From Burkholderiales bacterium RIFCSPHIGHO2_01_FULL_63_240 (GTDB lineage: Bacteria > Pseudomonadota > Gammaproteobacteria > Burkholderiales > Burkholderiaceae_C): DNA of 64,000 nucleotides. The first letter of the stretch is position 1. Each line of letters begins with the position of its first letter. Both the position numbers and the translations under genes were made by a program. Under the pieces are notes generated by a model, which worked only from the letters and a program-made list of their open reading frames with translations, was not told the origin of the DNA and ran no database searches. Of the stretch, positions 1-64,000 are shown in pieces. Location of the stretch: positions 62,001 to 126,000 of the forward strand of contig MERU01000004.1 in NCBI GenBank assembly GCA_001770725.1, in the 5' to 3' direction.

Positions 1-2157
1 CAGGTCGCGGAAGACCGACTGCATGCGGGGCACGCTGGTGAAGCTGGGCACCGGGCGCTGCACCAGTGCGTCGGCGTCCAGCTCGAAGAGCACAGGGGCC
101 TGCGGCAGGTCATAGGCCTGGCGCCACTTCGGGTGCAGCTCGCCCACAAAGCCCACTGCGCGGCCCCCCACCACCACCTGGGCGCAACGCCCCGGGTGGA
201 AAGCCGGGTGCTCGGCGGCCACGAAGGTGGCCTGCAGCGGTGCCAGCAGCGACTCGACATCGCCCTTGACATCGAAGAAATCGACCTGGCGGGCGGCCTG
301 CCCCCATTGCAGCGCATCGGCCGGGCCATAGGCCAGGCCCGCCACCCGCACGGGCTGATCAAAACCAGCGACCGTCTGCATGCCATCGGCGACCGAAGCG
401 TCGCGGCGGAACACGCGCCCCACCTCGAACAGGCGCACGCGGTCGGCCTTGCGGGCCAGGTTCGTGCGCAGCACCTCGACCAGGCTGCCGATCAGCGAAG
501 AGCGCATGACCGACAGCTGGCTGGCGATGGGGTTGAGCAACTCAATGGGGTTGGCGTTGCCCGCGAAATCGGCTTCCCAGCGGGCTTCGACGAAGCTGAA
601 GGTGATGGCTTCCTGGTAGCCACGGGCGGCCACGGCCCGGCGCACGGCGTACAGGCCGCGACGGGCCTCGGGGCGCACTTCCGAGACCACCGGCGCCTTC
701 GGCGCGCGGCGCGGCAGCTTGTCGAAGCCGATGACACGCACCACCTCTTCGATCAGGTCTTCTTCGATCTGGATGTCGAAGCGCCAGCTCGGCGGTGTCA
801 CGATGAGGTGGGTGTCGTCCTTCAGCGCCTGCGTGCCGTAAGGCAGGTCCAGGCGCTGGAACACGGCCTGCACCTCGGCCAGGCTCACCGGCATGCCGAT
901 GACGCGCTGCGCGCGCGACAGGCGCAGCGTCACGGGCTTGCGCTCAGGCAGGTGCACCTTCAGGTCGTCCAGCGGGCCAGCCTCGCCGCCGCAGATGTCG
1001 AGGATCAGGCGGGTGACGCGCTCGATGTACTGCGCGGTGGGCGCCGGGTCCACCCCACGCTCGTAGCGGTGCGAGGCGTCGGTCGAGAAGTTGTAGTGGC
1101 GCGCGCGCCCGGCGATCGCCTTGGGCCACCAGAAAGCAGCCTCCAGGTAGACGTTGCGGGTCTCATCGCCCACGGCGGTGGCGTCGCCGCCCATGATGCC
1201 GGCCAGTGACTCGACCTGGCTTTCATCGGCGATCACGCCCACCTGCTCGTCCAGCGTGATGGTGTTGCCGTTGAGCAGTTTGAGTTGCTCGCCAGCACGC
1301 CCCCAGCGCACCGTCAGCTCGCCGCGAATCTTGTCCAGGTCGAACACATGCGAGGGCTGGCCCAGCTCGAACATCACGTAGTTGGAGATGTCGACGAGGG
1401 CCGACACCGGACGCTGTCCGCAACGCGCCAGGCGCTCGACCATCCAGGCCGGCGTCTTGGCCCGCGGGTTCACGCCACGGATCACTCGTCCACCAAAGCG
1501 ACCGCACAGGTCGGCCGCCTCGACATTGACCTTCAGCCGATCGTCGATGGCGGGCTTGACCGGCTCGCTGGCGGGCAAGTGCAAGGGCGCACCGGTCAGG
1601 GCCGAGACCTCGCGGGCGATGCCCGCCACGCTCAGGCAGTGCGCCAGGTTGGGCGTGAGCTTGAGCGTGAACAGCGTGTCGTCGAGCTGGAGGTGCTCGC
1701 GGATGCTGACACCCACCGGTGCGTCATCGGCCAGGATGTGCAGGCCGTTGGACTCATCGGAAACACCCAGCTCCTTGGCCGAGCACAGCATGCCCAGGCT
1801 TTCCACGCCACGCAGCTTGCCCTTCTTGATCACGAAGGCCTTGCCGTCAGCCCCCGGTGGCAGCTCGGCACCCACCATCGCGCAAGGCACCTTGATGCCC
1901 GGGCGCACGTTCGGCGCCCCACAGACGATCTGCAGCACCTCACCGGTGCCCGCGTCCACCTTGCACACGTTCAGGCGGTCGGCGTCCGGGTGCTTGGCGA
2001 CTTCCAGCACCTGGGCCACGACCACGCCCGTGAAGTGCGGCGCCACCGGCTGCAGCTCTTCGACTTCCAGGCCGGCCATGGTCAACAGGTCGGCCAGTTG
2101 CTGCGTGCTCAGATCGGGGTTGCAGAAGGTGCGCAACCAGGACTCGGGGAATTGCAT
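1..2157 (-). CDS. pheT: Phenylalanine--tRNA ligase beta subunit (C-terminus off the window)
   Basis: This gene encodes the beta chain of the cytoplasmic alpha2-beta2 phenylalanyl-tRNA synthetase, which charges tRNA-Phe. The visible 719 codons start at an ATG ([11 protein letters not shown]) and remain open to the window edge, so roughly the last 80-90 residues of an ~800-residue protein are missing. The N-terminal OB-fold tRNA-binding domain (residues ~40-150, with HPDADRL and CGAPNV), the B3/B4 editing region, the B5 domain and the start of the catalytic-like core are recognisable. It lies 20 bp downstream of an alcohol dehydrogenase gene that separates it from pheS; the two subunit genes are normally adjacent. 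Co-transcription with that gene is inferred from the spacing. Confidence 0.97.
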
Positions 2158-2177
2158 GGAAAGGGGTCCTTGGGGAT

Positions 2178-3215
2178 TCAGTTCTGTTCGGCGTCCAGCA
2201 CCACGCGGTAGCGGGCCTTGCCGGCGCGCAGGTGGTCGAGGGCCTCGTTGATGCGGCTCATCGGGAAGTGTTCGGTCTGCGGCTCGATGCCATGGCGCGC
2301 GGCAAAAGCCAGCATGGTGTCGATGTCCTGGCGCGAGCCCGTGGGCGAGCCCGACACGCTGCGCTGCCCACCGATCAGCGGGAAGGCCTCGACCTCCATC
2401 GGTTGAGGCAGGATGCCCACCAGGTGCAGGCGGCCATTGGGCGCCAGCGTGGACATCAGCGCCTTCCAGTTCAGCATCACGTTGACGGTGACCAGCACCA
2501 TGTCCAACTGGCCCGCGATGGCCTTCATCGACTTCGGGTCCGTGCTGGAGACCACGCGGTGCGCGCCCAACTGCAGCGCCTCATCGCGCTTGGACTCGCT
2601 CGACGTGAAGGCCGTGACCTCGCAGCCCCAGGCCCGTGCGAACTTCAGCGCAAGGTGCCCCAGGCCACCGATGCCGACCACGCCCACGCGGTGCACCGGC
2701 TTGATGTCGAAGTTCAGGAAGGGCGAGAACACCGTGATGCCGCCACACAGCAGCGGGCCCGCCTTGGCCGGATCCAGCCCTTCGGGGATCGGGCTGACCC
2801 ACAACCAGTGGGCGCGCACCTTCTCGGCGAAGCCGCCATGGTGGCCCACGATGGTCGCCACGCCGGCACGGCACAGCTGCGGCTGGCCGCTCAGGCAGCT
2901 CGGGCAGGTCTGGCAGCTCATGGACATCCAGCCCAGGCCCACCTTCTGGCCCAGCTTCAGGCCCTTGGCGCGATCGCCCAGGCCCACCACCGTGCCCACC
3001 ACCTCGTGGCCACCGACGATCGGGTAGGCCGAAATACCCCACTCGTTGTCGATCAGCGAAAGATCTGAGTGGCACAGCCCGCAATGTTCGACGCGGATCT
3101 CGACCTCTTCGGCGCCCAGCGGGCCCGGGTCGTACGAGAACGGCACGACGGGCTTGGCGGCTTCCTGGGCGGCCCAGGCCTGGATCGTGGTGGGGCTCGT
3201 GGCGGTGGTGGTCAT
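2178..3215 (-). CDS. Zinc-dependent alcohol dehydrogenase (CAD/YahK-like)
   Basis: This is a 345-residue medium-chain dehydrogenase that interconverts alcohols and aldehydes using NAD(P)H. Catalytic zinc ligands are visible at C45 (HCGLCHSD) and H70-E71 (GGHE). The structural zinc cysteines are C101, C104, C107 and C115. A GxGxxG Rossmann motif ([16 protein letters not shown]) follows at about residue 175-190. These features fit the cinnamyl-alcohol/YahK-type branch, but the substrate cannot be told from sequence. I chose ATG 3215 ([10 protein letters not shown]) over an upstream in-frame ATG at 3302 because family alignment begins here and a GAGGA-like site precedes it. The gene sits between pheS and pheT on the same strand (91 bp and 20 bp gaps), an unusual position that suggests insertion into the operon. 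Confidence 0.92.
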
Positions 3216-3275
3216 GCGGGCATCCTCATCAGACAGGTTGGAGACATCGACACGCAAGCAGCGAAAGAAGCGGCT

Positions 3276-3296
3276 GAGGGCAGGCGCCCTGCCCTC
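3276..3296 (-). repeat. Perfect hairpin between pheS and the alcohol dehydrogenase
   Basis: Nine-base arms (GAGGGCAGG and CCTGCCCTC) enclose a 3-base loop just after the pheS stop. No U-run follows on either strand, so it is not a standard terminator. It could be an RNA-processing or 3'-end stabilising element, or a scar of the dehydrogenase insertion. Confidence 0.4.
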
Positions 3297-3306
3297 GCCC
3301 ACCGCT

Positions 3307-4356
3307 TCACTGGAACTGCTGCAGGAAACGCAGGTCGCCTTCGTAGAACAGGCGCAGGTCGTTCACACCATAGCGCAGCATGGTGAGCCGGTCCGGGCCG
3401 AGGCCGAAGGCAAAGCCAATGTACTGCTCCGGGTCCAGGCCGAAGTTGCGCACCACGTTCGGGTGCACCTGGCCAGCGCCACCGACTTCCAACCAGCGCC
3501 CCTTGAGCGGACCGGAGGCAAACGCGATGTCGACCTCGGCCGACGGCTCGGTGAAGGGGAAGAACGAGGGGCGGAAGCGGATGTCGAGCTCGTCGGTCTC
3601 GAAGAAGGTGCTGAAGAAGTCGCCCAGCACGGCCTTGAGGTCGGTGAAGCTCACGCTCTCGCCGATCCACAGGCCTTCGCACTGGTGGAACATCGGCGAG
3701 TGGGTGGCGTCGCTGTCGACGCGGTAGGTGCGGCCCGGCGCGATCACGCGGATCTCGGGGATGCGCTCGCCACGGGCGAGTTGCTCGGCGTGGTCCTGCA
3801 CGTGCTGCATGGCGTAGCGCACCTGCATCGGGCTGGTGTGCGTGCGCAGCAGGTGCCCACCTTCGACGTAGAAAGTGTCGTGCATGGATCGCGCGGGGTG
3901 GTCCTCCGGCGTGTTCAGCGCGGTGAAGTTGTGCCAGTCGCCTTCGATCTCGGGGCCATCTGCAACGGCGAAACCCATCGAGCCGAAGATGCCTTCGATG
4001 CGCTCGATGCTCAGCGACACGGGGTGCAGGCCGCCTTCGCCGCGGCGGCGACCGGGCAGGGTCACGTCCAGCGATTCGGCGCGCAACTGCTGGGCCAGCT
4101 CGGCATCGGACAGGGCCTGGCGGCGCGCGTTAAGCAGCGCCTCGACTTGCTGCTTGGCCTGGTTGATGGCCGCGCCACGGGTCTTCTTGTCTTCCGGGCT
4201 CAGGGCGGCCATGCCCTTGAGCAGCTCGGTGAGCGAGCCCGACTTGCCCAGGAATCGGGCCTTGGCGTTTTCGAGGTCAGCAGGCGTGGCGGCGGCGTCG
4301 AACGCGGACTGTGCCGATTGCACCAGGGTCTGCAGGTCGCTGGACGAGTCGTTCAT
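3307..4356 (-). CDS. pheS: Phenylalanine--tRNA ligase alpha subunit
   Basis: This is the catalytic alpha chain of phenylalanyl-tRNA synthetase (about 349 residues, normal length). It has an N-terminal coiled-coil region ([15 protein letters not shown]) with the conserved KARFLGKSG segment. Class II motifs follow, including the region with FHQCEGLW and the C-terminal [14 protein letters not shown] motif 3. Two ATGs are possible. ATG 4365 gives [11 protein letters not shown] 4356 (MNDSSSDL) matches the usual family N-terminus. Neither has a clear Shine-Dalgarno site. ATG 4356 overlaps the TGA of a 26-codon mini-ORF as ATGA, which suggests translational coupling. An intrinsic terminator lies directly upstream, so expression probably depends on read-through from rplT. 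Confidence 0.96.
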
Positions 4357-4433
4357 CGGATGCATTCGAAAAAAAAGGCCAACACGGGGTTGGCCTTGGG
4401 TTCAGTCGAGGCCACCGGCAAGCCGGCGGCCAT
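4353..4433 (-). CDS. Possible 26-codon leader ORF before pheS
   Basis: An ATG at 4433 opens 26 codons ending in TGA at 4353-4355, with the TGA overlapping the pheS ATG at 4356. It runs through both hairpins of the rplT-pheS junction. Its three consecutive Phe codons (TTT TTT TTC, 4368-4376) are simply the U-tract of the terminator. They lie downstream of the structure they would need to control, so a classical PheM-type attenuator is not supported. No convincing ribosome-binding site precedes the ATG. It may be translated for coupling only, or not at all. Confidence 0.25.
4369..4397 (-). terminator. Intrinsic terminator or attenuator between rplT and pheS
   Basis: Read on the minus strand, arms AAGGCCAAC and GTTGGCCTT enclose loop CCCGT and are followed by eight U residues. 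It ends 3-12 bases before the pheS start codons. An upstream hairpin (4410-4431) has a 3' arm, GGUGGCCU, that can pair instead with the terminator 5' arm AGGCCAACC (one bulge). That would give two mutually exclusive folds. Confidence 0.8.
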
Positions 4434-4457
4434 CAGTCTGACATGGGTGCTGCGAGA

Positions 4458-4817
4458 TCAGGCAGCCAGTTGGGCCTTGGCCTTTTCGACGATGCTGGCG
4501 AAAGCAGCGGGGTCGTTGACAGCCATGTCAGCCAGGACCTTGCGATCGATTTCGATCGAGGCCTTCTTGATGCCAGCAATGAACTTGCTGTAGGTCAGGC
4601 CCAGGGCGCGGCTGCCGGCGTTGATGCGGGCGATCCACAGGCGGCGGAATTCGCGCTTCTTGGCGCGGCGGTCACGGTAGGCGTACTGACCGGCCTTCAT
4701 CACCGCCTGCTTGGCGATGCGATAGACGTTCTTGCGGCGACCGCGGAAACCCTTGGCAAGGGCGAGGACTTTCTTGTGACGGGCACGGGCGGTAACGCCA
4801 CGTTTGACGCGAGGCAT
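4458..4817 (-). CDS. rplT: 50S ribosomal protein L20
   Basis: This 119-residue protein is the expected L20 length and begins [18 protein letters not shown]. The very basic N-terminal extension binds 23S rRNA during early 50S assembly, and the C-terminal globular half ([20 protein letters not shown]) is typical. In E. coli L20 also represses translation of rpmI-rplT by binding the mRNA leader. The long structured rpmI leader seen here is compatible with the same control, by inference. rpmI lies 53 bp upstream and pheS about 100 bp downstream behind a terminator hairpin. Confidence 0.98.
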
Positions 4818-4870
4818 GTGTAGCTCCTTCTGCGTTGACTAGAGGACGATCGAGACGGCTGCTGCAGGTC

Positions 4871-5074
4871 TTACAGACCGGCGAAAGGCAGCATCTGGGC
4901 GATGTGGCCCATGTTGGTCTCGTGCACGTTGACGGCGCCGCGGAGCTGGCGCTTGTTCTTCGTGGTCTTCTTGGTCAGGATGTGGCGCTTGAAGGCTTGG
5001 CCGCGCTTGACGGTGCCACCGGGACGAACGCGAAAACGCTTTTTCGCGCTGCTCTTGGTCTTCATCTTGGGCAT
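4871..5074 (-). CDS. rpmI: 50S ribosomal protein L35
   Basis: This is a 67-residue basic protein starting [14 protein letters not shown] with the family signature region [23 protein letters not shown]. The length is normal for L35. A good ribosome-binding site (AAGGAG) lies a few bases upstream of the ATG. It is preceded by a 254-base gap to infC that holds a strong hairpin, and is followed closely by rplT, the standard order in bacteria. Confidence 0.98.
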
Positions 5075-5155
5075 GTTGATGCTCCTTATGACTTGTTCCT
5101 GTCAGGCGCCACGGCACCCACGTCCGTGTCTTGATGGCCTGCAGGCACTTCGATT

Positions 5156-5189
5156 GCCTCTGCGGCGCCTTCAAAAGCACCGCAGAGGC
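5156..5189 (-). promoter_or_regulatory. Long-loop hairpin in the rpmI leader (possible L20 control site)
   Basis: Perfect 10-base arms GCCTCTGCGG and CCGCAGAGGC are separated by a 14-base loop, about 80-115 bases upstream of the rpmI ATG in the infC-rpmI gap. There is no U-tract, so it is not a terminator. In E. coli the equivalent mRNA region folds into L20-binding sites that shut off rpmI-rplT. This hairpin sits where such a control element is expected, but I cannot confirm an L20-binding fold. Confidence 0.4.
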
Positions 5190-5328
5190 TTGGAGGCCGC
5201 CAGAAGCAACAAAGCGGCTCAACCTGGGTTGCCCCTGGGTGATCCGCCTCGCAGACTGCTGTCGGCTTCGGCCGGCGGGCGCCCCTTCAATACGAGGCAA
5301 ACCCACCAAAGCCTTAGATGATAACAGA

Positions 5329-5877
5329 TTATTTCTTCTTCTTGGGGCCCAGCACCATGATCATCTGGCGCCCTTCGAGTTTCGGCATGTTTTCGACCAG
5401 CGAGCAATCCTGCAGGTCATCACGCACGCGTTCCAGCAGGCGCATGCCCAGGTCCTGGTGGGTGATTTCACGACCGCGGAAGCGCAGCGTGACCTTGCCC
5501 TTGTCGCCGTCTTCCAGGAAGCGGCGCAGGTTGCGCAGCTTGATCTGGTAGTCGCCTTCGTCGGTGCCCGGGCGGAACTTGACTTCCTTGACCTCGATGA
5601 CCTTCTGCTTGAGCTTGGCGTCGTGGGCCTTTTTCTGCTCCTGGTACTTGAACTTGCCGTAGTCCATCAGGCGGCAGACGGGGGGATCAGCCGTGGCGGA
5701 GATCTCGACCAGGTCCACATCGTGCTCAGCCGACAGTCGCAGGGCTTCCTGGATGCTGACGACGCCGAGGGGCTCGTTCTCCGGTCCGTTCAGGCGGACT
5801 TCGGGTGCAGTGATTTCGCGGTTCAGCCGGTGCTTGCGCTCGTCGTTGCGCGTGCGGCGGTCAAAGAAGTTAGCGAT
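5329..5877 (-). CDS. infC: Translation initiation factor IF-3, AUC start
   Basis: IF-3 binds the 30S subunit, keeps subunits apart and checks start-codon pairing. The 182-residue product has the IF3 N-domain ([44 protein letters not shown]) and the C-domain ending [19 protein letters not shown]. The nearest in-frame ATG (5985) would add 36 residues unlike any IF-3. The start that fits the family is AUC at 5877 ([10 protein letters not shown]), with AAGGAA six bases upstream. A rare AUU or AUC start underlies IF-3 autoregulation in E. coli and seems conserved here. A promoter at 6195-6223 would give a leader of about 310 nt. thrS, normally just upstream, is displaced by a sensor-kinase gene. 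Confidence 0.95.
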
Positions 5878-6194
5878 GTCGGTTTCCTTCGGGCCCGGCG
5901 CTGAAATCGCTCGGACCAATGGTCTGTGAACACGCGCCCGGTGATCAGTGACCGGCTGTCCAGACTGCATGAACAAGCTCGGCACGCATCAGACCCGATC
6001 GGCGATGTCTGGGTCGAGCTTCGAAGGAGAAGTCTTCATCGACATCGCGCCGGGGTTCTGTTGCCCCGGGCGCGCAGGAAGGACAGGATGGCACCGTTTG
6101 GCAACACCGTTGGCAACCATGGACTTGAAGGCACGCCCAAAGGAAAACCACGGTCATGAACACACGGCTGCTAAGCCTGACCTTTGCGCGCGAA

Positions 6195-6223
6195 AGTTTA
6201 CACGCTCCCGGCTCGTTGCGCAA
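6195..6223 (-). promoter_or_regulatory. Sigma-70-type promoter for infC
   Basis: On the minus strand TTGCGC and TAAACT are separated by exactly 17 bases, with TG directly before the -10. Transcription would start near 6188, leaving a ~310 nt leader before infC. It lies in the 454-base gene-free stretch 5878-6331 between infC and the divergent sensor kinase. I see no other clear element in that stretch. The read is by eye. Confidence 0.5.
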
Positions 6224-6331
6224 ACCCAACGCCCCCTCGGTCCCGTTCCGATCACCCTGGTTGGGTGCCCCGTGGCAGACTCCGACCATGGCTTCCGCGA
6301 TGTCCCGCCCCCCCATCCGCCCCCATCGCCC

Positions 6332-9247
6332 ATGTCCTTGACCCGCCGCTGGCGCCGGATCCTGCCGAGCATGTTGGCTGCGAGCCTGTTGCTCGGCGCC
6401 GGCACGCTTGCGGCCCAAGACGCGCTTTCCCCGGCCAGCGCACCCGCCGGCATGAAGGTGCTGCGCGTCGTCAGCGACGAGAACTTCCCTCCCTACACCT
6501 ATCGCAACAGCGATGGCGGTCCCGAAGGCCTGCTCATCGACCGTTGGCGCCTGTGGTCCCGCAAGACCGGCGTGCCGGTCGAGTTCAACCTGCGCAACTG
6601 GTCGCAGGCCCAGCAGGCCCTGCTCGCCGGCGAAGCCGATGTCATCGACCTGATCTACCGCACACCTTCGCGCGAAGCCAAATACGACTTTTCCAGGCCG
6701 TATGCCGACATGCCCGTGGGCATCTACAGCCATGCCGACATCCAGGGCATCCACAACGCGGCCACGCTCAAGGGCTTTCTCATCGGCGCGCAGGACGGCG
6801 ATGCCTGCATCGAGCAACTGCAGGAAGCCGGCATCCGCACGATCGCCACTTACCCCAATTACGAACAGCTCATCCGCGCCGCCCAGCGCCAGGAGGTCAA
6901 GGTCTTCTGCCTCGACGAAGGTCCTGCGCGCTTTTACCTCTACAAGCTCGGCGTGGACACCGACTTCAAGCAATCGTTCGTGCTCTACACCGGTCAGGCT
7001 CACCGCGCCGTCAAGGAGGGGCAAACCGCTGTGCTGGACTTCGTCGAGCAAGGCATGCGAGCCATCACCGAGGGTGAAGAGCAGGCGCTGCGCGACAAGT
7101 GGCTCGGCGCCCCCAGCGAACCACCCCATGTGCCCCGCGAAGTGTGGTGGGCGGCGGGGGCCGTGGTGGCTGGCGCCGGGCTGTTGCTGCTGTGGAACAT
7201 GCAGTTGCGCCGTCGGGTCGGGACCCGCACCGCCGCCCTCCAGGGCGCGCTCAAGGCCCTGAGGCAGGCGCACCAGGACACCGAGGTGGCTCGCGCCGAT
7301 CTGGCCGCCACCCTGGATGCCATCCCGGACTGGTTGATCGAATTCGATGACGCGGGGCGCGTTGTCAATGCCTTCGCCGGCCGGGAAGGCAGCGCAATCG
7401 AGGCAGACACCGCACGCCTGATCGGACAGCCTCCCGCCGCCTTCCTGCCCGAGGCGGCGGCCGACATCGTCCTGGAGTCGATCGACACCGCACGCCGCGA
7501 GGGGCGCGACCTGGGCCGCAGCATCTGCCTGGATGTGTCCTCGGGCCAGCGCTGGCTTGAGCTTTCCAGCACGCGCAAGCTGCACGGACAGCAATTGCAT
7601 GTGCTCATGCTCGCCCGAGACATCACCCAACGGCATCAGGCCGAGGCCGACTCGGCCAAGGCCCGGCTGGCCCAGGCCGCAGCGGAGCGGGACAAGCTCT
7701 TCAAGGTGCTCTATGAAATGGCCCCGGTCGCCATGGCCTTCCAGCGCGGCGACCAGGTGGTGTCCGTCAACCAGCGCTACATGAGCCAGCTGGGCCTGAC
7801 CGCCGAAGACATCCGCCACCCAGACCAATGGTTCCAGCGCGCCTACCCCGACCCCGCTTACCGGGACTGGGTCATCCAGCGCTGGCAGCAGGACATCGAC
7901 CAGGCCCGCCATGGCGATGGCACCGTCCCGGCGCGCGAATACCACGTCGTGACCGGGCATGGTCACACGCTGGACGTGCTGATCGGCGGGCAACTGCTGG
8001 ACGACGGCCTGCTCATCACCCTGCAGGACATCACGCCGCTGAAGCAGGCCAAGGAGGCCGCCGAGGCCGCGAACGAGGCCAAGAGCGCCTTCCTGGCGAC
8101 CATGAGCCACGAAATACGCACCCCCTTGAACGCCATCATCGGGCTGACCACCCTGCTGCTGCGCGGCGACCTGCTGGACCCATCGCGTGTGCGCGATCAC
8201 CTGCTCAAGATCGAGGGCGCAGGCCAGTTGCTGCTGGGCACCCTCAACGACATCCTGGACTTCTCCAAGATCGAGGCCGGCAAGCTGGAAATCGAGCGCC
8301 AGCCTTTCGAGCCGCGCACGCTGCTGCGCCAGCTGGCCTGGACCCTCGAAGACCAGGCCCGAGCCAAGGGCCTGACACTGTCGACCCACGCCAGCGCCGA
8401 CGTGCCCGAGCAAATGGTGGGCGACCCCATGCGACTGGGGCAGGTGCTGCTGAACCTTGGCGGCAACGCGGTGAAGTTCACCGAAGCCGGCGGCATCGAA
8501 ATCCGGTTGAGCGCGACCCAGGGAGCGCGCGGCACCCCCGTGCTGCGCGCAGAGGTGCGGGACTCAGGCATCGGCATCGACGCCGATGCGCTGACACGCC
8601 TGTTCACCCCCTTCCAGCAGGCCGACAACTCGACCACCCGGCGCTTTGGCGGCACCGGGCTGGGCCTGGCCATCAGCCGCCGCATCGTCGAGCTCATGGG
8701 CGGGCGCATTGGCGTGGAGAGCAGGCCTGGTCAGGGCTCCACGTTCTGGATGGAGCTGCCAATGACCGAGGAAGACACCCCCGCCAGGCAGGAGCCTGCA
8801 ACGGGCGAGGCGCACACCACCCCGATGCTCGCGAACCTGCCCGCGGGCCTGCAGGTGCTGCTGGTGGAGGACAACGACCTCAACCGCGACCTGGCCTGCG
8901 AGCTGCTGAAACTGCACGGTCTGACCGCGCACACGGCCGCCAACGGCCGCGAAGCCGTCGACGTGGCCGCACGGTCCGATCTGACGCTCGACCTGATCCT
9001 CATGGACATGCAGATGCCGGAGATGGACGGGCTGGAAGCCACGCGCTTGCTGCGCCGCATGCCCCACCGCCAAGCCGTGCCGATCATTGCGATGACGGCC
9101 AACGCATCGGTGGACGACCGCCAGCGCTGCATCGACGCAGGCATGAACGACCACCTGCCCAAGCCTTTCGAGCTCACCCGCCTGACGCAGACGCTGCAAC
9201 GCTGGCTGGCACCGCGCGCCGACCAGGGCGGCGGGCCAGCAGCCTGA
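6332..9247 (+). CDS. Hybrid sensor histidine kinase (SBP3-TM-PAS-PAS-HisKA-HATPase-REC)
   Basis: This 971-residue membrane sensor kinase starts at ATG 6332, the first start giving a clean signal peptide (cleavage near TLAAQDA, residue ~29). A periplasmic family-3 solute-binding domain spans ~40-265 ([12 protein letters not shown]). A membrane helix follows at ~271-290, then two PAS domains (~324 and ~454). The HisKA domain holds H593 in [12 protein letters not shown], the ATPase domain runs ~695-810, and a C-terminal receiver starts at ~841 with D892 in [11 protein letters not shown]. The layout resembles EvgS/BvgS sensors that bind a small solute, but the final HPt domain is absent. No cognate response regulator is adjacent. 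It is divergent from infC, convergent with thrS (12 bp apart), and breaks the usual thrS-infC pairing. Confidence 0.93.
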
Positions 9248-9259
9248 TCGGCGGCCTGA

Positions 9260-11179
9260 TCAGCGGCGCTCGTCCGCCGCCTGGTGGATGAGCGCGGTCA
9301 GTGCCGACAGCTCCATGACACCCAGGTCCTGGTTGCCACGGGCGCGCACGGCCACCTTGCCGGCTTCCTTTTCCTTGTCGCCCAGCACAATGAAGTAAGG
9401 CACCTTCTGCAGCGCGTGCTCGCGGATCTTGTAGGTGATCTTCTCGTTGCGGGTGTCGAGCTTGGTGCGGATGCCGGCCTTGGTGAGCGCCGCGGCCACA
9501 TCGCGTGCGTAGTCAGCCTGCGCGTCGGTGATGTTGAGCACCACGGCCTGCACCGGCGACAGCCACACCGGCAAGGCGCCAGCGTGCTGCTCGATGAGGA
9601 TGCCGATGAAGCGCTCAAGCGAGCCAAGGATGGCGCGATGCAGCATCACGGGGTGCTTGCGGTCGCTGGCCTCGGTCACGTACTCGGCGCCCAGGCGCTC
9701 TGGCATCGAGAAGTCGACCTGGATGGTGCCGCACTGCCAGTGGCGTCCCAGCGCGTCTTTCAGCGTGTACTCGATCTTCGGGCCGTAGAAGGCGCCATCA
9801 CCCGGGGCGATGGTGAACTCGCTGTTGGTGGCCTTGAGGCTTTCCATCAGCGCGTTCTCGGCCTTGTCCCACACCTCGTCGGAGCCGATGCGCTTTTCAG
9901 GGCGCGTGGCCACCTTGTAGATGATGTCGGTGAAGCCGAAGTCGGCGTAGACCTTCTGCAGCAGCGCCGTGAAGTCCACGCACTCCTGCAGGATCTGGTC
10001 TTCGGTGCAGAAGACGTGGCCGTCGTCCTGCGTGAAGCCTCGCACACGCATGATGCCGTGCAAGCCGCCGGTGGGCTCGTTGCGGTGGCACTGGCCGAAC
10101 TCGCCGTAGCGCACAGGCAGGTCGCGATAGCTCTTGATGCCCTGGTTGAAGATCAGGATGTGGCCGGGGCAGTTCATCGGCTTGAGCGCGTAGTCGCGCT
10201 TTTCCGACTCGGTGGTGAACATGTTCTCGCGGTACTTGTCCCAGTGGCCGGTCTTCTCCCACAGCGTCTTGTCGATGATCTGCGGGCCCTTGACTTCCTG
10301 GTAGCCGTTGTCGCGGTAGACCTGGCGCATGTACTGCTCCACGGCCTGCCACACCGTCCAGCCCTTGGGGTGCCAGAACACCACGCCTGGCGCGTGCTCG
10401 TCGATGTGGAACAGGTCGAGCTCGCGCCCCAGCTTGCGGTGGTCGCGCTTCTCGGCTTCTTCCAGGCGGGTCAGGTACAGCTGCAGGTCTTCCTTGCTCG
10501 TCCAGGCCGTGCCGTAGACGCGCTGGAGCTGCTCGTTTCGGTGGTCGCCGCGCCAGTAGGCGCCAGCCACCTTCATCAGCTTGAAGTGCTTGAGCTTGCC
10601 GGTGCTGGGCACGTGCGGTCCGCGGCACAGGTCGGTGAAGGCGCCTTCGCTGTAGAGCGACACGTCCTGGTCGGCCGGGATGCTCTCGATGATCTCGGCC
10701 TTGTAGTGTTCGCCCAGGCTCTTGAAGTAGGCCACGGCCTCATCGCGTGGCAGCACCTTGCGCTCGACCTTCTCGTCCTTCTTGGCCAGCTCGGCCATCT
10801 TCTTTTCGATGGCGGCCAGGTCTTCGGGCGTGAAGGGGCGCTTGTAGGCGAAGTCGTAATAGAAGCCGTCTTCGATGGTCGGGCCGATGGTGACCTGCGC
10901 CTCGGGGAACAACTCCTTGACCGCGTAGGCCAGCAAGTGGGCGGTGGAGTGGCGGATGACGTCCAGACCGTCGGCGTCCTTCTCGGTGACGATGGCCAGT
11001 TGCGTGTCGGCCTCGATGCGGTAGGACGTGTCGACCAGGCGAGCGGCATCACCCTGCCCCACGCGGCCGGCCAGCGCGGCCTTGGCCAGGCCCGTGCCGA
11101 TGGAGGCCGCCACTTCGGCCACGGTCACCGGTTGCGCAAATTCACGCTTGGAGCCATCGGGCAGTTGAATCGAAATCAT
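9260..11179 (-). CDS. thrS: Threonine--tRNA ligase
   Basis: This class II synthetase charges tRNA-Thr and is 639 residues long, the normal size. Domains in order are an N-terminal TGS domain ([14 protein letters not shown]), an editing domain ([17 protein letters not shown] and a later CRGPHVP segment), the class II core (MNCPGH, motif 2 FRNEP-like [12 protein letters not shown], and [17 protein letters not shown]) and a C-terminal anticodon-binding domain. The ATG at 11179 has GAGGAA upstream. The ~260 nt leader holds a threonine-rich leader peptide, an antiterminator and a terminator, which point to attenuation by threonyl-tRNA supply. In E. coli thrS is instead autoregulated at translation, so this is a different mechanism. 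Confidence 0.98.
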
Positions 11180-11248
11180 GTTGGTGTTCCTCAGTGGGGG
11201 TTGCCCTCCGGCTTGGTGCAGCCGCCGGTCGAGAAGTGTTCGGGCAAC

Positions 11249-11275
11249 AAAAAAGCGCGGTGGCTGCCGCGCTTT
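11249..11275 (-). terminator. Intrinsic terminator (attenuator) in the thrS leader
   Basis: On the minus strand a 9-bp stem (AAAGCGCGG / CCGCGCTTT) with loop CAGCCA is followed by a U-run. It lies 70 nt before the thrS ATG and 46 nt after the leader-peptide stop. It is separate from the aceA terminator, so its position inside the thrS leader implies conditional termination. Confidence 0.85.
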
Positions 11276-11319
11276 CTGGTTTGTAGGAGCAAACAGGTTT
11301 GCGAAAGCAGCGGCCAGCC
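11262..11319 (-). promoter_or_regulatory. Antiterminator fold of the thrS leader
   Basis: The RNA segment GGCUGGCCGCUGCUUU (11319 to 11304) can pair with AAAGCGCGGCAGCC (11275 to 11262). This forms 14 base pairs with two single-base bulges. The second segment contains the whole 5' arm of the terminator, so the two folds exclude each other. The first segment begins two bases after the leader-peptide stop codon. A ribosome resting on that stop would cover it and favour termination; a ribosome stalled upstream on Thr codons would leave it free. Confidence 0.75.
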
Positions 11320-11321
11320 GA

Positions 11322-11369
11322 CTAGACCTCGGTCGAGGTGAAAGTGGAGGTCGAAGTTCGCGGTGTCAT
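11322..11369 (-). CDS. Threonine-rich leader peptide of thrS
   Basis: This 15-codon ORF encodes [15 protein letters not shown] and ends in TAG. Six of the 15 codons are Thr (ACA, ACT, ACC, ACT, ACC, ACC), far above chance. An AAAGG site lies 11 bases before the ATG, a slightly long spacing. A short hairpin (ACCTC/GAGGT) falls at its end and could act as the pausing structure. The ORF is followed by an antiterminator and then a terminator, ahead of thrS. The arrangement matches amino-acid attenuators such as thrL, but placed before the synthetase gene. It would let thrS read through when charged tRNA-Thr is scarce. Confidence 0.82.
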
Positions 11370-11445
11370 AACCGTGTGTGCCTTTCTACGTTCCTTACGA
11401 TTTGCCAGGTCGATGTGCACGCATCAGGCGCGCAACAGATGCCCG

Positions 11446-11451
11446 ATTGTA
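11446..11451 (-). promoter_or_regulatory. Probable -10 element of the thrS leader promoter
   Basis: TACAAT on the minus strand matches the sigma-70 -10 at five of six bases and would start a transcript near 11439, about 70 nt before the leader peptide. The -35 is poor (TGCCGT at 17 bp) and overlaps the aceA terminator. The 356-base stretch 11180-11535 between thrS and aceA therefore holds the aceA terminator, this promoter and the attenuator. Confidence 0.45.
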
Positions 11452-11464
11452 GCGGCCGGAAATG

Positions 11465-11489
11465 AAAAACGGCACCCGAAGGTGCCGTT
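11465..11489 (-). terminator. Intrinsic terminator of aceA
   Basis: On the minus strand a 9-bp stem AACGGCACC / GGTGCCGTT is capped by a UUCG tetraloop and followed by U residues. It begins about 45 bases after the aceA stop codon. Confidence 0.85.
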
Positions 11490-11535
11490 CTTGCGTTCAA
11501 GCCGATCGGGCAACGGGCCTTGCGGCCCGCGCAGA

Positions 11536-12852
11536 TCAGTGGAACTGTTCTTCTTCGGTCGAGCCGGTCAGGGCCTTCACGGAAGACGAGCCGCCTTGGA
11601 TCACGGTGGTCACGTCGTCGAAGTAGCCAGCGCCGACTTCCTGTTGGTGCGACACGAAGGTGTAGCCCTTTTCGCGAGCTGCGAATTCGGGCTCTTGCAC
11701 CATTTCGGTGTAGTGCTTCATGCCTTCGCCGCGGGCGTAAGCGTGGGCGAACTGGAAGGTGTTGAACCAGTTGATGTGGATGCCAGCCAGCGTGATGAAC
11801 TGGTACTTGTAGCCCAGGTCCGACAGGTCTTGCTGGAACTTGGCGATCTGCTTGTCGTCCAGGTTCTTCTTCCAGTTGAAGGAAGGCGAGCAGTTGTACG
11901 ACAGCAGCTTGCCGGGGCACTTGGCGTGCACGGCTTGAGCGAACTCACGGGCGAAGCCGATGTCAGGCACGCCGGTTTCGCACCACACCAGGTCGGCGTA
12001 AGGAGCGTAGGCAACGCCACGGCTGATGGATTGCTCCAGGCCGTTCTTGACGCGGTAGAAGCCTTCTTGGGTGCGCTCACCGGTCAGGAAGGGCTTGTCG
12101 TTGGCGTCGTGATCGGAGGTGATCAGGTTGGCGGCTTCGGCATCGGTGCGAGCCAGAACGATGGTGGGCACGCCCATCACGTCAGCAGCGAAACGAGCAG
12201 CGATCAGCTTCTCGATGGCTTCTTGCGTGGGAACCAGCACCTTGCCACCCATGTGACCGCACTTCTTGACAGCGGCGAGCTGGTCTTCGAAGTGAACGCC
12301 AGCGGCGCCAGAAGCGATCATGTTCTTCATCAGCTCGAAGGCGTTCAGAACGCCACCGAAACCGGCTTCAGCGTCAGCGACGATGGGCAGGAAGTAGTCG
12401 ATGAACTGCTCGTCGCCGGGGTTGATGCCACGCGACCATTGGATTTCGTCAGCACGCTTGAACGTGTTGTTGATGCGGCGAACCATGGTGGGCACCGAGT
12501 CGTACGCATACAGCGACTGGTCGGGGTACATGGTCTCGGAGGTGTTGCCGTCGGCGGCGACTTGCCAGCCCGACAGGTACACGGCTTCCAGGCCAGCCTT
12601 GGCCTGTTGCATGGCTTGACCGGCGGTGATGGCGCCGAAAGCGTTCACGTAGCCCTTCTTGGCACCGCCGTTGACCTTTTCCCACAGCTTTTCAGCGCCG
12701 CGCTTGGCCAGGGTGTACTCGGGCTGCATGCTGCCGCGCAGGCGAACCACGTCAGCTGCGGAATAGCCGCGCTTGACGAGCTTCCAACGGGGGTTTTCGG
12801 CCCAGTCCTTTTCCAGGGCAGCGATTTGCTGTTCGCGGGTGAGTTGAGTCAT
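11536..12852 (-). CDS. aceA: Isocitrate lyase
   Basis: This glyoxylate-shunt enzyme cleaves isocitrate to glyoxylate and succinate, allowing growth on acetate and fatty acids. The 438-residue protein carries the active-site signature KKCGHMGGK with the catalytic Cys. Other conserved segments are [20 protein letters not shown] at ~94-113, [12 protein letters not shown] and [10 protein letters not shown]. The length matches the short bacterial form. The ATG at 12852 is preceded by GGAG. A perfect 14-bp palindrome lies 79 bp upstream of the ATG and may be its operator. Malate synthase is not nearby. Confidence 0.98.
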
Positions 12853-12930
12853 GACGATCTCCGGGGTTGAAGGGAGGTGCTAGAAAAGCCGTGACTCTAT
12901 CAGGATTTCCGCGGACCGGCGCGGACTTAT

Positions 12931-12944
12931 GTCTTATATAAGAC
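12931..12944. promoter_or_regulatory. Perfect palindrome upstream of aceA
   Basis: GTCTTATATAAGAC is a perfect, strikingly AT-rich 14-bp palindrome in a GC-rich region, 79-92 bp upstream of the aceA start. Its last three bases (GAC) are also the first three bases of an adjoining hairpin (12942-12963). It looks like a dimeric regulator site controlling the glyoxylate shunt. I do not assign a regulator. Confidence 0.5.
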
Positions 12945-12963
12945 CCCCTCATTCGAGGGGGTC
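12942..12963. repeat. GC-rich hairpin between ppa and aceA
   Basis: Arms GACCCCCTC and GAGGGGGTC enclose a 4-base loop. In the minus direction the hairpin is followed by TTATAT, so it may be a second, weak terminator after ppa. It abuts and shares GAC with the palindrome at 12931-12944. Confidence 0.45.
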
Positions 12964-12999
12964 GTTAACCCGCAACCACAGCGGCGCGCCCCACCCAAG

Positions 13000-13037
13000 A
13001 AAAAACCGCCTGGCCCGGCTTCGGGCGCAAGCGGTTT
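13000..13037 (-). terminator. Intrinsic terminator of ppa
   Basis: On the minus strand AAACCGC pairs with GCGGTTT around an inner GCCCG/CGGGC helix and is followed by a run of U residues. It starts about 43 bases after the ppa stop codon. Confidence 0.75.
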
Positions 13038-13080
13038 CGCACGTTGCATGGTTCGATGAGGCGCCGCGCGCCCCGCCGGA

Positions 13081-13614
13081 TCAGTGCTGCTTCTTGAACG
13101 CTTCCAGGCCCGCGACCACTTCGGCTTTGGCGTCCTCGATGCCGGCCCAGCCGACCACCTTCACCCACTTGCCGGGCTCCAGGTCCTTGTAGTGCTCGAA
13201 GAAGTGCTTGATCTGGTTGATCAGCAGCTCAGGCAGGTCTTCCAGCTTCTGGATGCCCTTGTACATGGCGCAGATCTTCTCGGTGGGCACGGCCACCAGC
13301 TTGGAGTCGCCACCAGCCTCGTCTTCCATTTTCAGGATGCCCAGGGGGCGGCAGGGGATGACCACGCCCGGCTGCAGCGGGAAGGGCGTGACGACCAGCA
13401 CGTCGACCGGGTCGCCGTCGGCGGCGATGGTCTGGGGCACATAGCCGTAGTTGCAGGGATAGTGCATCGCCGTGCCCATGAATCGGTCGACGAAGACGGC
13501 GCCGGTCTCGTGGTCGATCTCGTACTTGATCGGGTCGGCGTTGGCGGGGATCTCGATGATGACGTTGAACGCGTCGGGCGCCTTGGCGCCGGCAGGGACG
13601 TTGAGCAGGCTCAT
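13081..13614 (-). CDS. ppa: Inorganic pyrophosphatase
   Basis: This soluble family I enzyme hydrolyses pyrophosphate to phosphate and pulls biosynthetic reactions forward. The 177-residue protein has the family signature DGDPVDVLV with its metal-binding aspartates. The conserved [16 protein letters not shown] and [11 protein letters not shown] segments precede it, and the [13 protein letters not shown] segment follows. The length matches E. coli Ppa (176). The ATG at 13614 gives MSLLNVPAG. It has its own terminator and is transcribed divergently from the phasin gene. Confidence 0.98.
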
Positions 13615-13773
13615 GGTGGTCTGTCAGCTTTGAGCAGTTGGGATGCGGTGAAGTCGAGAGTGTAGGCGAGGTCCTGCACCGCATCGCCGCCTCGGACACC
13701 ACCGTTGAAGCGGCGAAAATGTCAAAAAACAGACAATGTTGCAATCGGTTGCTGCACCGCACAAAAAAAGCAC

Positions 13774-13801
13774 TTGCAATCGCCGGCAGCAATCCTATAC
13801 T
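13774..13801 (+). promoter_or_regulatory. Promoter of the phasin gene
   Basis: TTGCAA (13774-13779) and TATACT (13796-13801) are separated by 16 bases, giving a predicted start near 13808 and a ~68 nt leader. TTGCAA also occurs at 13739 and 13811, 35 and 37 bp from the -35 copy. These repeats could be operator sites for a PHA-responsive repressor such as PhaR, which is an inference. Confidence 0.6.
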
Positions 13802-13875
13802 TGAGTCATGTTGCAACGCAGCAATTGGAGTTCGAAGCTGCGGTTTGCGATCAACCCTTCATAACGGAGATTGAA

Positions 13876-14433
13876 ATGCTGACTGCCGAACAAATCCTCG
13901 CCTCTCAAAAAGCCAGCCTGGCCACCCTGTTCGACCTGGGCCAGAAGGCCTTCGAAGGCGTCGAGAAGGTCGTCGAGTTGAACCTGCAAGTCGCCAAGAC
14001 TTCGCTGGAAGAAGCTTCCGAGCACGCCAAGGCTGTCCTGGCCGTCAAGGACGCCCAGGAACTGCTGGCCCTGCAGGCTTCGCTGCTGCAACCGTCGGCT
14101 GAAAAAGCCGCCGCCTACGGCCGTCACCTGTATGACATCGCTTCGACCACCAGCGCTGAAGTCAGCAAGCTGGCCGAGTCGCAAGTCTCCGAAGCCCAGA
14201 AGAAGTTCGCCGCCGTCGTCGACAACGCCGTCAAGAACGCCCCCGCCGGCACCGAAAACGCCGTCGTGCTGGTGAAGTCGGCCGTCGCCGCCGCCAACAA
14301 CGCCTTCGACTCGGTTCAAAAGGCTGCCAAGCAGGCTGCTGATGTCGCCGAAGCCAACTTCCAGGCCATCACCAACACCGCCGTGAAGGCATCCCAGGCT
14401 GCCACGACGGCCGCCAAGCGCAAGGCCGCCTGA
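13876..14433 (+). CDS. phaP: Phasin family protein (PHA granule-associated)
   Basis: Phasins coat polyhydroxyalkanoate granules and control their number and size. The 185-residue protein is predicted almost wholly alpha-helical with Ala/Lys/Glu-rich amphipathic repeats and no Cys or Trp. It starts [15 protein letters not shown], contains the typical [19 protein letters not shown] segment, and ends in a Lys/Ala-rich tail (AAKRKAA). ATG 13876 was chosen over an upstream ATG at 13705 because family members begin here and the promoter at 13774-13801 starts transcription after 13705. It has a strong terminator at 14596-14625 and an unusually structured 3' untranslated region. The presence of this gene implies PHA storage by the host. 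Confidence 0.93.
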
Positions 14434-14503
14434 TCGCCGCCCTGCCTTGGTTGACAAATCTTTGCAAGGATGCCGGAGCCTGTTGCTTGAACTTCCAACC
14501 AGC

Positions 14504-14596
14504 GCCCTGATCTCATCAGGGCCGCTCTGGACAAGCGGCACTCCCTGAAAGGTTGTCTCCTCGGTACCTGTCGAACCTTTTCTAAGGTACCTTTCA
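14504..14596 (+). other. Tandem hairpins in the phasin 3' untranslated region
   Basis: Between the phasin stop and its terminator are three inverted repeats. GCCCTGA/TCAGGGC lies at 14504-14522, GCCGCT/AGCGGC at 14521-14539, and TGAAAGGT/ACCTTTCA at 14546-14596. An alternative AAAGGTT/AACCTTT pairing is possible inside the last. The Rho-independent terminator follows directly. A short structured RNA ending in a U-run is the shape of many 3'-UTR-derived small RNAs; whether one is made is unknown. Confidence 0.35.
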
Positions 14597-14625
14597 GCCC
14601 GGTGGCTTGCCACCGGGCTTTTTTC
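14596..14625 (+). terminator. Intrinsic terminator of the phasin gene
   Basis: An 11-bp stem AGCCCGGTGGC / GCCACCGGGCT with a 2-base apex is followed by six T residues. It lies 163 bp after the phasin stop and just before aat. Confidence 0.9.
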
Positions 14626-14654
14626 TTGCCCGCCTCCTGGATGCGCCCCCGTTC

Positions 14655-15389
14655 ATGATCCCCTGGCTGGAATCAGACACTCCGTTTCCCGACACCCGAG
14701 AGGCGTTGGGCCCCGACTCCGACGCCCCCGGGCTGCTGGCCGCTGGCGCCGACCTCGGCACCACGCGGCTGGAGCAGGCCTACCGTCGTGGCATCTTCCC
14801 CTGGTTCGGTGAGGGCCAGCCCATCCTCTGGTGGAGCACCCACCCTCGCATGGTGCTGCCCGTGGCGCAGTTCAAGCTCTCGCGCTCCTTGCGCAAGACA
14901 CTGCAGCGCTTTCGGGCCGCACCTGGCTGCGAGGTGCGTTTTGACTCGCACTTCGACGCGGTCATGCACCACTGCGCCCTCACCCCCCGCGATGGCCAGC
15001 GCGGCACCTGGATCGTGCCGGAGATGCGCGCGGCCTATGGCCAATGGCACCGCGAGGGCCATGTGCATTCCGTGGAAACGTGGGTGGACGGAGAGTTGGT
15101 CGGCGGCCTCTACGGCATCCACATCGGCCGCATGTTCTTCGGCGAATCGATGTTCTCGCACCGCACGGACGCCTCCAAGATTGCCCTGGCCGCCCTGGTG
15201 TGCTTCTGCCGGGCCCATCAGGTGCCTGTGATCGATTGCCAGCAGGAGACCTCGCACCTGGCGTCCCTGGGTGCCCGGCCATGGCCCAGGGAGGATTTCG
15301 AGTCCCACCTCAAGCAGGTGGTCGATGAATCCGGGCCCTCCGATTGGACCTATCATGATTCATTCTGGGATCAACTGATCCCCCGGTGA
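14655..15389 (+). CDS. aat: Leucyl/phenylalanyl-tRNA--protein transferase
   Basis: This cytoplasmic enzyme transfers Leu or Phe from aminoacyl-tRNA to proteins with N-terminal Arg or Lys, marking them for ClpS-ClpAP degradation. The 244-residue product has the family hallmarks [53 protein letters not shown] and ASKIAL. ATG 14655 ([12 protein letters not shown]) was preferred over ATG 14607 because Aat proteins begin at this point. The next gene, bpt, starts 19 bp downstream. Together they make both arms of the bacterial N-degron pathway, and they are probably co-transcribed. Confidence 0.96.
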
Positions 15390-15408
15390 ACCCCTCACGA
15401 AACCTGCC

Positions 15409-16146
15409 GTGACGCATCCCAAAGACCTGCCGCTTGCCTCCCTGCAGTTCTATGCGACGGCACCCTACCCCTGCAGCTACCTGGACGGCCGCACCGCCCG
15501 TTCGCAGGTGGCCACGCCCAGCCACCTGATCAACGCCGACGTGTACTCTGGCCTGGTGGCCACCGGCTTTCGGCGCAGCGGCATGTTCACCTACCGCCCG
15601 CATTGCGACGGCTGCAAGGCCTGCGTGCCCCTGCGCATCCCGGTGCAGCGGTTCGAGCCTTCGCGCAGCCAGGCGCGCGCCTGGCGCGCCCACCAGCACC
15701 TCGAAGCCCGCGTGCTTCGCCTGAACTTCAGCCCCGAGCACTATCAGCTTTACCTGCGCTACCAGCGCGGCCGGCACCAGGGTGGCGGCATGGACCACGA
15801 CTCTGTCGACCAGTACACCCAGTTTCTGCTGCACAGCCGGGTCAACTCGCGCCTGGTCGAGTTCCGCGAGCCTGCCTCGGCCGATGGTCAGCCAGGTGTG
15901 CTGAAGATGGTGTCCGTGCTTGACGTGCTCGAAGACGGGCTCTCGGCGGTCTACACCTTCTACGAGCCCGAGCCCGACACCAGCTACGGCACCTACAACG
16001 TGCTGTGGCAGATCGAGCAGACCCGGGAGCTGGGTCTGGAGCACCTCTACCTGGGCTACTGGATCGAGGCCAGCCCCAAGATGGCCTACAAGACGCGCTT
16101 TCGGCCGCACCAGCTGCTGCTGGGCGGCCAGTGGCGCGAAGGCTGA
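15409..16146 (+). CDS. bpt: Aspartate/glutamate leucyltransferase (arginyltransferase family)
   Basis: Bpt transfers Leu from leucyl-tRNA to proteins with N-terminal Asp or Glu, feeding them into ClpS-dependent proteolysis. The 245-residue protein has the N-terminal ATE domain with the conserved [30 protein letters not shown] (residues ~48-70) and VPLRIPV segments. The C-terminal GNAT-like ATE domain ends [24 protein letters not shown]. The start is GTG at 15409. It follows aat by 19 bp, forming an N-end-rule operon. Confidence 0.95.
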
Positions 16147-16878
16147 TCAGGGCGTCAGGAACACGTCACCCGCCACGGTGATCGTCAGCGTGCCCCTGCC
16201 AGGGGCCAGAGGCAGGGCCGCATCGGCCATGGGGGCAGCGGCCTTGGCCATCGCCATCATGGGCACCGGGCGCCCCTCGAAGCCGGCGTCCGTGGACGAC
16301 ACCGACACCGCGCCCAGTGTGTAGCCCTTCATGCCGAAGTCGGTCGCCAGTTGCCCGGCCCGGGCCCTGAACTGGCGGATGGCTTCGGTGGTCAGCGAGG
16401 CCTCGTGCTGCTCGCGCAACGCGCGCGACAAGCCGTAGCGAACCTGCGTGACGTTGAGCTGGTTGAGCTTGCCCGAGACGGTGGACACCTTGCCCGCATC
16501 GGTGCCGGAGATGACCAGTTGGGCCGATCCCTGCCAGCCAGTGATGCGGCTGTTGTTGCCGTAGCGGGGGTAGAGGTTGAAGCCGCCTGTTTGCACGCTC
16601 ACGGCCTCGGGTGCGGCGCCCTTGATGAGCGCACGCGCTTCGGTCAGGGCGGCTTCGAGCACGCGCTTGAGTTCGGCCTGCACGTCGGCGGCCTGGCTGC
16701 CGTCCTTGACGGCCTCGAGCACAACGGTCAGCTCGTCCTGCACCACTTCGCGGTGAGCGGTGGCGCTGAAGTTCACGGTGTTCTGGCGGGGCGCTTCGGC
16801 CTGCGCGCCACAAGCAGCCGCGGCCAGCAGGCAGGCGGTCGTCAGTTGGCGAACAGCGGGGCGGCGAAACAGGGTCAT
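16147..16878 (-). CDS. SIMPL domain (DUF541) periplasmic protein
   Basis: This 243-residue exported protein belongs to the SIMPL/DUF541 (YggE-like) family, whose biochemical role is poorly defined and is linked to stress tolerance. ATG 16878 gives MTLFRRPAVRQLTTACLLAAAACGAQA, a good Sec signal peptide with AxA cleavage, and AAAGG lies just upstream. An upstream ATG at 16947 would bury the signal. The mature part shows the alternating beta/alpha SIMPL pattern (VSVQTGGFNLYPRY, ITGWQGSAQLVISGTD). It is divergent from ompR across a symmetric operator-like region, suggesting shared control. Confidence 0.88.
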   Translation of the reverse strand: MTLFRRPAVRQLTTACLLAAAACGAQAEAPRQNTVNFSATAHREVVQDELTVVLEAVKDGSQAADVQAELKRVLEAALTEARALIKGAAPEAVSVQTGGFNLYPRYGNNSRITGWQGSAQLVISGTDAGKVSTVSGKLNQLNVTQVRYGLSRALREQHEASLTTEAIRQFRARAGQLATDFGMKGYTLGAVSVSSTDAGFEGRPVPMMAMAKAAAPMADAALPLAPGRGTLTITVAGDVFLTP

Positions 16879-16981
16879 GGTCAACCTTTGTCGGTCAGTT
16901 GGAGACCCATTCTGAACGCGAAATGCCCCTGTTGCGCCGACATCCATTCAGCTTGACGGGAGCGTCATCCTCGGGCAAGAA

Positions 16982-17048
16982 TTGTAACAACCGGTCAAAT
17001 ACGGCCGTTTGCGGTCCGCAAACTGCGCACAATCCGCGCTTGTTACAA
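16982..17048. promoter_or_regulatory. Symmetric nested operator between the SIMPL gene and ompR
   Basis: A perfect 17-bp palindrome, GTTTGCGGTCCGCAAAC (17007-17023), is centred on 17015. It is flanked by inverted 9-mers TTGTAACAA (16982-16990) and TTGTTACAA (17040-17048), whose centres each lie exactly 29 bp from 17015. The outer copies contain a GTAACA-type core like that found in some OmpR sites, so autoregulation by OmpR is a reasonable guess. The start codons lie 104 bp (SIMPL) and 18 bp (ompR) away. Confidence 0.6.
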
Positions 17049-17065
17049 ATGCCTAGGAACGCACC

Positions 17066-17803
17066 ATGACTTCCAACAACGCCAACCAGCGTCCCGACCG
17101 CGTCCTCGTGGTGGACGACGATGCTCGGATCCGCGACCTGCTGCGGCGCTACCTGAGCCAGGAAGGCTTCGAGGTGCTCCTGGCCGAGGACGCCAAGGCG
17201 CTCAACCGCCTGCTCACCCGAGAAACGGTCGACCTGATCGTGCTCGACCTGATGCTGCCCGGCGAAGACGGCCTGTCCATCTGCCGTCGCCTGCGTGCCG
17301 CCAACGACGTCACGCCCATCATCATGCTGACGGCCAAGGTCGAGGACGTCGATCGCATCGTCGGCCTGGAAGTCGGCGCCGACGATTACCTGCCCAAGCC
17401 TTTCAACCCGCGCGAGCTGCTCGCCCGCATCCACGCCGTGCTGCGCCGCCGCCCGGCCCAGGAGGCCCCTGGCGCACCCGCCAAAGAGGCTCAGACCGTC
17501 ACCTTCGGCCCCTTCGAGTTCGACCTGGCCCTGCGTCGCCTGAGCAAGGAAGGCGAGCCCATTGCCCTGACCACCGGCGAGTTCTCGATGCTCAAGGCCC
17601 TGGTGCGCCACCCGCGCCAGCCGCTCAGCCGCGACAAGCTGGCCCAACTGGCGCGTGGCCGCGAGTTCGAACCGTTCGATCGCAGCCTCGACGTGCAGAT
17701 CTCGCGCCTGCGCAAGATGATCGAGCCCGATCCGGCACAACCCCGCTACATCCAGACGGTCTGGGGCGTGGGCTACGTGTTCGTGCCGGACGGCGGGGCC
17801 TGA
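17066..17803 (+). CDS. ompR: Two-component response regulator OmpR
   Basis: This 245-residue OmpR/PhoB-family regulator responds to envelope or osmotic signals through its partner EnvZ. The receiver domain (residues ~12-125) has acidic residues in VVDDDARIRD, phospho-acceptor D61 in LIVLDLMLPGEDG, the switch Thr in MLTAK and Lys in DDYLPKPFNPRELLARI. The winged-helix DNA-binding domain (~150-240) ends with YIQTVWGVGYVFVPDG. The envZ ATG lies 3 bp after its stop. A symmetric palindrome cluster ends 18 bp before its start. Confidence 0.96.
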   Translation: MTSNNANQRPDRVLVVDDDARIRDLLRRYLSQEGFEVLLAEDAKALNRLLTRETVDLIVLDLMLPGEDGLSICRRLRAANDVTPIIMLTAKVEDVDRIVGLEVGADDYLPKPFNPRELLARIHAVLRRRPAQEAPGAPAKEAQTVTFGPFEFDLALRRLSKEGEPIALTTGEFSMLKALVRHPRQPLSRDKLAQLARGREFEPFDRSLDVQISRLRKMIEPDPAQPRYIQTVWGVGYVFVPDGGA

Positions 17804-17806
17804 TCG

Positions 17807-19135
17807 ATGCCGAAAAAACGGTTCGCACTCAGCCTTTTCTGGCGCACCTTCATCTTGCTGGGTTTGCTGCTGACCGCAGGCATCTTCGCCTGGGTCCAGA
17901 CCTTTCGTGCGCTGGAGTTCGAGCCGCGTGCGGTGCAAGCGGCCCAGCAGATCGCCAGCCTGGTCAACCTGTCGCGGGCGGCGCTGCGCTACTCCGACAG
18001 CATCAACCGGGTCACGCTGATCAAGACGCTGTCCGACCAGGAGTCCATCCGCCTCAAACCGCGTGAGCCCTCGGATCGCTTCGAAGCCTTCGAGGTGAGC
18101 CGCTTCACGCGCGCCATCGGCGAGCAGTTGCGCTCACGGCTGGGGCCGACCACGGTGGTGGCCAGCAGCGTCAACGGCGTGCCGGGGCTGTGGGTGGGCT
18201 TTCAGATCGAGCGCGACAACTACTGGCTGCAGGCCGACCCAACCCGGGTCGAGCCCTTGACGGCGGGCACGTGGTTCGTCTGGGTGGGCATCGCGCTGGT
18301 GGCCACCGTGCTGGGCTCGGCCATCATCGCGCGGCTCATCAACCAGCCGCTCAAGGAGCTGTCATTCGCGGCCAGCCGCATCCGCGAGGGCGAGTACGAC
18401 TCGGTGCTGGATGAGTCGATGATCACGCGCGAGATCCGCGAGGTGAACCAGGGCTTCAACCGCATGGCGCGCGAACTGGCCAAGGTCGAGGAAGACCGCG
18501 CCGTGATGCTGGCCGGCATCTCGCACGACCTGCGCACGCCGCTGGCCCGCATGCGCCTGGAAGCCGAGATGAGCGTGGTCGACGAAGAGGCCAAACGCAA
18601 CATGGCCGCCGACATCGACCAGCTCGACGCCATCATCGACAAGTTCATGGACTACGCCCGGCCCGGCGAGGTCGAGCTGGTGGCGGTGCATGTCTCCAGC
18701 GTGGTGGACAAGGCCATCAGCCAGTTCCGCGACACCAAGCGCATCCGCATCACCGCCAAGCTGCCCATCGACACGCGTGTCATGGCCGACGAGACCGAAC
18801 TGGGCCGCGTGCTGACCAACCTGTTCGAAAACGCCCGCCGCTACGGTCGCAACACCTACACGGGCGTGACCAACGTGGACGTGAGCTACACGCGCTCGGG
18901 CGCCTGGGTGATCCTGTCGGTGCGCGACCACGGGCCTGGCGTGGCCCCCGAGAAGCTGCCGCAGCTGACCACGCCCTTCTTCCGTGGTGACGCGGCCCGC
19001 ACCGCTGCCACGGGCGCCGGGCTGGGACTGGCCATCGTGGACAAGGCGCTGCAGCGCATGGGTGGCTCCTTCGAGCTGGCGAACGCCCCGGGTGGCGGCC
19101 TGGTGGCGCACATCCGGCTCAAGCGCGCGCCCTGA
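17807..19135 (+). CDS. envZ: Sensor histidine kinase EnvZ
   Basis: This is an inner-membrane sensor of 442 residues partnered with OmpR. The first membrane helix lies at ~9-29 (FWRTFILLGLLLTAGIF), a periplasmic domain follows to ~155, and the second helix is at ~157-175. A HAMP linker (ARLINQPLKELSFAASRI) is next. The HisKA domain has H240 in LAGISHDLRTPLARMR. The ATPase domain has N and G boxes (VLTNLFENARRYG, VRDHGPGV, GAGLGLAIVDK). The order and the 3-bp spacing to ompR are typical of an ompR-envZ operon. The stimulus sensed cannot be read from the sequence. Confidence 0.95.
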   Translation: MPKKRFALSLFWRTFILLGLLLTAGIFAWVQTFRALEFEPRAVQAAQQIASLVNLSRAALRYSDSINRVTLIKTLSDQESIRLKPREPSDRFEAFEVSRFTRAIGEQLRSRLGPTTVVASSVNGVPGLWVGFQIERDNYWLQADPTRVEPLTAGTWFVWVGIALVATVLGSAIIARLINQPLKELSFAASRIREGEYDSVLDESMITREIREVNQGFNRMARELAKVEEDRAVMLAGISHDLRTPLARMRLEAEMSVVDEEAKRNMAADIDQLDAIIDKFMDYARPGEVELVAVHVSSVVDKAISQFRDTKRIRITAKLPIDTRVMADETELGRVLTNLFENARRYGRNTYTGVTNVDVSYTRSGAWVILSVRDHGPGVAPEKLPQLTTPFFRGDAARTAATGAGLGLAIVDKALQRMGGSFELANAPGGGLVAHIRLKRAP

Positions 19136-19194
19136 CCTTCACTTGAACACCCTGCTGACTCGGCGAGTTCAGCATGGGTGCTTCTTCGCAGCGA

Positions 19195-19683
19195 TCAGAG
19201 GCGGTAAAGCAGGCAGACGGCCCGTGCCTCGATGGCGCGGCCCTCGCCCACCGGCCCCATCTTCTCGGCCGTCTTGGCCTTCACGTTGACCACGGCCTCT
19301 TCCAGTCCCAGGGCCTGGGCGATGCGTTGGCGCATGGCGCCGATGTGAGGCGCCATCTTCGGCGCCTGGGCCACGATGGTGGTGTCCAGGTTGACCACGC
19401 CCCAGCCGGCCTCGTTCACCCGGCGATGCGCCTCCTGCAGCAGCACGACCGAATCGGCGCCCTTGAAGCGTTCATCCGTGTCCGGGAAATGGCGGCCGAT
19501 GTCACCCAGGCCGGCCGCGCCCAGCAGCGCATCGGTGATGGCGTGCAGCAGCGCGTCGGCGTCCGAGTGGCCAAGCAGGCCATGGGAGTGCGGGATGGTG
19601 ACGCCGCCCAGGATCAGGGGGCGGCCGGTGACGAGGGCGTGGGTGTCCCACCCTTCTCCGATGCGGATGGCAGGTGCGCTCAT
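19195..19683 (-). CDS. ispF: 2-C-methyl-D-erythritol 2,4-cyclodiphosphate synthase
   Basis: IspF cyclises CDP-methylerythritol phosphate to MEcPP in the MEP isoprenoid pathway. The 162-residue protein shows zinc ligands D13 and H15 in GEGWDTHAL, the conserved [22 protein letters not shown] stretch, HFPDTD and the C-terminal [18 protein letters not shown] 19683 fits the usual N-terminus; the reading frame extends upstream but without homology. ispF normally follows ispD directly. Here 2.7 kb with an ammonium transporter and a toxin-antitoxin pair, in the opposite orientation, lies between them. Confidence 0.97.
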
Positions 19684-19809
19684 GGGAAAGAAAGCGATGA
19701 GGGGTGACCAACCGCGATTGTCCAGCGAGACGGGCGCGTGGCGGCGCCTTCGGGCAAGAAAAGCATCGAGCCCGCTCACCTGCAGCGCGCAAACCGCCAC
19801 GCCGCCCAA

Positions 19810-19826
19810 TGCACAACATCAGTGCG
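19810..19826. promoter_or_regulatory. NtrC-like binding site upstream of amt
   Basis: TGCAC-N7-GTGCG matches the NtrC consensus TGCAC-N7-GTGCA at nine of ten fixed positions. It lies about 110 bp upstream of the predicted sigma-54 transcription start, a normal enhancer distance. Confidence 0.5.
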
Positions 19827-19904
19827 CGCGGCCATCAAAAAACCTCAGCGCACCAATTCAACTCATTTTTGGAGGCCAGCGGGGCCACTTGCGCCCCAAA
19901 AACA

Positions 19905-19918
19905 GGCATGCATTTTGC
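19905..19918 (+). promoter_or_regulatory. Sigma-54 (RpoN) promoter of amt
   Basis: AGGCATGCATTTTGCTT (19904-19920) fits TGGCAC-N5-TTGCW, with GG and GC at exactly the required spacing and two mismatches in the -24 box. Transcription would start near 19930, about 66 nt before amt. It lies in the 312-base stretch 19684-19995 between ispF and amt, which otherwise holds only the NtrC-like site and a GCACCAA/TTGGTGC pair (19850, 19925). Confidence 0.6.
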
Positions 19919-19995
19919 TTGCTTTTGGTGCTTTCGACGTCAATGGCCGAAAACGACTCAGATCGGTGCGGCCTCCTCCGCTGTGGAACCAAGCA

Positions 19996-21198
19996 ATGGA
20001 TCAACTCAAACAAGGCGCTGACGCGCTGTTCATCCTCCTGGGCGCCGTGATGGTGCTCGCCATGCACGCCGGCTTTGCCTTCCTCGAGTTGGGCACCGTG
20101 CGGCACAAGAACCAGGTCAACGCCCTGGTCAAGATCCTGGTCGATTTCTGCGTCTCGACGCTCGCCTACTTCTTCGTGGGCTACACCATCGCCTACGGGG
20201 TCGACTTCTACGCCGGCGCCGGCACCCTGGCTCAAAACAACGGCTACGCGCTGGTGAAGTTCTTCTTCCTGCTGACCTTCGCCGCGGCCATCCCGGCCAT
20301 CATCTCGGGCGGCATCGCCGAGCGCGCCAAATTCGGCCCGCAGCTGATCGCCACGGCCGCCATCGTGGGCCTTTTCTACCCGCTGTGTGAAGGCGCCATC
20401 TGGAACAACAAGTTCGGCGTGGGCGACTGGCTGCAGTCCCTGTCGGGCACCCCCATGCACGATTTCGCAGGCTCGGTGGTCGTGCACGCCTTCGGTGGCT
20501 GGCTGGCGCTGCCGGCCGTGCTGATCCTGGGGGCGCGCCGCAACCGCTACCGCAAGAACGGCGAGATGTCGGCCCATCCGCCTTCGAGCATCCCCTTCCT
20601 GGCGCTGGGTTCGTGGATCCTGGCCGTGGGCTGGTTCGGCTTCAACGTGATGAGCGCCCAGACCATCGACAAGATCTCGGGCCTGGTGGCCGTGAACTCG
20701 CTGATGGCCCTGGTGGGCGGCACGCTCGTGGCGGTGCTCATGGGCAAGAACGACCCGGGCTTCGCCTACAACGGCCCGCTGGCCGGCCTGGTGGCCGTGT
20801 GCGCTGGCTCGGACATCATGCACCCGGCAGGCGCGCTGGTGGTGGGCGGCATCGCCGGGGCCATCTTCGTGCTGATGTTCACCCTGGTGCAGAACAAGTG
20901 GAAGATCGACGACGTGCTGGGCGTGTGGCCCCTGCATGGCCTGTGCGGCGCCTGGGGGGGCATCGCTGCAGGCATCTTCGGGCAGGCCTCACTGGGTGGC
21001 GCAGGCGGCGTGAGCCTGCTGACGCAGACCGTGGGCACGCTCGGCGTGGTGGTTTTTGCGCTGCTCAGCGGCTTCGTGGTTTACGGCGTGCTGAACAAGG
21101 CATTGGGCCTGCGCCTGTCTCAAGAAGAAGAGTTCGAAGGAGCCGACCTGTCGATCCATCGGATCAAGGCGACGCCGGAACACGAGGCGTCCTGGTAA
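19996..21198 (+). CDS. amt: Ammonium transporter (Amt family)
   Basis: This inner-membrane trimeric channel takes up ammonium when nitrogen is limiting. The 400-residue protein has about 11 membrane helices. Conserved elements are the twin pore histidines H164 (DFAGSVVVHAFGGW) and H314 (WPLHGLCGAWGGIAAGIFG), plus GGIAERAKF and GWFGFNVMSA. ATG 19996 gives MDQLKQGADALFILLGAVMV; the frame is open upstream but unrelated. No glnK or glnB gene is adjacent. A sigma-54-type promoter and an NtrC-like site upstream point to Ntr control. It lies between ispF and ispD on the opposite strand. Confidence 0.96.
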   Translation: MDQLKQGADALFILLGAVMVLAMHAGFAFLELGTVRHKNQVNALVKILVDFCVSTLAYFFVGYTIAYGVDFYAGAGTLAQNNGYALVKFFFLLTFAAAIPAIISGGIAERAKFGPQLIATAAIVGLFYPLCEGAIWNNKFGVGDWLQSLSGTPMHDFAGSVVVHAFGGWLALPAVLILGARRNRYRKNGEMSAHPPSSIPFLALGSWILAVGWFGFNVMSAQTIDKISGLVAVNSLMALVGGTLVAVLMGKNDPGFAYNGPLAGLVAVCAGSDIMHPAGALVVGGIAGAIFVLMFTLVQNKWKIDDVLGVWPLHGLCGAWGGIAAGIFGQASLGGAGGVSLLTQTVGTLGVVVFALLSGFVVYGVLNKALGLRLSQEEEFEGADLSIHRIKATPEHEASW

Positions 21199-21216
21199 GG
21201 GTCGGCCAGCACCAAC

Positions 21217-21244
21217 TGGACAAAATGGCCATTTCAGCTAAAAT
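21217..21244 (+). promoter_or_regulatory. Promoter and operator of the toxin-antitoxin pair
   Basis: TGGACA and TAAAAT are separated by 16 bases. The spacer contains the perfect 12-bp palindrome AAATGGCCATTT (21223-21234), and another AAATGGCCA half-site follows at 21241-21249. This is the usual layout for antitoxin autorepression. Confidence 0.6.
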
Positions 21245-21275
21245 GGCCACACAGATCACTCCACAGGCCGACACC

Positions 21276-21626
21276 ATGACTGCCCTGCAACTGCGCAACC
21301 CCTTGGGTGACAACGTGGACGTTCCCGAGTTCTCCGCCACCGAAGCCAAGAACAGCTTCGGGCGCGTGTTGGACGCCGCTTCCAGCCAGGGCATGGTGGC
21401 CATCACCAAACGGGACCGCCCCACCGCCGTCGTGCTGTCGCTGGACGCCTACCAGGCCCTGCTCGATGCCCGCGACCAGGCCCTGGGCAGCCTCAGCCAC
21501 GAGTTCGATGCCCTGCTGCTTCAAATGCAGACCCCGGCTTCGCGCCAGGGCATGATGGACGCCTTTGACGCCTCGCCCGAAGAACTCGGCGCGGCCGCGC
21601 TGGGCGCTGTGATGCCGGCTCACTGA
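21276..21626 (+). CDS. Phd/YefM-family antitoxin
   Basis: This 116-residue protein has the Phd/YefM N-terminal DNA-binding fold (EFSATEAKNSFGRVLDAA, then VAITKRDRPTAVVLSLDAYQAL). A C-terminal tail follows that is longer than usual and would bind the toxin. An in-frame ATG at 21243 overlaps the predicted -10 element, so translation should begin at 21276 (MTALQLRNPL). The frame runs open upstream through amt without meaning. A zeta-like kinase gene follows about 105 bp downstream. Pairing of a Phd-type antitoxin with a zeta-like toxin is inferred from position. Confidence 0.82.
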   Translation: MTALQLRNPLGDNVDVPEFSATEAKNSFGRVLDAASSQGMVAITKRDRPTAVVLSLDAYQALLDARDQALGSLSHEFDALLLQMQTPASRQGMMDAFDASPEELGAAALGAVMPAH

Positions 21627-21731
21627 GCCTGCGCAAACCGCTTTTCCCGGCGCCTCGACGCGCCACACGCCTCAGGCGCACCCCAGAAGGTGCGCCTTGT
21701 CGTTTCAGACCATCAAACAGAGAGACTGCCC

Positions 21732-22454
21732 GTGGACCAGACCGCCCACGTTCCCCGCATCTTCGTGCTGGCAGGCACCAACGGCGCTGGCAAAAGCAGC
21801 ATCGGCGGGGCCACCATCCGCGCCCATGGCGCCCAGTACTTCAACCCGGATGAGGCCGCCGCGCGCATCCGGGCCGCGCAGCCCCACCTGAGCGCCACGC
21901 AGGCCAACAGCGCCGCCTGGCACGAAGGCAAGCGCCTGCTGCAACACGCCATCGCCCAACGGCTGGACCACAACTTCGAGACCACCCTGGGTGGCCAGAG
22001 CTTCGCCCGCCTGCTCAAGCAGGCCGCCCAGGCCGGCATCGAGGTGCGCATCTGGTACGTGGGGCTGTCCAGCCCCGAGCAACACCTGGCGCGCGTGAAG
22101 GCCCGGGTGCGCAAAGGCGGCCACGACATCCCCGAGGCCGACATCCGCCGCCGTTTCGACCAAAGCCGGCTGCAGCTGATCCAGTTGCTGCCGCACCTGA
22201 CGGAACTGCGCGTCTACGACAACAGCCACGACGCCGACCCTCATCAAGGGCAGGCACCCAAACCACGACTGGTGCTGCACTGGCAGGCAGGCGCGGTGCG
22301 CGTGCCGGTGGGGGCCGAGGCCCTGGCTCAGACGCCGGAGTGGGCCAAGCCTGTGGTGATGGCCGCGCTGAAAGCGGCAGCCCCCAAGCTCAAGGACGTC
22401 AAGGGCGCGTCGCCAGCAGCCGCTCAGCCAAAGCGAAATCGCCCGGCCAAGTGA
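21732..22454 (+). CDS. Zeta toxin-like P-loop kinase
   Basis: This ~240-residue protein belongs to the zeta-toxin/AAA_33 group of small kinases. The Walker A motif GTNGAGKSS lies ~14 residues in, followed by YFNPDEAAARIR and HNFETTLGG, both typical of zeta-type kinases. Authentic zeta toxins phosphorylate UDP-N-acetylglucosamine and block wall synthesis; whether this one does is unproven. GTG 21732 is preferred to GTG 21690 because the latter sits inside a hairpin (about 21673-21698) that follows the antitoxin gene. The Ala/Pro/Lys-rich C-terminus overlaps the 3' end of convergent ispD by 56 bp. Confidence 0.8.
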   Translation: MDQTAHVPRIFVLAGTNGAGKSSIGGATIRAHGAQYFNPDEAAARIRAAQPHLSATQANSAAWHEGKRLLQHAIAQRLDHNFETTLGGQSFARLLKQAAQAGIEVRIWYVGLSSPEQHLARVKARVRKGGHDIPEADIRRRFDQSRLQLIQLLPHLTELRVYDNSHDADPHQGQAPKPRLVLHWQAGAVRVPVGAEALAQTPEWAKPVVMAALKAAAPKLKDVKGASPAAAQPKRNRPAK

Positions 22455-23163
22455 CCTTGATGTTCTCGAAGTCGCCCGTCACCAGACGCGGCGCGTGGCC
22501 CAGCACCTCGATGGCACTGGCTTCGTCGGTGACCGCTGCGGCCGTGGCCGGGTCTGACAAAGCACCGACCAACGCGGGCTGAAGCAGGCCCAGGCGAAAC
22601 ATCTGGGGCGTCTGGGCGGTCCACTTGGCGGCGCGGTCCACCGTCTGGTGTGCGCGGGCTTCACCCGCCTCACCTGCCACCGAGGCCTTAAGGGTGTCGG
22701 CCAGCGGCAGGGCCAGCAAGCCACCCACCTCGTCGCCGTCGCAAGCGTCGATCAGCCGTTCGACCCACTCGGGCCGCAGCAGACACCGCGCCGCGTCGTG
22801 GACCAGCACCCAGTCGTGCAGCTGTGCCCCTCGGGCCAGCAACTCGGCCAGGCCGTTGCGCACGCTCTCGGCGCGGGTCGCACCACCGACGCGGGCCACC
22901 CAGGCCCGCTCGCCGATGAAGCCGGGCGCGTGGTGCTCGAACTGCTCGTCCGAAGGCGAGAGCACCACCAGCGTTGCCGCCAGCCTTGGCACGGCCTGCA
23001 AAGCTTGCAGGGTGTGCGCCACCACGGCACGCCCGGCCACCGGGTGGTACTGCTTGGGGCCACCCGCGCCTGCGCGCTCACCCACGCCCGCACACGGCAC
23101 CAGGGCGAAACAACGGGGCTGGAAGTCGGACGAAGCGAAGGTGATCGGCATGGGCTCGGACAT
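22399..23163 (-). CDS. ispD: 2-C-methyl-D-erythritol 4-phosphate cytidylyltransferase
   Basis: IspD makes CDP-methylerythritol from MEP and CTP in the isoprenoid pathway. The 254-residue product has the nucleotide-binding loop ALVPCAGVGERAGAGGPKQY near its N-terminus. Further on are GGATRAESVRNGL, VLVHDAARCLL and the C-terminal TDEASAIEVLGHAPRLVTGDFENIKVT-type segment. ATG 23163 (MSEPMPITF) is my choice; ATG 23181 is possible. It is divergent from mfd, as in many Burkholderiales. Its 3' end overlaps the zeta-like gene tail to tail. Confidence 0.96.
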   Translation of the reverse strand: MSEPMPITFASSDFQPRCFALVPCAGVGERAGAGGPKQYHPVAGRAVVAHTLQALQAVPRLAATLVVLSPSDEQFEHHAPGFIGERAWVARVGGATRAESVRNGLAELLARGAQLHDWVLVHDAARCLLRPEWVERLIDACDGDEVGGLLALPLADTLKASVAGEAGEARAHQTVDRAAKWTAQTPQMFRLGLLQPALVGALSDPATAAAVTDEASAIEVLGHAPRLVTGDFENIKVTWPGDFALAERLLATRP

Positions 23164-23329
23164 GATGCGATTGTCTCGCACCTAAAATGGCGCTCGCTGT
23201 CGATGCCCCGATGCGCCCGGCCACACCTGTGCCCGGGCCTTTCGCCATTTCAGGTCGCCTCGGCCACCCATGGGCTGATCCAGCCCCCTTGCGCGCCCGC
23301 TGCCCCTGCCCCTTCGCGATCCCTCAGCC

Positions 23330-26300
23330 ATGCTGCCTGCCCTGCCCTTGCCCGCCATCGCCCCCGGCAAACGCTTCACCGTGCCCCGCCCCATCGGTTC
23401 GGGTGATGCGGCCTTGCTGGCCCATTTCGCCCTGGCACGCAAGGGCCAAGGTCAGCTCACGGCCCTGCTCACGGCCGATCCGGCCGACGCGCAACGCCTG
23501 CTCGACGAGGTCGCCTTCTTCGCGCCCGACCTGCGCTGCGCCATCTTCCCCGACTGGGAAACGCTGCCCTACGACACCTTCTCGCCCCACCAGGACCTGA
23601 TCTCGGAGCGCCTGGCCACCCTGTGGCGCATGCAGAACGGCGTGGCAGGTGATGGCGACAAGGGCGTCGACCTGGTGATGCTGCCCGCCACCACGGCGCT
23701 GACCCGGCTGGCCCCGCCGTCGTTCCTGGCTGCCTACACCTTTCACTTCAAGCAAAAGCAAAAGCTCAACGAGTCCGCGCTCAAGTCGCAGCTGACCCTG
23801 GCGGGCTACAACCACGTCAGCCAGGTTGTCTCGCCTGGCGAGTACGCCGTGCGCGGTGGCCTCATCGACCTCTACCCCATGGGCTCGCTGGTGCCCTACC
23901 GGGTCGACCTCTTCGGCGACGAGATCGACTCCATCCGCACCTTCGACCCGGACACCCAGCGCAGCCTCTTCCCCGTGCCCGAGGTGCGCCTGCTGCCTGG
24001 TCGCGAGTTCCCGATGGACGAAGCCGCGCGCGCAGCCTTTCGCGACCGCTGGCGCGAACGCATCGAGGGCGACCCGAGCAAGTCGCGCATCTACAAGGAC
24101 ATCGGCACGGGCGTGGCCACGGCAGGCATCGAGTACTACCTGCCGCTGTTCTTCGACGAGACCTCGACCTTTTTCCAGCACCTGGGTGACCCAACCCAGG
24201 GTGGCGCCGCCATCGTGCTGCATGGCGACATCGACGAAGCCCTGCGCCGCTTCTGGACCGAGACGCGCGAACGCCATCGCTTCCTGCAGCACGACCCCGA
24301 GCGCCCGCTGCTGCCGCCCGAAGACCTCTTCCTCAAGCCCGAGGATTTCTTTGCGCTGGCCAACGCCCATGCCATGCTGGTGGTGCGGGGCACCGAGCCC
24401 ACAGACTGGGCACGCCCGCTGCCCGACCTGAGCGTCGAGCGCGGCGGTCAGGACCCTTTGCGCAAGCTCGAGCAGCACCTGAGCCAGACGCAAGCCCGCG
24501 TGCTGGTGGTGGCCGAGAGCGCCGGCCGCCGCGAAAGCCTCATGGAGCTGCTGCGCGACCACAAGCTGGAGCTGCCCAGCGTTGACCACCTAGAGGCCTT
24601 CGTCCAGAGCGACCACCGCCATGCCATCACCGCCGCGCCCTTGGCCGCCGGTTTCATCTGGCAGGCGGACACCAAACAGGGCAACGCGCAAAGCCTGCAC
24701 CTCGTCACCGAGACCGAGCTGTTCGACGCCAGCCCGGCCACGCGCCGGCGCCGCAAGAAGAACGAGCAGACCACCGACGTCGACTCGCTGATCAAGGACC
24801 TGTCCGAGCTGAACGTGGGCGACCCGGTGGTGCACAGCAACCACGGCATCGGCCGCTACCAGGGCCTGATCAACCTCGACCTGGGCGACGGCCCTTCCGA
24901 GTTCCTGCACCTGGAGTACGCCGACAAGGCCACGCTCTACGTGCCGGTCAGCCAGCTGCACCTCATCAGCCGCTACACCGGCGTCAGCGCCGAAGAAGCG
25001 CCGCTGCACAAGCTCGGCTCGCCGCAGTGGGACAAGGCCAAGCGCAAAGCCGCCGAACAGGTGCGCGACACCGCGGCCGAGCTGCTCAACCTCTACGCCC
25101 GCCGCGCCGCCCGCGAGGGCCACGCCTTCCGCTTCAGCGCGCAGGACTACGAGGCCTTCGCCACCAGCTTCGGCTTCGAGGAAACGCCCGACCAGCGCGC
25201 CGCCATCCACGCCGTCATCCAGGACATGATCAGCCCGCGCCCCATGGACCGCCTGGTCTGCGGCGACGTGGGCTTCGGCAAGACGGAAGTCGCCCTGCGC
25301 GCCATGTTCGTGGCCGTGACCAGCGGCAAGCAGGTGGCCCTGCTGGCGCCCACCACCTTGCTGGCCGAGCAGCACTATCAGAACATCGCCGACCGCTTCG
25401 CACAGTGGCCCGTGCGGGTGGCCGAGATGTCGCGCTTTCGCTCGGCCAAGGAAATCAAGGGCGCCATGCAGGGCCTGGAAGACGGCACCATCGACATCGT
25501 CGTGGGCACGCACAAGCTGCTGAGCGAATCGGTCAAGTTCAAGCGACTGGGCCTGCTCATCATCGACGAAGAGCACCGCTTCGGTGTGCGCCACAAAGAG
25601 GCCATCAAGGCCATGCGTGCCGACATCGACGTGTTGACCTTGACCGCCACGCCCATCCCCCGCACGCTGGGCATGGCCATGGAAGGCCTGCGCGACCTGT
25701 CGGTGATCGCCACGGCGCCCCAGCGACGCCTCGCCATCAAAACCTTCGTGCGCAGCGAAAACTCCAGCGTCATCCGCGAGGCGGTGCTGCGCGAACTCAA
25801 GCGCGGCGGCCAGGTCTACTTCCTGCACAACGAAGTCGACACCATCGAGAACCGACGCGACAAACTGGTCGAGCTGCTGCCCGAGGCGCGCATCGCCATC
25901 GCCCACGGCCAGATGCCCGAGCGCGAACTCGAGCGCGTGATGCGCGACTTCGTGGCCCAGCGCCACAACGTGCTGCTGTGCTCGACCATCATCGAAACCG
26001 GCATCGACGTGCCTTCCGCCAACACCATCGTCATCACCCGTGCCGACAAGTTCGGCCTGGCGCAGCTGCACCAGTTGCGTGGCCGCGTGGGCCGCTCCCA
26101 CCACCAGGCCTACGCTTACCTGCTGGTGCCCGACGTCGAAGGGCTGACCAAGCAGGCGGCGCAGCGCCTGGACGCCATCCAGAACATGGAAGAGCTGGGC
26201 AGCGGCTTCTACCTGGCCATGCACGACCTCGAAATCCGCGGCGCCGGCGAGGTGCTGGGCGACAACCAGAGCGGCAACATGATGGAAGTGGGCTTTCAGC

Positions 26301-26833
26301 TCTACAACGAGATGCTGGCCGAAGCCGTGCGCGCCCTGAAGTCAGGCAAGGAGCCCGACCTGCTCTCGCCCTCGGGCCTGTTCGGCAGCAACACCGACAT
26401 CAACCTGCACGCCCCCGCCCTGCTGCCCGATGCCTACTGCGGCGACGTGCACGTGCGCCTGAGCCTGTACAAGCGCCTGGCCACGGCCGATTCGCTCGAG
26501 AAAATCGAAGGCATGCTGGAAGAACTGGTCGATCGCTTCGGCAAGCTGCCGCCCCAGGCCCAGGCCCTGTTCGACACCCACAAGCTGCGCGTGCAGGCCA
26601 AGCCCTATGGCGTCGTCAAGATCGACGCCGCGCCCGGCATCATCAGCGTCACCTTCCGCCCCAACCCACCCATCGACCCGATGCGCATCATCGAGCTGGT
26701 GCAGAAGAACCGCCACATCAAGCTGGCTGGCAACGACAAGCTGCGCATCGAAAAGGAGTTGAAAGACCCCAAGGACCGCGCCCAGTACGTGCGTGACCTG
26801 CTCAAGCAGCTTGGGCAGCCGCTCAAGGCCTGA
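23330..26833 (+). CDS. mfd: Transcription-repair coupling factor
   Basis: Mfd removes stalled RNA polymerase at lesions and recruits UvrA. The 1167-residue protein has the UvrB-like N-terminal modules (FPDWETLPYDTFSPHQDLIS, VRGGLIDLYPMGS) and the RNA polymerase-interacting domain (LNVGDPVVHSNHGIGRYQGL, YADKATLYVPVSQLHLISRY). The helicase core follows, with Walker A at ~645-653 (GDVGFGKTEVALRA) and Walker B around D746 (LLIIDEEHRFG). TRG-motif residues and a C-terminal D7 domain complete it. The length and domain order are complete. It converges on a TfoX-domain gene with a 7-bp gap and no visible terminator. Confidence 0.98.
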   Translation: MLPALPLPAIAPGKRFTVPRPIGSGDAALLAHFALARKGQGQLTALLTADPADAQRLLDEVAFFAPDLRCAIFPDWETLPYDTFSPHQDLISERLATLWRMQNGVAGDGDKGVDLVMLPATTALTRLAPPSFLAAYTFHFKQKQKLNESALKSQLTLAGYNHVSQVVSPGEYAVRGGLIDLYPMGSLVPYRVDLFGDEIDSIRTFDPDTQRSLFPVPEVRLLPGREFPMDEAARAAFRDRWRERIEGDPSKSRIYKDIGTGVATAGIEYYLPLFFDETSTFFQHLGDPTQGGAAIVLHGDIDEALRRFWTETRERHRFLQHDPERPLLPPEDLFLKPEDFFALANAHAMLVVRGTEPTDWARPLPDLSVERGGQDPLRKLEQHLSQTQARVLVVAESAGRRESLMELLRDHKLELPSVDHLEAFVQSDHRHAITAAPLAAGFIWQADTKQGNAQSLHLVTETELFDASPATRRRRKKNEQTTDVDSLIKDLSELNVGDPVVHSNHGIGRYQGLINLDLGDGPSEFLHLEYADKATLYVPVSQLHLISRYTGVSAEEAPLHKLGSPQWDKAKRKAAEQVRDTAAELLNLYARRAAREGHAFRFSAQDYEAFATSFGFEETPDQRAAIHAVIQDMISPRPMDRLVCGDVGFGKTEVALRAMFVAVTSGKQVALLAPTTLLAEQHYQNIADRFAQWPVRVAEMSRFRSAKEIKGAMQGLEDGTIDIVVGTHKLLSESVKFKRLGLLIIDEEHRFGVRHKEAIKAMRADIDVLTLTATPIPRTLGMAMEGLRDLSVIATAPQRRLAIKTFVRSENSSVIREAVLRELKRGGQVYFLHNEVDTIENRRDKLVELLPEARIAIAHGQMPERELERVMRDFVAQRHNVLLCSTIIETGIDVPSANTIVITRADKFGLAQLHQLRGRVGRSHHQAYAYLLVPDVEGLTKQAAQRLDAIQNMEELGSGFYLAMHDLEIRGAGEVLGDNQSGNMMEVGFQLYNEMLAEAVRALKSGKEPDLLSPSGLFGSNTDINLHAPALLPDAYCGDVHVRLSLYKRLATADSLEKIEGMLEELVDRFGKLPPQAQALFDTHKLRVQAKPYGVVKIDAAPGIISVTFRPNPPIDPMRIIELVQKNRHIKLAGNDKLRIEKELKDPKDRAQYVRDLLKQLGQPLKA

Positions 26834-26840
26834 GCACGGT

Positions 26841-27539
26841 TCATGCCTCGCGCTGCACGTCTTCCAGCGCCATCAGCAGGCTGGCGCGGTCTGTCTCGGC
26901 CACCTCCTGCCAACGGCGCCCGGTGAGCGCCCCCTCGATGGCCCACAGCAGGTTCAGGCTCACACGACGATCGTGGTCGCGGACACGCACGAAGGCACGC
27001 ACCGCGCCCAGCTCCTGCAGCTGAGCCAGGCTGGAGATGCCCGCCGCAGACAGAGACTCGATGCTGCGAGGCCCCAGGTTGGGCAAACCACTCAACAGGC
27101 CGTTCGGCTGACGCCCCCGCCCGGGCCTGGCATCGGGATCACTGGTGCGCTGGCCGCCTCGCGCCAAGCCTTGCGCGCCTTTTGTCGCCTTCTTGGCCTG
27201 AGCCCGCAGCGCCGCCTGCCAAGCCAGCTGACACCAAGCGGCCATTTCCTCCTGGCTCTCCAATGCTTCGGGCGGCGCCTCGTGGTAACTCAACTGCACC
27301 GTGCGCCCCCTGGCCGTGAACGAAAAGGCCTGCAAATCCCGCCCTGCAAAAACAGGCCGGGATTGTTCGTCCACCTTGAAAAAGAGCCCCCCGTCCGACA
27401 GCAGGGCGAACATGAGCCCGTCTCGGTACAAGCCATGCCCGCCGAACATCGCTCGTGCATGGACCTCGGCGAACGCGCGCATCAGGTCAAGGATGTTTCG
27501 CACGGAAGAATCCGATGCGCTGGATGGCTCACGTTTCAT
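26841..27539 (-). CDS. TfoX-domain protein (N- and C-terminal domains)
   Basis: This 232-residue protein has an N-terminal TfoX-like domain (ILDLMRAFAEVHARAMFGGHGLYRDG...MFALLSDGGLFFKVD). A Gln/Lys/Gly-rich linker (~120-155) leads to a C-terminal TfoX helix-hairpin domain (LPNLGPRSIESLSAAGISS). TfoX proteins activate competence genes in gamma-proteobacteria; in beta-proteobacteria the role is not established. I chose ATG 27539 (MKREPSSASD), since the frame upstream shows no homology. Confidence 0.85.
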   Translation of the reverse strand: MKREPSSASDSSVRNILDLMRAFAEVHARAMFGGHGLYRDGLMFALLSDGGLFFKVDEQSRPVFAGRDLQAFSFTARGRTVQLSYHEAPPEALESQEEMAAWCQLAWQAALRAQAKKATKGAQGLARGGQRTSDPDARPGRGRQPNGLLSGLPNLGPRSIESLSAAGISSLAQLQELGAVRAFVRVRDHDRRVSLNLLWAIEGALTGRRWQEVAETDRASLLMALEDVQREA

Positions 27540-27598
27540 GTCAGGCCTCACCCCGAGTTGCCCCTCGGTCACAGGCCCGGGAACAAGGGGTTGTCAAG

Positions 27599-27613
27599 TG
27601 TGAAGAATTCACA
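27599..27613. promoter_or_regulatory. Inverted repeat upstream of the PEP-CTERM gene
   Basis: TGTGA-N5-TCACA (TGTGAAGAATTCACA) lies 59-73 bp before the PEP-CTERM ATG and overlaps a possible -35 (TTGTCA at 27591). Its half-sites equal those of the CRP consensus, but the spacer is one base short. Confidence 0.4.
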
Positions 27614-27671
27614 GTAATGTGCACCCAGTTCCAAACTGGCTGGTCCCATGCCGCCTCAACCGGAAAACACC

Positions 27672-28349
27672 ATGATCAACAAGTTCGCCATCGCCTCCGC
27701 CCTGACCGCAGCCGCAACGCTGTCTCATGCAGGCGTCATCGTCAGCGCCCAGTCTGTCTCGATCCTTGTTGGAGCACCCGGTGTCGGTGACATTGTCAGC
27801 ACCTATGACACGTATGGCTTGCTGGATGACTACGTCAGCGGCGAGACCGACTTTGACACCTACATGGCCAGCAACCCCCTGCACGTGGCCGACTTTGATA
27901 TCTCCGACGGCGGCACCACGTATTACTACGAGTGGTTCTCCGAGTACGGCAACCCCGCAGCCACCGTCTCCTACGACCTGGGGTCCGTGCAACAGACCCT
28001 GGGCATGGCCCTGTGGAACGAAGATGCCAACGGCATTGGCAAGCTGAACGTCCTGGGCTCCGTTGACGGCACCACCTGGACCACCCTGGCCAGCAACATC
28101 ACCCCCACCAACCACGCCTTCAACACGGACTACGGCGCAGACGTCCTGTCCTGGGGCACGACCTCCGCACGCTACATCAAGCTGGAAATGAGCGCATGCC
28201 CGGCCGGCGGCTCATGGATTGGCTGCAGCATCGGTGAGGTGGCCTTCAACGTGTCTCCCGTCCCCGAACCCAGCAGCCTCGCCATGACTGGCCTCGGCCT
28301 GGGCCTGATGGGGTGGGTTGCCGCCAGCCGCCGCCGCAAGCAAGCCTGA
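27672..28349 (+). CDS. PEP-CTERM sorting-signal protein
   Basis: This 225-residue exported protein has an N-terminal Sec signal (MINKFAIASALTAAATLSHA). The C-terminal PEP-CTERM signal runs VPEPSSLAMTGLGLGLMGWV followed by AASRRRKQA. It combines the PEP motif, one membrane segment and a basic tail, the substrate signature for exosortase. The middle is Asp/Thr/Gly/Tyr-rich and beta-strand-like with no family I recognise; there are two Cys near residues 178-188. Such proteins are cleaved and probably handed to the EPS matrix or cell surface. No exosortase gene lies within the window. An EPS locus begins about 0.8 kb downstream, past serB. Confidence 0.85.
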   Translation: MINKFAIASALTAAATLSHAGVIVSAQSVSILVGAPGVGDIVSTYDTYGLLDDYVSGETDFDTYMASNPLHVADFDISDGGTTYYYEWFSEYGNPAATVSYDLGSVQQTLGMALWNEDANGIGKLNVLGSVDGTTWTTLASNITPTNHAFNTDYGADVLSWGTTSARYIKLEMSACPAGGSWIGCSIGEVAFNVSPVPEPSSLAMTGLGLGLMGWVAASRRRKQA

Positions 28350-28385
28350 AGCTCCTTCCCCTACCCCACCATCGGTGCCCGTGGC

Positions 28386-28402
28386 GCTGTGATAATCACA
28401 GC
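28386..28402 (+). promoter_or_regulatory. Palindrome overlapping the serB extended -10
   Basis: GCTGTGATAATCACAGC is a perfect palindrome with 8-bp arms around a single A. Its left half contains TGTGATAAT, an extended -10 (TGnGATAAT) that would start transcription near 28403, 25 nt before serB. A protein bound here would cover the promoter. Confidence 0.45.
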
Positions 28403-28427
28403 CTCCCGCGCACCGATTTTTCTTTTC

Positions 28428-29126
28428 ATGCCTGCTCATTTCCACGCACCTGGACTCGCCATCCAAGGCCTCACGCCACCATTGCACTGGTCCTCGTTCA
28501 AGGCCATCGCCTTCGACATGGACTCCACCCTGATCAACATCGAGTGCATCGATGAGATCGCCGACGCTGTCGGGAAAAAGGCCGAGGTGGCCGCCATCAC
28601 CGAAGCAGCCATGCGCGGCGAAATCACCGACTTCAAGGACAGCCTTCGCCGCCGCGTGGCCTTGCTCAAGGGCGTGCCAGCCGAAAGCCTGGAACAGGTC
28701 TACGCACAACGTTTGCGCCTGAATCCTGGTGCCCAGGCCCTGATGAATGCCGCAAAGGCAGCGGGCCTGCAGACCCTGTTGGTGTCCGGCGGCTTCACTT
28801 TTTTCTCAGAACGGGTCAAGGACCGCCTGGGCATGCACGAAGCTCACGCCAACGTCCTCGCGATCGAAGGTGGCCTGCTCACGGGCGAAGTCGTCGGAGA
28901 CATCGTCGATGGCGAGGCCAAGAAACGCCACTTGGCTGAACTGTGCGCCCGCCTTGGTTGCCCGACCCAGGCCGCGATCGCCGTGGGAGACGGCGCCAAC
29001 GACCTGCCCATGATGAGCATCGCGGGCCTGAGTGTCGCCTACCACGCCAAGCCCAAGGTGCGCGAGCAAGCCATGGTTTCGATCCAGGAAGGCGGCCTGG
29101 ACCGCCTCCTTGAATTGCTGCATTGA
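28428..29126 (+). CDS. serB: Phosphoserine phosphatase
   Basis: SerB performs the last step of serine synthesis, removing phosphate from phosphoserine. The 232-residue HAD-family protein shows motif I FDMDSTLINIECIDE with the nucleophile Asp, motif II LLVSGGFTFFSERV, and motif III with GDGANDLPMM. It lacks the ACT domains found in longer SerB forms. ATG 28428 follows the extended -10 promoter at 28388-28396. It converges with the O-antigen-ligase-like gene across a 36-bp gap. Confidence 0.96.
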   Translation: MPAHFHAPGLAIQGLTPPLHWSSFKAIAFDMDSTLINIECIDEIADAVGKKAEVAAITEAAMRGEITDFKDSLRRRVALLKGVPAESLEQVYAQRLRLNPGAQALMNAAKAAGLQTLLVSGGFTFFSERVKDRLGMHEAHANVLAIEGGLLTGEVVGDIVDGEAKKRHLAELCARLGCPTQAAIAVGDGANDLPMMSIAGLSVAYHAKPKVREQAMVSIQEGGLDRLLELLH

Positions 29127-29162
29127 CACCCTTGGACCGCTCGCTCGCGCACTGCGCCGCGC

Positions 29163-30494
29163 TCACCGAGAAAAGCGGATGAACATGGAAACCAGCACCA
29201 AGGTGACCACCACTACCTGAGCGGACGCCATCCGCCAGAGCAGGGGCTGATGCAACTCAGGCACCTGGGCCTGCGGATGGCGCATGCGCGCCGAATGCAA
29301 CAGGCCCACGGTCATGCCCATGAGGATGAACAGCGTGGGCACGAAAGTTCTCGACAGGAACCAGGCACACACCAGGAATCCGACAAATGACGTTCTCAGA
29401 AGGACGGCATATTGCGCATGCGCATCATCGGATTTCAGGCAGCGGATGATGCGATTCAATGCCTGAAACGCAAGAACGATCAGCCCGATCCACAAGAAAT
29501 ACCCGAGCAACCCCAACTCCGCAAAACACAAAACAAAGGAGTTGTGCGCCGTTCGCTCGTGATGCTCGGTGAAATTGCCATATCCAACCCCCAAGAAGGG
29601 GTCGCTCTTGAGCATCTGGATGCCGTCGTTCCAGGCATCGATGCGCTCGCTGGCCGAACGCTCCTTGCCCGTCAAGCCTCGATCCCCACCCACCAACCCC
29701 AGTGAGAACGCCAGCACCCCTGCCATGCCGAACAGCGCCGCCCAGACCTTGCCAATGCGGTCTTTGAAGAAAAACAGCAAGGCGGCAGCCACCCCCAGCA
29801 TCCCGCCCCGGGAATGGGTCAAAGTCAGCACATACCCCAACAAAGCCAACCAGGGAGAAACCAGAATCATCCGCCAAATGGCCGATGCCTTTTCTGGCAG
29901 GTGCATGAACAACCAGGGCGCAACCACGATGATCGTCTGAGCAAAATCGTTCGGGTCATTCAGGAAGCCGACGCTGCGCAGCCGCCATATATATGCCCCC
30001 GAATCATCAAGGGCCGGCACAGTGGGCCGCTCCTTGGGCAGGATGACATTCTCATGCGCCAACTGCGGAATGATCAGCATTTCCAGATTGACACCTTGAT
30101 GAAAAGCCAGCAACCCCTGAAAACAAAGCACCACGACACAACCCAGGAATAACTTGGTCAGCGTTTTGAATCGTTCAATGGTGTCGACATTCAAACATGT
30201 CAGGACAAATAGCATGGCCGGGGTGCTGATGACGCCGAAGGCGCCCATCGCCGCACTCAGGTCCGAGTGCAACAACACGGATACAAAGACCACCACGGAC
30301 AGCCACGCCAGCACAGCGAAGTGCTGGCGGCTGGCAGCTCCACCCCCGCGTTGCCGGGCCTCGACCACAGATGCCAAAAAAGTCACGGCCCACAGTATCA
30401 GGATGGGGCGATAAGCCATGATTTCGGGCGCGAACTGCTCGATTGGCCTGACGAACACCATGAACACGTAGAGCAAATAAGCTCGAAATCCCAC
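29163..30494 (-). CDS. O-antigen ligase/Wzy-like membrane protein
   Basis: This 443-residue polytopic inner-membrane protein (about 11-12 predicted helices) has the large periplasmic loop and the conserved SRGGMLG and GVGYGNFTEHHERTAHNSFV regions of the O-antigen ligase/Wzy/WaaL superfamily. In an EPS locus the likeliest role is polymerising or ligating lipid-linked repeat units in the periplasm. Two hand-counted 60-base lines inside it are only about 52-55% GC, against about 68% in a line of nearby mfd. This suggests recent acquisition. It is divergent from the beta-helix lipoprotein gene, with a CRP-like site between them. Confidence 0.85.
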   Translation of the reverse strand: MGFRAYLLYVFMVFVRPIEQFAPEIMAYRPILILWAVTFLASVVEARQRGGGAASRQHFAVLAWLSVVVFVSVLLHSDLSAAMGAFGVISTPAMLFVLTCLNVDTIERFKTLTKLFLGCVVVLCFQGLLAFHQGVNLEMLIIPQLAHENVILPKERPTVPALDDSGAYIWRLRSVGFLNDPNDFAQTIIVVAPWLFMHLPEKASAIWRMILVSPWLALLGYVLTLTHSRGGMLGVAAALLFFFKDRIGKVWAALFGMAGVLAFSLGLVGGDRGLTGKERSASERIDAWNDGIQMLKSDPFLGVGYGNFTEHHERTAHNSFVLCFAELGLLGYFLWIGLIVLAFQALNRIIRCLKSDDAHAQYAVLLRTSFVGFLVCAWFLSRTFVPTLFILMGMTVGLLHSARMRHPQAQVPELHQPLLWRMASAQVVVVTLVLVSMFIRFSR

Positions 30495-30599
30495 TCGCCA
30501 TCCCCCTCAGAACACCCGATCTTGCGCTCGAACTGTAACAAACCCACCGAGTCTGATGCAGGTCGGACAGCGCCGGAAACAAAAGCCGACGCACCCAAT

Positions 30600-30617
30600 A
30601 TGTGAGACCCGTCACAT
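30600..30617. promoter_or_regulatory. Perfect CRP/FNR-type palindrome
   Basis: ATGTGAGACCCGTCACAT contains TGTGA-N6-TCACA, both half-sites perfect for the CRP consensus. It lies in the 337-base divergent gap 30495-30831 between the ligase-like gene and the lipoprotein gene. The gap has no other clear element. A CRP-family regulator of EPS genes is the natural candidate. Confidence 0.6.
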
Positions 30618-30831
30618 GCCAACAGAATCATGGGCAACGTTTCGTGACCGAATCGTCAAATCTTCCTTGGCAAAACACGCCGCAGCGCAAATGTCAGCAG
30701 CAAGCGGCGTCAACGATTTGTTACGCACCCAACCGCCCCCTGGCCGAAACTGCCTTCAACCCATCGGACAATCCAGCCTGCGAGCCGAACCGATGAGGAC
30801 GTGCCAACGCATCGCTGAAAAGGATAGCGCA

Positions 30832-32715
30832 ATGATTGCTCAAAGCCCCGCCGCCCCCGCCCTGACCCAGGGGACCGACGGCTCTCTCCAGACCCTTCCC
30901 CGTCGCATCCACCGTCACAAGGTGGGCTTTGCGGCCCTTGCGCTCCTCAGTGCCCTGACCTTGGCTGGTTGCGGCGGCGGCGGTGGTGGCGATGGCGCCA
31001 CCGACGAAATGACGGAGGCCGAACGCCTGCGTCGCAAGACGAGCACGTCGACCACCACGTCGCCGACGGCTCCCACGACGCCGACCACCGAAACGACCAC
31101 GACCCCCCCCTCGACGGGCACGGGCACCACCACCCCGACCACACCGACGTCCGAAGACACGACGGCCCTGCCGAGCAGCACCCCTGCCGACATGACCGAA
31201 GGCCTGAACGGCATTTGGCCGCCGCCCTCGCGCAACCTGTCGTCCTCTGCCTGCTCCACCCGCCTGGTCGGCAAGCGCAACACCTATGATGTTGGCCCCG
31301 GCAAGCAATACACCGAGCTGACCGATGTGCCCTGGCTGTCGCTGCAAGGCGGCGATGTCGTGAACATCCACTACCGCTCGACCCCCTACCGCACCAAGGT
31401 CGGCCTGCGCCCCCTGGGCACCGCCACGGCGCCGGTCTACATCAATGGCGTGACCGACACTTCCTGCAACCGCCCGATGGTCTCCGGCGCAGGCGCCGTC
31501 ACCGCCAAGGACGCGATCGCAGCCAACTTCTTCCCGCTGGTGTCCAACCTGGGCGTCTTCACGATCTTCCGCCTGCCCACCGACAGCCGCGACACCTACA
31601 CGCCGGGCTACATCACCATCCAGAACCTGCACATCTCGGGCGCCAGCTCGAAGAACACGTTCACGAACCACACCGGTGCCACCCAGGCCTATGACGATGG
31701 CGCAGCCGCCATCTACGCGGTTCGCGTCAACCACCTGACGGTCGAGAACTGTGAAATCACCGGCAACGGCAACGGCGTCTTCACCAACACGCGTGGTGGC
31801 TCGTCGATCGACCACAGCGCCTACCTGGTGTTCCGCCGCAACAAGATCCACCTCAACGGCAACGCCAACCGCTCGACCGAGCACAACTTCTACACGCAGG
31901 GCTATCGCGTCCTCTTTGAAGGCAACGACATCGGTCAGGCCTACGGCGGCTCCTCGCTGAAGGATCGCAGCAGCGGCACCGTCATCCGCTACAACCGCGT
32001 CATCGCCTCGGCCCGCGCCCTGGACCTGGTGGAGACCGAAGAGGAATACGCAACCACCGTGCAGTCGGATCCGCTGAACGATTTCGCCTGGGTTTATGGC
32101 AACGTGATCATCAACGATTACTACCAGCCCCTGGGGATCTCCGGCCGCCCGATCCACTTCGGTTTCGACAACACGCCGTCCCGTGCCCGCAAGAACACCC
32201 TGTTCTTCTACGGCAACACCTACATCAACCGCAGCACCTGGACCAAGTGGTACTACACCACCGTCTTCCAGCTCGGCGGCAACGATGACTGGCTGCCCTA
32301 CCCCGACATGGCTGTCGAGGCTTCCGGCAACGTGTTCTGGAACGACGATGGCTCCACCCAGTGGCGCTTCCTGGCCAACAACACCAACGGCAAGATCCGC
32401 TTCCGTGGCACCAACTACCTGCCCACCAACCGGTACCAGGATGACAGCGTGGTCTCGGGCACCTCGACTCGCCGCTACGACTACACCGGCCACACCATGA
32501 TCGAAGGCGACGCCCCTGGCATCGACGCTGCCACCTTCGTGCCCAGCTCGACCTCGCCTGTGTTGAACAAGGGCATCCTCGGCCCCAGCTTCACCCCAGC
32601 CGCAGCCACCGCCGCCAACCTGGTCGTGGATCGCGAGTTCACCGCACCGTTCGGCACCCGTGCTCGGGTCCTGAAGGGCGCAGCCCAGGACCTGGGTGCC
32701 TTCGAGCAGCAGTGA
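30832..32715 (+). CDS. Lipoprotein with right-handed parallel beta-helix (putative EPS-modifying enzyme)
   Basis: This 627-residue protein starts at ATG 30832, preceded by AAGGA. The signal region is long: ~30 residues, a hydrophobic stretch and lipobox LTLAGC with C47, followed directly by a Gly run. A Thr/Ser/Pro-rich linker (~70-120) leads to a ~480-residue domain with repeated Asn-rich turns. Examples are ITIQNLHISG, LTVENCEITGNGNGVF, YLVFRRNKIHLNGN and VLFEGNDIG, typical of pectate-lyase-like beta-helices. Such folds in EPS loci are usually lyases, epimerases or glycan-binding proteins. No specific catalytic set can be assigned. A strong terminator follows. Confidence 0.82.
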   Translation: MIAQSPAAPALTQGTDGSLQTLPRRIHRHKVGFAALALLSALTLAGCGGGGGGDGATDEMTEAERLRRKTSTSTTTSPTAPTTPTTETTTTPPSTGTGTTTPTTPTSEDTTALPSSTPADMTEGLNGIWPPPSRNLSSSACSTRLVGKRNTYDVGPGKQYTELTDVPWLSLQGGDVVNIHYRSTPYRTKVGLRPLGTATAPVYINGVTDTSCNRPMVSGAGAVTAKDAIAANFFPLVSNLGVFTIFRLPTDSRDTYTPGYITIQNLHISGASSKNTFTNHTGATQAYDDGAAAIYAVRVNHLTVENCEITGNGNGVFTNTRGGSSIDHSAYLVFRRNKIHLNGNANRSTEHNFYTQGYRVLFEGNDIGQAYGGSSLKDRSSGTVIRYNRVIASARALDLVETEEEYATTVQSDPLNDFAWVYGNVIINDYYQPLGISGRPIHFGFDNTPSRARKNTLFFYGNTYINRSTWTKWYYTTVFQLGGNDDWLPYPDMAVEASGNVFWNDDGSTQWRFLANNTNGKIRFRGTNYLPTNRYQDDSVVSGTSTRRYDYTGHTMIEGDAPGIDAATFVPSSTSPVLNKGILGPSFTPAAATAANLVVDREFTAPFGTRARVLKGAAQDLGAFEQQ

Positions 32716-32730
32716 TCTCCCCCGCCCCAT

Positions 32731-32762
32731 GAAGAAGGCCCCGACCGGGGCCTTCTTTTTTT
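32731..32762 (+). terminator. Intrinsic terminator after the beta-helix lipoprotein gene
   Basis: GAAGGCCCC and GGGGCCTTC form the core of a strong stem with loop GACC, followed by seven or more T residues. The AT flanks extend the stem (AAG/CTT), so it may also work on the other strand. Confidence 0.9.
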
Positions 32763-32842
32763 CCTGTTTGCCATTCACATCGGGGGCATCCGCGCGGAAA
32801 TCGCTCACGGGTGCCGCCGACTCGACTGCTTATGATGCGCGC

Positions 32843-34393
32843 ATGACGCAATCCTTCACCCGGCTTGCGGCCGTCAAGGCCGCAGCCATCATGTCGCTGT
32901 CGACGTACGCAACCGTCATCCTCGGGCTGGTGGTGAGCGCATTGCTGGCGCGCAGCCTGGGCCCCGAAGACTACGGCCGCTACGCATACGTGCTCTGGCT
33001 CGTGGCGTTGCTGATGTCACTGGGCAATCACGGCATCCCCAGCACAGCCACGCGCTTCATCTCTGAAACACTGGGAGCCGGGCACCATGACAAGGCCGCC
33101 GTGATGCATGGCTGGCTGCAGAAAATGCAGCGAATCACCCTGGTGCTGGTTTCACTGGTCTTCATCGTGTCCCTGCCTTTTCTGAGCCCCACCGGCTGGG
33201 AACACGAGCACGCACTCCTGGCGGGCATCTGCCTGATCTGCTTCCTGCCCAAGGCCACCTACCAGTTCCACACGGCGGTGGCCAAAGGGCACTGGGCCTT
33301 CTGGGTCGAGGCATGGGGCAACATGATCGTCAGCGTGATCTACACCATCGGTGTGGCGATCCTGTACTGGATGCAGTCGGGGCTGCATGCGAACCTTTGG
33401 TGGTTTGCCATCGTCTGCGTCTTTCACGTCGTGCTGGTCCGCCTCCTGCAGAACCGCGCAGGCATCCACCCGCAGTCAGGCACACTCGATGCACCTGACC
33501 TGGCTCGGATCAAGCACGCCATGGGGTGGACGGCCTTGCAGTCGCTGATCACCGCACTGAGTGCGCGCACCTTCGAGATCTACCTGCTGGGGCGTTTGAT
33601 CGGGCTTGCCGAAGTGGGCTACTACACCATCGCGGCCAACCTGGCCCGCGGCGGCATCGAGTTGCTGTCATCCAGCCTGTCGACCCTTCTCATGCCGACC
33701 CTGGCCAGGGCGCGAGGTCAAGGTGGCTATGAGCAAGTTCGACCGCTGCTGTCCGATGCCAATCGCTATTTTTTCTTCCTTGGCGTGCTCATGGCCGGCG
33801 TTGGCGTGATGTGGGCGCCCCCTGCCATCCAGCTCATCTACGGCGCGCGCTATGAAGCCATCATCCCTGTCCTGCAGTTGATGGTCGTGCTCAGTGGCCT
33901 GGCCTTGCTGGACAACCCCATCTCTTCGCTGCTGCTGATCATCGACGATCAGCGCATCCGGACCGTTCGCGCCGTCTCATCTCTGGTGGTCAGCGCCGCC
34001 GCGGCCTTGCTGCTCATCCCTTCTCACGGGCTGATGGGGGCAGTGTGGTCCAGCGCCGTGAACGCGGTGGTCATCATCGGCGGCTTTGGCTACTACGCGT
34101 ACCGCATGATCGGCTTTCGACCGCCATGGCTCGCCATGGGCGGGATTGCTGCCTCCGGGCTGTGCGCAGCGGCTGCAACACAGGCCCTGCTGTGGATCGA
34201 CAACGGAGCCGCGATGCACTGGCTTGCTGGCTGTCTGTATGCCGTGACCATGATCACCATGACCGTTGGCATGCGGGTGTGGAGCCCCAAGGACGCAAAC
34301 CTGCTGATCGCCTTGCTCAAGAAGAAAGAGCGCGTCTTCTCTCGCTTGATCGCCAGGCTTGAGCACTGGTCAATGCGCCATTCATCCCCCTAA
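32843..34393 (+). CDS. Polysaccharide flippase (Wzx/MATE-like)
   Basis: This 516-residue membrane protein, with about 12-14 helices, belongs to the polysaccharide biosynthesis/Wzx superfamily. The N-terminus (YATVILGLVVSALLARSLGPEDYGRYAY) carries the typical LLARxLGPExYG motif. It would flip undecaprenyl-linked EPS repeat units to the periplasm for the Wzy-like polymerase encoded 2.3 kb to the left. ATG 32843 was chosen because homology begins there; a TATGAT element lies only 6 bp before it, so a very short leader is possible. It is the first of two plus-strand genes, followed by a glycosyltransferase. Confidence 0.88.
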   Translation: MTQSFTRLAAVKAAAIMSLSTYATVILGLVVSALLARSLGPEDYGRYAYVLWLVALLMSLGNHGIPSTATRFISETLGAGHHDKAAVMHGWLQKMQRITLVLVSLVFIVSLPFLSPTGWEHEHALLAGICLICFLPKATYQFHTAVAKGHWAFWVEAWGNMIVSVIYTIGVAILYWMQSGLHANLWWFAIVCVFHVVLVRLLQNRAGIHPQSGTLDAPDLARIKHAMGWTALQSLITALSARTFEIYLLGRLIGLAEVGYYTIAANLARGGIELLSSSLSTLLMPTLARARGQGGYEQVRPLLSDANRYFFFLGVLMAGVGVMWAPPAIQLIYGARYEAIIPVLQLMVVLSGLALLDNPISSLLLIIDDQRIRTVRAVSSLVVSAAAALLLIPSHGLMGAVWSSAVNAVVIIGGFGYYAYRMIGFRPPWLAMGGIAASGLCAAAATQALLWIDNGAAMHWLAGCLYAVTMITMTVGMRVWSPKDANLLIALLKKKERVFSRLIARLEHWSMRHSSP

Positions 34394-34483
34394 AGTGAAT
34401 AGTGATCTGCAACACAGGCTTTGCTATCCTGAGCAAATCATCAACACGGGGATGCCGGGCCCGCACAGGGCGGCCGCCGGATC

Positions 34484-35719
34484 ATGAACCTATTGCTCGT
34501 TTCGCCCGCACTCCCGCCACATCAGGCGGGAGAGGCTGAATACGCGTCCCTGCTCACCCGACAACTGGTTTCTCAGGGGCATCAGGTCACCGTTCTGACC
34601 GAAGTCCAAGACGGGCAAGGCGAGCCCATGCACCAGGGTGCGCGGCTGTACCCGATCATGCGAACCTGGGGGTGGTCCGAGATCTGGCGCCTGATGCGTG
34701 TGGTTCGCGAGGTGCGACCGGACGGCATCATCATCGTGTTCACCGACTGGTTGTTTCGTGATCACCCAATGATCACCTTCGTGCCGCTCTACCTGAAATG
34801 GATGGGAGCCAACAGCCGCGTGCTGACTGTTTTTCAGCTGGAAGATGGCATCACCCCTGACGGTCTGGGCAACCGTGTGGCCCAAAAACTCCTGAGCCGG
34901 ATCGCCCGGCTTTGGGGGCTCCCCTGTGTCCACGGGTATGGGGCATTGCTGGCTGCGCCGCATGCCGTCGCCGCCCTCGGCTCTGGCATCTTGCAGAACA
35001 TCCGCGCCAAGGCGCCATCGCCCGACCTGCGCGCCGTTCTCACGCCCCCACCACCTCTGTTGCCCCCCGAACAAGATCAACAGAGCTCCTCCCGCACCGA
35101 CGTCCGCAGCCGCCTCGGCGTGCCCGATCACGCCATCTGTTTGGCTTACTTCGGATATGTGTACCCTGGCAAAGGTGTCGAAACCCTGTTGAACGCAGTG
35201 CGCCGACTCAAAGACCAGGATCGGGACATCCACCTGCTGATGGTCGGAGGGGGGCGTCACAGCCGCGTGCCAGCCAATGCCTTCGAGCAGCGCATGCAGG
35301 CACTGTGCGAATCACTCGAGCTGATTGACTGCGTCCACTGGCTACAAGGGTACGAGTCCGGGTCGGTGGACAGCAGCGCCGAACTGGCCGCAGCAGACAT
35401 GGCCACCCTGCCATTCGATGACGGGGTCGAACTTCGGCGCAGCAGCGTGGCGGTGGTTGCCGCTGCGGGCTTGCCCTTGATCACGACGCACCCTCAAGAA
35501 ACAGGCAGCCCTTTCAAGGCAGAGGAAAACTCCCTGTTGTGCAGCCCTCAGGATGCCATCGGCCTGAGCGATGCCATCACCCGCATCGCCGATGACCAAG
35601 CCCTCAGCGACAGGCTCCGAGCAGGCTCGAAACAGTTGGTGCGTGAATGGTTCTCATGGCAGCGCAGCATCCAGCTCATGGAGTCGGCGTTGAGCCCGGA
35701 CCAGGCCCTGACGCACTGA
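34484..35719 (+). CDS. Glycosyltransferase family 4 protein
   Basis: This 411-residue GT-B enzyme is predicted to add a sugar to the EPS repeat unit on the cytoplasmic face. The N-terminal Rossmann domain starts MNLLLVSPALPPHQAGEAEYA. The donor-binding domain begins near ICLAYFGYVYPGKGVETLLNA and LLMVGGG. The usual E-x7-E motif region is divergent (FDDGVELRRSS), so donor and linkage cannot be assigned. It is 90 bp downstream of the flippase gene on the same strand and ends tail to tail with the next glycosyltransferase gene. Confidence 0.82.
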   Translation: MNLLLVSPALPPHQAGEAEYASLLTRQLVSQGHQVTVLTEVQDGQGEPMHQGARLYPIMRTWGWSEIWRLMRVVREVRPDGIIIVFTDWLFRDHPMITFVPLYLKWMGANSRVLTVFQLEDGITPDGLGNRVAQKLLSRIARLWGLPCVHGYGALLAAPHAVAALGSGILQNIRAKAPSPDLRAVLTPPPPLLPPEQDQQSSSRTDVRSRLGVPDHAICLAYFGYVYPGKGVETLLNAVRRLKDQDRDIHLLMVGGGRHSRVPANAFEQRMQALCESLELIDCVHWLQGYESGSVDSSAELAAADMATLPFDDGVELRRSSVAVVAAAGLPLITTHPQETGSPFKAEENSLLCSPQDAIGLSDAITRIADDQALSDRLRAGSKQLVREWFSWQRSIQLMESALSPDQALTH

Positions 35720-35752
35720 GCCAGAGGCCCGTGCGAAAACCCAAGGGACGCA

Positions 35753-37003
35753 TCAGACCGCTGAACGCATGGCTTCAGCCAGGCGGGAAGCGATCCTCTG
35801 ACGATCGTAAAGCGCCTGCGCAGACCGGAAGGCTCGCTCGCCGAGGGCTCTCGCTCGCGAAGGATCGGACACCAACGCCAGGCAAGCCTCTGCCAAGGCC
35901 GCCGGGTCATCGCGCAGCAAGATCTCCGATTCAGGCGCGAGCGCCAGCCCTTCTGCGCCAATCGTTGTGCTGACGATCGGCATGCCTCGCATGGCGGCCT
36001 CGATCAGCTTCACGCGGGTGCCTCCACCCGTCAGGATCGGGCAGACGACCACAGCGGCTTCGGCGTACACGGCATCCAGGTCATCCACGAACCCCATCAC
36101 CTTCACGCCAGGCGGCATCGGCGATGGCATCGGGATGGTGTCACCCGCAGAACCAACCAACCACAACTGAGCGTCCGGACGCGTCGCTTGCACACGGGGC
36201 CACACCTCGCGGACGAAAAACGCAGCCCCTTCGGCATTGGGTTCGTAGGAATAAATGCCCACCATCAGGAAGACCGGGGCCACGTCGGTTTTCTGATATC
36301 GCGATGGGCCAGCCGCAACGCCATTGGGCACCGTCATGACGCGCTCGGGCGGCACGCCAACCAGGCGGCTCAACAAGCGCGCGTCATCGTCAGCACAGAC
36401 AAGGGTTCGATGCGCACGACGAACCGCCCGAGATTCCATTTTCTTGATCGCCCAGATGCCTGCCTGCGTGATCCACTTCTCCCGCCCGGCAGGCAGCTGC
36501 GCCGCCCGACGGCGCGCCACGACGTGCTCGACATCGTCCATGTCGAAGAACGTGGGCGGCAAGTCCGCCTGCCCCGACAACAAGCTCATGCTGGGCAAGC
36601 GATGCGCCAGAACCAGCGCAGGTCGTTGCTTGAGCGCGTCCGTCACCGCAACGACCTGCCCCCCAGCCACGGCCGCACGGTATCCGATGGACAGCACGGG
36701 TGACAGGCACCCGAGCAACTGCTGGAGAAGGTAAGGCGTGCGGCGATCAGGCTGCGTGCGCAACAAGGCCTGCACCCTGGCTTCGATATGCCAGTGCGAA
36801 GCCAACTCTTGCTCGATGTGCGCAGACGTCGCCACGTCATCAGCGCACTCGGGTGGCCTTGCACAAACCACATCCAGGGCGAACCCGGCTTGGGCCGCCG
36901 CATCCAGCAACATGCGAAACCGCTGATAAATGCCGTGCCGGGTCTGGCCAAGGCGATCCAGCCGCAAGCCGGTGACGACAAGGCAGCGAGCGGCCTTGCT
37001 CAT
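35753..37003 (-). CDS. Glycosyltransferase (GT4-like, GT-B fold)
   Basis: This 416-residue enzyme has the N-terminal start CLVVTGLRLDRLGQTRHGIY, a membrane-edge central part with PPTFFDMDDVEHVVARRRAA, and a C-terminal GT1/GT4 donor domain (FLMVGIYSYEPNAEGAAFFV, VVVCPILTGGGTRVKLIEAA, MPIVSTTIGAEGL). The last segments match the Glycos_transf_1-type sugar transferases of XrtA-linked EPS loci. ATG 37003 overlaps the TGA of the upstream GT2 gene as ATGA, indicating translational coupling. The frame upstream of it has no homology. Confidence 0.83.
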   Translation of the reverse strand: MSKAARCLVVTGLRLDRLGQTRHGIYQRFRMLLDAAAQAGFALDVVCARPPECADDVATSAHIEQELASHWHIEARVQALLRTQPDRRTPYLLQQLLGCLSPVLSIGYRAAVAGGQVVAVTDALKQRPALVLAHRLPSMSLLSGQADLPPTFFDMDDVEHVVARRRAAQLPAGREKWITQAGIWAIKKMESRAVRRAHRTLVCADDDARLLSRLVGVPPERVMTVPNGVAAGPSRYQKTDVAPVFLMVGIYSYEPNAEGAAFFVREVWPRVQATRPDAQLWLVGSAGDTIPMPSPMPPGVKVMGFVDDLDAVYAEAAVVVCPILTGGGTRVKLIEAAMRGMPIVSTTIGAEGLALAPESEILLRDDPAALAEACLALVSDPSRARALGERAFRSAQALYDRQRIASRLAEAMRSAV

Positions 37004-37932
37004 GCCAAGCGCCCCACAGCACGGCGCAGGCCGCGAGTCCAGGCCAGCGGAACCAGGGCCCGCAGCAGGAAGGCCAAGGTTTCCTGGTTGAACCTCAGTC
37101 GGACCGCGCGCCATGCTTCCAAGATGGCTTGCCCCTGACGATCGCTGCGCAGCAAGGCACGTGCATGCCTGAGGCGGATGTCGGCGAACGTGTCGGCCAG
37201 CAGGCGAGGATGGTCCGTGGCATAGGTTGGATGGCGATGCAAAAAGGCCGCGTACACACCCAGGATCTGCTCATAACCCGCCACGCTGTCACTGCTGAGG
37301 CTGCCTTCGACCACCCGAACGTGCACTGCATCGAACATCAATCGAACGTACCCCCGCCGCCCATGGAGCAGGCGCAAGTAAAGGTCGATGTCTTCCGCCC
37401 GACGCAAGGATTCGTTGAAGCCACCGACATCCAGAAAGACCTGGCGGCGCATGAACACGCTTGACATGCCGAGATACGGATGTCGAAACACGGCCTCGAA
37501 GCTCTCCTCGAGCCGATGTGGCGGGATGCCTTGCGGCCAGTCATGTCGCTGCGCCAGCGCCACGTGATCGATCTGCTGAACGCTGTTGGACAGCACCATC
37601 AGCGCCCAGGGATGAAGGCGAGCCAGCGCCAGGCAGCTCGACAGCATCTGCGGATGCCACAAGTCATCCGAATCGACAAAGCCCACCCACTCACCCTGTG
37701 CCGCGCGAACACCGGCATTGCGGGCCGCTGCCACGCCCGCATTGGTTTGGTCGATCACCTTGACCGAAGGATAACGAGCCACGACCCCCAAGGTGTCGTC
37801 CGTGGAGCCATCGTTGACCACGATGACCTCGACATCCGGCAAGTCCTGCGCCAGCACGTGTTCAATCGTTTCACCGATGAATCGGGCGCTGTTGTATGCA
37901 GGGATCACGACGCTGACGACTGGCACACCCAC
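37000..37932 (-). CDS. Glycosyltransferase family 2 protein
   Basis: This 310-residue GT-A enzyme has the nucleotide-sugar motif VVIPAYNSARFIGETIEHVL, then VIVVNDGSTDDTL, NAGVAAARNAGVRAA and the metal-binding DSDD (VGFVDSDDLWHP). It is probably a cytosolic or membrane-associated transferase of the EPS pathway. Two in-frame GTG starts exist, 37932 and 37926. The GAGGGG site is better spaced for 37926, so the true start may be six bases inside. It sits third in a minus-strand run rraA, GT, GT2, GT4, with 3- to 7-bp gaps or overlaps. Confidence 0.88.
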   Translation of the reverse strand: MGVPVVSVVIPAYNSARFIGETIEHVLAQDLPDVEVIVVNDGSTDDTLGVVARYPSVKVIDQTNAGVAAARNAGVRAAQGEWVGFVDSDDLWHPQMLSSCLALARLHPWALMVLSNSVQQIDHVALAQRHDWPQGIPPHRLEESFEAVFRHPYLGMSSVFMRRQVFLDVGGFNESLRRAEDIDLYLRLLHGRRGYVRLMFDAVHVRVVEGSLSSDSVAGYEQILGVYAAFLHRHPTYATDHPRLLADTFADIRLRHARALLRSDRQGQAILEAWRAVRLRFNQETLAFLLRALVPLAWTRGLRRAVGRLA

Positions 37933-37935
37933 CCC

Positions 37936-39012
37936 TCAGGACAAGGATTCCAGGAAAGACACCAAGGCAGGGCCATGGCGCTCTGCGGCGAACCGCTCCC
38001 GGCAGGCCCAGGCTCGGGCTCGCATTTCGGCAACCCTGGAGCGATCTCGCAGCATGGACATCAGATGGGCCCCGCTGTCGAAGGAATACACAGGATGATC
38101 CGACCCGAGGTATTGGCGGGAGCCACTGTAGCCCTTGGCTGGCAAAGCCACCGGCACACCTGCCGCCACACTGGAGATCAGCCGATCGGGGACCGTGAGC
38201 TCAAAACGGGTGGCGTCCTCGCAGGCACTCAGGTTGTAGGCGATCAGGCTGGCGTCATGCGACGCCATCTTGCGGATCAACTCAGGCTGGGACAGGGGTG
38301 AGAACGGCTTGCGCAGTGGGTGCCCATCCGTCGTCTCGGGCGAGGTGGCGTGATGCAGCTCAACGCCAGCTTGCAGCATCTCCAGCATCAACGGTCGCAG
38401 GTCATCGGCTGCGTGGATCGTCCTGGACGACAGGTCCGTGCGCCCGATGAAAATCAGGTTGGGATCGGCCCGCCCTTGTGGCTGCGCCTCTGCGGACTGG
38501 AAAGCGCCCGTCCAGCAAGGTGGCAGCACCATCGCTGGCAGCCTGGCGTCGATGAGCCCGGCTTTGAGAAAGTGATCGCGCATGGCGACATCGGGAAAGA
38601 GCACGCCATCGAGCACCGAGCAAGCGCGCTTCATCATCCAGTTCTGACGGGCCACCCCCATGGCGTCGAGCGCAACGGGGTAGCACAGCACCATCAGCAC
38701 CAGTTTGAGGCCGGGCATGCGCCGCTTGATGCCAATCAGGTCAGCCAGGGGCTCCGTGCCCCAATAAGCCACCAGGGTGTCCGCGGAAGACGCCGACACG
38801 GCCTGCTCCACACCACGCAGGTAAGCAGGCAGGAAAGTGCCGGTGAAGCGCCCGACTCGCTGCAACGATCGGCTCCAGCCGCCCGCCCCCTGAGAGGACA
38901 TCCAGCTGCCAGAGTCAGGCACCCAACTCGTGGGCCTGCGGCCCTGAATCATCACCTCCAAAGAGGTGCGGTGGTCGATGTCAGGGCCCAGCAGAGCGAT
39001 GCCACGCGCCAT
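37936..39012 (-). CDS. Glycosyltransferase-like protein
   Basis: This 358-residue protein resembles GT-B transferases in its C-terminal half (NLIFIGRTDLSSRTIHAADDL, then DRLISSVAAGVPVALPAKGY), where the usual donor-site Glu pair is poorly conserved. The N-terminal half (MARGIALLGPDIDHRTSLEVM) is divergent and contains AYWGTEPLADLIGIKRRMPG. I am confident only of the superfamily. It lies 7 bp after rraA and 3 bp before the GT2 start, so it is surely co-transcribed with them. Confidence 0.7.
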   Translation of the reverse strand: MARGIALLGPDIDHRTSLEVMIQGRRPTSWVPDSGSWMSSQGAGGWSRSLQRVGRFTGTFLPAYLRGVEQAVSASSADTLVAYWGTEPLADLIGIKRRMPGLKLVLMVLCYPVALDAMGVARQNWMMKRACSVLDGVLFPDVAMRDHFLKAGLIDARLPAMVLPPCWTGAFQSAEAQPQGRADPNLIFIGRTDLSSRTIHAADDLRPLMLEMLQAGVELHHATSPETTDGHPLRKPFSPLSQPELIRKMASHDASLIAYNLSACEDATRFELTVPDRLISSVAAGVPVALPAKGYSGSRQYLGSDHPVYSFDSGAHLMSMLRDRSRVAEMRARAWACRERFAAERHGPALVSFLESLS

Positions 39013-39019
39013 GAAAACC

Positions 39020-39514
39020 TCAGGCTTGTGCCGTCATCACAACGACGCCATCGGCATCGGCATAGAGCATGTCTCCGGGCCACACGGGCACGCCCTGGAT
39101 GGTGACCATGACGTCGGTCTGCCCCTGTTGGCGCTTCTCGGTCGGCATGGGCATGCAGCCCAGCGCGCGGATGCCGACATCGCATTCGGCCAGTTCGGCC
39201 ACGTCGCGCACGCAACCATCGATCAGCACACCCGCCCAGCCATTGCGTTCGGCCGCCTTGCCCAGGTTGCCCCCCAGCAGGGCCTTGCGGGTGGAAGCGC
39301 CGCCGTCGACCACCAGCACACGCCCCTCACCGGGCGAATCGACCATCGCCTTGACGAAGGTGTTGTCCTCGTGGCATTTGACCGTCACCACGCGACCGCT
39401 GAAAACCTTGCGCCCGCCAAAATCACGGAAGACCGGAGGCAGGACGCGGAATGTGCCATCCGCGTTGTTTTTGTGTTCATCGCACAAGTCGCAGGTGGAG
39501 AAGGTCTGGCTCAT
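39020..39514 (-). CDS. rraA: RraA family protein
   Basis: This 164-residue protein belongs to the RraA/HMG-CHA aldolase-like family. Conserved segments include TCDLCDEH at the N-terminus, VVDGGASTRKALLGGNLGKAA, GWAGVLIDGCVRDVAEL and the ending YADADGVVVM. In E. coli RraA inhibits RNase E. Related proteins are 4-hydroxy-4-methyl-2-oxoglutarate aldolases, with the GCVRD motif shared by both groups, so the function is not certain. It heads a minus-strand run of three glycosyltransferase genes, only 7 bp from the first. That would tie EPS gene expression to its promoter. Confidence 0.88.
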   Translation of the reverse strand: MSQTFSTCDLCDEHKNNADGTFRVLPPVFRDFGGRKVFSGRVVTVKCHEDNTFVKAMVDSPGEGRVLVVDGGASTRKALLGGNLGKAAERNGWAGVLIDGCVRDVAELAECDVGIRALGCMPMPTEKRQQGQTDVMVTIQGVPVWPGDMLYADADGVVVMTAQA

Positions 39515-39629
39515 GTGGCCCCTCGCGTGGAAATGACAGATTTATGCGCCATTATCGGGCCACTCATCCCTCCCAGAACACCGACTTGCGCCCCCGAAGC
39601 AAAGGGGCCTTGGTCGCCCCGCGCCTGCC

Positions 39630-40799
39630 ATGACACGCATCGCCCTCGTCACGCCCATGCTGCCCGTGCCCCACGACATGACGCGCGGGCGCTACATCCA
39701 CGAAACCGGCCGCTCGCTGTCGCGCATGGCGGAGGTGAAGGTTTTTTTTCAACAGGCCCGCTACCCAAGGCTGCCACTGATCGCCCCGCGCAGTTTCATC
39801 GATGGCACCGTGGGCAGCGACCACCAGGTCGATGGGCTTGAGCTGGAAACCTTCACCTACCCGGTCCTGCCGGTCGTGTCCCGGGCCATCAATGGCCACG
39901 TGAGCGGGCACCTGTTGCTGCCACGCGTGAAGGCGTTCAAGCCTGACATCGTCCTGGCCTACTGGGTCTACCCCGATGGCTACGCAGCGGTTCGCGTGGC
40001 CCGTCAGCTCGGGGTGCCGGCCGTCGTGGGCGCGCTGGGTTCGGACATCCACGTGCGCAGCGGCATCAACGACTTCATGACCCGCAAGACCATCCGCGAA
40101 GCCGATGCACTGCTGACGGTCAGCGAAGCCATGCGTCAGACGGCCATCCGCGAATTCGACGCCCCCGCGGACAAGGTCCACACCATCGTCAACGGCTTCA
40201 ACACCTCCGTCTTCCATCCTCGCGACCAGCAGACCATGCGACAGCAGCTCGGCATGGATGCGGACGAGTCGTCCATCGTGTACGTGGGTCGCTTCGTCGA
40301 GGCCAAGGGCTTGCGCGAGTTGCTGACGGCCTTCACGGCGCTGCGGCAGACTCGCCCCAAGCTCAAGCTCAACCTCGTGGGCGACGGCGTGATGAAGGCA
40401 GAGCTGCTGGAGTTGATCCGTCAGTCCAACCTCGGCGATGCGGTCCGGGTGCCGGGGGGCATGGAGCCACAGAAGGTGGCGGAGTGGATCTGTGCCAGCG
40501 ATGTGCTGACCTTGCCCAGCTGGTCAGAGGGCTACCCCAACGTCGTGGTGGAGGGCGCGGCGTGCGGACGGCCCGTGGTGGCCACGGACGTGGGCGGCAC
40601 GCGGGAAATCATCGATGAGCACAATGGCATCCTGATCCCGCCACGAGACCCACTGGCCTTGCAGCAGGCGCTGGAGCACGCACTGGATCGCGCCTGGGAC
40701 CACCAGGCCATCGCGGCGCGCATGCAACGCACCTGGGACGACGTGGCTGTCGAGACGCTGCAGGTTTGCGAGGACCTGCTGAGGCACCGCCAAAGGTGA
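39630..40799 (+). CDS. Glycosyltransferase family 4 protein
   Basis: This 389-residue GT-B enzyme starts MTRIALVTPMLPVPHDMTRG and has GALGSDIHVR in the acceptor domain. The donor domain shows IVYVGRFVEAKGLRELLTAF, LVGDGVMKAELLELI and the catalytic-type E-x7-E segment (SWSEGYPNVVVEGAACGRPVV). This fits the GT4 family, which includes retaining mannosyl-, galactosyl- and glucosyltransferases; the exact donor is unknown. It is a single plus-strand gene, divergent from rraA and convergent (7 bp) with the next glycosyltransferase. Confidence 0.88.
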   Translation: MTRIALVTPMLPVPHDMTRGRYIHETGRSLSRMAEVKVFFQQARYPRLPLIAPRSFIDGTVGSDHQVDGLELETFTYPVLPVVSRAINGHVSGHLLLPRVKAFKPDIVLAYWVYPDGYAAVRVARQLGVPAVVGALGSDIHVRSGINDFMTRKTIREADALLTVSEAMRQTAIREFDAPADKVHTIVNGFNTSVFHPRDQQTMRQQLGMDADESSIVYVGRFVEAKGLRELLTAFTALRQTRPKLKLNLVGDGVMKAELLELIRQSNLGDAVRVPGGMEPQKVAEWICASDVLTLPSWSEGYPNVVVEGAACGRPVVATDVGGTREIIDEHNGILIPPRDPLALQQALEHALDRAWDHQAIAARMQRTWDDVAVETLQVCEDLLRHRQR

Positions 40800-40806
40800 G
40801 CCCTGA

Positions 40807-42009
40807 TCAGGGCCTGTCAGCGACCTCGGCCACGAAGTCCTGCAACTGCAGGATGTTGTGGCGCCACTGGCGATGCTCGGTGATGTAGGTGCGGGCAGCG
40901 CTCCCCACCTGGCGCAGGGTGGCCTCGTCACGGCTGCGCGCCAGCACCTGGGAGACGGCCTCATCCAGGTTGCCGGCCTGGAACATCCAGCCGGTTTCTC
41001 CCGGGCGCAGCACCTCGCGGATCGGCAGGAAGTCCGGAGCGATGGGTGGCACGCCGCAGGCCATGAACTCGAACAGCTTGACCGGCGATGTGTAGTCTCC
41101 CGCACTCGGCAGGATGGCCATGTCCATGGCGGCCAGCAATCCGGGCACCTGGTCGTGTGGCACACGTCCCACGAGGATGACCTGCTCCTGCAACCCCTTG
41201 TCGGCCACGAAAGCCTTGACCTCGTCGAACTTGGCGCCATCACCCACGAGCAACAGCTTCAGGTGCGGAGCCGCTGCCAACCGGTCGGCGATGCGGTAGA
41301 CGAACTGGTCGATGGCGTGCCACGGGACAAAGGCGCCCAGGTAACCGCAAACCACATGACCCTCAAGCCCCCACTTGCGCCGCGCCTCATCGCGCTGCGA
41401 CTGGGTGAAGGTGAACTGGGCGATGTTGGCCGCATTGGGCGAGACGATGGTCGGTGCGATGTGCCCATGGACCTCGATGGCGCGATCACGGAACACCGAG
41501 GACACGAACACCAACCCGTTCGCACGCCGGAACACCCAGCGCTCGATCACCATCGCCAGCGACTTGAAGAAGAGCGGACGCACGCGCTCGACCGCGGCGG
41601 AGTCGTTGACTTCGAGGATGACGGGAAGCTTTCTCCAGCGAGCCAGCAACACCGTCACGAAGAGATAGAGCGAGTAACGCTCGTAGATGAAATCCAGCCC
41701 GGGGTTGCTGCGGAAATAGCGCCACAGCCGCCAACCTGCCATGCCGTTGTAAGCCAGCTCGGCCAACTCGAATGCAGGCTCGGGCAGGCGAGACACCCAC
41801 TTCATCATCCAGGTGGCCTGAGATGTCGGCGACATGGCCTTGGGGGTGGAGTAAGGATCCGCTCCCGGCAGCGAAATGATGTCGACCGTCACCCCGTCAG
41901 CGCGCATGGCGTCCGTGATCCCACGGATGTGGACGCCCTCGACCGCCTTCCCCTGGGTTCGGTGGTGATACAGCATGTGCCGGATCCGGCGGTTGTTCTT
42001 CTCAGTCAA
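40807..42009 (-). CDS. Glycosyltransferase family 4 protein (TTG start)
   Basis: This ~400-residue GT-B enzyme has the N-terminal strand MLYHHRTQGKAVEGVHIRGI and the donor domain with VCGYLGAFVPWHAIDQFV, LLVGDGAKFDEV and LPSAGDYTSPVKLFEFMACG. TTG 42009 has GAGAGG six bases upstream and keeps the residues before the first beta strand. ATG 41976 is an alternative that would cut into it. The frame continues to 42108 without homology. It converges with one GT4 gene and diverges from another with a 35-bp gap. Confidence 0.85.
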   Translation of the reverse strand: MTEKNNRRIRHMLYHHRTQGKAVEGVHIRGITDAMRADGVTVDIISLPGADPYSTPKAMSPTSQATWMMKWVSRLPEPAFELAELAYNGMAGWRLWRYFRSNPGLDFIYERYSLYLFVTVLLARWRKLPVILEVNDSAAVERVRPLFFKSLAMVIERWVFRRANGLVFVSSVFRDRAIEVHGHIAPTIVSPNAANIAQFTFTQSQRDEARRKWGLEGHVVCGYLGAFVPWHAIDQFVYRIADRLAAAPHLKLLLVGDGAKFDEVKAFVADKGLQEQVILVGRVPHDQVPGLLAAMDMAILPSAGDYTSPVKLFEFMACGVPPIAPDFLPIREVLRPGETGWMFQAGNLDEAVSQVLARSRDEATLRQVGSAARTYITEHRQWRHNILQLQDFVAEVADRP

Positions 42010-42044
42010 GACAAGCCTCTCTCGAGCCAGTGTAGCATCGGGCC

Positions 42045-43187
42045 ATGTCCAGCCATCCCCCCGTTTCCAGGCCCCATCCCCTGCGCATCGTGCACGTGGT
42101 CGACTCACTTGAAGTGGGCGGGCTGGAGAGGGTCACCGCAGACCTGGCCATGGCCCAGCACCAGGCCGGCCACCGCGTGACGGTGTTCAGCCTGTTCACC
42201 ACGGACGGGCTCAAGGCAGAACTTCAACAGGCCGGCATCGAAGTCATCGAGGGGCACAAAAGGGCATCACTGGACCGCGGCGCGCTGTCTCTCTTGCGCC
42301 GCACCCTGCGCCAACAACGCGCGCACATCGTGCACGCTCACAACTTCGTGCCCAATTACCACGCCGCGCTGGCCGGGCTGGGCCTGTCCGCCCGCCAGGT
42401 CTGCACCCTGCACGACATGGGCTCGCGACTGGTCAATCCGCGACTGCGCCGACTCTTCAAGCTGTCGCTGCTGCGCACGCACCAGGTGGCGATGGTCGGC
42501 TCTCAAGTGCATCGGCAGCACACGGGCTCGGGCCTGGTGCCGTCGGCCCGCGCCCACGTGGTGCTCAACGGGATACCTGTGGAGCGGTTCGAAGGCTCGG
42601 CACAGGCCCGCTCCAAGGCGCGAGCCGAGCTGGGACTGGGCAGCGACGACCTCGTGATCGGCTGTGTGGGCCGGCTGGTGCCGCTCAAGAACCACCACCG
42701 GATGATCGAGGTCATGCCACGCCTGTTGGCCCGCCACCCCGACTTGCGACTGCTCATCATCGGGGACGGCGAACGGGCCACGGCACTGCGGGAGCTGGTG
42801 GATGGGATGCAACTGGGCAAGCGGGTGATCCTCGCAGGTCAGCGCCAGAATGTGGGCACCCTGCTGCCGGCGCTCGACATCTTCGCCCTGCCCTCGCAGA
42901 CAGAAGGCCTGTCCATCGCCCTGCTGGAAGCCTGCGCAACCGGGTTGGCCGTGGTGGCCACTCAAGTGGGCGGAAACGTCGAAATCATCCACGACAACCA
43001 GACGGGTCTGCTGATTCCTGCGGACGACAACGATGCCCTGTTCTGTGCGCTGGATCGCCTGGCCTCGGACGCTGGCTTGCGCCGGGAGTTGGGCCACCGA
43101 GCCAGCACATGGGTTCGCGACAACGCATCTGTCCAAGCCCTCATGAAGGCCTATGAACACGTCTACCAGGCGGCACTTCCTGGCTGA
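42045..43187 (+). CDS. Glycosyltransferase family 4 protein
   Basis: This 380-residue GT-B enzyme begins with IVHVVDSLEVGGLERVTADL and has HAHNFVPNYHAALAGL and CTLHDMG in the acceptor domain. The donor domain has GCVGRLVPLKNHHRMIEVM, LLIIGDGERATALRELV and PSQTEGLSIALLEACATGLA with the E-x7-E motif. It resembles the second glycosyltransferase often found in XrtA-associated EPS loci, though not strongly enough to name. It ends 12 bp from the convergent epimerase gene. Confidence 0.88.
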   Translation: MSSHPPVSRPHPLRIVHVVDSLEVGGLERVTADLAMAQHQAGHRVTVFSLFTTDGLKAELQQAGIEVIEGHKRASLDRGALSLLRRTLRQQRAHIVHAHNFVPNYHAALAGLGLSARQVCTLHDMGSRLVNPRLRRLFKLSLLRTHQVAMVGSQVHRQHTGSGLVPSARAHVVLNGIPVERFEGSAQARSKARAELGLGSDDLVIGCVGRLVPLKNHHRMIEVMPRLLARHPDLRLLIIGDGERATALRELVDGMQLGKRVILAGQRQNVGTLLPALDIFALPSQTEGLSIALLEACATGLAVVATQVGGNVEIIHDNQTGLLIPADDNDALFCALDRLASDAGLRRELGHRASTWVRDNASVQALMKAYEHVYQAALPG

Positions 43188-43199
43188 CATGGCCGCGCA

Positions 43200-44213
43200 T
43201 CACCCCTTCTTCAGCGCCTCGCGAAAGAAGGCAAACGCGCGAGCCATGCCCTCACGGGTCGACACCCGAGGCGTCCAGCCCAGGGCCTTGAGTGCAGCAT
43301 TGCTGTAGCGCAACGGCTGGTACATCGACTTGACCACATAGGGCGTGAACAGCGCGGGCAGTTGGCCTTTGGAGCGCCGGTGGTACCAGACGATCAGGCG
43401 GGATGCGAGCATGAACAGTGGGTACGGCAGTGGAATGCAACGCAGGCGCTCGACTTCACGGCTGTAGGCTTTCAAGTAGGCGCGACAGGTGGGCAGGTCG
43501 TCATCGACCACGCTGAACACGCTCCCGGCCTGTGCCTTGAGCGCGGCCATCGCCGCGGCATCAGCGCAGTTGTCCACGTAGGTCAAAGGCAGGATGGCCG
43601 GACCACCGAGCGAGACAAACAGCCCCATGGCCTTCAGCCCGACACGAGAGGACAGCGCTCCGCCGCCCGGCCCGTAGATGACCCCAGGCCGCAGCACCAC
43701 CCCTTCAAAGCCATGGCGCTGCCTGAACTCGTTGAAAAGGTGCTCCTGGCGAGTTTTCGCATAGCCATAGGCCCCGCGCTCCACGCCCACAGGCTCAATG
43801 GGCACCCGCTCGTCCAGGACATCACCACGGCCCAGGTCGGCCGCCTTGTAAACGGAAAACGAGCTGATCAGGACGATGCGCTTGACCTGGGCTTCGCAGG
43901 CTGCTTCCAGGAGGTTGCGCGACGTCAGCACGGTGTTGGCGAACATGTCGGCGGCCGCGCCCTTCATGCCTGCCGCGGCATGGATGACACAATCGACGCC
44001 CGAAACCAGGGGTTGCAGCTGCCCCCTCGACAGCAGGTTGGCCTGAACCACCTCGATTTCGGCATCGGGCGACAGCCCTCGCCATCGCTGCATCAGCGAT
44101 GCCGGGACGGTGCGCCGCACGTGCACGCGCACGGACTTCACGCCCAGCCCGAGCAGGCTGTCGACGATGCGACTGCCCAGGAAGCCTCCGGCTCCAGTGA
44201 CGAGGACCTTCAT
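43200..44213 (-). CDS. NAD-dependent epimerase/dehydratase (extended SDR)
   Basis: This 337-residue extended short-chain dehydrogenase is likely to modify a nucleotide sugar. The Rossmann motif VTGAGGFLGSRIVDSLL lies at the N-terminus. The active-site region has SSFSVYKA with YGYAKTRQEHLF, giving the Y-x3-K pair, and RPGVIYGPGG follows. The reaction (epimerase, reductase or dehydratase) cannot be fixed from sequence. Its ATG overlaps the TGA of the upstream oxidoreductase gene as ATGA, so the two proteins are made together. Confidence 0.87.
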   Translation of the reverse strand: MKVLVTGAGGFLGSRIVDSLLGLGVKSVRVHVRRTVPASLMQRWRGLSPDAEIEVVQANLLSRGQLQPLVSGVDCVIHAAAGMKGAAADMFANTVLTSRNLLEAACEAQVKRIVLISSFSVYKAADLGRGDVLDERVPIEPVGVERGAYGYAKTRQEHLFNEFRQRHGFEGVVLRPGVIYGPGGGALSSRVGLKAMGLFVSLGGPAILPLTYVDNCADAAAMAALKAQAGSVFSVVDDDLPTCRAYLKAYSREVERLRCIPLPYPLFMLASRLIVWYHRRSKGQLPALFTPYVVKSMYQPLRYSNAALKALGWTPRVSTREGMARAFAFFREALKKG

Positions 44214-45280
44214 GCCTGCCCCCTCATGCCCACGACCAGGGTGTCGATCAGGCGGCAGACCCTCAAGATGTGCTCCGGCGGGATCGGGTCGGCACCACGG
44301 TCTTCAACGGCGTCATAAAAGCGGTTCAGGAGCACGCGCATGCACTGAAAGTAATGGTATTCGTGGCGACGGAAGAGCCCGACATTGCGCCAGCCGTTGC
44401 GCCAGAACTGGCGCGCCTGCACGAAAGCCGGGAACAGCCGACCGATCGATGCCGGCTGGGACCAGCTGGCGCTGTGCACCAACGTCCGGGTTGTGTAGTC
44501 GAGTTCGACCGAATCTCGGGTGCCAACAACCCGAAGCGTGTGCGCCACCGGCTTGCCGTGCGCACTGATGTAGCCCGTGACCGTCAGCTTGTCACTGCGC
44601 AGCATGAATCGCAACTCGTCATGCAATTCGTCCAGCACAGGATCGCCAGATGGCTCGCGACGGCGAAACGACAGGACCTGCGCCTGGACATCGTCACCCA
44701 CATGGGCCATGACTTTGGCGAGGACGTGGTCCAGCACATTGTGAAAAAGCTTGCCCGGCAGGCGGTGGACCCAGTGATTCGGGTCCGACATCACGGCCAG
44801 GCCATAGTCACCGGCCAGGTTGTAGCCGTAGTGGGTGTCGAGGTGCACGATGTCACCCAGCGCCCCTTTGGACAACAAACGCTCCAGCTCCAGACCGGGC
44901 GGCTCGTAGTTGTAGAGGTAGTTCACGCTGACGCGCTTGCCAACTCGCGCGGCGCAATCGGTGATGCAGCGCGCATCGGCCTCGGTCAGGGCGAAAGGCT
45001 TTTCAACGAAGACATGGCAGCCGGCTTCCAGCGCCAGCGTTGCCAGGAAGACATGCGAATCGGGCGGCGTGGCGATGTGCACCACGTCAGGACGCACCTC
45101 GGCCAGCATCTCGCGCATGTCCGTGTAGCGACCGGGCACGTTCATGCGAACGGCCAACTGCTCCACCATGAGGGGCTCCAGGTCGCACACAGCCACCACC
45201 TCACCGCGGCCCGTGGCACGAATCTGTTCCACGTGACCATCTGCGATCTTGCCGCAACCCACCACTGCAATCTTCAGCAC
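44210..45280 (-). CDS. Gfo/Idh/MocA family oxidoreductase
   Basis: This 356-residue NAD(P)-dependent sugar oxidoreductase has the GxGxxG motif IAVVGCGKIADGHVEQI at its start, VVHIATPPDSHVF, and the family hallmark EKPFALT at ~100. The C-terminal beta-sheet domain follows. It probably oxidises or reduces a UDP- or GDP-sugar for the EPS. The downstream epimerase/dehydratase gene is translationally coupled through an ATGA overlap, so the two may act in series on one nucleotide sugar. Confidence 0.9.
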   Translation of the reverse strand: MLKIAVVGCGKIADGHVEQIRATGRGEVVAVCDLEPLMVEQLAVRMNVPGRYTDMREMLAEVRPDVVHIATPPDSHVFLATLALEAGCHVFVEKPFALTEADARCITDCAARVGKRVSVNYLYNYEPPGLELERLLSKGALGDIVHLDTHYGYNLAGDYGLAVMSDPNHWVHRLPGKLFHNVLDHVLAKVMAHVGDDVQAQVLSFRRREPSGDPVLDELHDELRFMLRSDKLTVTGYISAHGKPVAHTLRVVGTRDSVELDYTTRTLVHSASWSQPASIGRLFPAFVQARQFWRNGWRNVGLFRRHEYHYFQCMRVLLNRFYDAVEDRGADPIPPEHILRVCRLIDTLVVGMRGQA

Positions 45281-45470
45281 AACTCCCCCGGATGTGATGC
45301 GACGCCCGGCTCAGGAATCACCAGGTCAGCGCAGGCGCGACGATAGCGTCAGGCAGCAAACCAGGCAGCCCCCAGGTCCGGTGTTTCCTTGAAAACAGAC
45401 GCATGGAAGGTCCGGCACGGCCTAACATACCCGCTTCAAGACAAGGCGATCCTGCCACCTCTGCATCGAC

Positions 45471-46604
45471 ATGAGCACGTCCGAACTGGCTTTTTTCACT
45501 GCGGCAGGGCTGATCTGCTACACCTATGCATTTTATCCAGTGGCCATCTGGCTCCTGGCCAAATTGCGCCCCACCGCCCCTGCCCCGCTGCTGCCCGACG
45601 AAGCCCTGCCTGCGGTCACGGCCGTGATCGCCGCGCACAACGAAGAGTCCAGGGTCCTGAACCGACTGAACAACCTGCGGGCGCTGAACTACCCTCAAGA
45701 CCGGCTGCATGTGATCTTCGTGTCCGACGGCTCGACCGATCGCACGGCCGAGGTGCTGCGCGGTCACGCCAACGTCGAAGTCATCGCCTACCCTGAGCGC
45801 AGGGGCAAGGCCCACGCCATCAACACCGCACTGCTGACCGTGAAGACGCCCGTGGTGCTGTTTTGCGATGTGCGCCAGGAAGCCCGCCCGGACGCCCTGC
45901 GGGCCCTGGTCTCCACGCTGATGCAACCCGGCAACGGGGCTGTGAGCGGCGAACTCGTGCATCGGACACCCGGCACGCAGGTGGCCGCCAACATCGGGCT
46001 GTACTGGCGCTATGAAAAGTGGATCCGCCGATCAGAGAGCCAGGCCCGCTCCGTCGTGGGCGCGACAGGCGCCTTCTACGCCATCCGAACAGCGCTGTTT
46101 CGCCCCCTCGAGCCTGGCACCCTTCTGGATGACTTCGAGACCCCCATGCAAATCGTCGCGCAAGGCCATGCCGTGCGTTTCGATGCACGGGCAGAGGTCT
46201 TCGACGACCTGCAAACCGAGATGGCCGGTGAGCGCAAACGCAAGCTGCGCACGCTGGGCGGCAACTTTCAGAGCTTTGCCCGCCACCCCTGGCTGTTCAT
46301 GCCCTGGCGCAACCCGATCTGGATCGAGTTCGTCTCCCACAAGGTGCTGAGGCTGGCCGTTCCCTATGCGATGGCCGTGGCGCTGGCCAGCAGCTTGTGC
46401 GCCGGCGCAGCCTGGCTGCAGGCGCTGGGCCTGCTGCAACTGGTGTTCTACGGCGCGGCCCTGGCAGGGATGAACTCCACCTTGGCGCGGCGCAACCGGC
46501 TGGTGGCCTTCGCTGCGGTTTTTGTCGAGCTCAACTGGACGGCGCTGCAGGCAGGCGTGCAGTTCGCCACCGGCCGCCTGGACACGCGCTGGGACAAGAC
46601 CTGA
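45471..46604 (+). CDS. Membrane glycosyltransferase family 2 protein
   Basis: This 377-residue protein has an N-terminal membrane helix (AFFTAAGLICYTYAFYPVAI). The GT2 catalytic domain follows, with AVIAAHNEESRVL, VIFVSDGSTDRTAEVL, GKAHAINTAL and FCDVRQEARPDALRAL (a DxR in place of the usual DxD/DAD). Three C-terminal helices end it (~285-370). This layout is common to processive or semi-processive transferases such as IcaA-like and EpsO-like enzymes. The unusual metal motif makes the donor hard to predict. A 190-bp gap separates it from the divergent oxidoreductase gene. Confidence 0.85.
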   Translation: MSTSELAFFTAAGLICYTYAFYPVAIWLLAKLRPTAPAPLLPDEALPAVTAVIAAHNEESRVLNRLNNLRALNYPQDRLHVIFVSDGSTDRTAEVLRGHANVEVIAYPERRGKAHAINTALLTVKTPVVLFCDVRQEARPDALRALVSTLMQPGNGAVSGELVHRTPGTQVAANIGLYWRYEKWIRRSESQARSVVGATGAFYAIRTALFRPLEPGTLLDDFETPMQIVAQGHAVRFDARAEVFDDLQTEMAGERKRKLRTLGGNFQSFARHPWLFMPWRNPIWIEFVSHKVLRLAVPYAMAVALASSLCAGAAWLQALGLLQLVFYGAALAGMNSTLARRNRLVAFAAVFVELNWTALQAGVQFATGRLDTRWDKT

Positions 46605-46620
46605 CCCCTCTCAGCTCAGC

Positions 46621-47811
46621 TCAGGCTGGGTCGGCTTTTGATCGGTATGCAGGCCGCGGCACCACATGGTCGCGGTACTGCCCCGGGTCTCCCTGCAGAC
46701 CAGCCTCGGCGGCTTTGGCGATGTTGTACATCTCGCGAGCGCTGACGTAGTGCAGTTTCCAGTCACGCCCATCGTTGTAGCGCCTCTGCATGTGCTCGAA
46801 CGCTTCGCGCATGGGGCGACCCAGCAGGGTGTCGGTGTCGCGCTCCTGGGTGCCGTGGGTGTGCACCTTCACGAAAACCCATTCCGGCCGCCCTTCGACG
46901 TGGATGCCCGTGCGCACCCAGTTGTCAACCCGATCAGGCGTGGGCGGGCAGCTCGTGCGCACGTCCGCGTTCTCGATGCGAGGGATCAGCCCGAACTTGC
47001 GGGATGAAAAATTGAACCCAAGCGGCCCCTGGATCAACATCAGGTCACCCCAGGGCTGCCCCCCCACGCGCACAGGCCGACCGCGATCGTGAGACTTCGG
47101 CGCGGCCGGGTCATCCTTGGCGTAGTAGATCTGGTTGATGGTCGACGGCTGGCAGGGATCGGGGGCGGCGGGAAAGGTGAAGTCGGCGTAACACCCTTCT
47201 TCGCGCAAGACGATGAGCTCGTTGTCGACGCCACAGCAAAAGCCATCGCCTCGCGGATGGGAATTGTCCAGCGCCCAGTTGCCATGGATGAAGGACCACA
47301 GGATCTGGCCCGTCACAGGGTCGCGCGGCAGGGCGTCGTGGTCATTGGCCAGGATGCCGGTGAACCGGCGCAGCTTCTCCCGCAATCCGGCATCGGTGTC
47401 GTGGTGGTGGTGAAGGTGAACCTCCAGCTCACCCAGGCCCATGCGACAAAGCTCGACCAGCGGCTCGATGTGCTCGGGGCGATATTCTTCTTCGGGATAA
47501 AAGAAGGAATGAATCGGCTGGCGACCATCGGCGTCGCGCAGTCCTTCACAGAGTTTCGGGTATTCCTGGCGCCAGCGCGCCACGCGAGCGCACTCGACGT
47601 CGTAAGACGGCTGCTGATATTGCGGCTCGAAATGGTCGACAAAACAGAAAAGGAGGTGCTTCGTCGTGCCCGGGGGCACCTCGGCGCGGGCCCAATCGTG
47701 GCGGATGTAGGAGCCAAGCCAGTTGAGCAGGTGCTTCTGGCGAACCTCACGAGCAACCAAAGCCGCGGCAGCCAGCAACACCCCCCCGAACCCGAGCAAC
47801 ACCCACATCAT
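46621..47811 (-). CDS. Membrane-anchored polysaccharide deacetylase-like protein of unknown family
   Basis: This 396-residue protein has one N-terminal membrane helix (MMWVLLGFGGVLLAAAALVA), so the rest is probably periplasmic. It shows possible divalent-metal residues in CFVDHFEPQ, FFYPEEEYRPEHIEPLVEL, GELEVHLHHHHDTDAG (four consecutive His), FIHGNWALDN and VKVHTHGT. The order and spacing resemble a NodB-like TIM-barrel deacetylase with an H-x3-H site. I do not recognise a named family, and EPS deacetylation is only an inference. ATG 47811 is the first of two adjacent ATGs. It is divergent from the export block, with a 272-bp gap in which I see no clear promoter. Confidence 0.65.
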   Translation of the reverse strand: MMWVLLGFGGVLLAAAALVAREVRQKHLLNWLGSYIRHDWARAEVPPGTTKHLLFCFVDHFEPQYQQPSYDVECARVARWRQEYPKLCEGLRDADGRQPIHSFFYPEEEYRPEHIEPLVELCRMGLGELEVHLHHHHDTDAGLREKLRRFTGILANDHDALPRDPVTGQILWSFIHGNWALDNSHPRGDGFCCGVDNELIVLREEGCYADFTFPAAPDPCQPSTINQIYYAKDDPAAPKSHDRGRPVRVGGQPWGDLMLIQGPLGFNFSSRKFGLIPRIENADVRTSCPPTPDRVDNWVRTGIHVEGRPEWVFVKVHTHGTQERDTDTLLGRPMREAFEHMQRRYNDGRDWKLHYVSAREMYNIAKAAEAGLQGDPGQYRDHVVPRPAYRSKADPA

Positions 47812-48083
47812 TCGCTTCTTTCTTCGTGTTGTGCCTGAATGACACCTTTCCTGCCCATCCCCCAATCGGGATCGTGCGCGAGCAGAAATCCGCAAACTCT
47901 AACATTGCAGGTTGTATCCTAAGGGAGCCATCCCCTGGTTACGCGCCCCCCGGGCCACGGGGAAAGCGTCCTGACCGAATCGGATTTCGGGCATGATCCG
48001 CCGATTGAAGCCCCCCGCCCAGGGGCACTGGCTGGCAGAGGCCGCCAGTTGCACAGCTTGACAGCCAACAAAGAGAGGTCTCC

Positions 48084-48719
48084 ATGGTTTCCACTCCGCG
48101 CAACACGATTCGCATGACAGCCCTGGCCGTCGCGCTGGGCTCGGTCTGGTTGATCAGCGGCTGCAGCAGCACCCGCGGCCTCCCCCCGGCACCGACTTCC
48201 ACGGAAAAATCGGCTGAGCATGTCTATCAGATCGGCGCGCTCGACGAAGTGTCGGTGGTGGTCTGGCGAAACCCGGATCTTTCCTCGACGGTCACCGTTC
48301 GTCCCGATGGACGCCTGTCGCTGCCCCTGGCCGAGAACATCGTGGCAGCCGGCAAGCGCCCCGAAGAGCTGTCGCGCGAAATCGAATCGGCTCTGGCCAA
48401 GTACATCCGCGACCCGGTGGTCACGGTGCTCGTGACCCGCGCGCAGGGCGAAGCCAGCCGCCAGGTCCGCATCATCGGCGAGGCCGCCCGTCCGCAAGCG
48501 GTGGCCTACCGTCAGAACATGTCGTTGCTGGACGTGATGATTCAAGTCGGCGGCCTGACCGACTTCGCAGACGGCAACAGCGCGGTGCTCGTGCGCGGAT
48601 CCGAAGGCGGCAAGCAATACGCTGTCCGGCTCAAGGACCTGGTGCGCCGAGGCGACATTTCCGCCAACGTCGAGATGCAGCCAGGTGACATCCTGATCAT
48701 CCCCCAAAGCTGGTTCTGA
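48084..48719 (+). CDS. EpsE-type polysaccharide export lipoprotein (Wza family)
   Basis: This 211-residue outer-membrane-associated lipoprotein has a signal with lipobox LISGC (C27). A polysaccharide export domain follows (YQIGALDEVSVVVWRNPDLS, VTVRPDGRLSLPLAENI) and then a SLBB-like domain (VRIIGEAARPQAVAYRQNMS, MIQVGGLTDFADGN, ending GDILIIPQSWF). It forms part of the export channel for EPS. It is the short form seen in XrtA/PEP-CTERM-associated loci. It opens the co-oriented block of six export and initiation genes; the chain-length gene follows 78 bp later. Confidence 0.9.
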   Translation: MVSTPRNTIRMTALAVALGSVWLISGCSSTRGLPPAPTSTEKSAEHVYQIGALDEVSVVVWRNPDLSSTVTVRPDGRLSLPLAENIVAAGKRPEELSREIESALAKYIRDPVVTVLVTRAQGEASRQVRIIGEAARPQAVAYRQNMSLLDVMIQVGGLTDFADGNSAVLVRGSEGGKQYAVRLKDLVRRGDISANVEMQPGDILIIPQSWF

Positions 48720-48797
48720 TCGAGCCATCTGCGGGTCCCTAGCGGTCTTTGATTTTTCCCCTGCGGCTTCACTGAAGCCCGGTGCGTCACCCCCAGC

Positions 48798-50345
48798 ATG
48801 GACGACTTGTTTCGACAGATCACCGGCATCCTCGTGGCCATGTGGAGCCGACGCTGGTTCGGCCTGGCCGCGGCCTGGGCCGTGTCTTTGCTTGCCATGG
48901 CGGCAGTGACCATGGTGATTCGCGACCGCTACGAGGCATCAGCCAAGGTGTTCGTCGACACCCAGACGGTGCTCAAACCATTGATGAGCGGCCTGGCCTT
49001 CCAGCCTGACGTGGACCAGCAGGTTCGCATGCTGGCGCGCACCCTCATCAGCCGCCCCAACGTCGAGCGACTGATCTCATCGCCCCGCGTCGGCCTTCAG
49101 GGCCTGAGCCCCAGCGACAGAGAAAAGACCATCGACCGGCTGACCCGTGAAATCAAGGTTGCCCCCAGCGGTGATGCCAATCTCTTTGCCATCACCTACC
49201 GAGACATCAATCCGCAACGCGCCCAGATCATGGTCGACGAACTGGTTTCCCTGTTCGTGAGTTCCGGCGTGACGGACAAGCAGCGAGACTCCGAGCAGGC
49301 TCGCCGCTTCCTGGACGATCAGATCAAATCCTACGAAGCCAAGCTGACGGAATCGGAGAATCGCCTCAAGGATTTCAAGCTGCGCAACTTCGGTCTGACC
49401 GGCACATCCAACCAGGATTACTTCGCCCGGATGTCCGCGGCCACGGAAGAGGTCAACCGGCTCAAGATCGAACTGCAGGCATCGGAACAGGCCCGGGATG
49501 CCCTTCGCAGGGAGCTTTCGCAGGAAGACCCGAGCATGCCGGTCGAGGCCATGATGCCCGGCATGGTGCCCATTCAGTCGGACACCGAAGCCCGCCTTGA
49601 CGCGCAGCGCCGGCAACTCGACGAGTTGCTGCGCCGCTACACCGATCAGCACCCGGATGTGCTGGCCGCGCGGCGCACCATCACCCAGCTTGAACAGCAG
49701 AAGCGATCCGAGCAGGATGCCCGCCGCAGCGAGGGCAAGCGCGGCCCGGCCCCCACCAGCCCGGTGTTTCAGCGCATCAGGGTGTCGCTGGCCGAGGCAG
49801 AAGCCAAGGTGGCCTCGCTTCGTGGGCAGCTTTCTGCGCAGCAGTCGCAACTGGAGCAGGCCCGATCGATGGCCGGGCGCATGCCCGAGGTCGAAGCCGA
49901 GCTCACACAACTCAACCGCGACTACGACATCGTTCGCAAGAACTACGAACAACTGGTCGCACGACGCGAATCCGCCTCCCTGGGCGAAAAGATCGACCTG
50001 ACCACCAAGGTTGCCGATTTCAGGGTGGTCGAGCCTCCCCGGGTGTCGCCCACGCCAGCCAAGCCCAGCCGCATGCTGGTCTCTGTGATGGGTTTTCTTG
50101 CGGCCATCGCAGCAGGGGCTGGCATCGCCTTCGCCCTGACGCAGGTCTTCCCAACCGTGCAGGACTCGCGAGGCCTGCGTGAAATCGGCGGACGCCCCAT
50201 CCTGGGGTCCGCGTCGCTCGTCATCAGCCCTCAGGCCTCGGACGATGTCCGCCGAGCCAACCACCTGTTCTTCGGTCTGACAGGGCTGTTCGTGATCGTC
50301 AACGTGTTCTGGCTGATCGTGATCAGGCAGAACTGGCTGCCCTGA
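48798..50345 (+). CDS. Wzz-type chain-length determinant (XrtA-locus EpsF-like)
   Basis: This 515-residue inner-membrane protein has an N-terminal Wzz domain (MDDLFRQITGILVAMWSRRW with helix ~20-40, then ASAKVFVDTQTVLKPLMSG). A long periplasmic coiled-coil region spans ~170-400. A GNVR-like segment (YDIVRKNYEQLVARRESASL) comes before the second helix (~425-445), and a third helix lies near the C-terminus. It controls EPS chain length with the kinase encoded next. Unlike fused Wzc proteins it lacks a kinase domain; the kinase gene starts 8 bp downstream. Confidence 0.92.
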   Translation: MDDLFRQITGILVAMWSRRWFGLAAAWAVSLLAMAAVTMVIRDRYEASAKVFVDTQTVLKPLMSGLAFQPDVDQQVRMLARTLISRPNVERLISSPRVGLQGLSPSDREKTIDRLTREIKVAPSGDANLFAITYRDINPQRAQIMVDELVSLFVSSGVTDKQRDSEQARRFLDDQIKSYEAKLTESENRLKDFKLRNFGLTGTSNQDYFARMSAATEEVNRLKIELQASEQARDALRRELSQEDPSMPVEAMMPGMVPIQSDTEARLDAQRRQLDELLRRYTDQHPDVLAARRTITQLEQQKRSEQDARRSEGKRGPAPTSPVFQRIRVSLAEAEAKVASLRGQLSAQQSQLEQARSMAGRMPEVEAELTQLNRDYDIVRKNYEQLVARRESASLGEKIDLTTKVADFRVVEPPRVSPTPAKPSRMLVSVMGFLAAIAAGAGIAFALTQVFPTVQDSRGLREIGGRPILGSASLVISPQASDDVRRANHLFFGLTGLFVIVNVFWLIVIRQNWLP

Positions 50346-50353
50346 GGAATCCG

Positions 50354-51277
50354 ATGAACACCATCGAACAAGCGGCCAAGCGACTGGAGCAACTTCGGCG
50401 CGCCGGCGTCCAGTTGCCGGATGAAACGGCCAACATCGCGCGAGCCCCCTCCGTCGCCGCCAGCGAGACCTCGCAACCGCCATCAGCTGCCGAGCCACGC
50501 CCGGCCCCCGCTTCCTCGCCAGCCGCCCCGCCTGCCCAGGCGTCCGAGCGCCGCAGCAAGGAGGTGGCGCTGGATCTGCTGCGCATGCAGCGAGCGGGCC
50601 TGCTGGTGCCCGGGCAACCGCGCTCGCAGCTGGAGGAAGAATTCCGCATCATCAAGCGGCCGCTGCTCGAGAACTTGCGCCAGGAAGGCCCGATGCGTCC
50701 GCACAGGGCCAACCTGATCATGGTCACCAGCGCCCAGGCAGGCGAAGGAAAGACCCAGACCGCACTGAACCTCGCCATCAGCATCGCCATGGAGCTGGAT
50801 CACACGGTCCTGCTCGTGGAGGCCGACGTGCTCAGGCCCTCGGCACTCGCCCGCCTCGGCGTGCAAGCCAGCAAGGGGCTGCTTGACCTGCTGGAATCAC
50901 CCACGACGGAGCTGCCCGATGTGCTGCTGCGCACAACGGTCCCGAAGCTGACACTGCTGCCAGCAGGCACGGCCAGCTCACGCTCCACCGAACTGCTGGC
51001 CAGCGATGCCATGGACAAGCTCCTGCAAGAGCTGGCCAGCAAGTACGAAGATCGCGTCATCATTTTTGACACCCCCCCGCTGCTGTCGACCACCGAGTCC
51101 AGGGTGCTCGCATCGCACATGGGTCAGGTGGTGATGGTGACCGAGGCCAACAAGACCCCGGTCTCGATGATCAAACAGGCCTACACCACCGTGGAAAATC
51201 ATCCAGTGGTGCTGGGAATGCTGAACAAATACCGCGGACCGAAAGGCAGCACGGCTTATGGCTACTACGCACCGTGA
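50354..51277 (+). CDS. BY-kinase (tyrosine autokinase) of the EPS locus
   Basis: This 307-residue cytoplasmic bacterial tyrosine kinase partners the chain-length protein. The N-terminal ~100 residues are helical and Pro/Ala-rich. The catalytic part has Walker A TSAQAGEGKTQTALNLAIS, Walker A' LLVEADVLRPSAL and Walker B RVIIFDTPPLL. The C-terminal tail (GSTAYGYYAP) holds the Tyr cluster that is autophosphorylated in such kinases. Its last 20 bases overlap the start of the beta-barrel gene. Confidence 0.92.
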   Translation: MNTIEQAAKRLEQLRRAGVQLPDETANIARAPSVAASETSQPPSAAEPRPAPASSPAAPPAQASERRSKEVALDLLRMQRAGLLVPGQPRSQLEEEFRIIKRPLLENLRQEGPMRPHRANLIMVTSAQAGEGKTQTALNLAISIAMELDHTVLLVEADVLRPSALARLGVQASKGLLDLLESPTTELPDVLLRTTVPKLTLLPAGTASSRSTELLASDAMDKLLQELASKYEDRVIIFDTPPLLSTTESRVLASHMGQVVMVTEANKTPVSMIKQAYTTVENHPVVLGMLNKYRGPKGSTAYGYYAP

Positions 51278-52817
51278 CGCCCTGACGTGCGCCTGGCTCC
51301 TGGCCGGCGTGAGCGGACTGCTGCAGCATGCGAACGTGCATGCGCAGGAGCGCACCCACAGCGTGACCCCGTTGATCGGGGTCAAGCTGGAGCACACGGA
51401 CAACGTTGATGGCGTCAGCGATGGCTCCGGCCAGGACCCACGCAGCGAAAACATCCTCACCCTCAGCCCGGCACTGATTTTCCAGCACCGTGGGCCCAGC
51501 AACACCCTCGACGGTCGGTTCGGTGTGCTGGTCGAGAAGCGCTTGCAGAACACCAGCTCCGACCGGATCTTGCCTGATGGCCTGCTGCGCTGGCGCTCCG
51601 AGCTGCGCGAACAAGGCCTGGGGCTGGACGCCAGCTTGCTGGCGCAGCAGGTCAAACCGGTGATCAGCTCCGTGGGCAGCACCTCTGACAGCACCAACAC
51701 GAGTGCGACCGAAACCCGCGCCAGCATCAGCCCATTCCTGGAGCGGCGACTGAGCGAACGCAACAGCCTCATCGGCCGGCTGAACGGCTCCCTGCAACGC
51801 ACAGATCCCCGCGAAGACCTGCAACGCTCGACGCGAACCCGATCATCCGGCGCCCAACTCGCCTGGGTGACCCGGCCCGCACCCTTTGGCTACTCCCTGG
51901 AAGCCAGCACCCTCAACGAAAACGCTCGCTACGAGACCCCAGCGCAGTCCTCGAGCGTGGCGGCGATCACCGAGCGCGGTGAAACCCGTCAACGGACCCT
52001 GCGCGCCACGCTGCTCTACGCTTGGCACGAAGAGCTGGAGTTGGGGTTGATCGCAGGCACCGAGAAGGACGAGCGAGTGGCGAGCCTCGACACCGCCGGA
52101 TTGCGTCTGCGCACGGAGCGTCGGTTCGACGGCCCGTTTGGCGGCCTGCTGGCCACCTGGCGACCCACGCCACGGACCACCCTGAGCGGCCAGTTCGAGT
52201 CCCGCGAAGCCGGGCGCAACTGGAACACCGAACTCTCGCACCGACTGCGGCGCACCACCTTCGCCCTCACCGGGTCCCAGACCACCTCACGCAACGCCCC
52301 CACACTGCTCACGGGCAGGTCAGCGCCAACAACCACCGCCCCCAATCCAGACACCGGTGGCATCCTGACCGGTGCACCGACCACGGCGATTCGCGGCGAG
52401 GTCGCCAGCGCAGCCCTGTCCGTCCAACGCGATCTGGCCATGCGAGTGACCTACGAAGGTGTGCGCAGCACGCTGAGCCTGGCATCCGGGCGCTTCCGGT
52501 CGCGCGCCCTGCTGAGCACCACCACGTCCGCACCGGGCACCGAGCGCAGCCGCTACAACGCCGGCACGATCTCCTACAGGCTCACCCCCGAAGTGAGCCC
52601 GGTCGCAGGCTTGCGCTGGAGTCGCGCCCAGGACACCGCAGGCTTGTCACGCCGCGAATGGCTGATGAGCCTTGGCGTGAACATCCTGCTGTCACCTCGC
52701 ACCACCCTCGAAGGCGGACTGAGCCTGCTGCGCAGCACCGCCACATCTGCCTTGAGGCCGGACGGCGACCACACCACCATCCACAGCGCCAACATCCGGC
52801 TGGAGCACCGCTTCTGA
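51258..52817 (+). CDS. XrtA-associated outer-membrane beta-barrel protein
   Basis: This 519-residue exported protein has a signal peptide (WLLAGVSGLLQHANVHAQ). The rest is made of alternating amphipathic strands with many Arg, Thr and Ser residues and ends in Phe (IRLEHRF), the usual outer-membrane barrel signature. The position between the BY-kinase and the ATPase matches the PEP-CTERM-system beta-barrel family. It is a candidate for the outer-membrane step of EPS release. ATG 51258 lies inside the kinase gene, so translation is probably coupled. Confidence 0.82.
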   Translation: MATTHRDALTCAWLLAGVSGLLQHANVHAQERTHSVTPLIGVKLEHTDNVDGVSDGSGQDPRSENILTLSPALIFQHRGPSNTLDGRFGVLVEKRLQNTSSDRILPDGLLRWRSELREQGLGLDASLLAQQVKPVISSVGSTSDSTNTSATETRASISPFLERRLSERNSLIGRLNGSLQRTDPREDLQRSTRTRSSGAQLAWVTRPAPFGYSLEASTLNENARYETPAQSSSVAAITERGETRQRTLRATLLYAWHEELELGLIAGTEKDERVASLDTAGLRLRTERRFDGPFGGLLATWRPTPRTTLSGQFESREAGRNWNTELSHRLRRTTFALTGSQTTSRNAPTLLTGRSAPTTTAPNPDTGGILTGAPTTAIRGEVASAALSVQRDLAMRVTYEGVRSTLSLASGRFRSRALLSTTTSAPGTERSRYNAGTISYRLTPEVSPVAGLRWSRAQDTAGLSRREWLMSLGVNILLSPRTTLEGGLSLLRSTATSALRPDGDHTTIHSANIRLEHRF

Positions 52818-52827
52818 AGCACCACGC

Positions 52828-54981
52828 ATGTACGAGTCGTACTTCGGCCTGAACGGCGCCCCCTTCCTGCTCAACCCGGATCCCAGCTTCTACTTTGACA
52901 GCCGGGGGCACAACAGCGCCCTCTCGTACCTGAAGTTCGGCCTCTACCAGGCAGAAGGTTTCATCGTCATCACCGGTGACATCGGGGCCGGCAAGACCAC
53001 CCTGGTGCGCACGCTGCTCAGTGACATCGACCACGATAAAGTGGTGGCCGCCCAGTTGGTGAGCACCCAACTCGAGGCCGGTGACCTGCTGCGCTCGGCG
53101 CTCACCGCTTTCGGGGTGCCGGTCAAGGGCCAGACCAAGGCCGAGCTGATCGCGTCGCTGGAGGCCTATCTCACGCTGCTGGCCACCCAGAACAAGCGCG
53201 CCGTGCTGATCGTCGACGAGGCCCAGAACCTCAGCCGCGATGCCATCGAAGAGCTGCGAATGCTCTCGAACTTCCAGTTCGGCAACCAGGCGCTGCTGCA
53301 GAGCTTCCTGATCGGTCAGCCCGAGTTGCGCGACATGCTGCTGTCGCGCAGCCTGGAGCAGTTGCGCCAGCGCGTGATCGCGTCTTATCACCTGGGCCCC
53401 ATGGACCGGGAAGAGACACGGCGCTACATCGAACATCGCCTCAGCAAGGTTGGCTGGCAGGACAACCCACACTTCGACGACGACGCATTCGACGAAATCT
53501 ACCAGTGGACTTCCGGCATCCCCCGACGGATCAACCTGCTTTGCAACCGGCTGCTGCTGGCCACCTTCCTGTCCGAAAGCCACGTCGTCACCGCTGCCGA
53601 TGTCGCCCGCATGGCACTGGAGATCCGCGCCGAGATCGGTGAGGTGACGCCCAGCGCACCACCGGCCGGCTCAGGACTCGCCCCCTTGGCCGCCCCCCAG
53701 GCGCACGAGCCGCAACTGGCGTCTTCCGCCTACCCGGCTGGCATCCCGACGCTCACGGACAACGTTGTGTCGGCGCCCCTGCAGCCCCAGTTCACGACCG
53801 CTGCGCATTTCCATGGCACCCCGGGCATCGGCGCCCAACCACATGTGCTGCTGGTCACGGCTTCCCGCGCTGGCTGCATCCGTGCGGCCGCCCTTCAGAA
53901 AACCTTCCTCAGCCGCCAGGACCTGCCGCCCCTGCAGACCCTGCTGATCGAGGCCCCGGGCCGCTTCGAGCTGAGCTCCGAATGGTGCGAGCACATGGAC
54001 CTGGCCGCCCCCGACGTGTCCATCCGCCTGCCGGGCGGCTCTTCGATCGCCCAGACCGCCGATGCCCTGCGCCAACTCGATCGCCTGTTGATCGAATACC
54101 GGCCCGCCGCGGTCATCGTGCAAGGTGGAGAAGACGCCGCACTGGCCGCCAGCCTGGCTGCGCACCGCCAGGGCATCCCGGTGCTGCACCTGGAGGCCGG
54201 CCTGCGCAGCTTCGACCGCAGCCGCCCTCAGGAGATCAACGCCATGATGAGCGATCACATGGCCGATCTCCTGCTGACCTCCGAGTGGGTGGCCCATGAC
54301 AACCTCACGCGCGAAGGCCTGCCGGCCGATCGCGTGGTCTTCGTCGGCAACCTGATGATGGACACGATGCGCGCCATGCTTGCCCAGGCCGCTCCCCCCA
54401 AATACACGTTGCGACAGTTCAACCAATCGCCAGAACTGCTCAAAGCCGGCCGTGGCTACGCCGTGGTCTACCTGCAGGATCAGGGCGTCGCCCAGAATCC
54501 GGAAGCGCTGCTGGAGCTGGTCATCACGCTGAAGTCGGTTGCGCGGGACATGCCACTGATCTGGACCATGACCGACGCGACCCGAGCCTGGCTCGAAGAA
54601 AACCACGTGCTGGAAGGCGTTTCATCCAGCCAGATCGGCCTGCTGCCCATCATCCCCTACTTCAAAATGATGGGGCTCATCGGCACCGCCGCCTGTGTGC
54701 TGACCGATTCGTCAGCCGTGCAAGAGGAAGCAACCATCCTCGGCGTGCCTTGCCTGACCCTGACCAATTACACCGAAAGGCGTATCACGGTCGAGCAAGG
54801 CACCAACATCGCCGTGGGGCGCAACAGCAGCATCATCCACCGAGCCATCGCCGAAGTCATCCGTGGCGGAGGCAAGAAGGGGCGCCTGCCGAAGTTCTGG
54901 GACGGCTTGTCCGGCCAGCGAACGGCCGATCACCTTGCCGCATGGTGGAAGCAACGCCGACCTCGGGCTGTCACCCCCTGA
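52828..54981 (+). CDS. XrtA-system ATPase fused to a degenerate UDP-GlcNAc 2-epimerase-like domain
   Basis: This 717-residue protein has two parts. Residues 1-~275 are the ExeA-like ATPase of XrtA/PEP-CTERM loci (MYESYFGLNGAPFLLNPDPS, Walker A TGDIGAGKTT, Walker B VLIVDEAQNL). After a Pro/Ala-rich linker (~275-340), residues ~342-705 resemble non-hydrolysing WecB-type epimerases (PVLHLEAGLRSFDRSRPQEI, CVLTDSSAVQEEATILGVP). However, the GTRPE loop reads ASRAG, the QGDT motif reads QGGE, and the GHRRE motif is VYLQD, so key catalytic residues are replaced. The domain may bind nucleotide sugar without turning it over. The ATPase alone is normally ~270 residues. It follows the barrel gene by 10 bp. 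Confidence 0.88.
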   Translation: MYESYFGLNGAPFLLNPDPSFYFDSRGHNSALSYLKFGLYQAEGFIVITGDIGAGKTTLVRTLLSDIDHDKVVAAQLVSTQLEAGDLLRSALTAFGVPVKGQTKAELIASLEAYLTLLATQNKRAVLIVDEAQNLSRDAIEELRMLSNFQFGNQALLQSFLIGQPELRDMLLSRSLEQLRQRVIASYHLGPMDREETRRYIEHRLSKVGWQDNPHFDDDAFDEIYQWTSGIPRRINLLCNRLLLATFLSESHVVTAADVARMALEIRAEIGEVTPSAPPAGSGLAPLAAPQAHEPQLASSAYPAGIPTLTDNVVSAPLQPQFTTAAHFHGTPGIGAQPHVLLVTASRAGCIRAAALQKTFLSRQDLPPLQTLLIEAPGRFELSSEWCEHMDLAAPDVSIRLPGGSSIAQTADALRQLDRLLIEYRPAAVIVQGGEDAALAASLAAHRQGIPVLHLEAGLRSFDRSRPQEINAMMSDHMADLLLTSEWVAHDNLTREGLPADRVVFVGNLMMDTMRAMLAQAAPPKYTLRQFNQSPELLKAGRGYAVVYLQDQGVAQNPEALLELVITLKSVARDMPLIWTMTDATRAWLEENHVLEGVSSSQIGLLPIIPYFKMMGLIGTAACVLTDSSAVQEEATILGVPCLTLTNYTERRITVEQGTNIAVGRNSSIIHRAIAEVIRGGGKKGRLPKFWDGLSGQRTADHLAAWWKQRRPRAVTP

Positions 54982-55175
54982 ATTGACCACCCCACCCGAG
55001 GGGGTTACTTGGACTCAAAACGACAGCCATCCCCCTAATGTCCAGGGGTCCCCCACAAACGGAGGATATTGGCCCGTGCGCATCCCGCTGACAATCGCCT
55101 CATTACAAAATCTTACCAAAGCAGGTCATTCGTTGCAGGCCCTGCCTGTGAGACGGCGCGACAGAGAGGCACCAC

Positions 55176-56582
55176 ATGCTGCGGGTTTTCCAACACCACA
55201 TTTCGCTGGCCACCCTGGCCGAGTTGATCGCGGACAGCCTGACCAGCTTCCTGGCGATCATGCTGGGGGTCCTCACGCTCGCCCACTTCTACGGTGACGG
55301 CGATGCCCTGGGCGTCTCCACGGTGTTGCGCTCCGGCCTGGGCTTTGCCCTGCTGATCCCCCTGCACTGCGGCCTCGTGGGCGTTTACCGCGAAGGCGCC
55401 ACCCGCCAGACCGCCCGAGCCAAGCTCGGCCGGGCCGTGCTCGGCTGCCTGATCGGCGCGCCCATCGCCTACCACCTGGCCGTCAAGACCCTGGTCGATG
55501 GCACGCAGGCCCCGCAGCTCATGGGCTTCGCCATCGCCTACCTGATGGTCGGCCTGGTGCTGGTGCGCGGCCTGCTGCTGACCGCTTGGCACGGCTCGCT
55601 GGTGCAACAGCGTGTTTTGATCGTTGGCACGGGTAACGAGGCCCATGCCGTGGCCGCCGACCTGAAGTCGCGCCGCCGCACCAGCCACGCCGTGGTCGGT
55701 TTCTACCCGGCCGGCCAGTCCGTGCTGCCCGGCGACGACAAGCGCTTCAACATCTTCTCGCGCGACACCGCCATCGACGACATCGTCAGCAAGCACGACG
55801 TCAACCAGATCATCGTGGCCGTCAAGGAACAACGCGGCGGCAACGTCCCCATGGACCAGTTGCTGCAGGCCCGCATCCAGGGCATCCCCGTGATGGACCT
55901 GGCCACCTTCTACGAGCAGACCACCGGTGAAGTGCCTGTCGACAGCCTGAAGTCCAGCTTCCTGGTCTATGGCCGAGGCTTCGCCCAGGACCGCACCCGC
56001 GCCCTGGTCAAGCGGGTGTTCGACGTCGTCACGTCCTCGCTGCTGCTGACCCTGGCCTCGCCGATCATGGTCATCACCGCGATCGCCATCAAGCTGGAAA
56101 GCGCCGGCCCGGTCATCTATCGTCAGGAACGCGTGGGCCTGGCGGGCAAGGGCTTCATGTGCCTGAAGTTCCGCAGCATGTGCACCGACGCCGAAAAGGA
56201 TGGCGTGGCCGTGTGGGCCAAGAAGAACGACAGCCGCGTCACGCGCGTGGGCCGCTTCATCCGCAAGACCCGCATCGACGAGCTGCCGCAGCTGCTGTCG
56301 GTGCTCAAGGGTGAGATGAGCATGGTCGGTCCGCGCCCTGAGCGCCCTTCCTTCGTGGCCCAGCTGCGCGACCAGATCCCCTTCTACGATGTGCGCCACA
56401 GCGTCAAGCCAGGCGTGACCGGCTGGGCTCAGGTGCGCTACGCCTACGGCGCCTCGGTCGAAGACGCGCTGCACAAGCACCAGTACGACCTGTACTACGT
56501 CAAGAACAACTCGCTGTTCCTGGACCTGCTGGTCCTGTTCGAGACCGTCAGCGTGGTGCTGTTCCGCGAAGGTGCTCAGTAA
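55176..56582 (+). CDS. EPS-initiating sugar transferase (EpsB-like, bacterial sugar transferase family)
   Basis: This 468-residue membrane enzyme transfers the first sugar-phosphate to undecaprenyl phosphate. It has four or five N-terminal helices (to ~135) and a CoA-binding-like Rossmann region (VLIVGTGNEAHAVAADLKSR). The catalytic bacterial sugar transferase domain is at ~275-465 (KRVFDVVTSSLLLTLASPIM, YRQERVGLAGKGFMCLKFRS, RKTRIDELPQLLSVLKGEMS, VGPRPERP, KPGVTGWAQVRY). Its layout matches the XrtA-associated family. A 194-bp gap precedes it, and a terminator at 56609 closes the EPS block. Confidence 0.94.
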   Translation: MLRVFQHHISLATLAELIADSLTSFLAIMLGVLTLAHFYGDGDALGVSTVLRSGLGFALLIPLHCGLVGVYREGATRQTARAKLGRAVLGCLIGAPIAYHLAVKTLVDGTQAPQLMGFAIAYLMVGLVLVRGLLLTAWHGSLVQQRVLIVGTGNEAHAVAADLKSRRRTSHAVVGFYPAGQSVLPGDDKRFNIFSRDTAIDDIVSKHDVNQIIVAVKEQRGGNVPMDQLLQARIQGIPVMDLATFYEQTTGEVPVDSLKSSFLVYGRGFAQDRTRALVKRVFDVVTSSLLLTLASPIMVITAIAIKLESAGPVIYRQERVGLAGKGFMCLKFRSMCTDAEKDGVAVWAKKNDSRVTRVGRFIRKTRIDELPQLLSVLKGEMSMVGPRPERPSFVAQLRDQIPFYDVRHSVKPGVTGWAQVRYAYGASVEDALHKHQYDLYYVKNNSLFLDLLVLFETVSVVLFREGAQ

Positions 56583-56608
56583 GGCGACGCTGAGTCACTT
56601 CCCTGCGG

Positions 56609-56637
56609 AAGGCGGGCTTCGGCCCGCCTTTTGTTTT
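56609..56637 (+). terminator. Intrinsic terminator at the end of the EPS block
   Basis: AAGGCGGGC and GCCCGCCTT form a 9-bp stem with a TTCG tetraloop, followed by TTGTTTTG. It lies 27 bp after the initiating-transferase stop and 41 bp before the next GTG start. Confidence 0.85.
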
Positions 56638-56677
56638 GTGCGCGACAATCCCGGGTTCGCCGGATCGCTCCCGCCTT

Positions 56678-57682
56678 GTGAATTCCCCAGAAGCCACTTC
56701 CTCCTCTGCCCCCCGCTCGCGCCTGAAACTGGTGCTGACCTGGGTCGTGGGTTTGGGCCTGCTGGGCTGGTTGTTGCAGCACGTGCCGCTCGAACAAGCC
56801 CGGGAGGCGCTGTTGCGGCCTTCGGCCGACACCTGGGGCCTGACCTTGGCCGGCCTGCTGATGAGCTATGCCCTGCGTGGCGCGCGCCTGCAGGTGGTGC
56901 TTGACCTGGACAACCACCAGGCACCACCTAGGCGCTGGCTCGGCCTGCGCACCGACGCCCTGCGGGTCATCCTCATGCACAACGCCGCGGTCAACCTGCT
57001 GCCCATGCGCGCAGGTGAACTGAGCTTCCCCTGGCTGGCCTCGCGTGAACTGGGCTACCCGGTGGCGCGGGCCGTGGCCTGCCTGCTGTGGATGCGCCTG
57101 CAGGACGTCACCGTGCTGGTCGGGCTGGGCATCGTCCTGTGGCCAGGCCTGCCCTGGCCCTGGCGCGTGGCCGGCCTGCTCGCCATCGTGCTGGGCTGGA
57201 TGGTGCTGCTGGCGGCCCTGCGTGCCTGGGACCGCAGGCACCCGAGCGATGCCTCGGTGCCAGCCGGGTTCCTGGGGCGCTGGCTCAACAAGCTGCGCCA
57301 CGCCCTGCTTGAATCGGCCCACCACCGCTTCGCCGCGTGGCTGCTGACCCTGTCGAATTGGGTCATCAAGCTGGCCGCGGGCGCCGTTCTGCTTTCGGCC
57401 ATCGCCGAGGTCCGGGTGCTCGTCGCCTGGGGCGGCGCTTTGGGTGGAGAATTGGCGGCCATCGTGCCGCTGCAAGGCCCGGCCGGTTTCGGCACCTACG
57501 AAGCCGGCGTCTGGGCTGGCATGGCCACGAACCTGGGGGCCGCGTCGCCCCATTCACTCCAGTTGGCCCAGGCCATCCCGGCAGCCATTGCGCTGCACCT
57601 CTGTTTCCTGGTGTGCGCCGTCGTTGCCGGCGTGGTCGCGCTCCTGCTGACCCGACTCAAGCCGGCACCCGCCACCCGCTGA
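56678..57682 (+). CDS. LPG synthase TM-region/UPF0104-like membrane protein
   Basis: This 334-residue polytopic protein (~8 helices) belongs to the lysylphosphatidylglycerol synthase transmembrane family. The hallmark LLPMRAGELSFPWLASRELG is visible, as is GPAGFGTYEAGVWAG near the end. Members flip or otherwise handle lipids or lipid-linked sugars. The start is uncertain: GTG 56678 (NSPEATSSSAPRSRL) avoids the terminator, while a TTG at 56636 lies within it. The next gene begins 25 bp downstream, opening a four-gene run to 61362. Confidence 0.82.
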   Translation: MNSPEATSSSAPRSRLKLVLTWVVGLGLLGWLLQHVPLEQAREALLRPSADTWGLTLAGLLMSYALRGARLQVVLDLDNHQAPPRRWLGLRTDALRVILMHNAAVNLLPMRAGELSFPWLASRELGYPVARAVACLLWMRLQDVTVLVGLGIVLWPGLPWPWRVAGLLAIVLGWMVLLAALRAWDRRHPSDASVPAGFLGRWLNKLRHALLESAHHRFAAWLLTLSNWVIKLAAGAVLLSAIAEVRVLVAWGGALGGELAAIVPLQGPAGFGTYEAGVWAGMATNLGAASPHSLQLAQAIPAAIALHLCFLVCAVVAGVVALLLTRLKPAPATR

Positions 57683-57707
57683 ACACGCGACAACACAAGA
57701 AGAAGCC

Positions 57708-58745
57708 ATGAACACCGTTGTGACCCCTGCTTCCACCCCCTTGGCCCTGAGCGACGTGCCCATGCACCGCCTGTCCATCGTCGTGCCCATGTACAACGAG
57801 GTGGAAAACGTCGAGCCTTTCGTGACGGCCGTGCACGAGGCGCTGGCCAACTACGGCTTCCCCTGGGAGCTGCTGATCGTCAACGACGGCAGTCGCGACG
57901 GCACACAGCAGGCGCTGGACGAACAGGCCCGCCTGCGCGGCCCGCACGTGCGACCCATCCACCTGTGGCGCAACTTCCGTCAGACGGCGGCCATGCAGGC
58001 CGGCATCGACGCCGCGCGTGGCGACGTGATCGTCACCCTGGATGGCGACCTTCAGAACGACCCGAAGGACATCCCGAAGCTGGTGGCGCGCCTGCTCAAG
58101 GACGACATGGACCTGGTGGCCGGCTGGCGCCAGAACCGCCAGGACGGCCTGTGGCTGCGCAAGGTGCCCTCGCGCATCGCCAACCGCCTGATCCGCAAGG
58201 TCACGCAACTGGAGTTTCAGGACCTGGGTTGCAGCCTCAAGGCCTACCGCGCCAGCGTGCTCAAGCGCGTGAGCCTGTATGGCGAGATGCACCGCTTCAT
58301 CCCCGCGTGGATGGCGACCGTGACATCGCCGGCGCGCATGGCCGAAGAGCCGGTGAGCCACCACGCACGCACGCGCGGCGAGTCCAAGTACGGCATCTCG
58401 CGCACGTTGCGCGTCGTGCTCGACCTGCTGGCGGTGAACTTCTTCCTGCGCTTTTCGGGCCGGCCCGGCCACTTCTTCGGTGGTGTGGGCCTGGGCGTGG
58501 GCCTGCTGGGCATGCTGATCCTGTCTTACCTGGCCGTGCTCAAGATGTTCGGCGAGCAGATCGGGGGCCGGCCGCTGCTGTGGCTGGGCTTTTTCTGCGT
58601 GCTGGGCGGCCTGCAGTTCCTCACCACGGGGGTGTTGGCCGAGTTGCTGATCCGCATCTACTACGATCGGGGCGATGTGGCGCCATACCACACCACCCAG
58701 GGCCCTGAACTGGCCGCAGAATCCGCCTGGCACCAGCCGCGCTGA
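57708..58745 (+). CDS. DPM1/ArnC-like polyprenyl-phosphate glycosyltransferase
   Basis: This 345-residue GT2 enzyme joins a sugar from a nucleotide donor to a polyprenyl phosphate carrier. The catalytic domain has IVVPMYNEVENVEPFV, LLIVNDGSRDGTQQAL, TLDGDLQNDPKDIPKLV and HRFIPAWMATVT. Two C-terminal membrane helices (~250-320) anchor it, as in ArnC and GtrB. The GT39 enzyme two genes on would use the product, which is an inference from the cassette. Confidence 0.9.
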   Translation: MNTVVTPASTPLALSDVPMHRLSIVVPMYNEVENVEPFVTAVHEALANYGFPWELLIVNDGSRDGTQQALDEQARLRGPHVRPIHLWRNFRQTAAMQAGIDAARGDVIVTLDGDLQNDPKDIPKLVARLLKDDMDLVAGWRQNRQDGLWLRKVPSRIANRLIRKVTQLEFQDLGCSLKAYRASVLKRVSLYGEMHRFIPAWMATVTSPARMAEEPVSHHARTRGESKYGISRTLRVVLDLLAVNFFLRFSGRPGHFFGGVGLGVGLLGMLILSYLAVLKMFGEQIGGRPLLWLGFFCVLGGLQFLTTGVLAELLIRIYYDRGDVAPYHTTQGPELAAESAWHQPR

Positions 58746-58802
58746 AGCTCAGTTGCCCCGCCGTTCCGTCGTCCTGCCGTACCCAGCCGTACCCGCACTG
58801 CC

Positions 58803-60575
58803 ATGACCGCCCCAACGCCCGCCCCCGCGTCGCCTTCGACCGAAGCCCGCAAACCCGCCGGTCAGCGTTGGCCGGCCATCTGGGGTCCCCGTCTGTGGGC
58901 CTTGATCGGGCTGGCGCTGGTGTTGCTGCTTTATCGCACCTGGGTGGTTCACCACAGCGGCATCTCGCTGTTCTTCGATGAAGCGCAGTACTGGGACTGG
59001 TCTCGCAGCCTGCAGTGGGGCTACTACTCCAAGCCGCCGGTGATCGCCGCGATCATCCGCGCCAGCACCACGCTGTTCGGCGACGGGGTCATCGGGGTCA
59101 AGATGCTGACCATGCTGCTCTACCCCGCCACGGCACTGGCCATGGTGGGCCTGGCCCGCGCGTTGTGGCCGACCAGCAGCGGCGTTCGCACCGGCATCGT
59201 CGCCGGGGCCTTGTTCCTGTGCATGCCGATGGTCGGCACGATGGGCCTGTTCGCCAGCACCGACGCCCCCCTGATCCTGTGCTGGACGCTGGCCGCCTGG
59301 GCGCTGTGGCGAGCCCAAGTCACCAATCGGTTCCACCACTGGGTGCTGCTTGGCATCGCCTGTGGCGTGGGCATCCTGAGCAAGTACACGATGGCGGCTT
59401 TTGCCATCACCGCCTTGTGGGTGCTGTGGGCCGTGCACGGCCCGCGCCGCGGCGTGCTGCGTGTCGGCCCCTGGGTGGCCGTGCTGCTGACGGTGCTGAT
59501 CGTCTCGCCCAACCTGGTCTGGAACGCGCACAACGGTTTCCCGACGCTGCAGCACACGGCCGAGCTCACCACGCAGTCCGAGCGTTCGGGGGGCGTGCTC
59601 AAGTTGCTTGAGTTCCTGGGCGGCCAGCTGATGATGCTGGGACCCGTGGCCATCGTGGGTGCCGCCTGGTTGTGGTGGCGGGCGCGGACCGTGCCGAGCG
59701 CGCCTCTGGCGCCGGGCAGCCAGTGGGCCGCCAGCACCCAGGTCTCGCCCCCCAGCCAGTGGGCGCACACCACCGCCATGGGTGGACAGAGCCTGCCCCC
59801 CGGCACGCAGCCCGAGCGCAAGGCTGCGGCGCGCACCTCGGCCTATTACCTCGCCTCGGTTTCGAGCTACCGCTACCTCTGGATGCTGAGCCTGCCCCTG
59901 CTGGGCATCGCCGCGGTTCAGGCCTTCATGGGCGGCGCCCACGTGAACTGGGCCGCGCCGGCCATGGTGGGCCTGACGCTGCTGCTGGCTTCGCTGCTGA
60001 GCGCACCGCTGGTGCCCCTGGCCGCACCCCGCCCGCACCGCTGGCTCATCGCCATCCTGCTGAGCAACGTGATCCTGACCTCGCTGGCATTGCACGCCCG
60101 CGACATCCTGACCGACCCGGTGAACCCGAAGCTCGACGTGCTGGTGCGCATGCGTGGCTGGGACGAGGCCTTCCGGCAACTCGAGCCCGTCATCACCGAG
60201 CCTCGCATCGCCGGCCTGCCTGTGCTGACCGATCAGCGCGTGCTCATCACCCAGGCGCTGTACAACTGGCGCCAGCACAAGGTGCGTGCCTTCTACTGGA
60301 ACCCCGAAGGCAAGCGCGACAACCACTACCTGCTCCAGCACAGCCTGCCCAACAAGATCGGGCCCGACGTGCTGCTGCTCACGGCCGATCCCAAGCCCGA
60401 CGAGATCACCTCGCGCTTCGCCATCGTGCGGCCGATGAAGTCGGTGCGCATCGAGGTGGCCGACCAGCGCTTCGTCGAGGTGCACGCCTTCTTCCTGCGC
60501 GGCTTCCTGGGCTACAACCAGCAGACCTACATGGAGCAGTCTGGCGGCAGCGCCCCCGTGCTCGACACCCCCTGA
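58803..60575 (+). CDS. ArnT-like glycosyltransferase family 39 protein
   Basis: This 590-residue membrane enzyme (~11-12 helices) is of the PMT/ArnT type and transfers a sugar from a polyprenyl-phosphate donor to a lipid or protein acceptor in the periplasm. The catalytic acidic motif FFDEAQYWDWSRSL lies in the first periplasmic loop, with YYSKPPVIAAII close by. A Ser/Pro/Gln-rich insert of ~50 residues (about 297-350) splits the hydrophobic core and is unusual. The start follows the DPM1-like gene by 57 bp. Confidence 0.88.
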   Translation: MTAPTPAPASPSTEARKPAGQRWPAIWGPRLWALIGLALVLLLYRTWVVHHSGISLFFDEAQYWDWSRSLQWGYYSKPPVIAAIIRASTTLFGDGVIGVKMLTMLLYPATALAMVGLARALWPTSSGVRTGIVAGALFLCMPMVGTMGLFASTDAPLILCWTLAAWALWRAQVTNRFHHWVLLGIACGVGILSKYTMAAFAITALWVLWAVHGPRRGVLRVGPWVAVLLTVLIVSPNLVWNAHNGFPTLQHTAELTTQSERSGGVLKLLEFLGGQLMMLGPVAIVGAAWLWWRARTVPSAPLAPGSQWAASTQVSPPSQWAHTTAMGGQSLPPGTQPERKAAARTSAYYLASVSSYRYLWMLSLPLLGIAAVQAFMGGAHVNWAAPAMVGLTLLLASLLSAPLVPLAAPRPHRWLIAILLSNVILTSLALHARDILTDPVNPKLDVLVRMRGWDEAFRQLEPVITEPRIAGLPVLTDQRVLITQALYNWRQHKVRAFYWNPEGKRDNHYLLQHSLPNKIGPDVLLLTADPKPDEITSRFAIVRPMKSVRIEVADQRFVEVHAFFLRGFLGYNQQTYMEQSGGSAPVLDTP

Positions 60576-60582
60576 TTCCTCC

Positions 60583-61362
60583 ATGTCCGACGAGCGCTCC
60601 GACACGGCGTCCCACACCGAGGACACCGGCATGGACACCCGGCTGATCTGGGCGGTGTTCTTCTTCGTCCTGGCGGTGTACGCCAAGTTCCCGGCGCTGG
60701 ACCTGATCGTTTCTTCGCGCTACTTCGACGCGAGCGGGGGCTTTGTCCACGCACACGACCCGCTGGTGGTGCTGCTCTACGACTGGACACCGCCGATCGG
60801 ACGCGGCCTGGCCCTGCTGGCGGCCTTGCATGCCCTGTTCGCCCCGCTGCTTGCCAAGGCCCTGGACGCCAGCGGGCGGCCCGAGGTGGCCCGGCGCTGC
60901 CGGGGCCCCTGGCGCCATGTGTCGACCGTCTTCCTGTGCGCGGCCCTGCTGGGGCCTGGGCTCATCATCGAAGGGGTGTTCAAGAACACCGTGGGCCGGC
61001 CCCGCCCGGTTCAGGTCGAGGCCTTCGGTGGTGTCCAGCCTTTTCAGGGGCCCTTCGCCGTCGGCGACAACCCCGAGGCCCACCGCAGCTTCTGCAGCAG
61101 CCACGCCGCGGCCGGCTTCGCCCTGATGGGCCTGGGCCTGACGTGCGGCCCGGCTTGGCGCCGCCGCTGGTTCCTGATCGGCCTCGTCAGCGGCGCGGTC
61201 ATCGGCGCCGGGCGCATCATGCAGGGCGGACACTTCCTGAGCGACGTGATTTTTGCGTTCTACGCCGTGTGGCTGTCTTGCGAACTGGTCGCCTGGGTCG
61301 ACCACCGTCGGCGGCAACGCAGCCAACCCCCACCTTCACGCCCCAACCGCCCCACGTTCTGA
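60583..61362 (+). CDS. PAP2-family membrane phosphatase
   Basis: This 259-residue protein has about six helices and the acid-phosphatase triad region: KNTVGRPRP (K-x6-RP), SFCSSHAAAGF (SxH) and RIMQGGHFLSDV (R-x5-H-x3-D). It would remove phosphate from a lipid such as undecaprenyl pyrophosphate, phosphatidylglycerol phosphate or lipid A. Its position after the polyprenyl-sugar enzymes supports carrier recycling or lipid A dephosphorylation. ATG 60631 is an alternative start that removes the Ser/Asp/Glu-rich first 16 residues. Confidence 0.88.
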   Translation: MSDERSDTASHTEDTGMDTRLIWAVFFFVLAVYAKFPALDLIVSSRYFDASGGFVHAHDPLVVLLYDWTPPIGRGLALLAALHALFAPLLAKALDASGRPEVARRCRGPWRHVSTVFLCAALLGPGLIIEGVFKNTVGRPRPVQVEAFGGVQPFQGPFAVGDNPEAHRSFCSSHAAAGFALMGLGLTCGPAWRRRWFLIGLVSGAVIGAGRIMQGGHFLSDVIFAFYAVWLSCELVAWVDHRRRQRSQPPPSRPNRPTF

Positions 61363-61431
61363 TCGCCGTTGTGCCGCACAAGCGACCAGACCGCTTGCAA
61401 GCCTCGCCACCCGCCCCCACCTGACAGCGCC

Positions 61432-62553
61432 ATGAACAGCCCCACCACCGTCAGCTACGACTACGACCTGCAGGACGCCTCCGGCGCCACCTGCACCGCC
61501 CACGCCTGGGCCCGCGTGCCTGCGCCACTGAGCCCTTCGGCCAAGACCGCCACGAAGGCGCGCATCGCCGAGCTGCTCAAGGCCCGCAACGCCGTGCTGG
61601 TCGCCCACTACTACGTCGATGGCGACCTGCAGGACCTGGCCCTGGAAACCGGCGGCTGCGTCTCCGACTCGCTGGAGATGGCCCGCTTCGGCCGCGACCA
61701 CGCTGCCCAGACCCTGATCGTCGCCGGCGTGAAGTTCATGGGCGAATCGGCCAAGATCCTGTCGCCGGGCAAAACCGTGCTGATGCCCGACCTGGACGCG
61801 ACCTGCTCGCTCGACCTGGGCTGCCCCGCCGACGATTTCACGAAGTTCTGCGACGCCCACCCCGACCGCAAGGTCGTGGTCTACGCCAACACCAGCGCCG
61901 CGGTGAAGGCCCGCGCCGACTGGATGGTGACCAGCTCGTGCGCGCTGGCCATCGTCAAGCACCTGAAAGACCAGGGCGAGAAGATCCTGTGGGCGCCCGA
62001 CCGCCACCTGGGCCGCTACATCCAGAAGGAAACCGGCGCCGACATGCTGATGTGGAACGGCGCCTGCATCGTGCACGACGAATTCAAGGGCCTGGAGCTG
62101 GACCTGCTCAAGAAGGACCACCCCCAGGCCCTGGTGCTGGTGCACCCCGAGTCGCCCGAGAGCGTCGTCGCCCAGGCCGACGTGGTGGGCTCGACCTCGC
62201 AGTTGCTGAAAGCCGTGGTCGAGTCGAACGCCCCCGAGTTCATCGTGGCCACCGACAATGGCATCCTGCACCGCATGCGCCAGCTGGCGCCGACCAAGGT
62301 GCTGATCGAGGCCCCGACCGCCGGCAACAGCGCCACCTGCAAGAGCTGCGCGCATTGCCCCTGGATGGCCATGAACGGCCTGCAGGGCGTGCTCGACTGC
62401 CTTGAAACGGGCGTGGGCGAGATCACCGTCGACGAAGCCACCCGCGTCAAGGCCCACGGCTGCATCGACCGCATGCTCGACTTCGTCGCCAAGAACCCAT
62501 CCGCCATCACCAAGCCGGCTCAAGGCTTCGTGCCCAACATCGGCTCCGCCTGA
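61432..62553 (+). CDS. nadA: Quinolinate synthase
   Basis: NadA condenses iminoaspartate with dihydroxyacetone phosphate to give quinolinate for NAD synthesis, using a [4Fe-4S] cluster. The 373-residue protein has [36 protein letters not shown] and [13 protein letters not shown], which supply the cluster cysteines. ATG 61432 was chosen because the longer frame from 61369 adds no homologous residues. nadC starts 3 bp downstream, so the pair forms an operon. nadB is not in the window. Confidence 0.97.
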
Positions 62554-62556
62554 ATC

Positions 62557-63462
62557 ATGTTCGATCACAACGAAACCCTCGAAGAAGCCCGTGCCCGCAA
62601 CGTCCGTGACGCCCTGTTCGAGGACGTGGGCGTGTGCGACTGGACCGCGCAACTGGTGCCCGCCAAAGAGCGCGTGCAAGCCCGCCTGATCGTGCGTGAA
62701 GAGGCCGTGCTGTGCGGTCGCGACTGGTTCGAGGCCTGCCTGTTGCAGCTCGACCCCGATGCCACGGTCGAATGGGCCTACGCCGAAGGCGCGCTGATGG
62801 CGCCCGACACCCCGGTCTGCCACATCCAGGCCGATGCGCGCGCCCTGCTGACAGCCGAGCGCCCGAGCATGAACTTCCTGCAAACGCTCTCGGCCGTGGC
62901 CACGCTCACGCGCCGCCACATGCAGGCCATCGAGGGCGCTTCGCCCAACCCGCGCGGCTGCGTGGTGCTCGACACCCGCAAGACCCTGCCCGGCCTGCGC
63001 CTGGCGCAAAAGTACGCCGTGCGCGTGGGCGGTGGCGCCAACCAGCGCCTTGCGCTCTACGACGGCATCCTCATCAAGGAAAACCACATCGCCGCGGCCG
63101 GATCGGTCACGGCGGCCTTGCGCAACGCCCAGGCCCTGGTGGCCGCTCAGGCATCGCCGTTGCGCGAGCAGATCACCATCCAGGTTGAAGTGGAAACGCT
63201 TGAGCAACTGCGCGAAGCCCTGGCCGCAGACGCCACGAGCGTGCTGCTCGACAACTTCAGCCTGGACATGATGCGCGAGGCCGTGCGCATCAATCAGGAA
63301 GTGGCCCAGGGCCGCGCCTTGCTGGAGGTGTCCGGTGGCGTCACGCTGGCGCAGTTGCGCGGCATCGCCGAAACCGGCGTGGACCGCATCTCCATCGGCA
63401 AGCTGACCAAGGACGTCCAGGCCGTGGACTTCTCCATGCGGGTGCTTGGGCGCCTGGGCTGA
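62557..63462 (+). CDS. nadC: Nicotinate-nucleotide pyrophosphorylase (quinolinate phosphoribosyltransferase)
   Basis: NadC converts quinolinate and PRPP to nicotinate mononucleotide, the step after NadA. The 301-residue protein has the PRPP-binding DTRKTLPGLRLAQKYAVRVG segment, GGGANQRLALYDGILIKENH, VEVETLEQLREAL and the C-terminal glycine-rich VSGGVTLAQLRGIAETGVDR. The length is typical. It follows nadA by 3 bp and is followed after 21 bp by a TetR-family regulator gene that may be read from the same transcript. Confidence 0.97.
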   Translation: MFDHNETLEEARARNVRDALFEDVGVCDWTAQLVPAKERVQARLIVREEAVLCGRDWFEACLLQLDPDATVEWAYAEGALMAPDTPVCHIQADARALLTAERPSMNFLQTLSAVATLTRRHMQAIEGASPNPRGCVVLDTRKTLPGLRLAQKYAVRVGGGANQRLALYDGILIKENHIAAAGSVTAALRNAQALVAAQASPLREQITIQVEVETLEQLREALAADATSVLLDNFSLDMMREAVRINQEVAQGRALLEVSGGVTLAQLRGIAETGVDRISIGKLTKDVQAVDFSMRVLGRLG

Positions 63463-63483
63463 CCCCGCCACGGCATCGGAACC

Positions 63484-64000
63484 ATGCGCGGCGAACGCGT
63501 CCCCTACGGCGAGGGCAAGGCCCGGCTGCTGGCCGCCGCTGCACAGTGGATGGCCGAACACGGCAGCCTGGCCGGGTTGACGCTGCGGTCGCTGGCGACG
63601 CTGGCCGGCATCAGCCACAACGCCATTTACCGGCACTACCGCTCGGTCGAGGACATGGCCCTCGATCTCGCAGCCGACTTTGCACAACAACTGCGATCGG
63701 GGCTTTCGCAAGCCCGCGACGAGGTCAAGTCAGGTGCGGGGCCAGCGCGCACCGTGGTGGGCTGGCTCTTCGACTTTGCCCTCGCGCACCCGGCTCATTT
63801 CAAAACCGCGCACCTCACTCGCATGGGCCCGCCCGGGGCGGCCCGAGAACTGCTGGAGGCGCAACTGGCCGAAATCCGCCAGGACATGCGCACGCAGCTG
63901 ACCCACAAGAAGATGCTGCCCGAGATGCCAGCTGACGACCTGGATGCCGCCCTGGCGCTCATCATCGAGAACACCTTCCAGCTGTGCATCCGGTGCATCG
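63484..64000 (+). CDS. TetR-family transcriptional regulator (3' end off the window)
   Basis: The visible 172 codons encode an N-terminal TetR-type helix-turn-helix (LTLRSLATLAGISHNAIYRH, then YRSVEDMALDLA). A helical ligand-binding domain starts at ~55. The ligand and target genes are unknown. ATG 63484 gives MRGERVPYGEGKARLL. It lies 21 bp after nadC on the same strand; whether it regulates NAD synthesis or a gene beyond the window edge cannot be told. Confidence 0.88.
   Translation, partial: MRGERVPYGEGKARLLAAAAQWMAEHGSLAGLTLRSLATLAGISHNAIYRHYRSVEDMALDLAADFAQQLRSGLSQARDEVKSGAGPARTVVGWLFDFALAHPAHFKTAHLTRMGPPGAARELLEAQLAEIRQDMRTQLTHKKMLPEMPADDLDAALALIIENTFQLCIRCI

Follow-up and report, generated by a model that had tools for sequence, protein, structure and literature searches.

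Ribosome-mediated attenuators that work through a leader peptide are known from enterobacteria, where trpL, hisL, the thrL leader of thrABC and the pheM leader of pheST belong to this type. The locus described here shares their general plan, namely a short ORF that is rich in the regulatory codon and has its stop codon beside the 5′ arm of an antiterminator, and an antiterminator and a terminator that are mutually exclusive, but it differs from them in its target (thrS), in its unrelated sequence and in an unusually invariant ORF start. Indeed, the threonine leader of E. coli controls biosynthesis (thrABC) and not thrS, the gene for threonyl-tRNA synthetase (ThrRS), whose textbook modes of control are autoregulation by ThrRS in E. 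coli and T-boxes in Firmicutes. The E. coli operator and the T-boxes have the same target as the present leader and likewise match ThrRS to need, but they are protein- or tRNA-binding RNAs and operate without a leader peptide. Tandem T-boxes on thrS have been reported in Bacillota (PMC12452182).

Leader ORFs before aminoacyl-tRNA synthetase genes have also been put forward in other groups. The uORFC-8-2 motif upstream of cysS in Rhodobacterales, for which ribosome-mediated attenuation was proposed (PMC8632094), likewise consists of a leader ORF with tandem cognate codons in front of a synthetase gene, but its codons are Cys and not Thr, it occurs in alphaproteobacteria, and its sequence and structure are different. 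In Streptomyces several aminoacyl-tRNA synthetase leader peptides are on record, including thrL before thrS in S. lividans (PMC8079986). This is again a Thr-codon leader peptide proposed 5′ of thrS, but the peptide, MKRVRPFLETTPGFVPAR, has two Thr only, is leaderless, lacks a clear intrinsic terminator and is unrelated in sequence.

The window analysed here is a stretch of 64,000 nucleotides from the Burkholderiales bacterium RIFCSPHIGHO2_01_FULL_63_240, and its thrS gene (9260..11179, minus strand) encodes a protein of 639 aa carrying TGS, tRNA_SAD, tRNA-synt_2b and HGTP_anticodon (Pfam), that is, all four expected domains. On the same strand, 190 nt 5′ of thrS, lies a leader ORF of 15 codons plus stop (11322..11369, with the ATG at 11369 and the TAG at 11324-11322; supported by relatives), which reads ATG ACA CCG CGA ACT TCG ACC TCC ACT TTC ACC TCG ACC GAG GTC TAG, so that 6 of its 15 codons are Thr (ACA, ACT, ACC, ACT, ACC, ACC). 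It is preceded by a Shine-Dalgarno-like AGAAAGG (11381..11387, minus strand), and in many relatives GAGAAAGGCA-N4-GGTT or a similar sequence is found 5′ of the ORF. Comparison with relatives delimits an 18-nt core, GGTTATGACACCGCGAAC (11356..11373, minus strand), which spans the start codon and the first codons and is the putative region 1 of the attenuator. A small hairpin, ACCTC-GACC-GAGGT (11326..11339, minus strand; sequences and folds), sits within the end of the ORF and is retained in most of the window's genus. Upstream, the leader adjoins the isocitrate lyase gene, which ends with a terminator-like hairpin of its own (GGCACC-TTCG-GGTGCC-GTTTTT, ~11486-11465, from the sequence). A consensus scanner found no full sigma-70 promoter at the leader; judged from the letters alone, a -10-like TACAAT (11446..11451, minus strand) is likely to be the -10 element of a putative leader promoter, in which case the attenuated RNA would be roughly 190 nt long.

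The remaining parts follow in order on the minus strand. Region 2, the 5′ arm of the antiterminator (GGCTGGCCGCTGCTTTC, 11303..11319), starts 2 bases (TC) past the leader ORF stop and folds with region 3 (GAAAGCGCGGCAGCC, 11262..11276), which is at once the 3′ arm of the antiterminator and the 5′ arm of the terminator. Their pairing comprises 4+4+6 = 14 bp with single-base bulges; from the post-stop segment to the terminator 5′ arm the fold reaches -22.7 kcal/mol (z -3.1 against dinucleotide shuffles), and the whole leader folds at z -3.5. The intrinsic terminator, AAAGCGCGG-CAGCCA-CCGCGCTTTTTT, has a 9-bp stem and a U6 tract (11249..11275), and 70 nt separate the end of this terminator (AAAGCGCGGCAGCCACCGCGCTTTTTT) from the thrS ATG at 11179. 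An earlier note on this DNA had described the minus-strand ORF with its six Thr codons, had proposed a 14-bp antiterminator competing with an intrinsic terminator 70 nt before thrS, and had held that all parts of an attenuator are present and correctly spaced; sequence and folds bear out this description in every detail.

Nothing was found in favour of a chance origin, with a Thr-rich ORF lying beside a fortuitous hairpin. A scan for look-alike units (an ORF of 8-25 codons with >=4 Thr and >=25% Thr, and a terminator <=110 nt past the stop) covered the window and 80 thrS loci (590 kb): the one match in the window is the thrS leader ORF itself, and no such unit was found outside the thrS leader in the 80 loci. 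The core GGTTATGACACCGCGAAC is a single copy in the window's genome, where no second use of it was found. With one mismatch allowed, 53 of the 399 genomes from the order carry it, each in one copy, against a single match in 399 for the reversed control pattern, and 49 of 50 inspected matches (the window's included), from 8 GTDB families, lie upstream of thrS. The exception (L144) is a one-mismatch match, apparently inside a coding region, in a 3-kb locus with no thrS. In a class-wide sample the only genomes with the core were the two that belong to the family of the window, and it was absent from the 138 genomes outside that family. Together with the frame-specific Thr codons and the conserved pairing described below, this thrS linkage across the order and the lack of look-alikes refute a chance arrangement, which can hardly be given any credence at all given its conservation across families.

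The alignment of related thrS upstream regions, which the earlier note had named as a check, reveals conservation of the leader peptide itself. Among 109 thrS-anchored upstream regions the core is exact in 61 and present as a near copy in 12 (73 together), and 7 further leaders have diverged but keep an R-T-T or similar motif. Frame and Thr codons have outlasted this divergence in, for example, MFKRTTTTRISR from Vogesella (Neisseriales type), MFFPPARTTTRNFRPMSR from Achromobacter and MLDRTTSGNIAG from a bacterium of the Alcaligenaceae. Across 119 leaders, the share of Thr past MTPRT (residues 6 and beyond) is 39% in the window's genus and 17.5% elsewhere, compared with 0.9-4.5% in the other two frames, so that the enrichment is confined to the frame of the leader ORF. 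All four ACN codons are used for leader Thr, and in Ralstonia (L040, L041) the start codon has moved upstream (ATG ATT CAG GCA CCG CGA ACT ACA ACC) without loss of the frame or of the Thr codons. The frame-specific Thr, the varied ACN codons and the shifted Ralstonia start argue for an ORF that is translated and for Thr as the amino acid that is sensed.

The leader is not indispensable, since one member of the genus has it cut by a stop codon, another is without it, and in some families only the two Thr codons of MTPRT are left (e.g. MTPRTFLLKR, MTPRTRSLPR), with which Thr would be sensed weakly. The leader is broken or missing in 2 of 30 members of the window's genus: in L100 a CGA has become TGA, giving MTP-stop, and in L111 the ORF start is gone; both retain the terminator. 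Some deeper lineages have also lost the leader. Limnohabitans-type and related loci (L013, L020, L022, L031, L028) have a terminator-like GC hairpin and a T run a short way upstream of thrS without a leader ORF.

The competing hairpins are conserved as well. Of 119 leaders, 118 carry a strong terminator. Among 86 leaders kept after deduplication, the pairing of the post-stop segment with the 5′ arm of the terminator surpasses that of dinucleotide shuffles (mean z -1.45, p=2e-12), and the segment of a given species pairs with its own terminator arm better than the segments of other species (p=4e-5), although the leaders are related and both p values thus overstate independence. Control segments taken from the same leaders (the ORF, the middle part that links region 2 to the terminator, and the sequence upstream of the ORF) had no pairing effect with the terminator arm. 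The self-versus-other test serves as an alignment-free stand-in for co-variation, and was called for by the turnover of region 2 from genus to genus: regions 2 and 3 pair as GCCGCGGCU with AGCGCGGC in Roseateles, as UGCUGCGC with GCGCGGCA in L126, and as UCGAGG with CCUCGA in Burkholderia. Inside the window's genus the stems are nearly invariant. On the post-stop alignment RNAalifold recovered the terminator only, with 1 compensated pair; compensated pairs are few because the stems of the genus hardly change and MAFFT fails to align region 2 across genera, and the near-constant sequence of the terminator stem keeps formal covariation there low. Thus both kinds of conservation whose absence would have refuted the proposal of the earlier note, that of the Thr codons and that of the competing pairings in the face of sequence change, are found.

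These observations also bear on whether the unit could be a stand-alone small RNA or small protein gene that precedes thrS by coincidence. A terminated RNA of approximately 190 nt would arise from it, and leader RNAs can act in trans. Every confirmed case, however, lies directly upstream of thrS, a pairing that competes with the terminator has no role in a small RNA, and the peptide varies freely in length and in its C-terminus from leader to leader, so that we consider this explanation very improbable.

With the ribosome treated as a mask in an equilibrium fold model (15-nt downstream footprint), a thermodynamic switch appears at the ribosome positions expected of an attenuator. The modelled probability of the terminator in the window is 0.00-0.17 with the ribosome at Thr codons (about 0.01-0.04 from Thr 2 to 11, and 0.17 at Thr13), 0.95 with the ribosome at the stop codon and 0.50 without a ribosome; footprints of 9 to 18 nt give the same pattern, except for values of 0.68 at Thr13 with 18 nt and of 0.68 at the stop with 9 nt. 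Across the genus the modelled switching is graded, with means over 28 members of 0.59 (Thr codons), 0.96 (stop codon) and 0.89 (no ribosome), and some members have little equilibrium difference. Several relatives have a terminator that exceeds the antiterminator in equilibrium stability, so that the switch there would have to be kinetic; equilibrium folding was dropped as sole criterion for these relatives. Members that switch weakly would rely on the order of events during transcription, because region 3 becomes available to region 2 before region 4 has been made.

Taken with the conserved Thr codons and the conserved competing pairings, the modelled switch supports the reading of the earlier note, and we hold it to be highly probable that the leader controls thrS by ribosome-mediated transcription attenuation, with the charging of tRNA-Thr as the signal that is sensed. 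In the proposed mechanism, a ribosome would translate the Thr-rich ORF as RNA polymerase moves through the leader. When Thr-tRNA is ample, the ribosome would arrive at the stop codon and mask the start of region 2, and with region 2 covered, region 3 would pair with region 4 and transcription would end ~70 nt before thrS. When Thr-tRNA is scarce, the ribosome would stall at a Thr codon and leave region 2 free; region 2 would then capture region 3, no terminator would form, and thrS would be transcribed. The leader thus very probably lets the cell raise ThrRS output when threonine-loaded tRNA is short.

The invariant core refines the reading of the earlier note: beyond the conservation of Thr codons, the opening ~14 nt of the ORF are under constraint at the nucleotide level. 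Within the core, conservation is as strong at wobble positions as at the others (2 substitutions in 3 wobble sites versus 9 in 6 first- and second-position sites). Thr sensing alone does not require such wobble conservation, which is only partly explained.

Conservation of the 18-nt core at the nucleotide level, third codon positions included, is what might be expected if ThrRS bound a tRNA-like element in the leader, as it does at E. coli thrS, or if tRNA-Thr bound it directly as in a T-box, with the terminator as the output. Yet in the window and in six relatives the leader matched neither a T-box like those of Bacillota thrS nor any other Rfam family, the core has no notable resemblance or complementarity to the three tRNA-Thr species of the genome, whether as mimic or as complement, and the in-frame enrichment of Thr would be left unexplained. 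Sensing by protein or tRNA binding is accordingly rated as improbable.

A second function of the core on top of attenuation, such as control of translation start, a synchronising pause or a trans-acting partner, is a more serious alternative, but still an unlikely one. The core is invariant across the 8 families and keeps the rare codons ACA (6 of 126 Thr codons) and CGA (8 of 149 Arg codons, both counted in three window genes). Outside the genus it pairs with the post-stop segment (region 1 with region 2) better than shuffles do (p=3e-7), and the Shine-Dalgarno region is predicted to be less accessible with the native than with a shuffled post-stop segment (p=3e-4); inside the genus the 1:2 pairing exceeds shuffles for the -4..+8 part only (p=6e-5), and neither comparison revealed co-variation. 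Such 1:2 pairing may explain some of the core's conservation, and a self-sequestering 1:2 stem and a strong initiation site could cover most of the pattern without any new partner. Only tentatively, then, can the core (GGUUAUGACACCGCGAAC) be viewed as a second sensor or control site through which two signals are integrated, in most relatives for a thrS-infC-rpmI operon; as such a site it would gate translation of the leader ORF via the post-stop pairing, or be bound by a trans-acting partner.

In four loci (L113, L110, L006, L019) the Shine-Dalgarno region of the leader can pair (~8-13 bp) with a pyrimidine-rich stretch ahead of the terminator, which might conceal the Shine-Dalgarno sequence when the leader is untranslated. 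Outside the genus this pairing reaches z -0.52 (p=1e-3; self versus cross-species p=0.01), which is suggestive; as it is absent in the window's genus, a long-range interaction of this kind is not claimed.

A hybrid sensor kinase gene (5948-9247, plus strand; domains SBP_bac_3, PAS, HisKA, HATPase and receiver) separates thrS from infC (about 5695-5877, minus strand) in the window and two near relatives, and as it lies on the opposite strand the attenuator in the window faces thrS alone. In the other genus members tested thrS and infC are adjacent, infC stands immediately 3′ of thrS in the loci listed, and about 70 of the 75 relatives whose sequence extends far enough downstream have rpmI (L35 motif) <=1.5 kb past thrS. 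On the other side, a tRNA-Val-like gene (anticodon GAC by eye) stands directly 5′ of the thrS leader in Cupriavidus, Burkholderia and Neisseriales (L061, L066, L067, L069, L070, L074, L075 and others), an arrangement that suggests co-transcription with the leader. In some Rhodocyclales-type loci only the tRNA, a hairpin and thrS are left. A thrS start site mapped in Cupriavidus metallidurans is given under locus Rmet_R0015, an RNA gene by its tag (PMC9045368), and would agree with a tRNA-Val gene directly upstream of the leader in Cupriavidus.

The earlier note had considered a leader-peptide attenuator on thrS to be little described in betaproteobacteria; no description of a betaproteobacterial thrS leader peptide was found in the open-access papers searched, and Rfam has no family for it. 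For B. cenocepacia, 82 attenuated or processed short 5′UTRs have been tabulated, and thrS could be among them (PMC5688073). What is new is the thrS leader, which is widely conserved; leader-peptide attenuation of aminoacyl-tRNA synthetase genes is already known. The leader would make a new RNA family for annotation. Beside autoregulation by ThrRS and T-boxes it would represent a third solution for thrS, kept across Burkholderiales, in which control by charged tRNA is reached differently, and since infC and rpmI follow thrS in nearly all relatives examined, it would tie threonine supply to the expression of a translation factor and a ribosomal protein.
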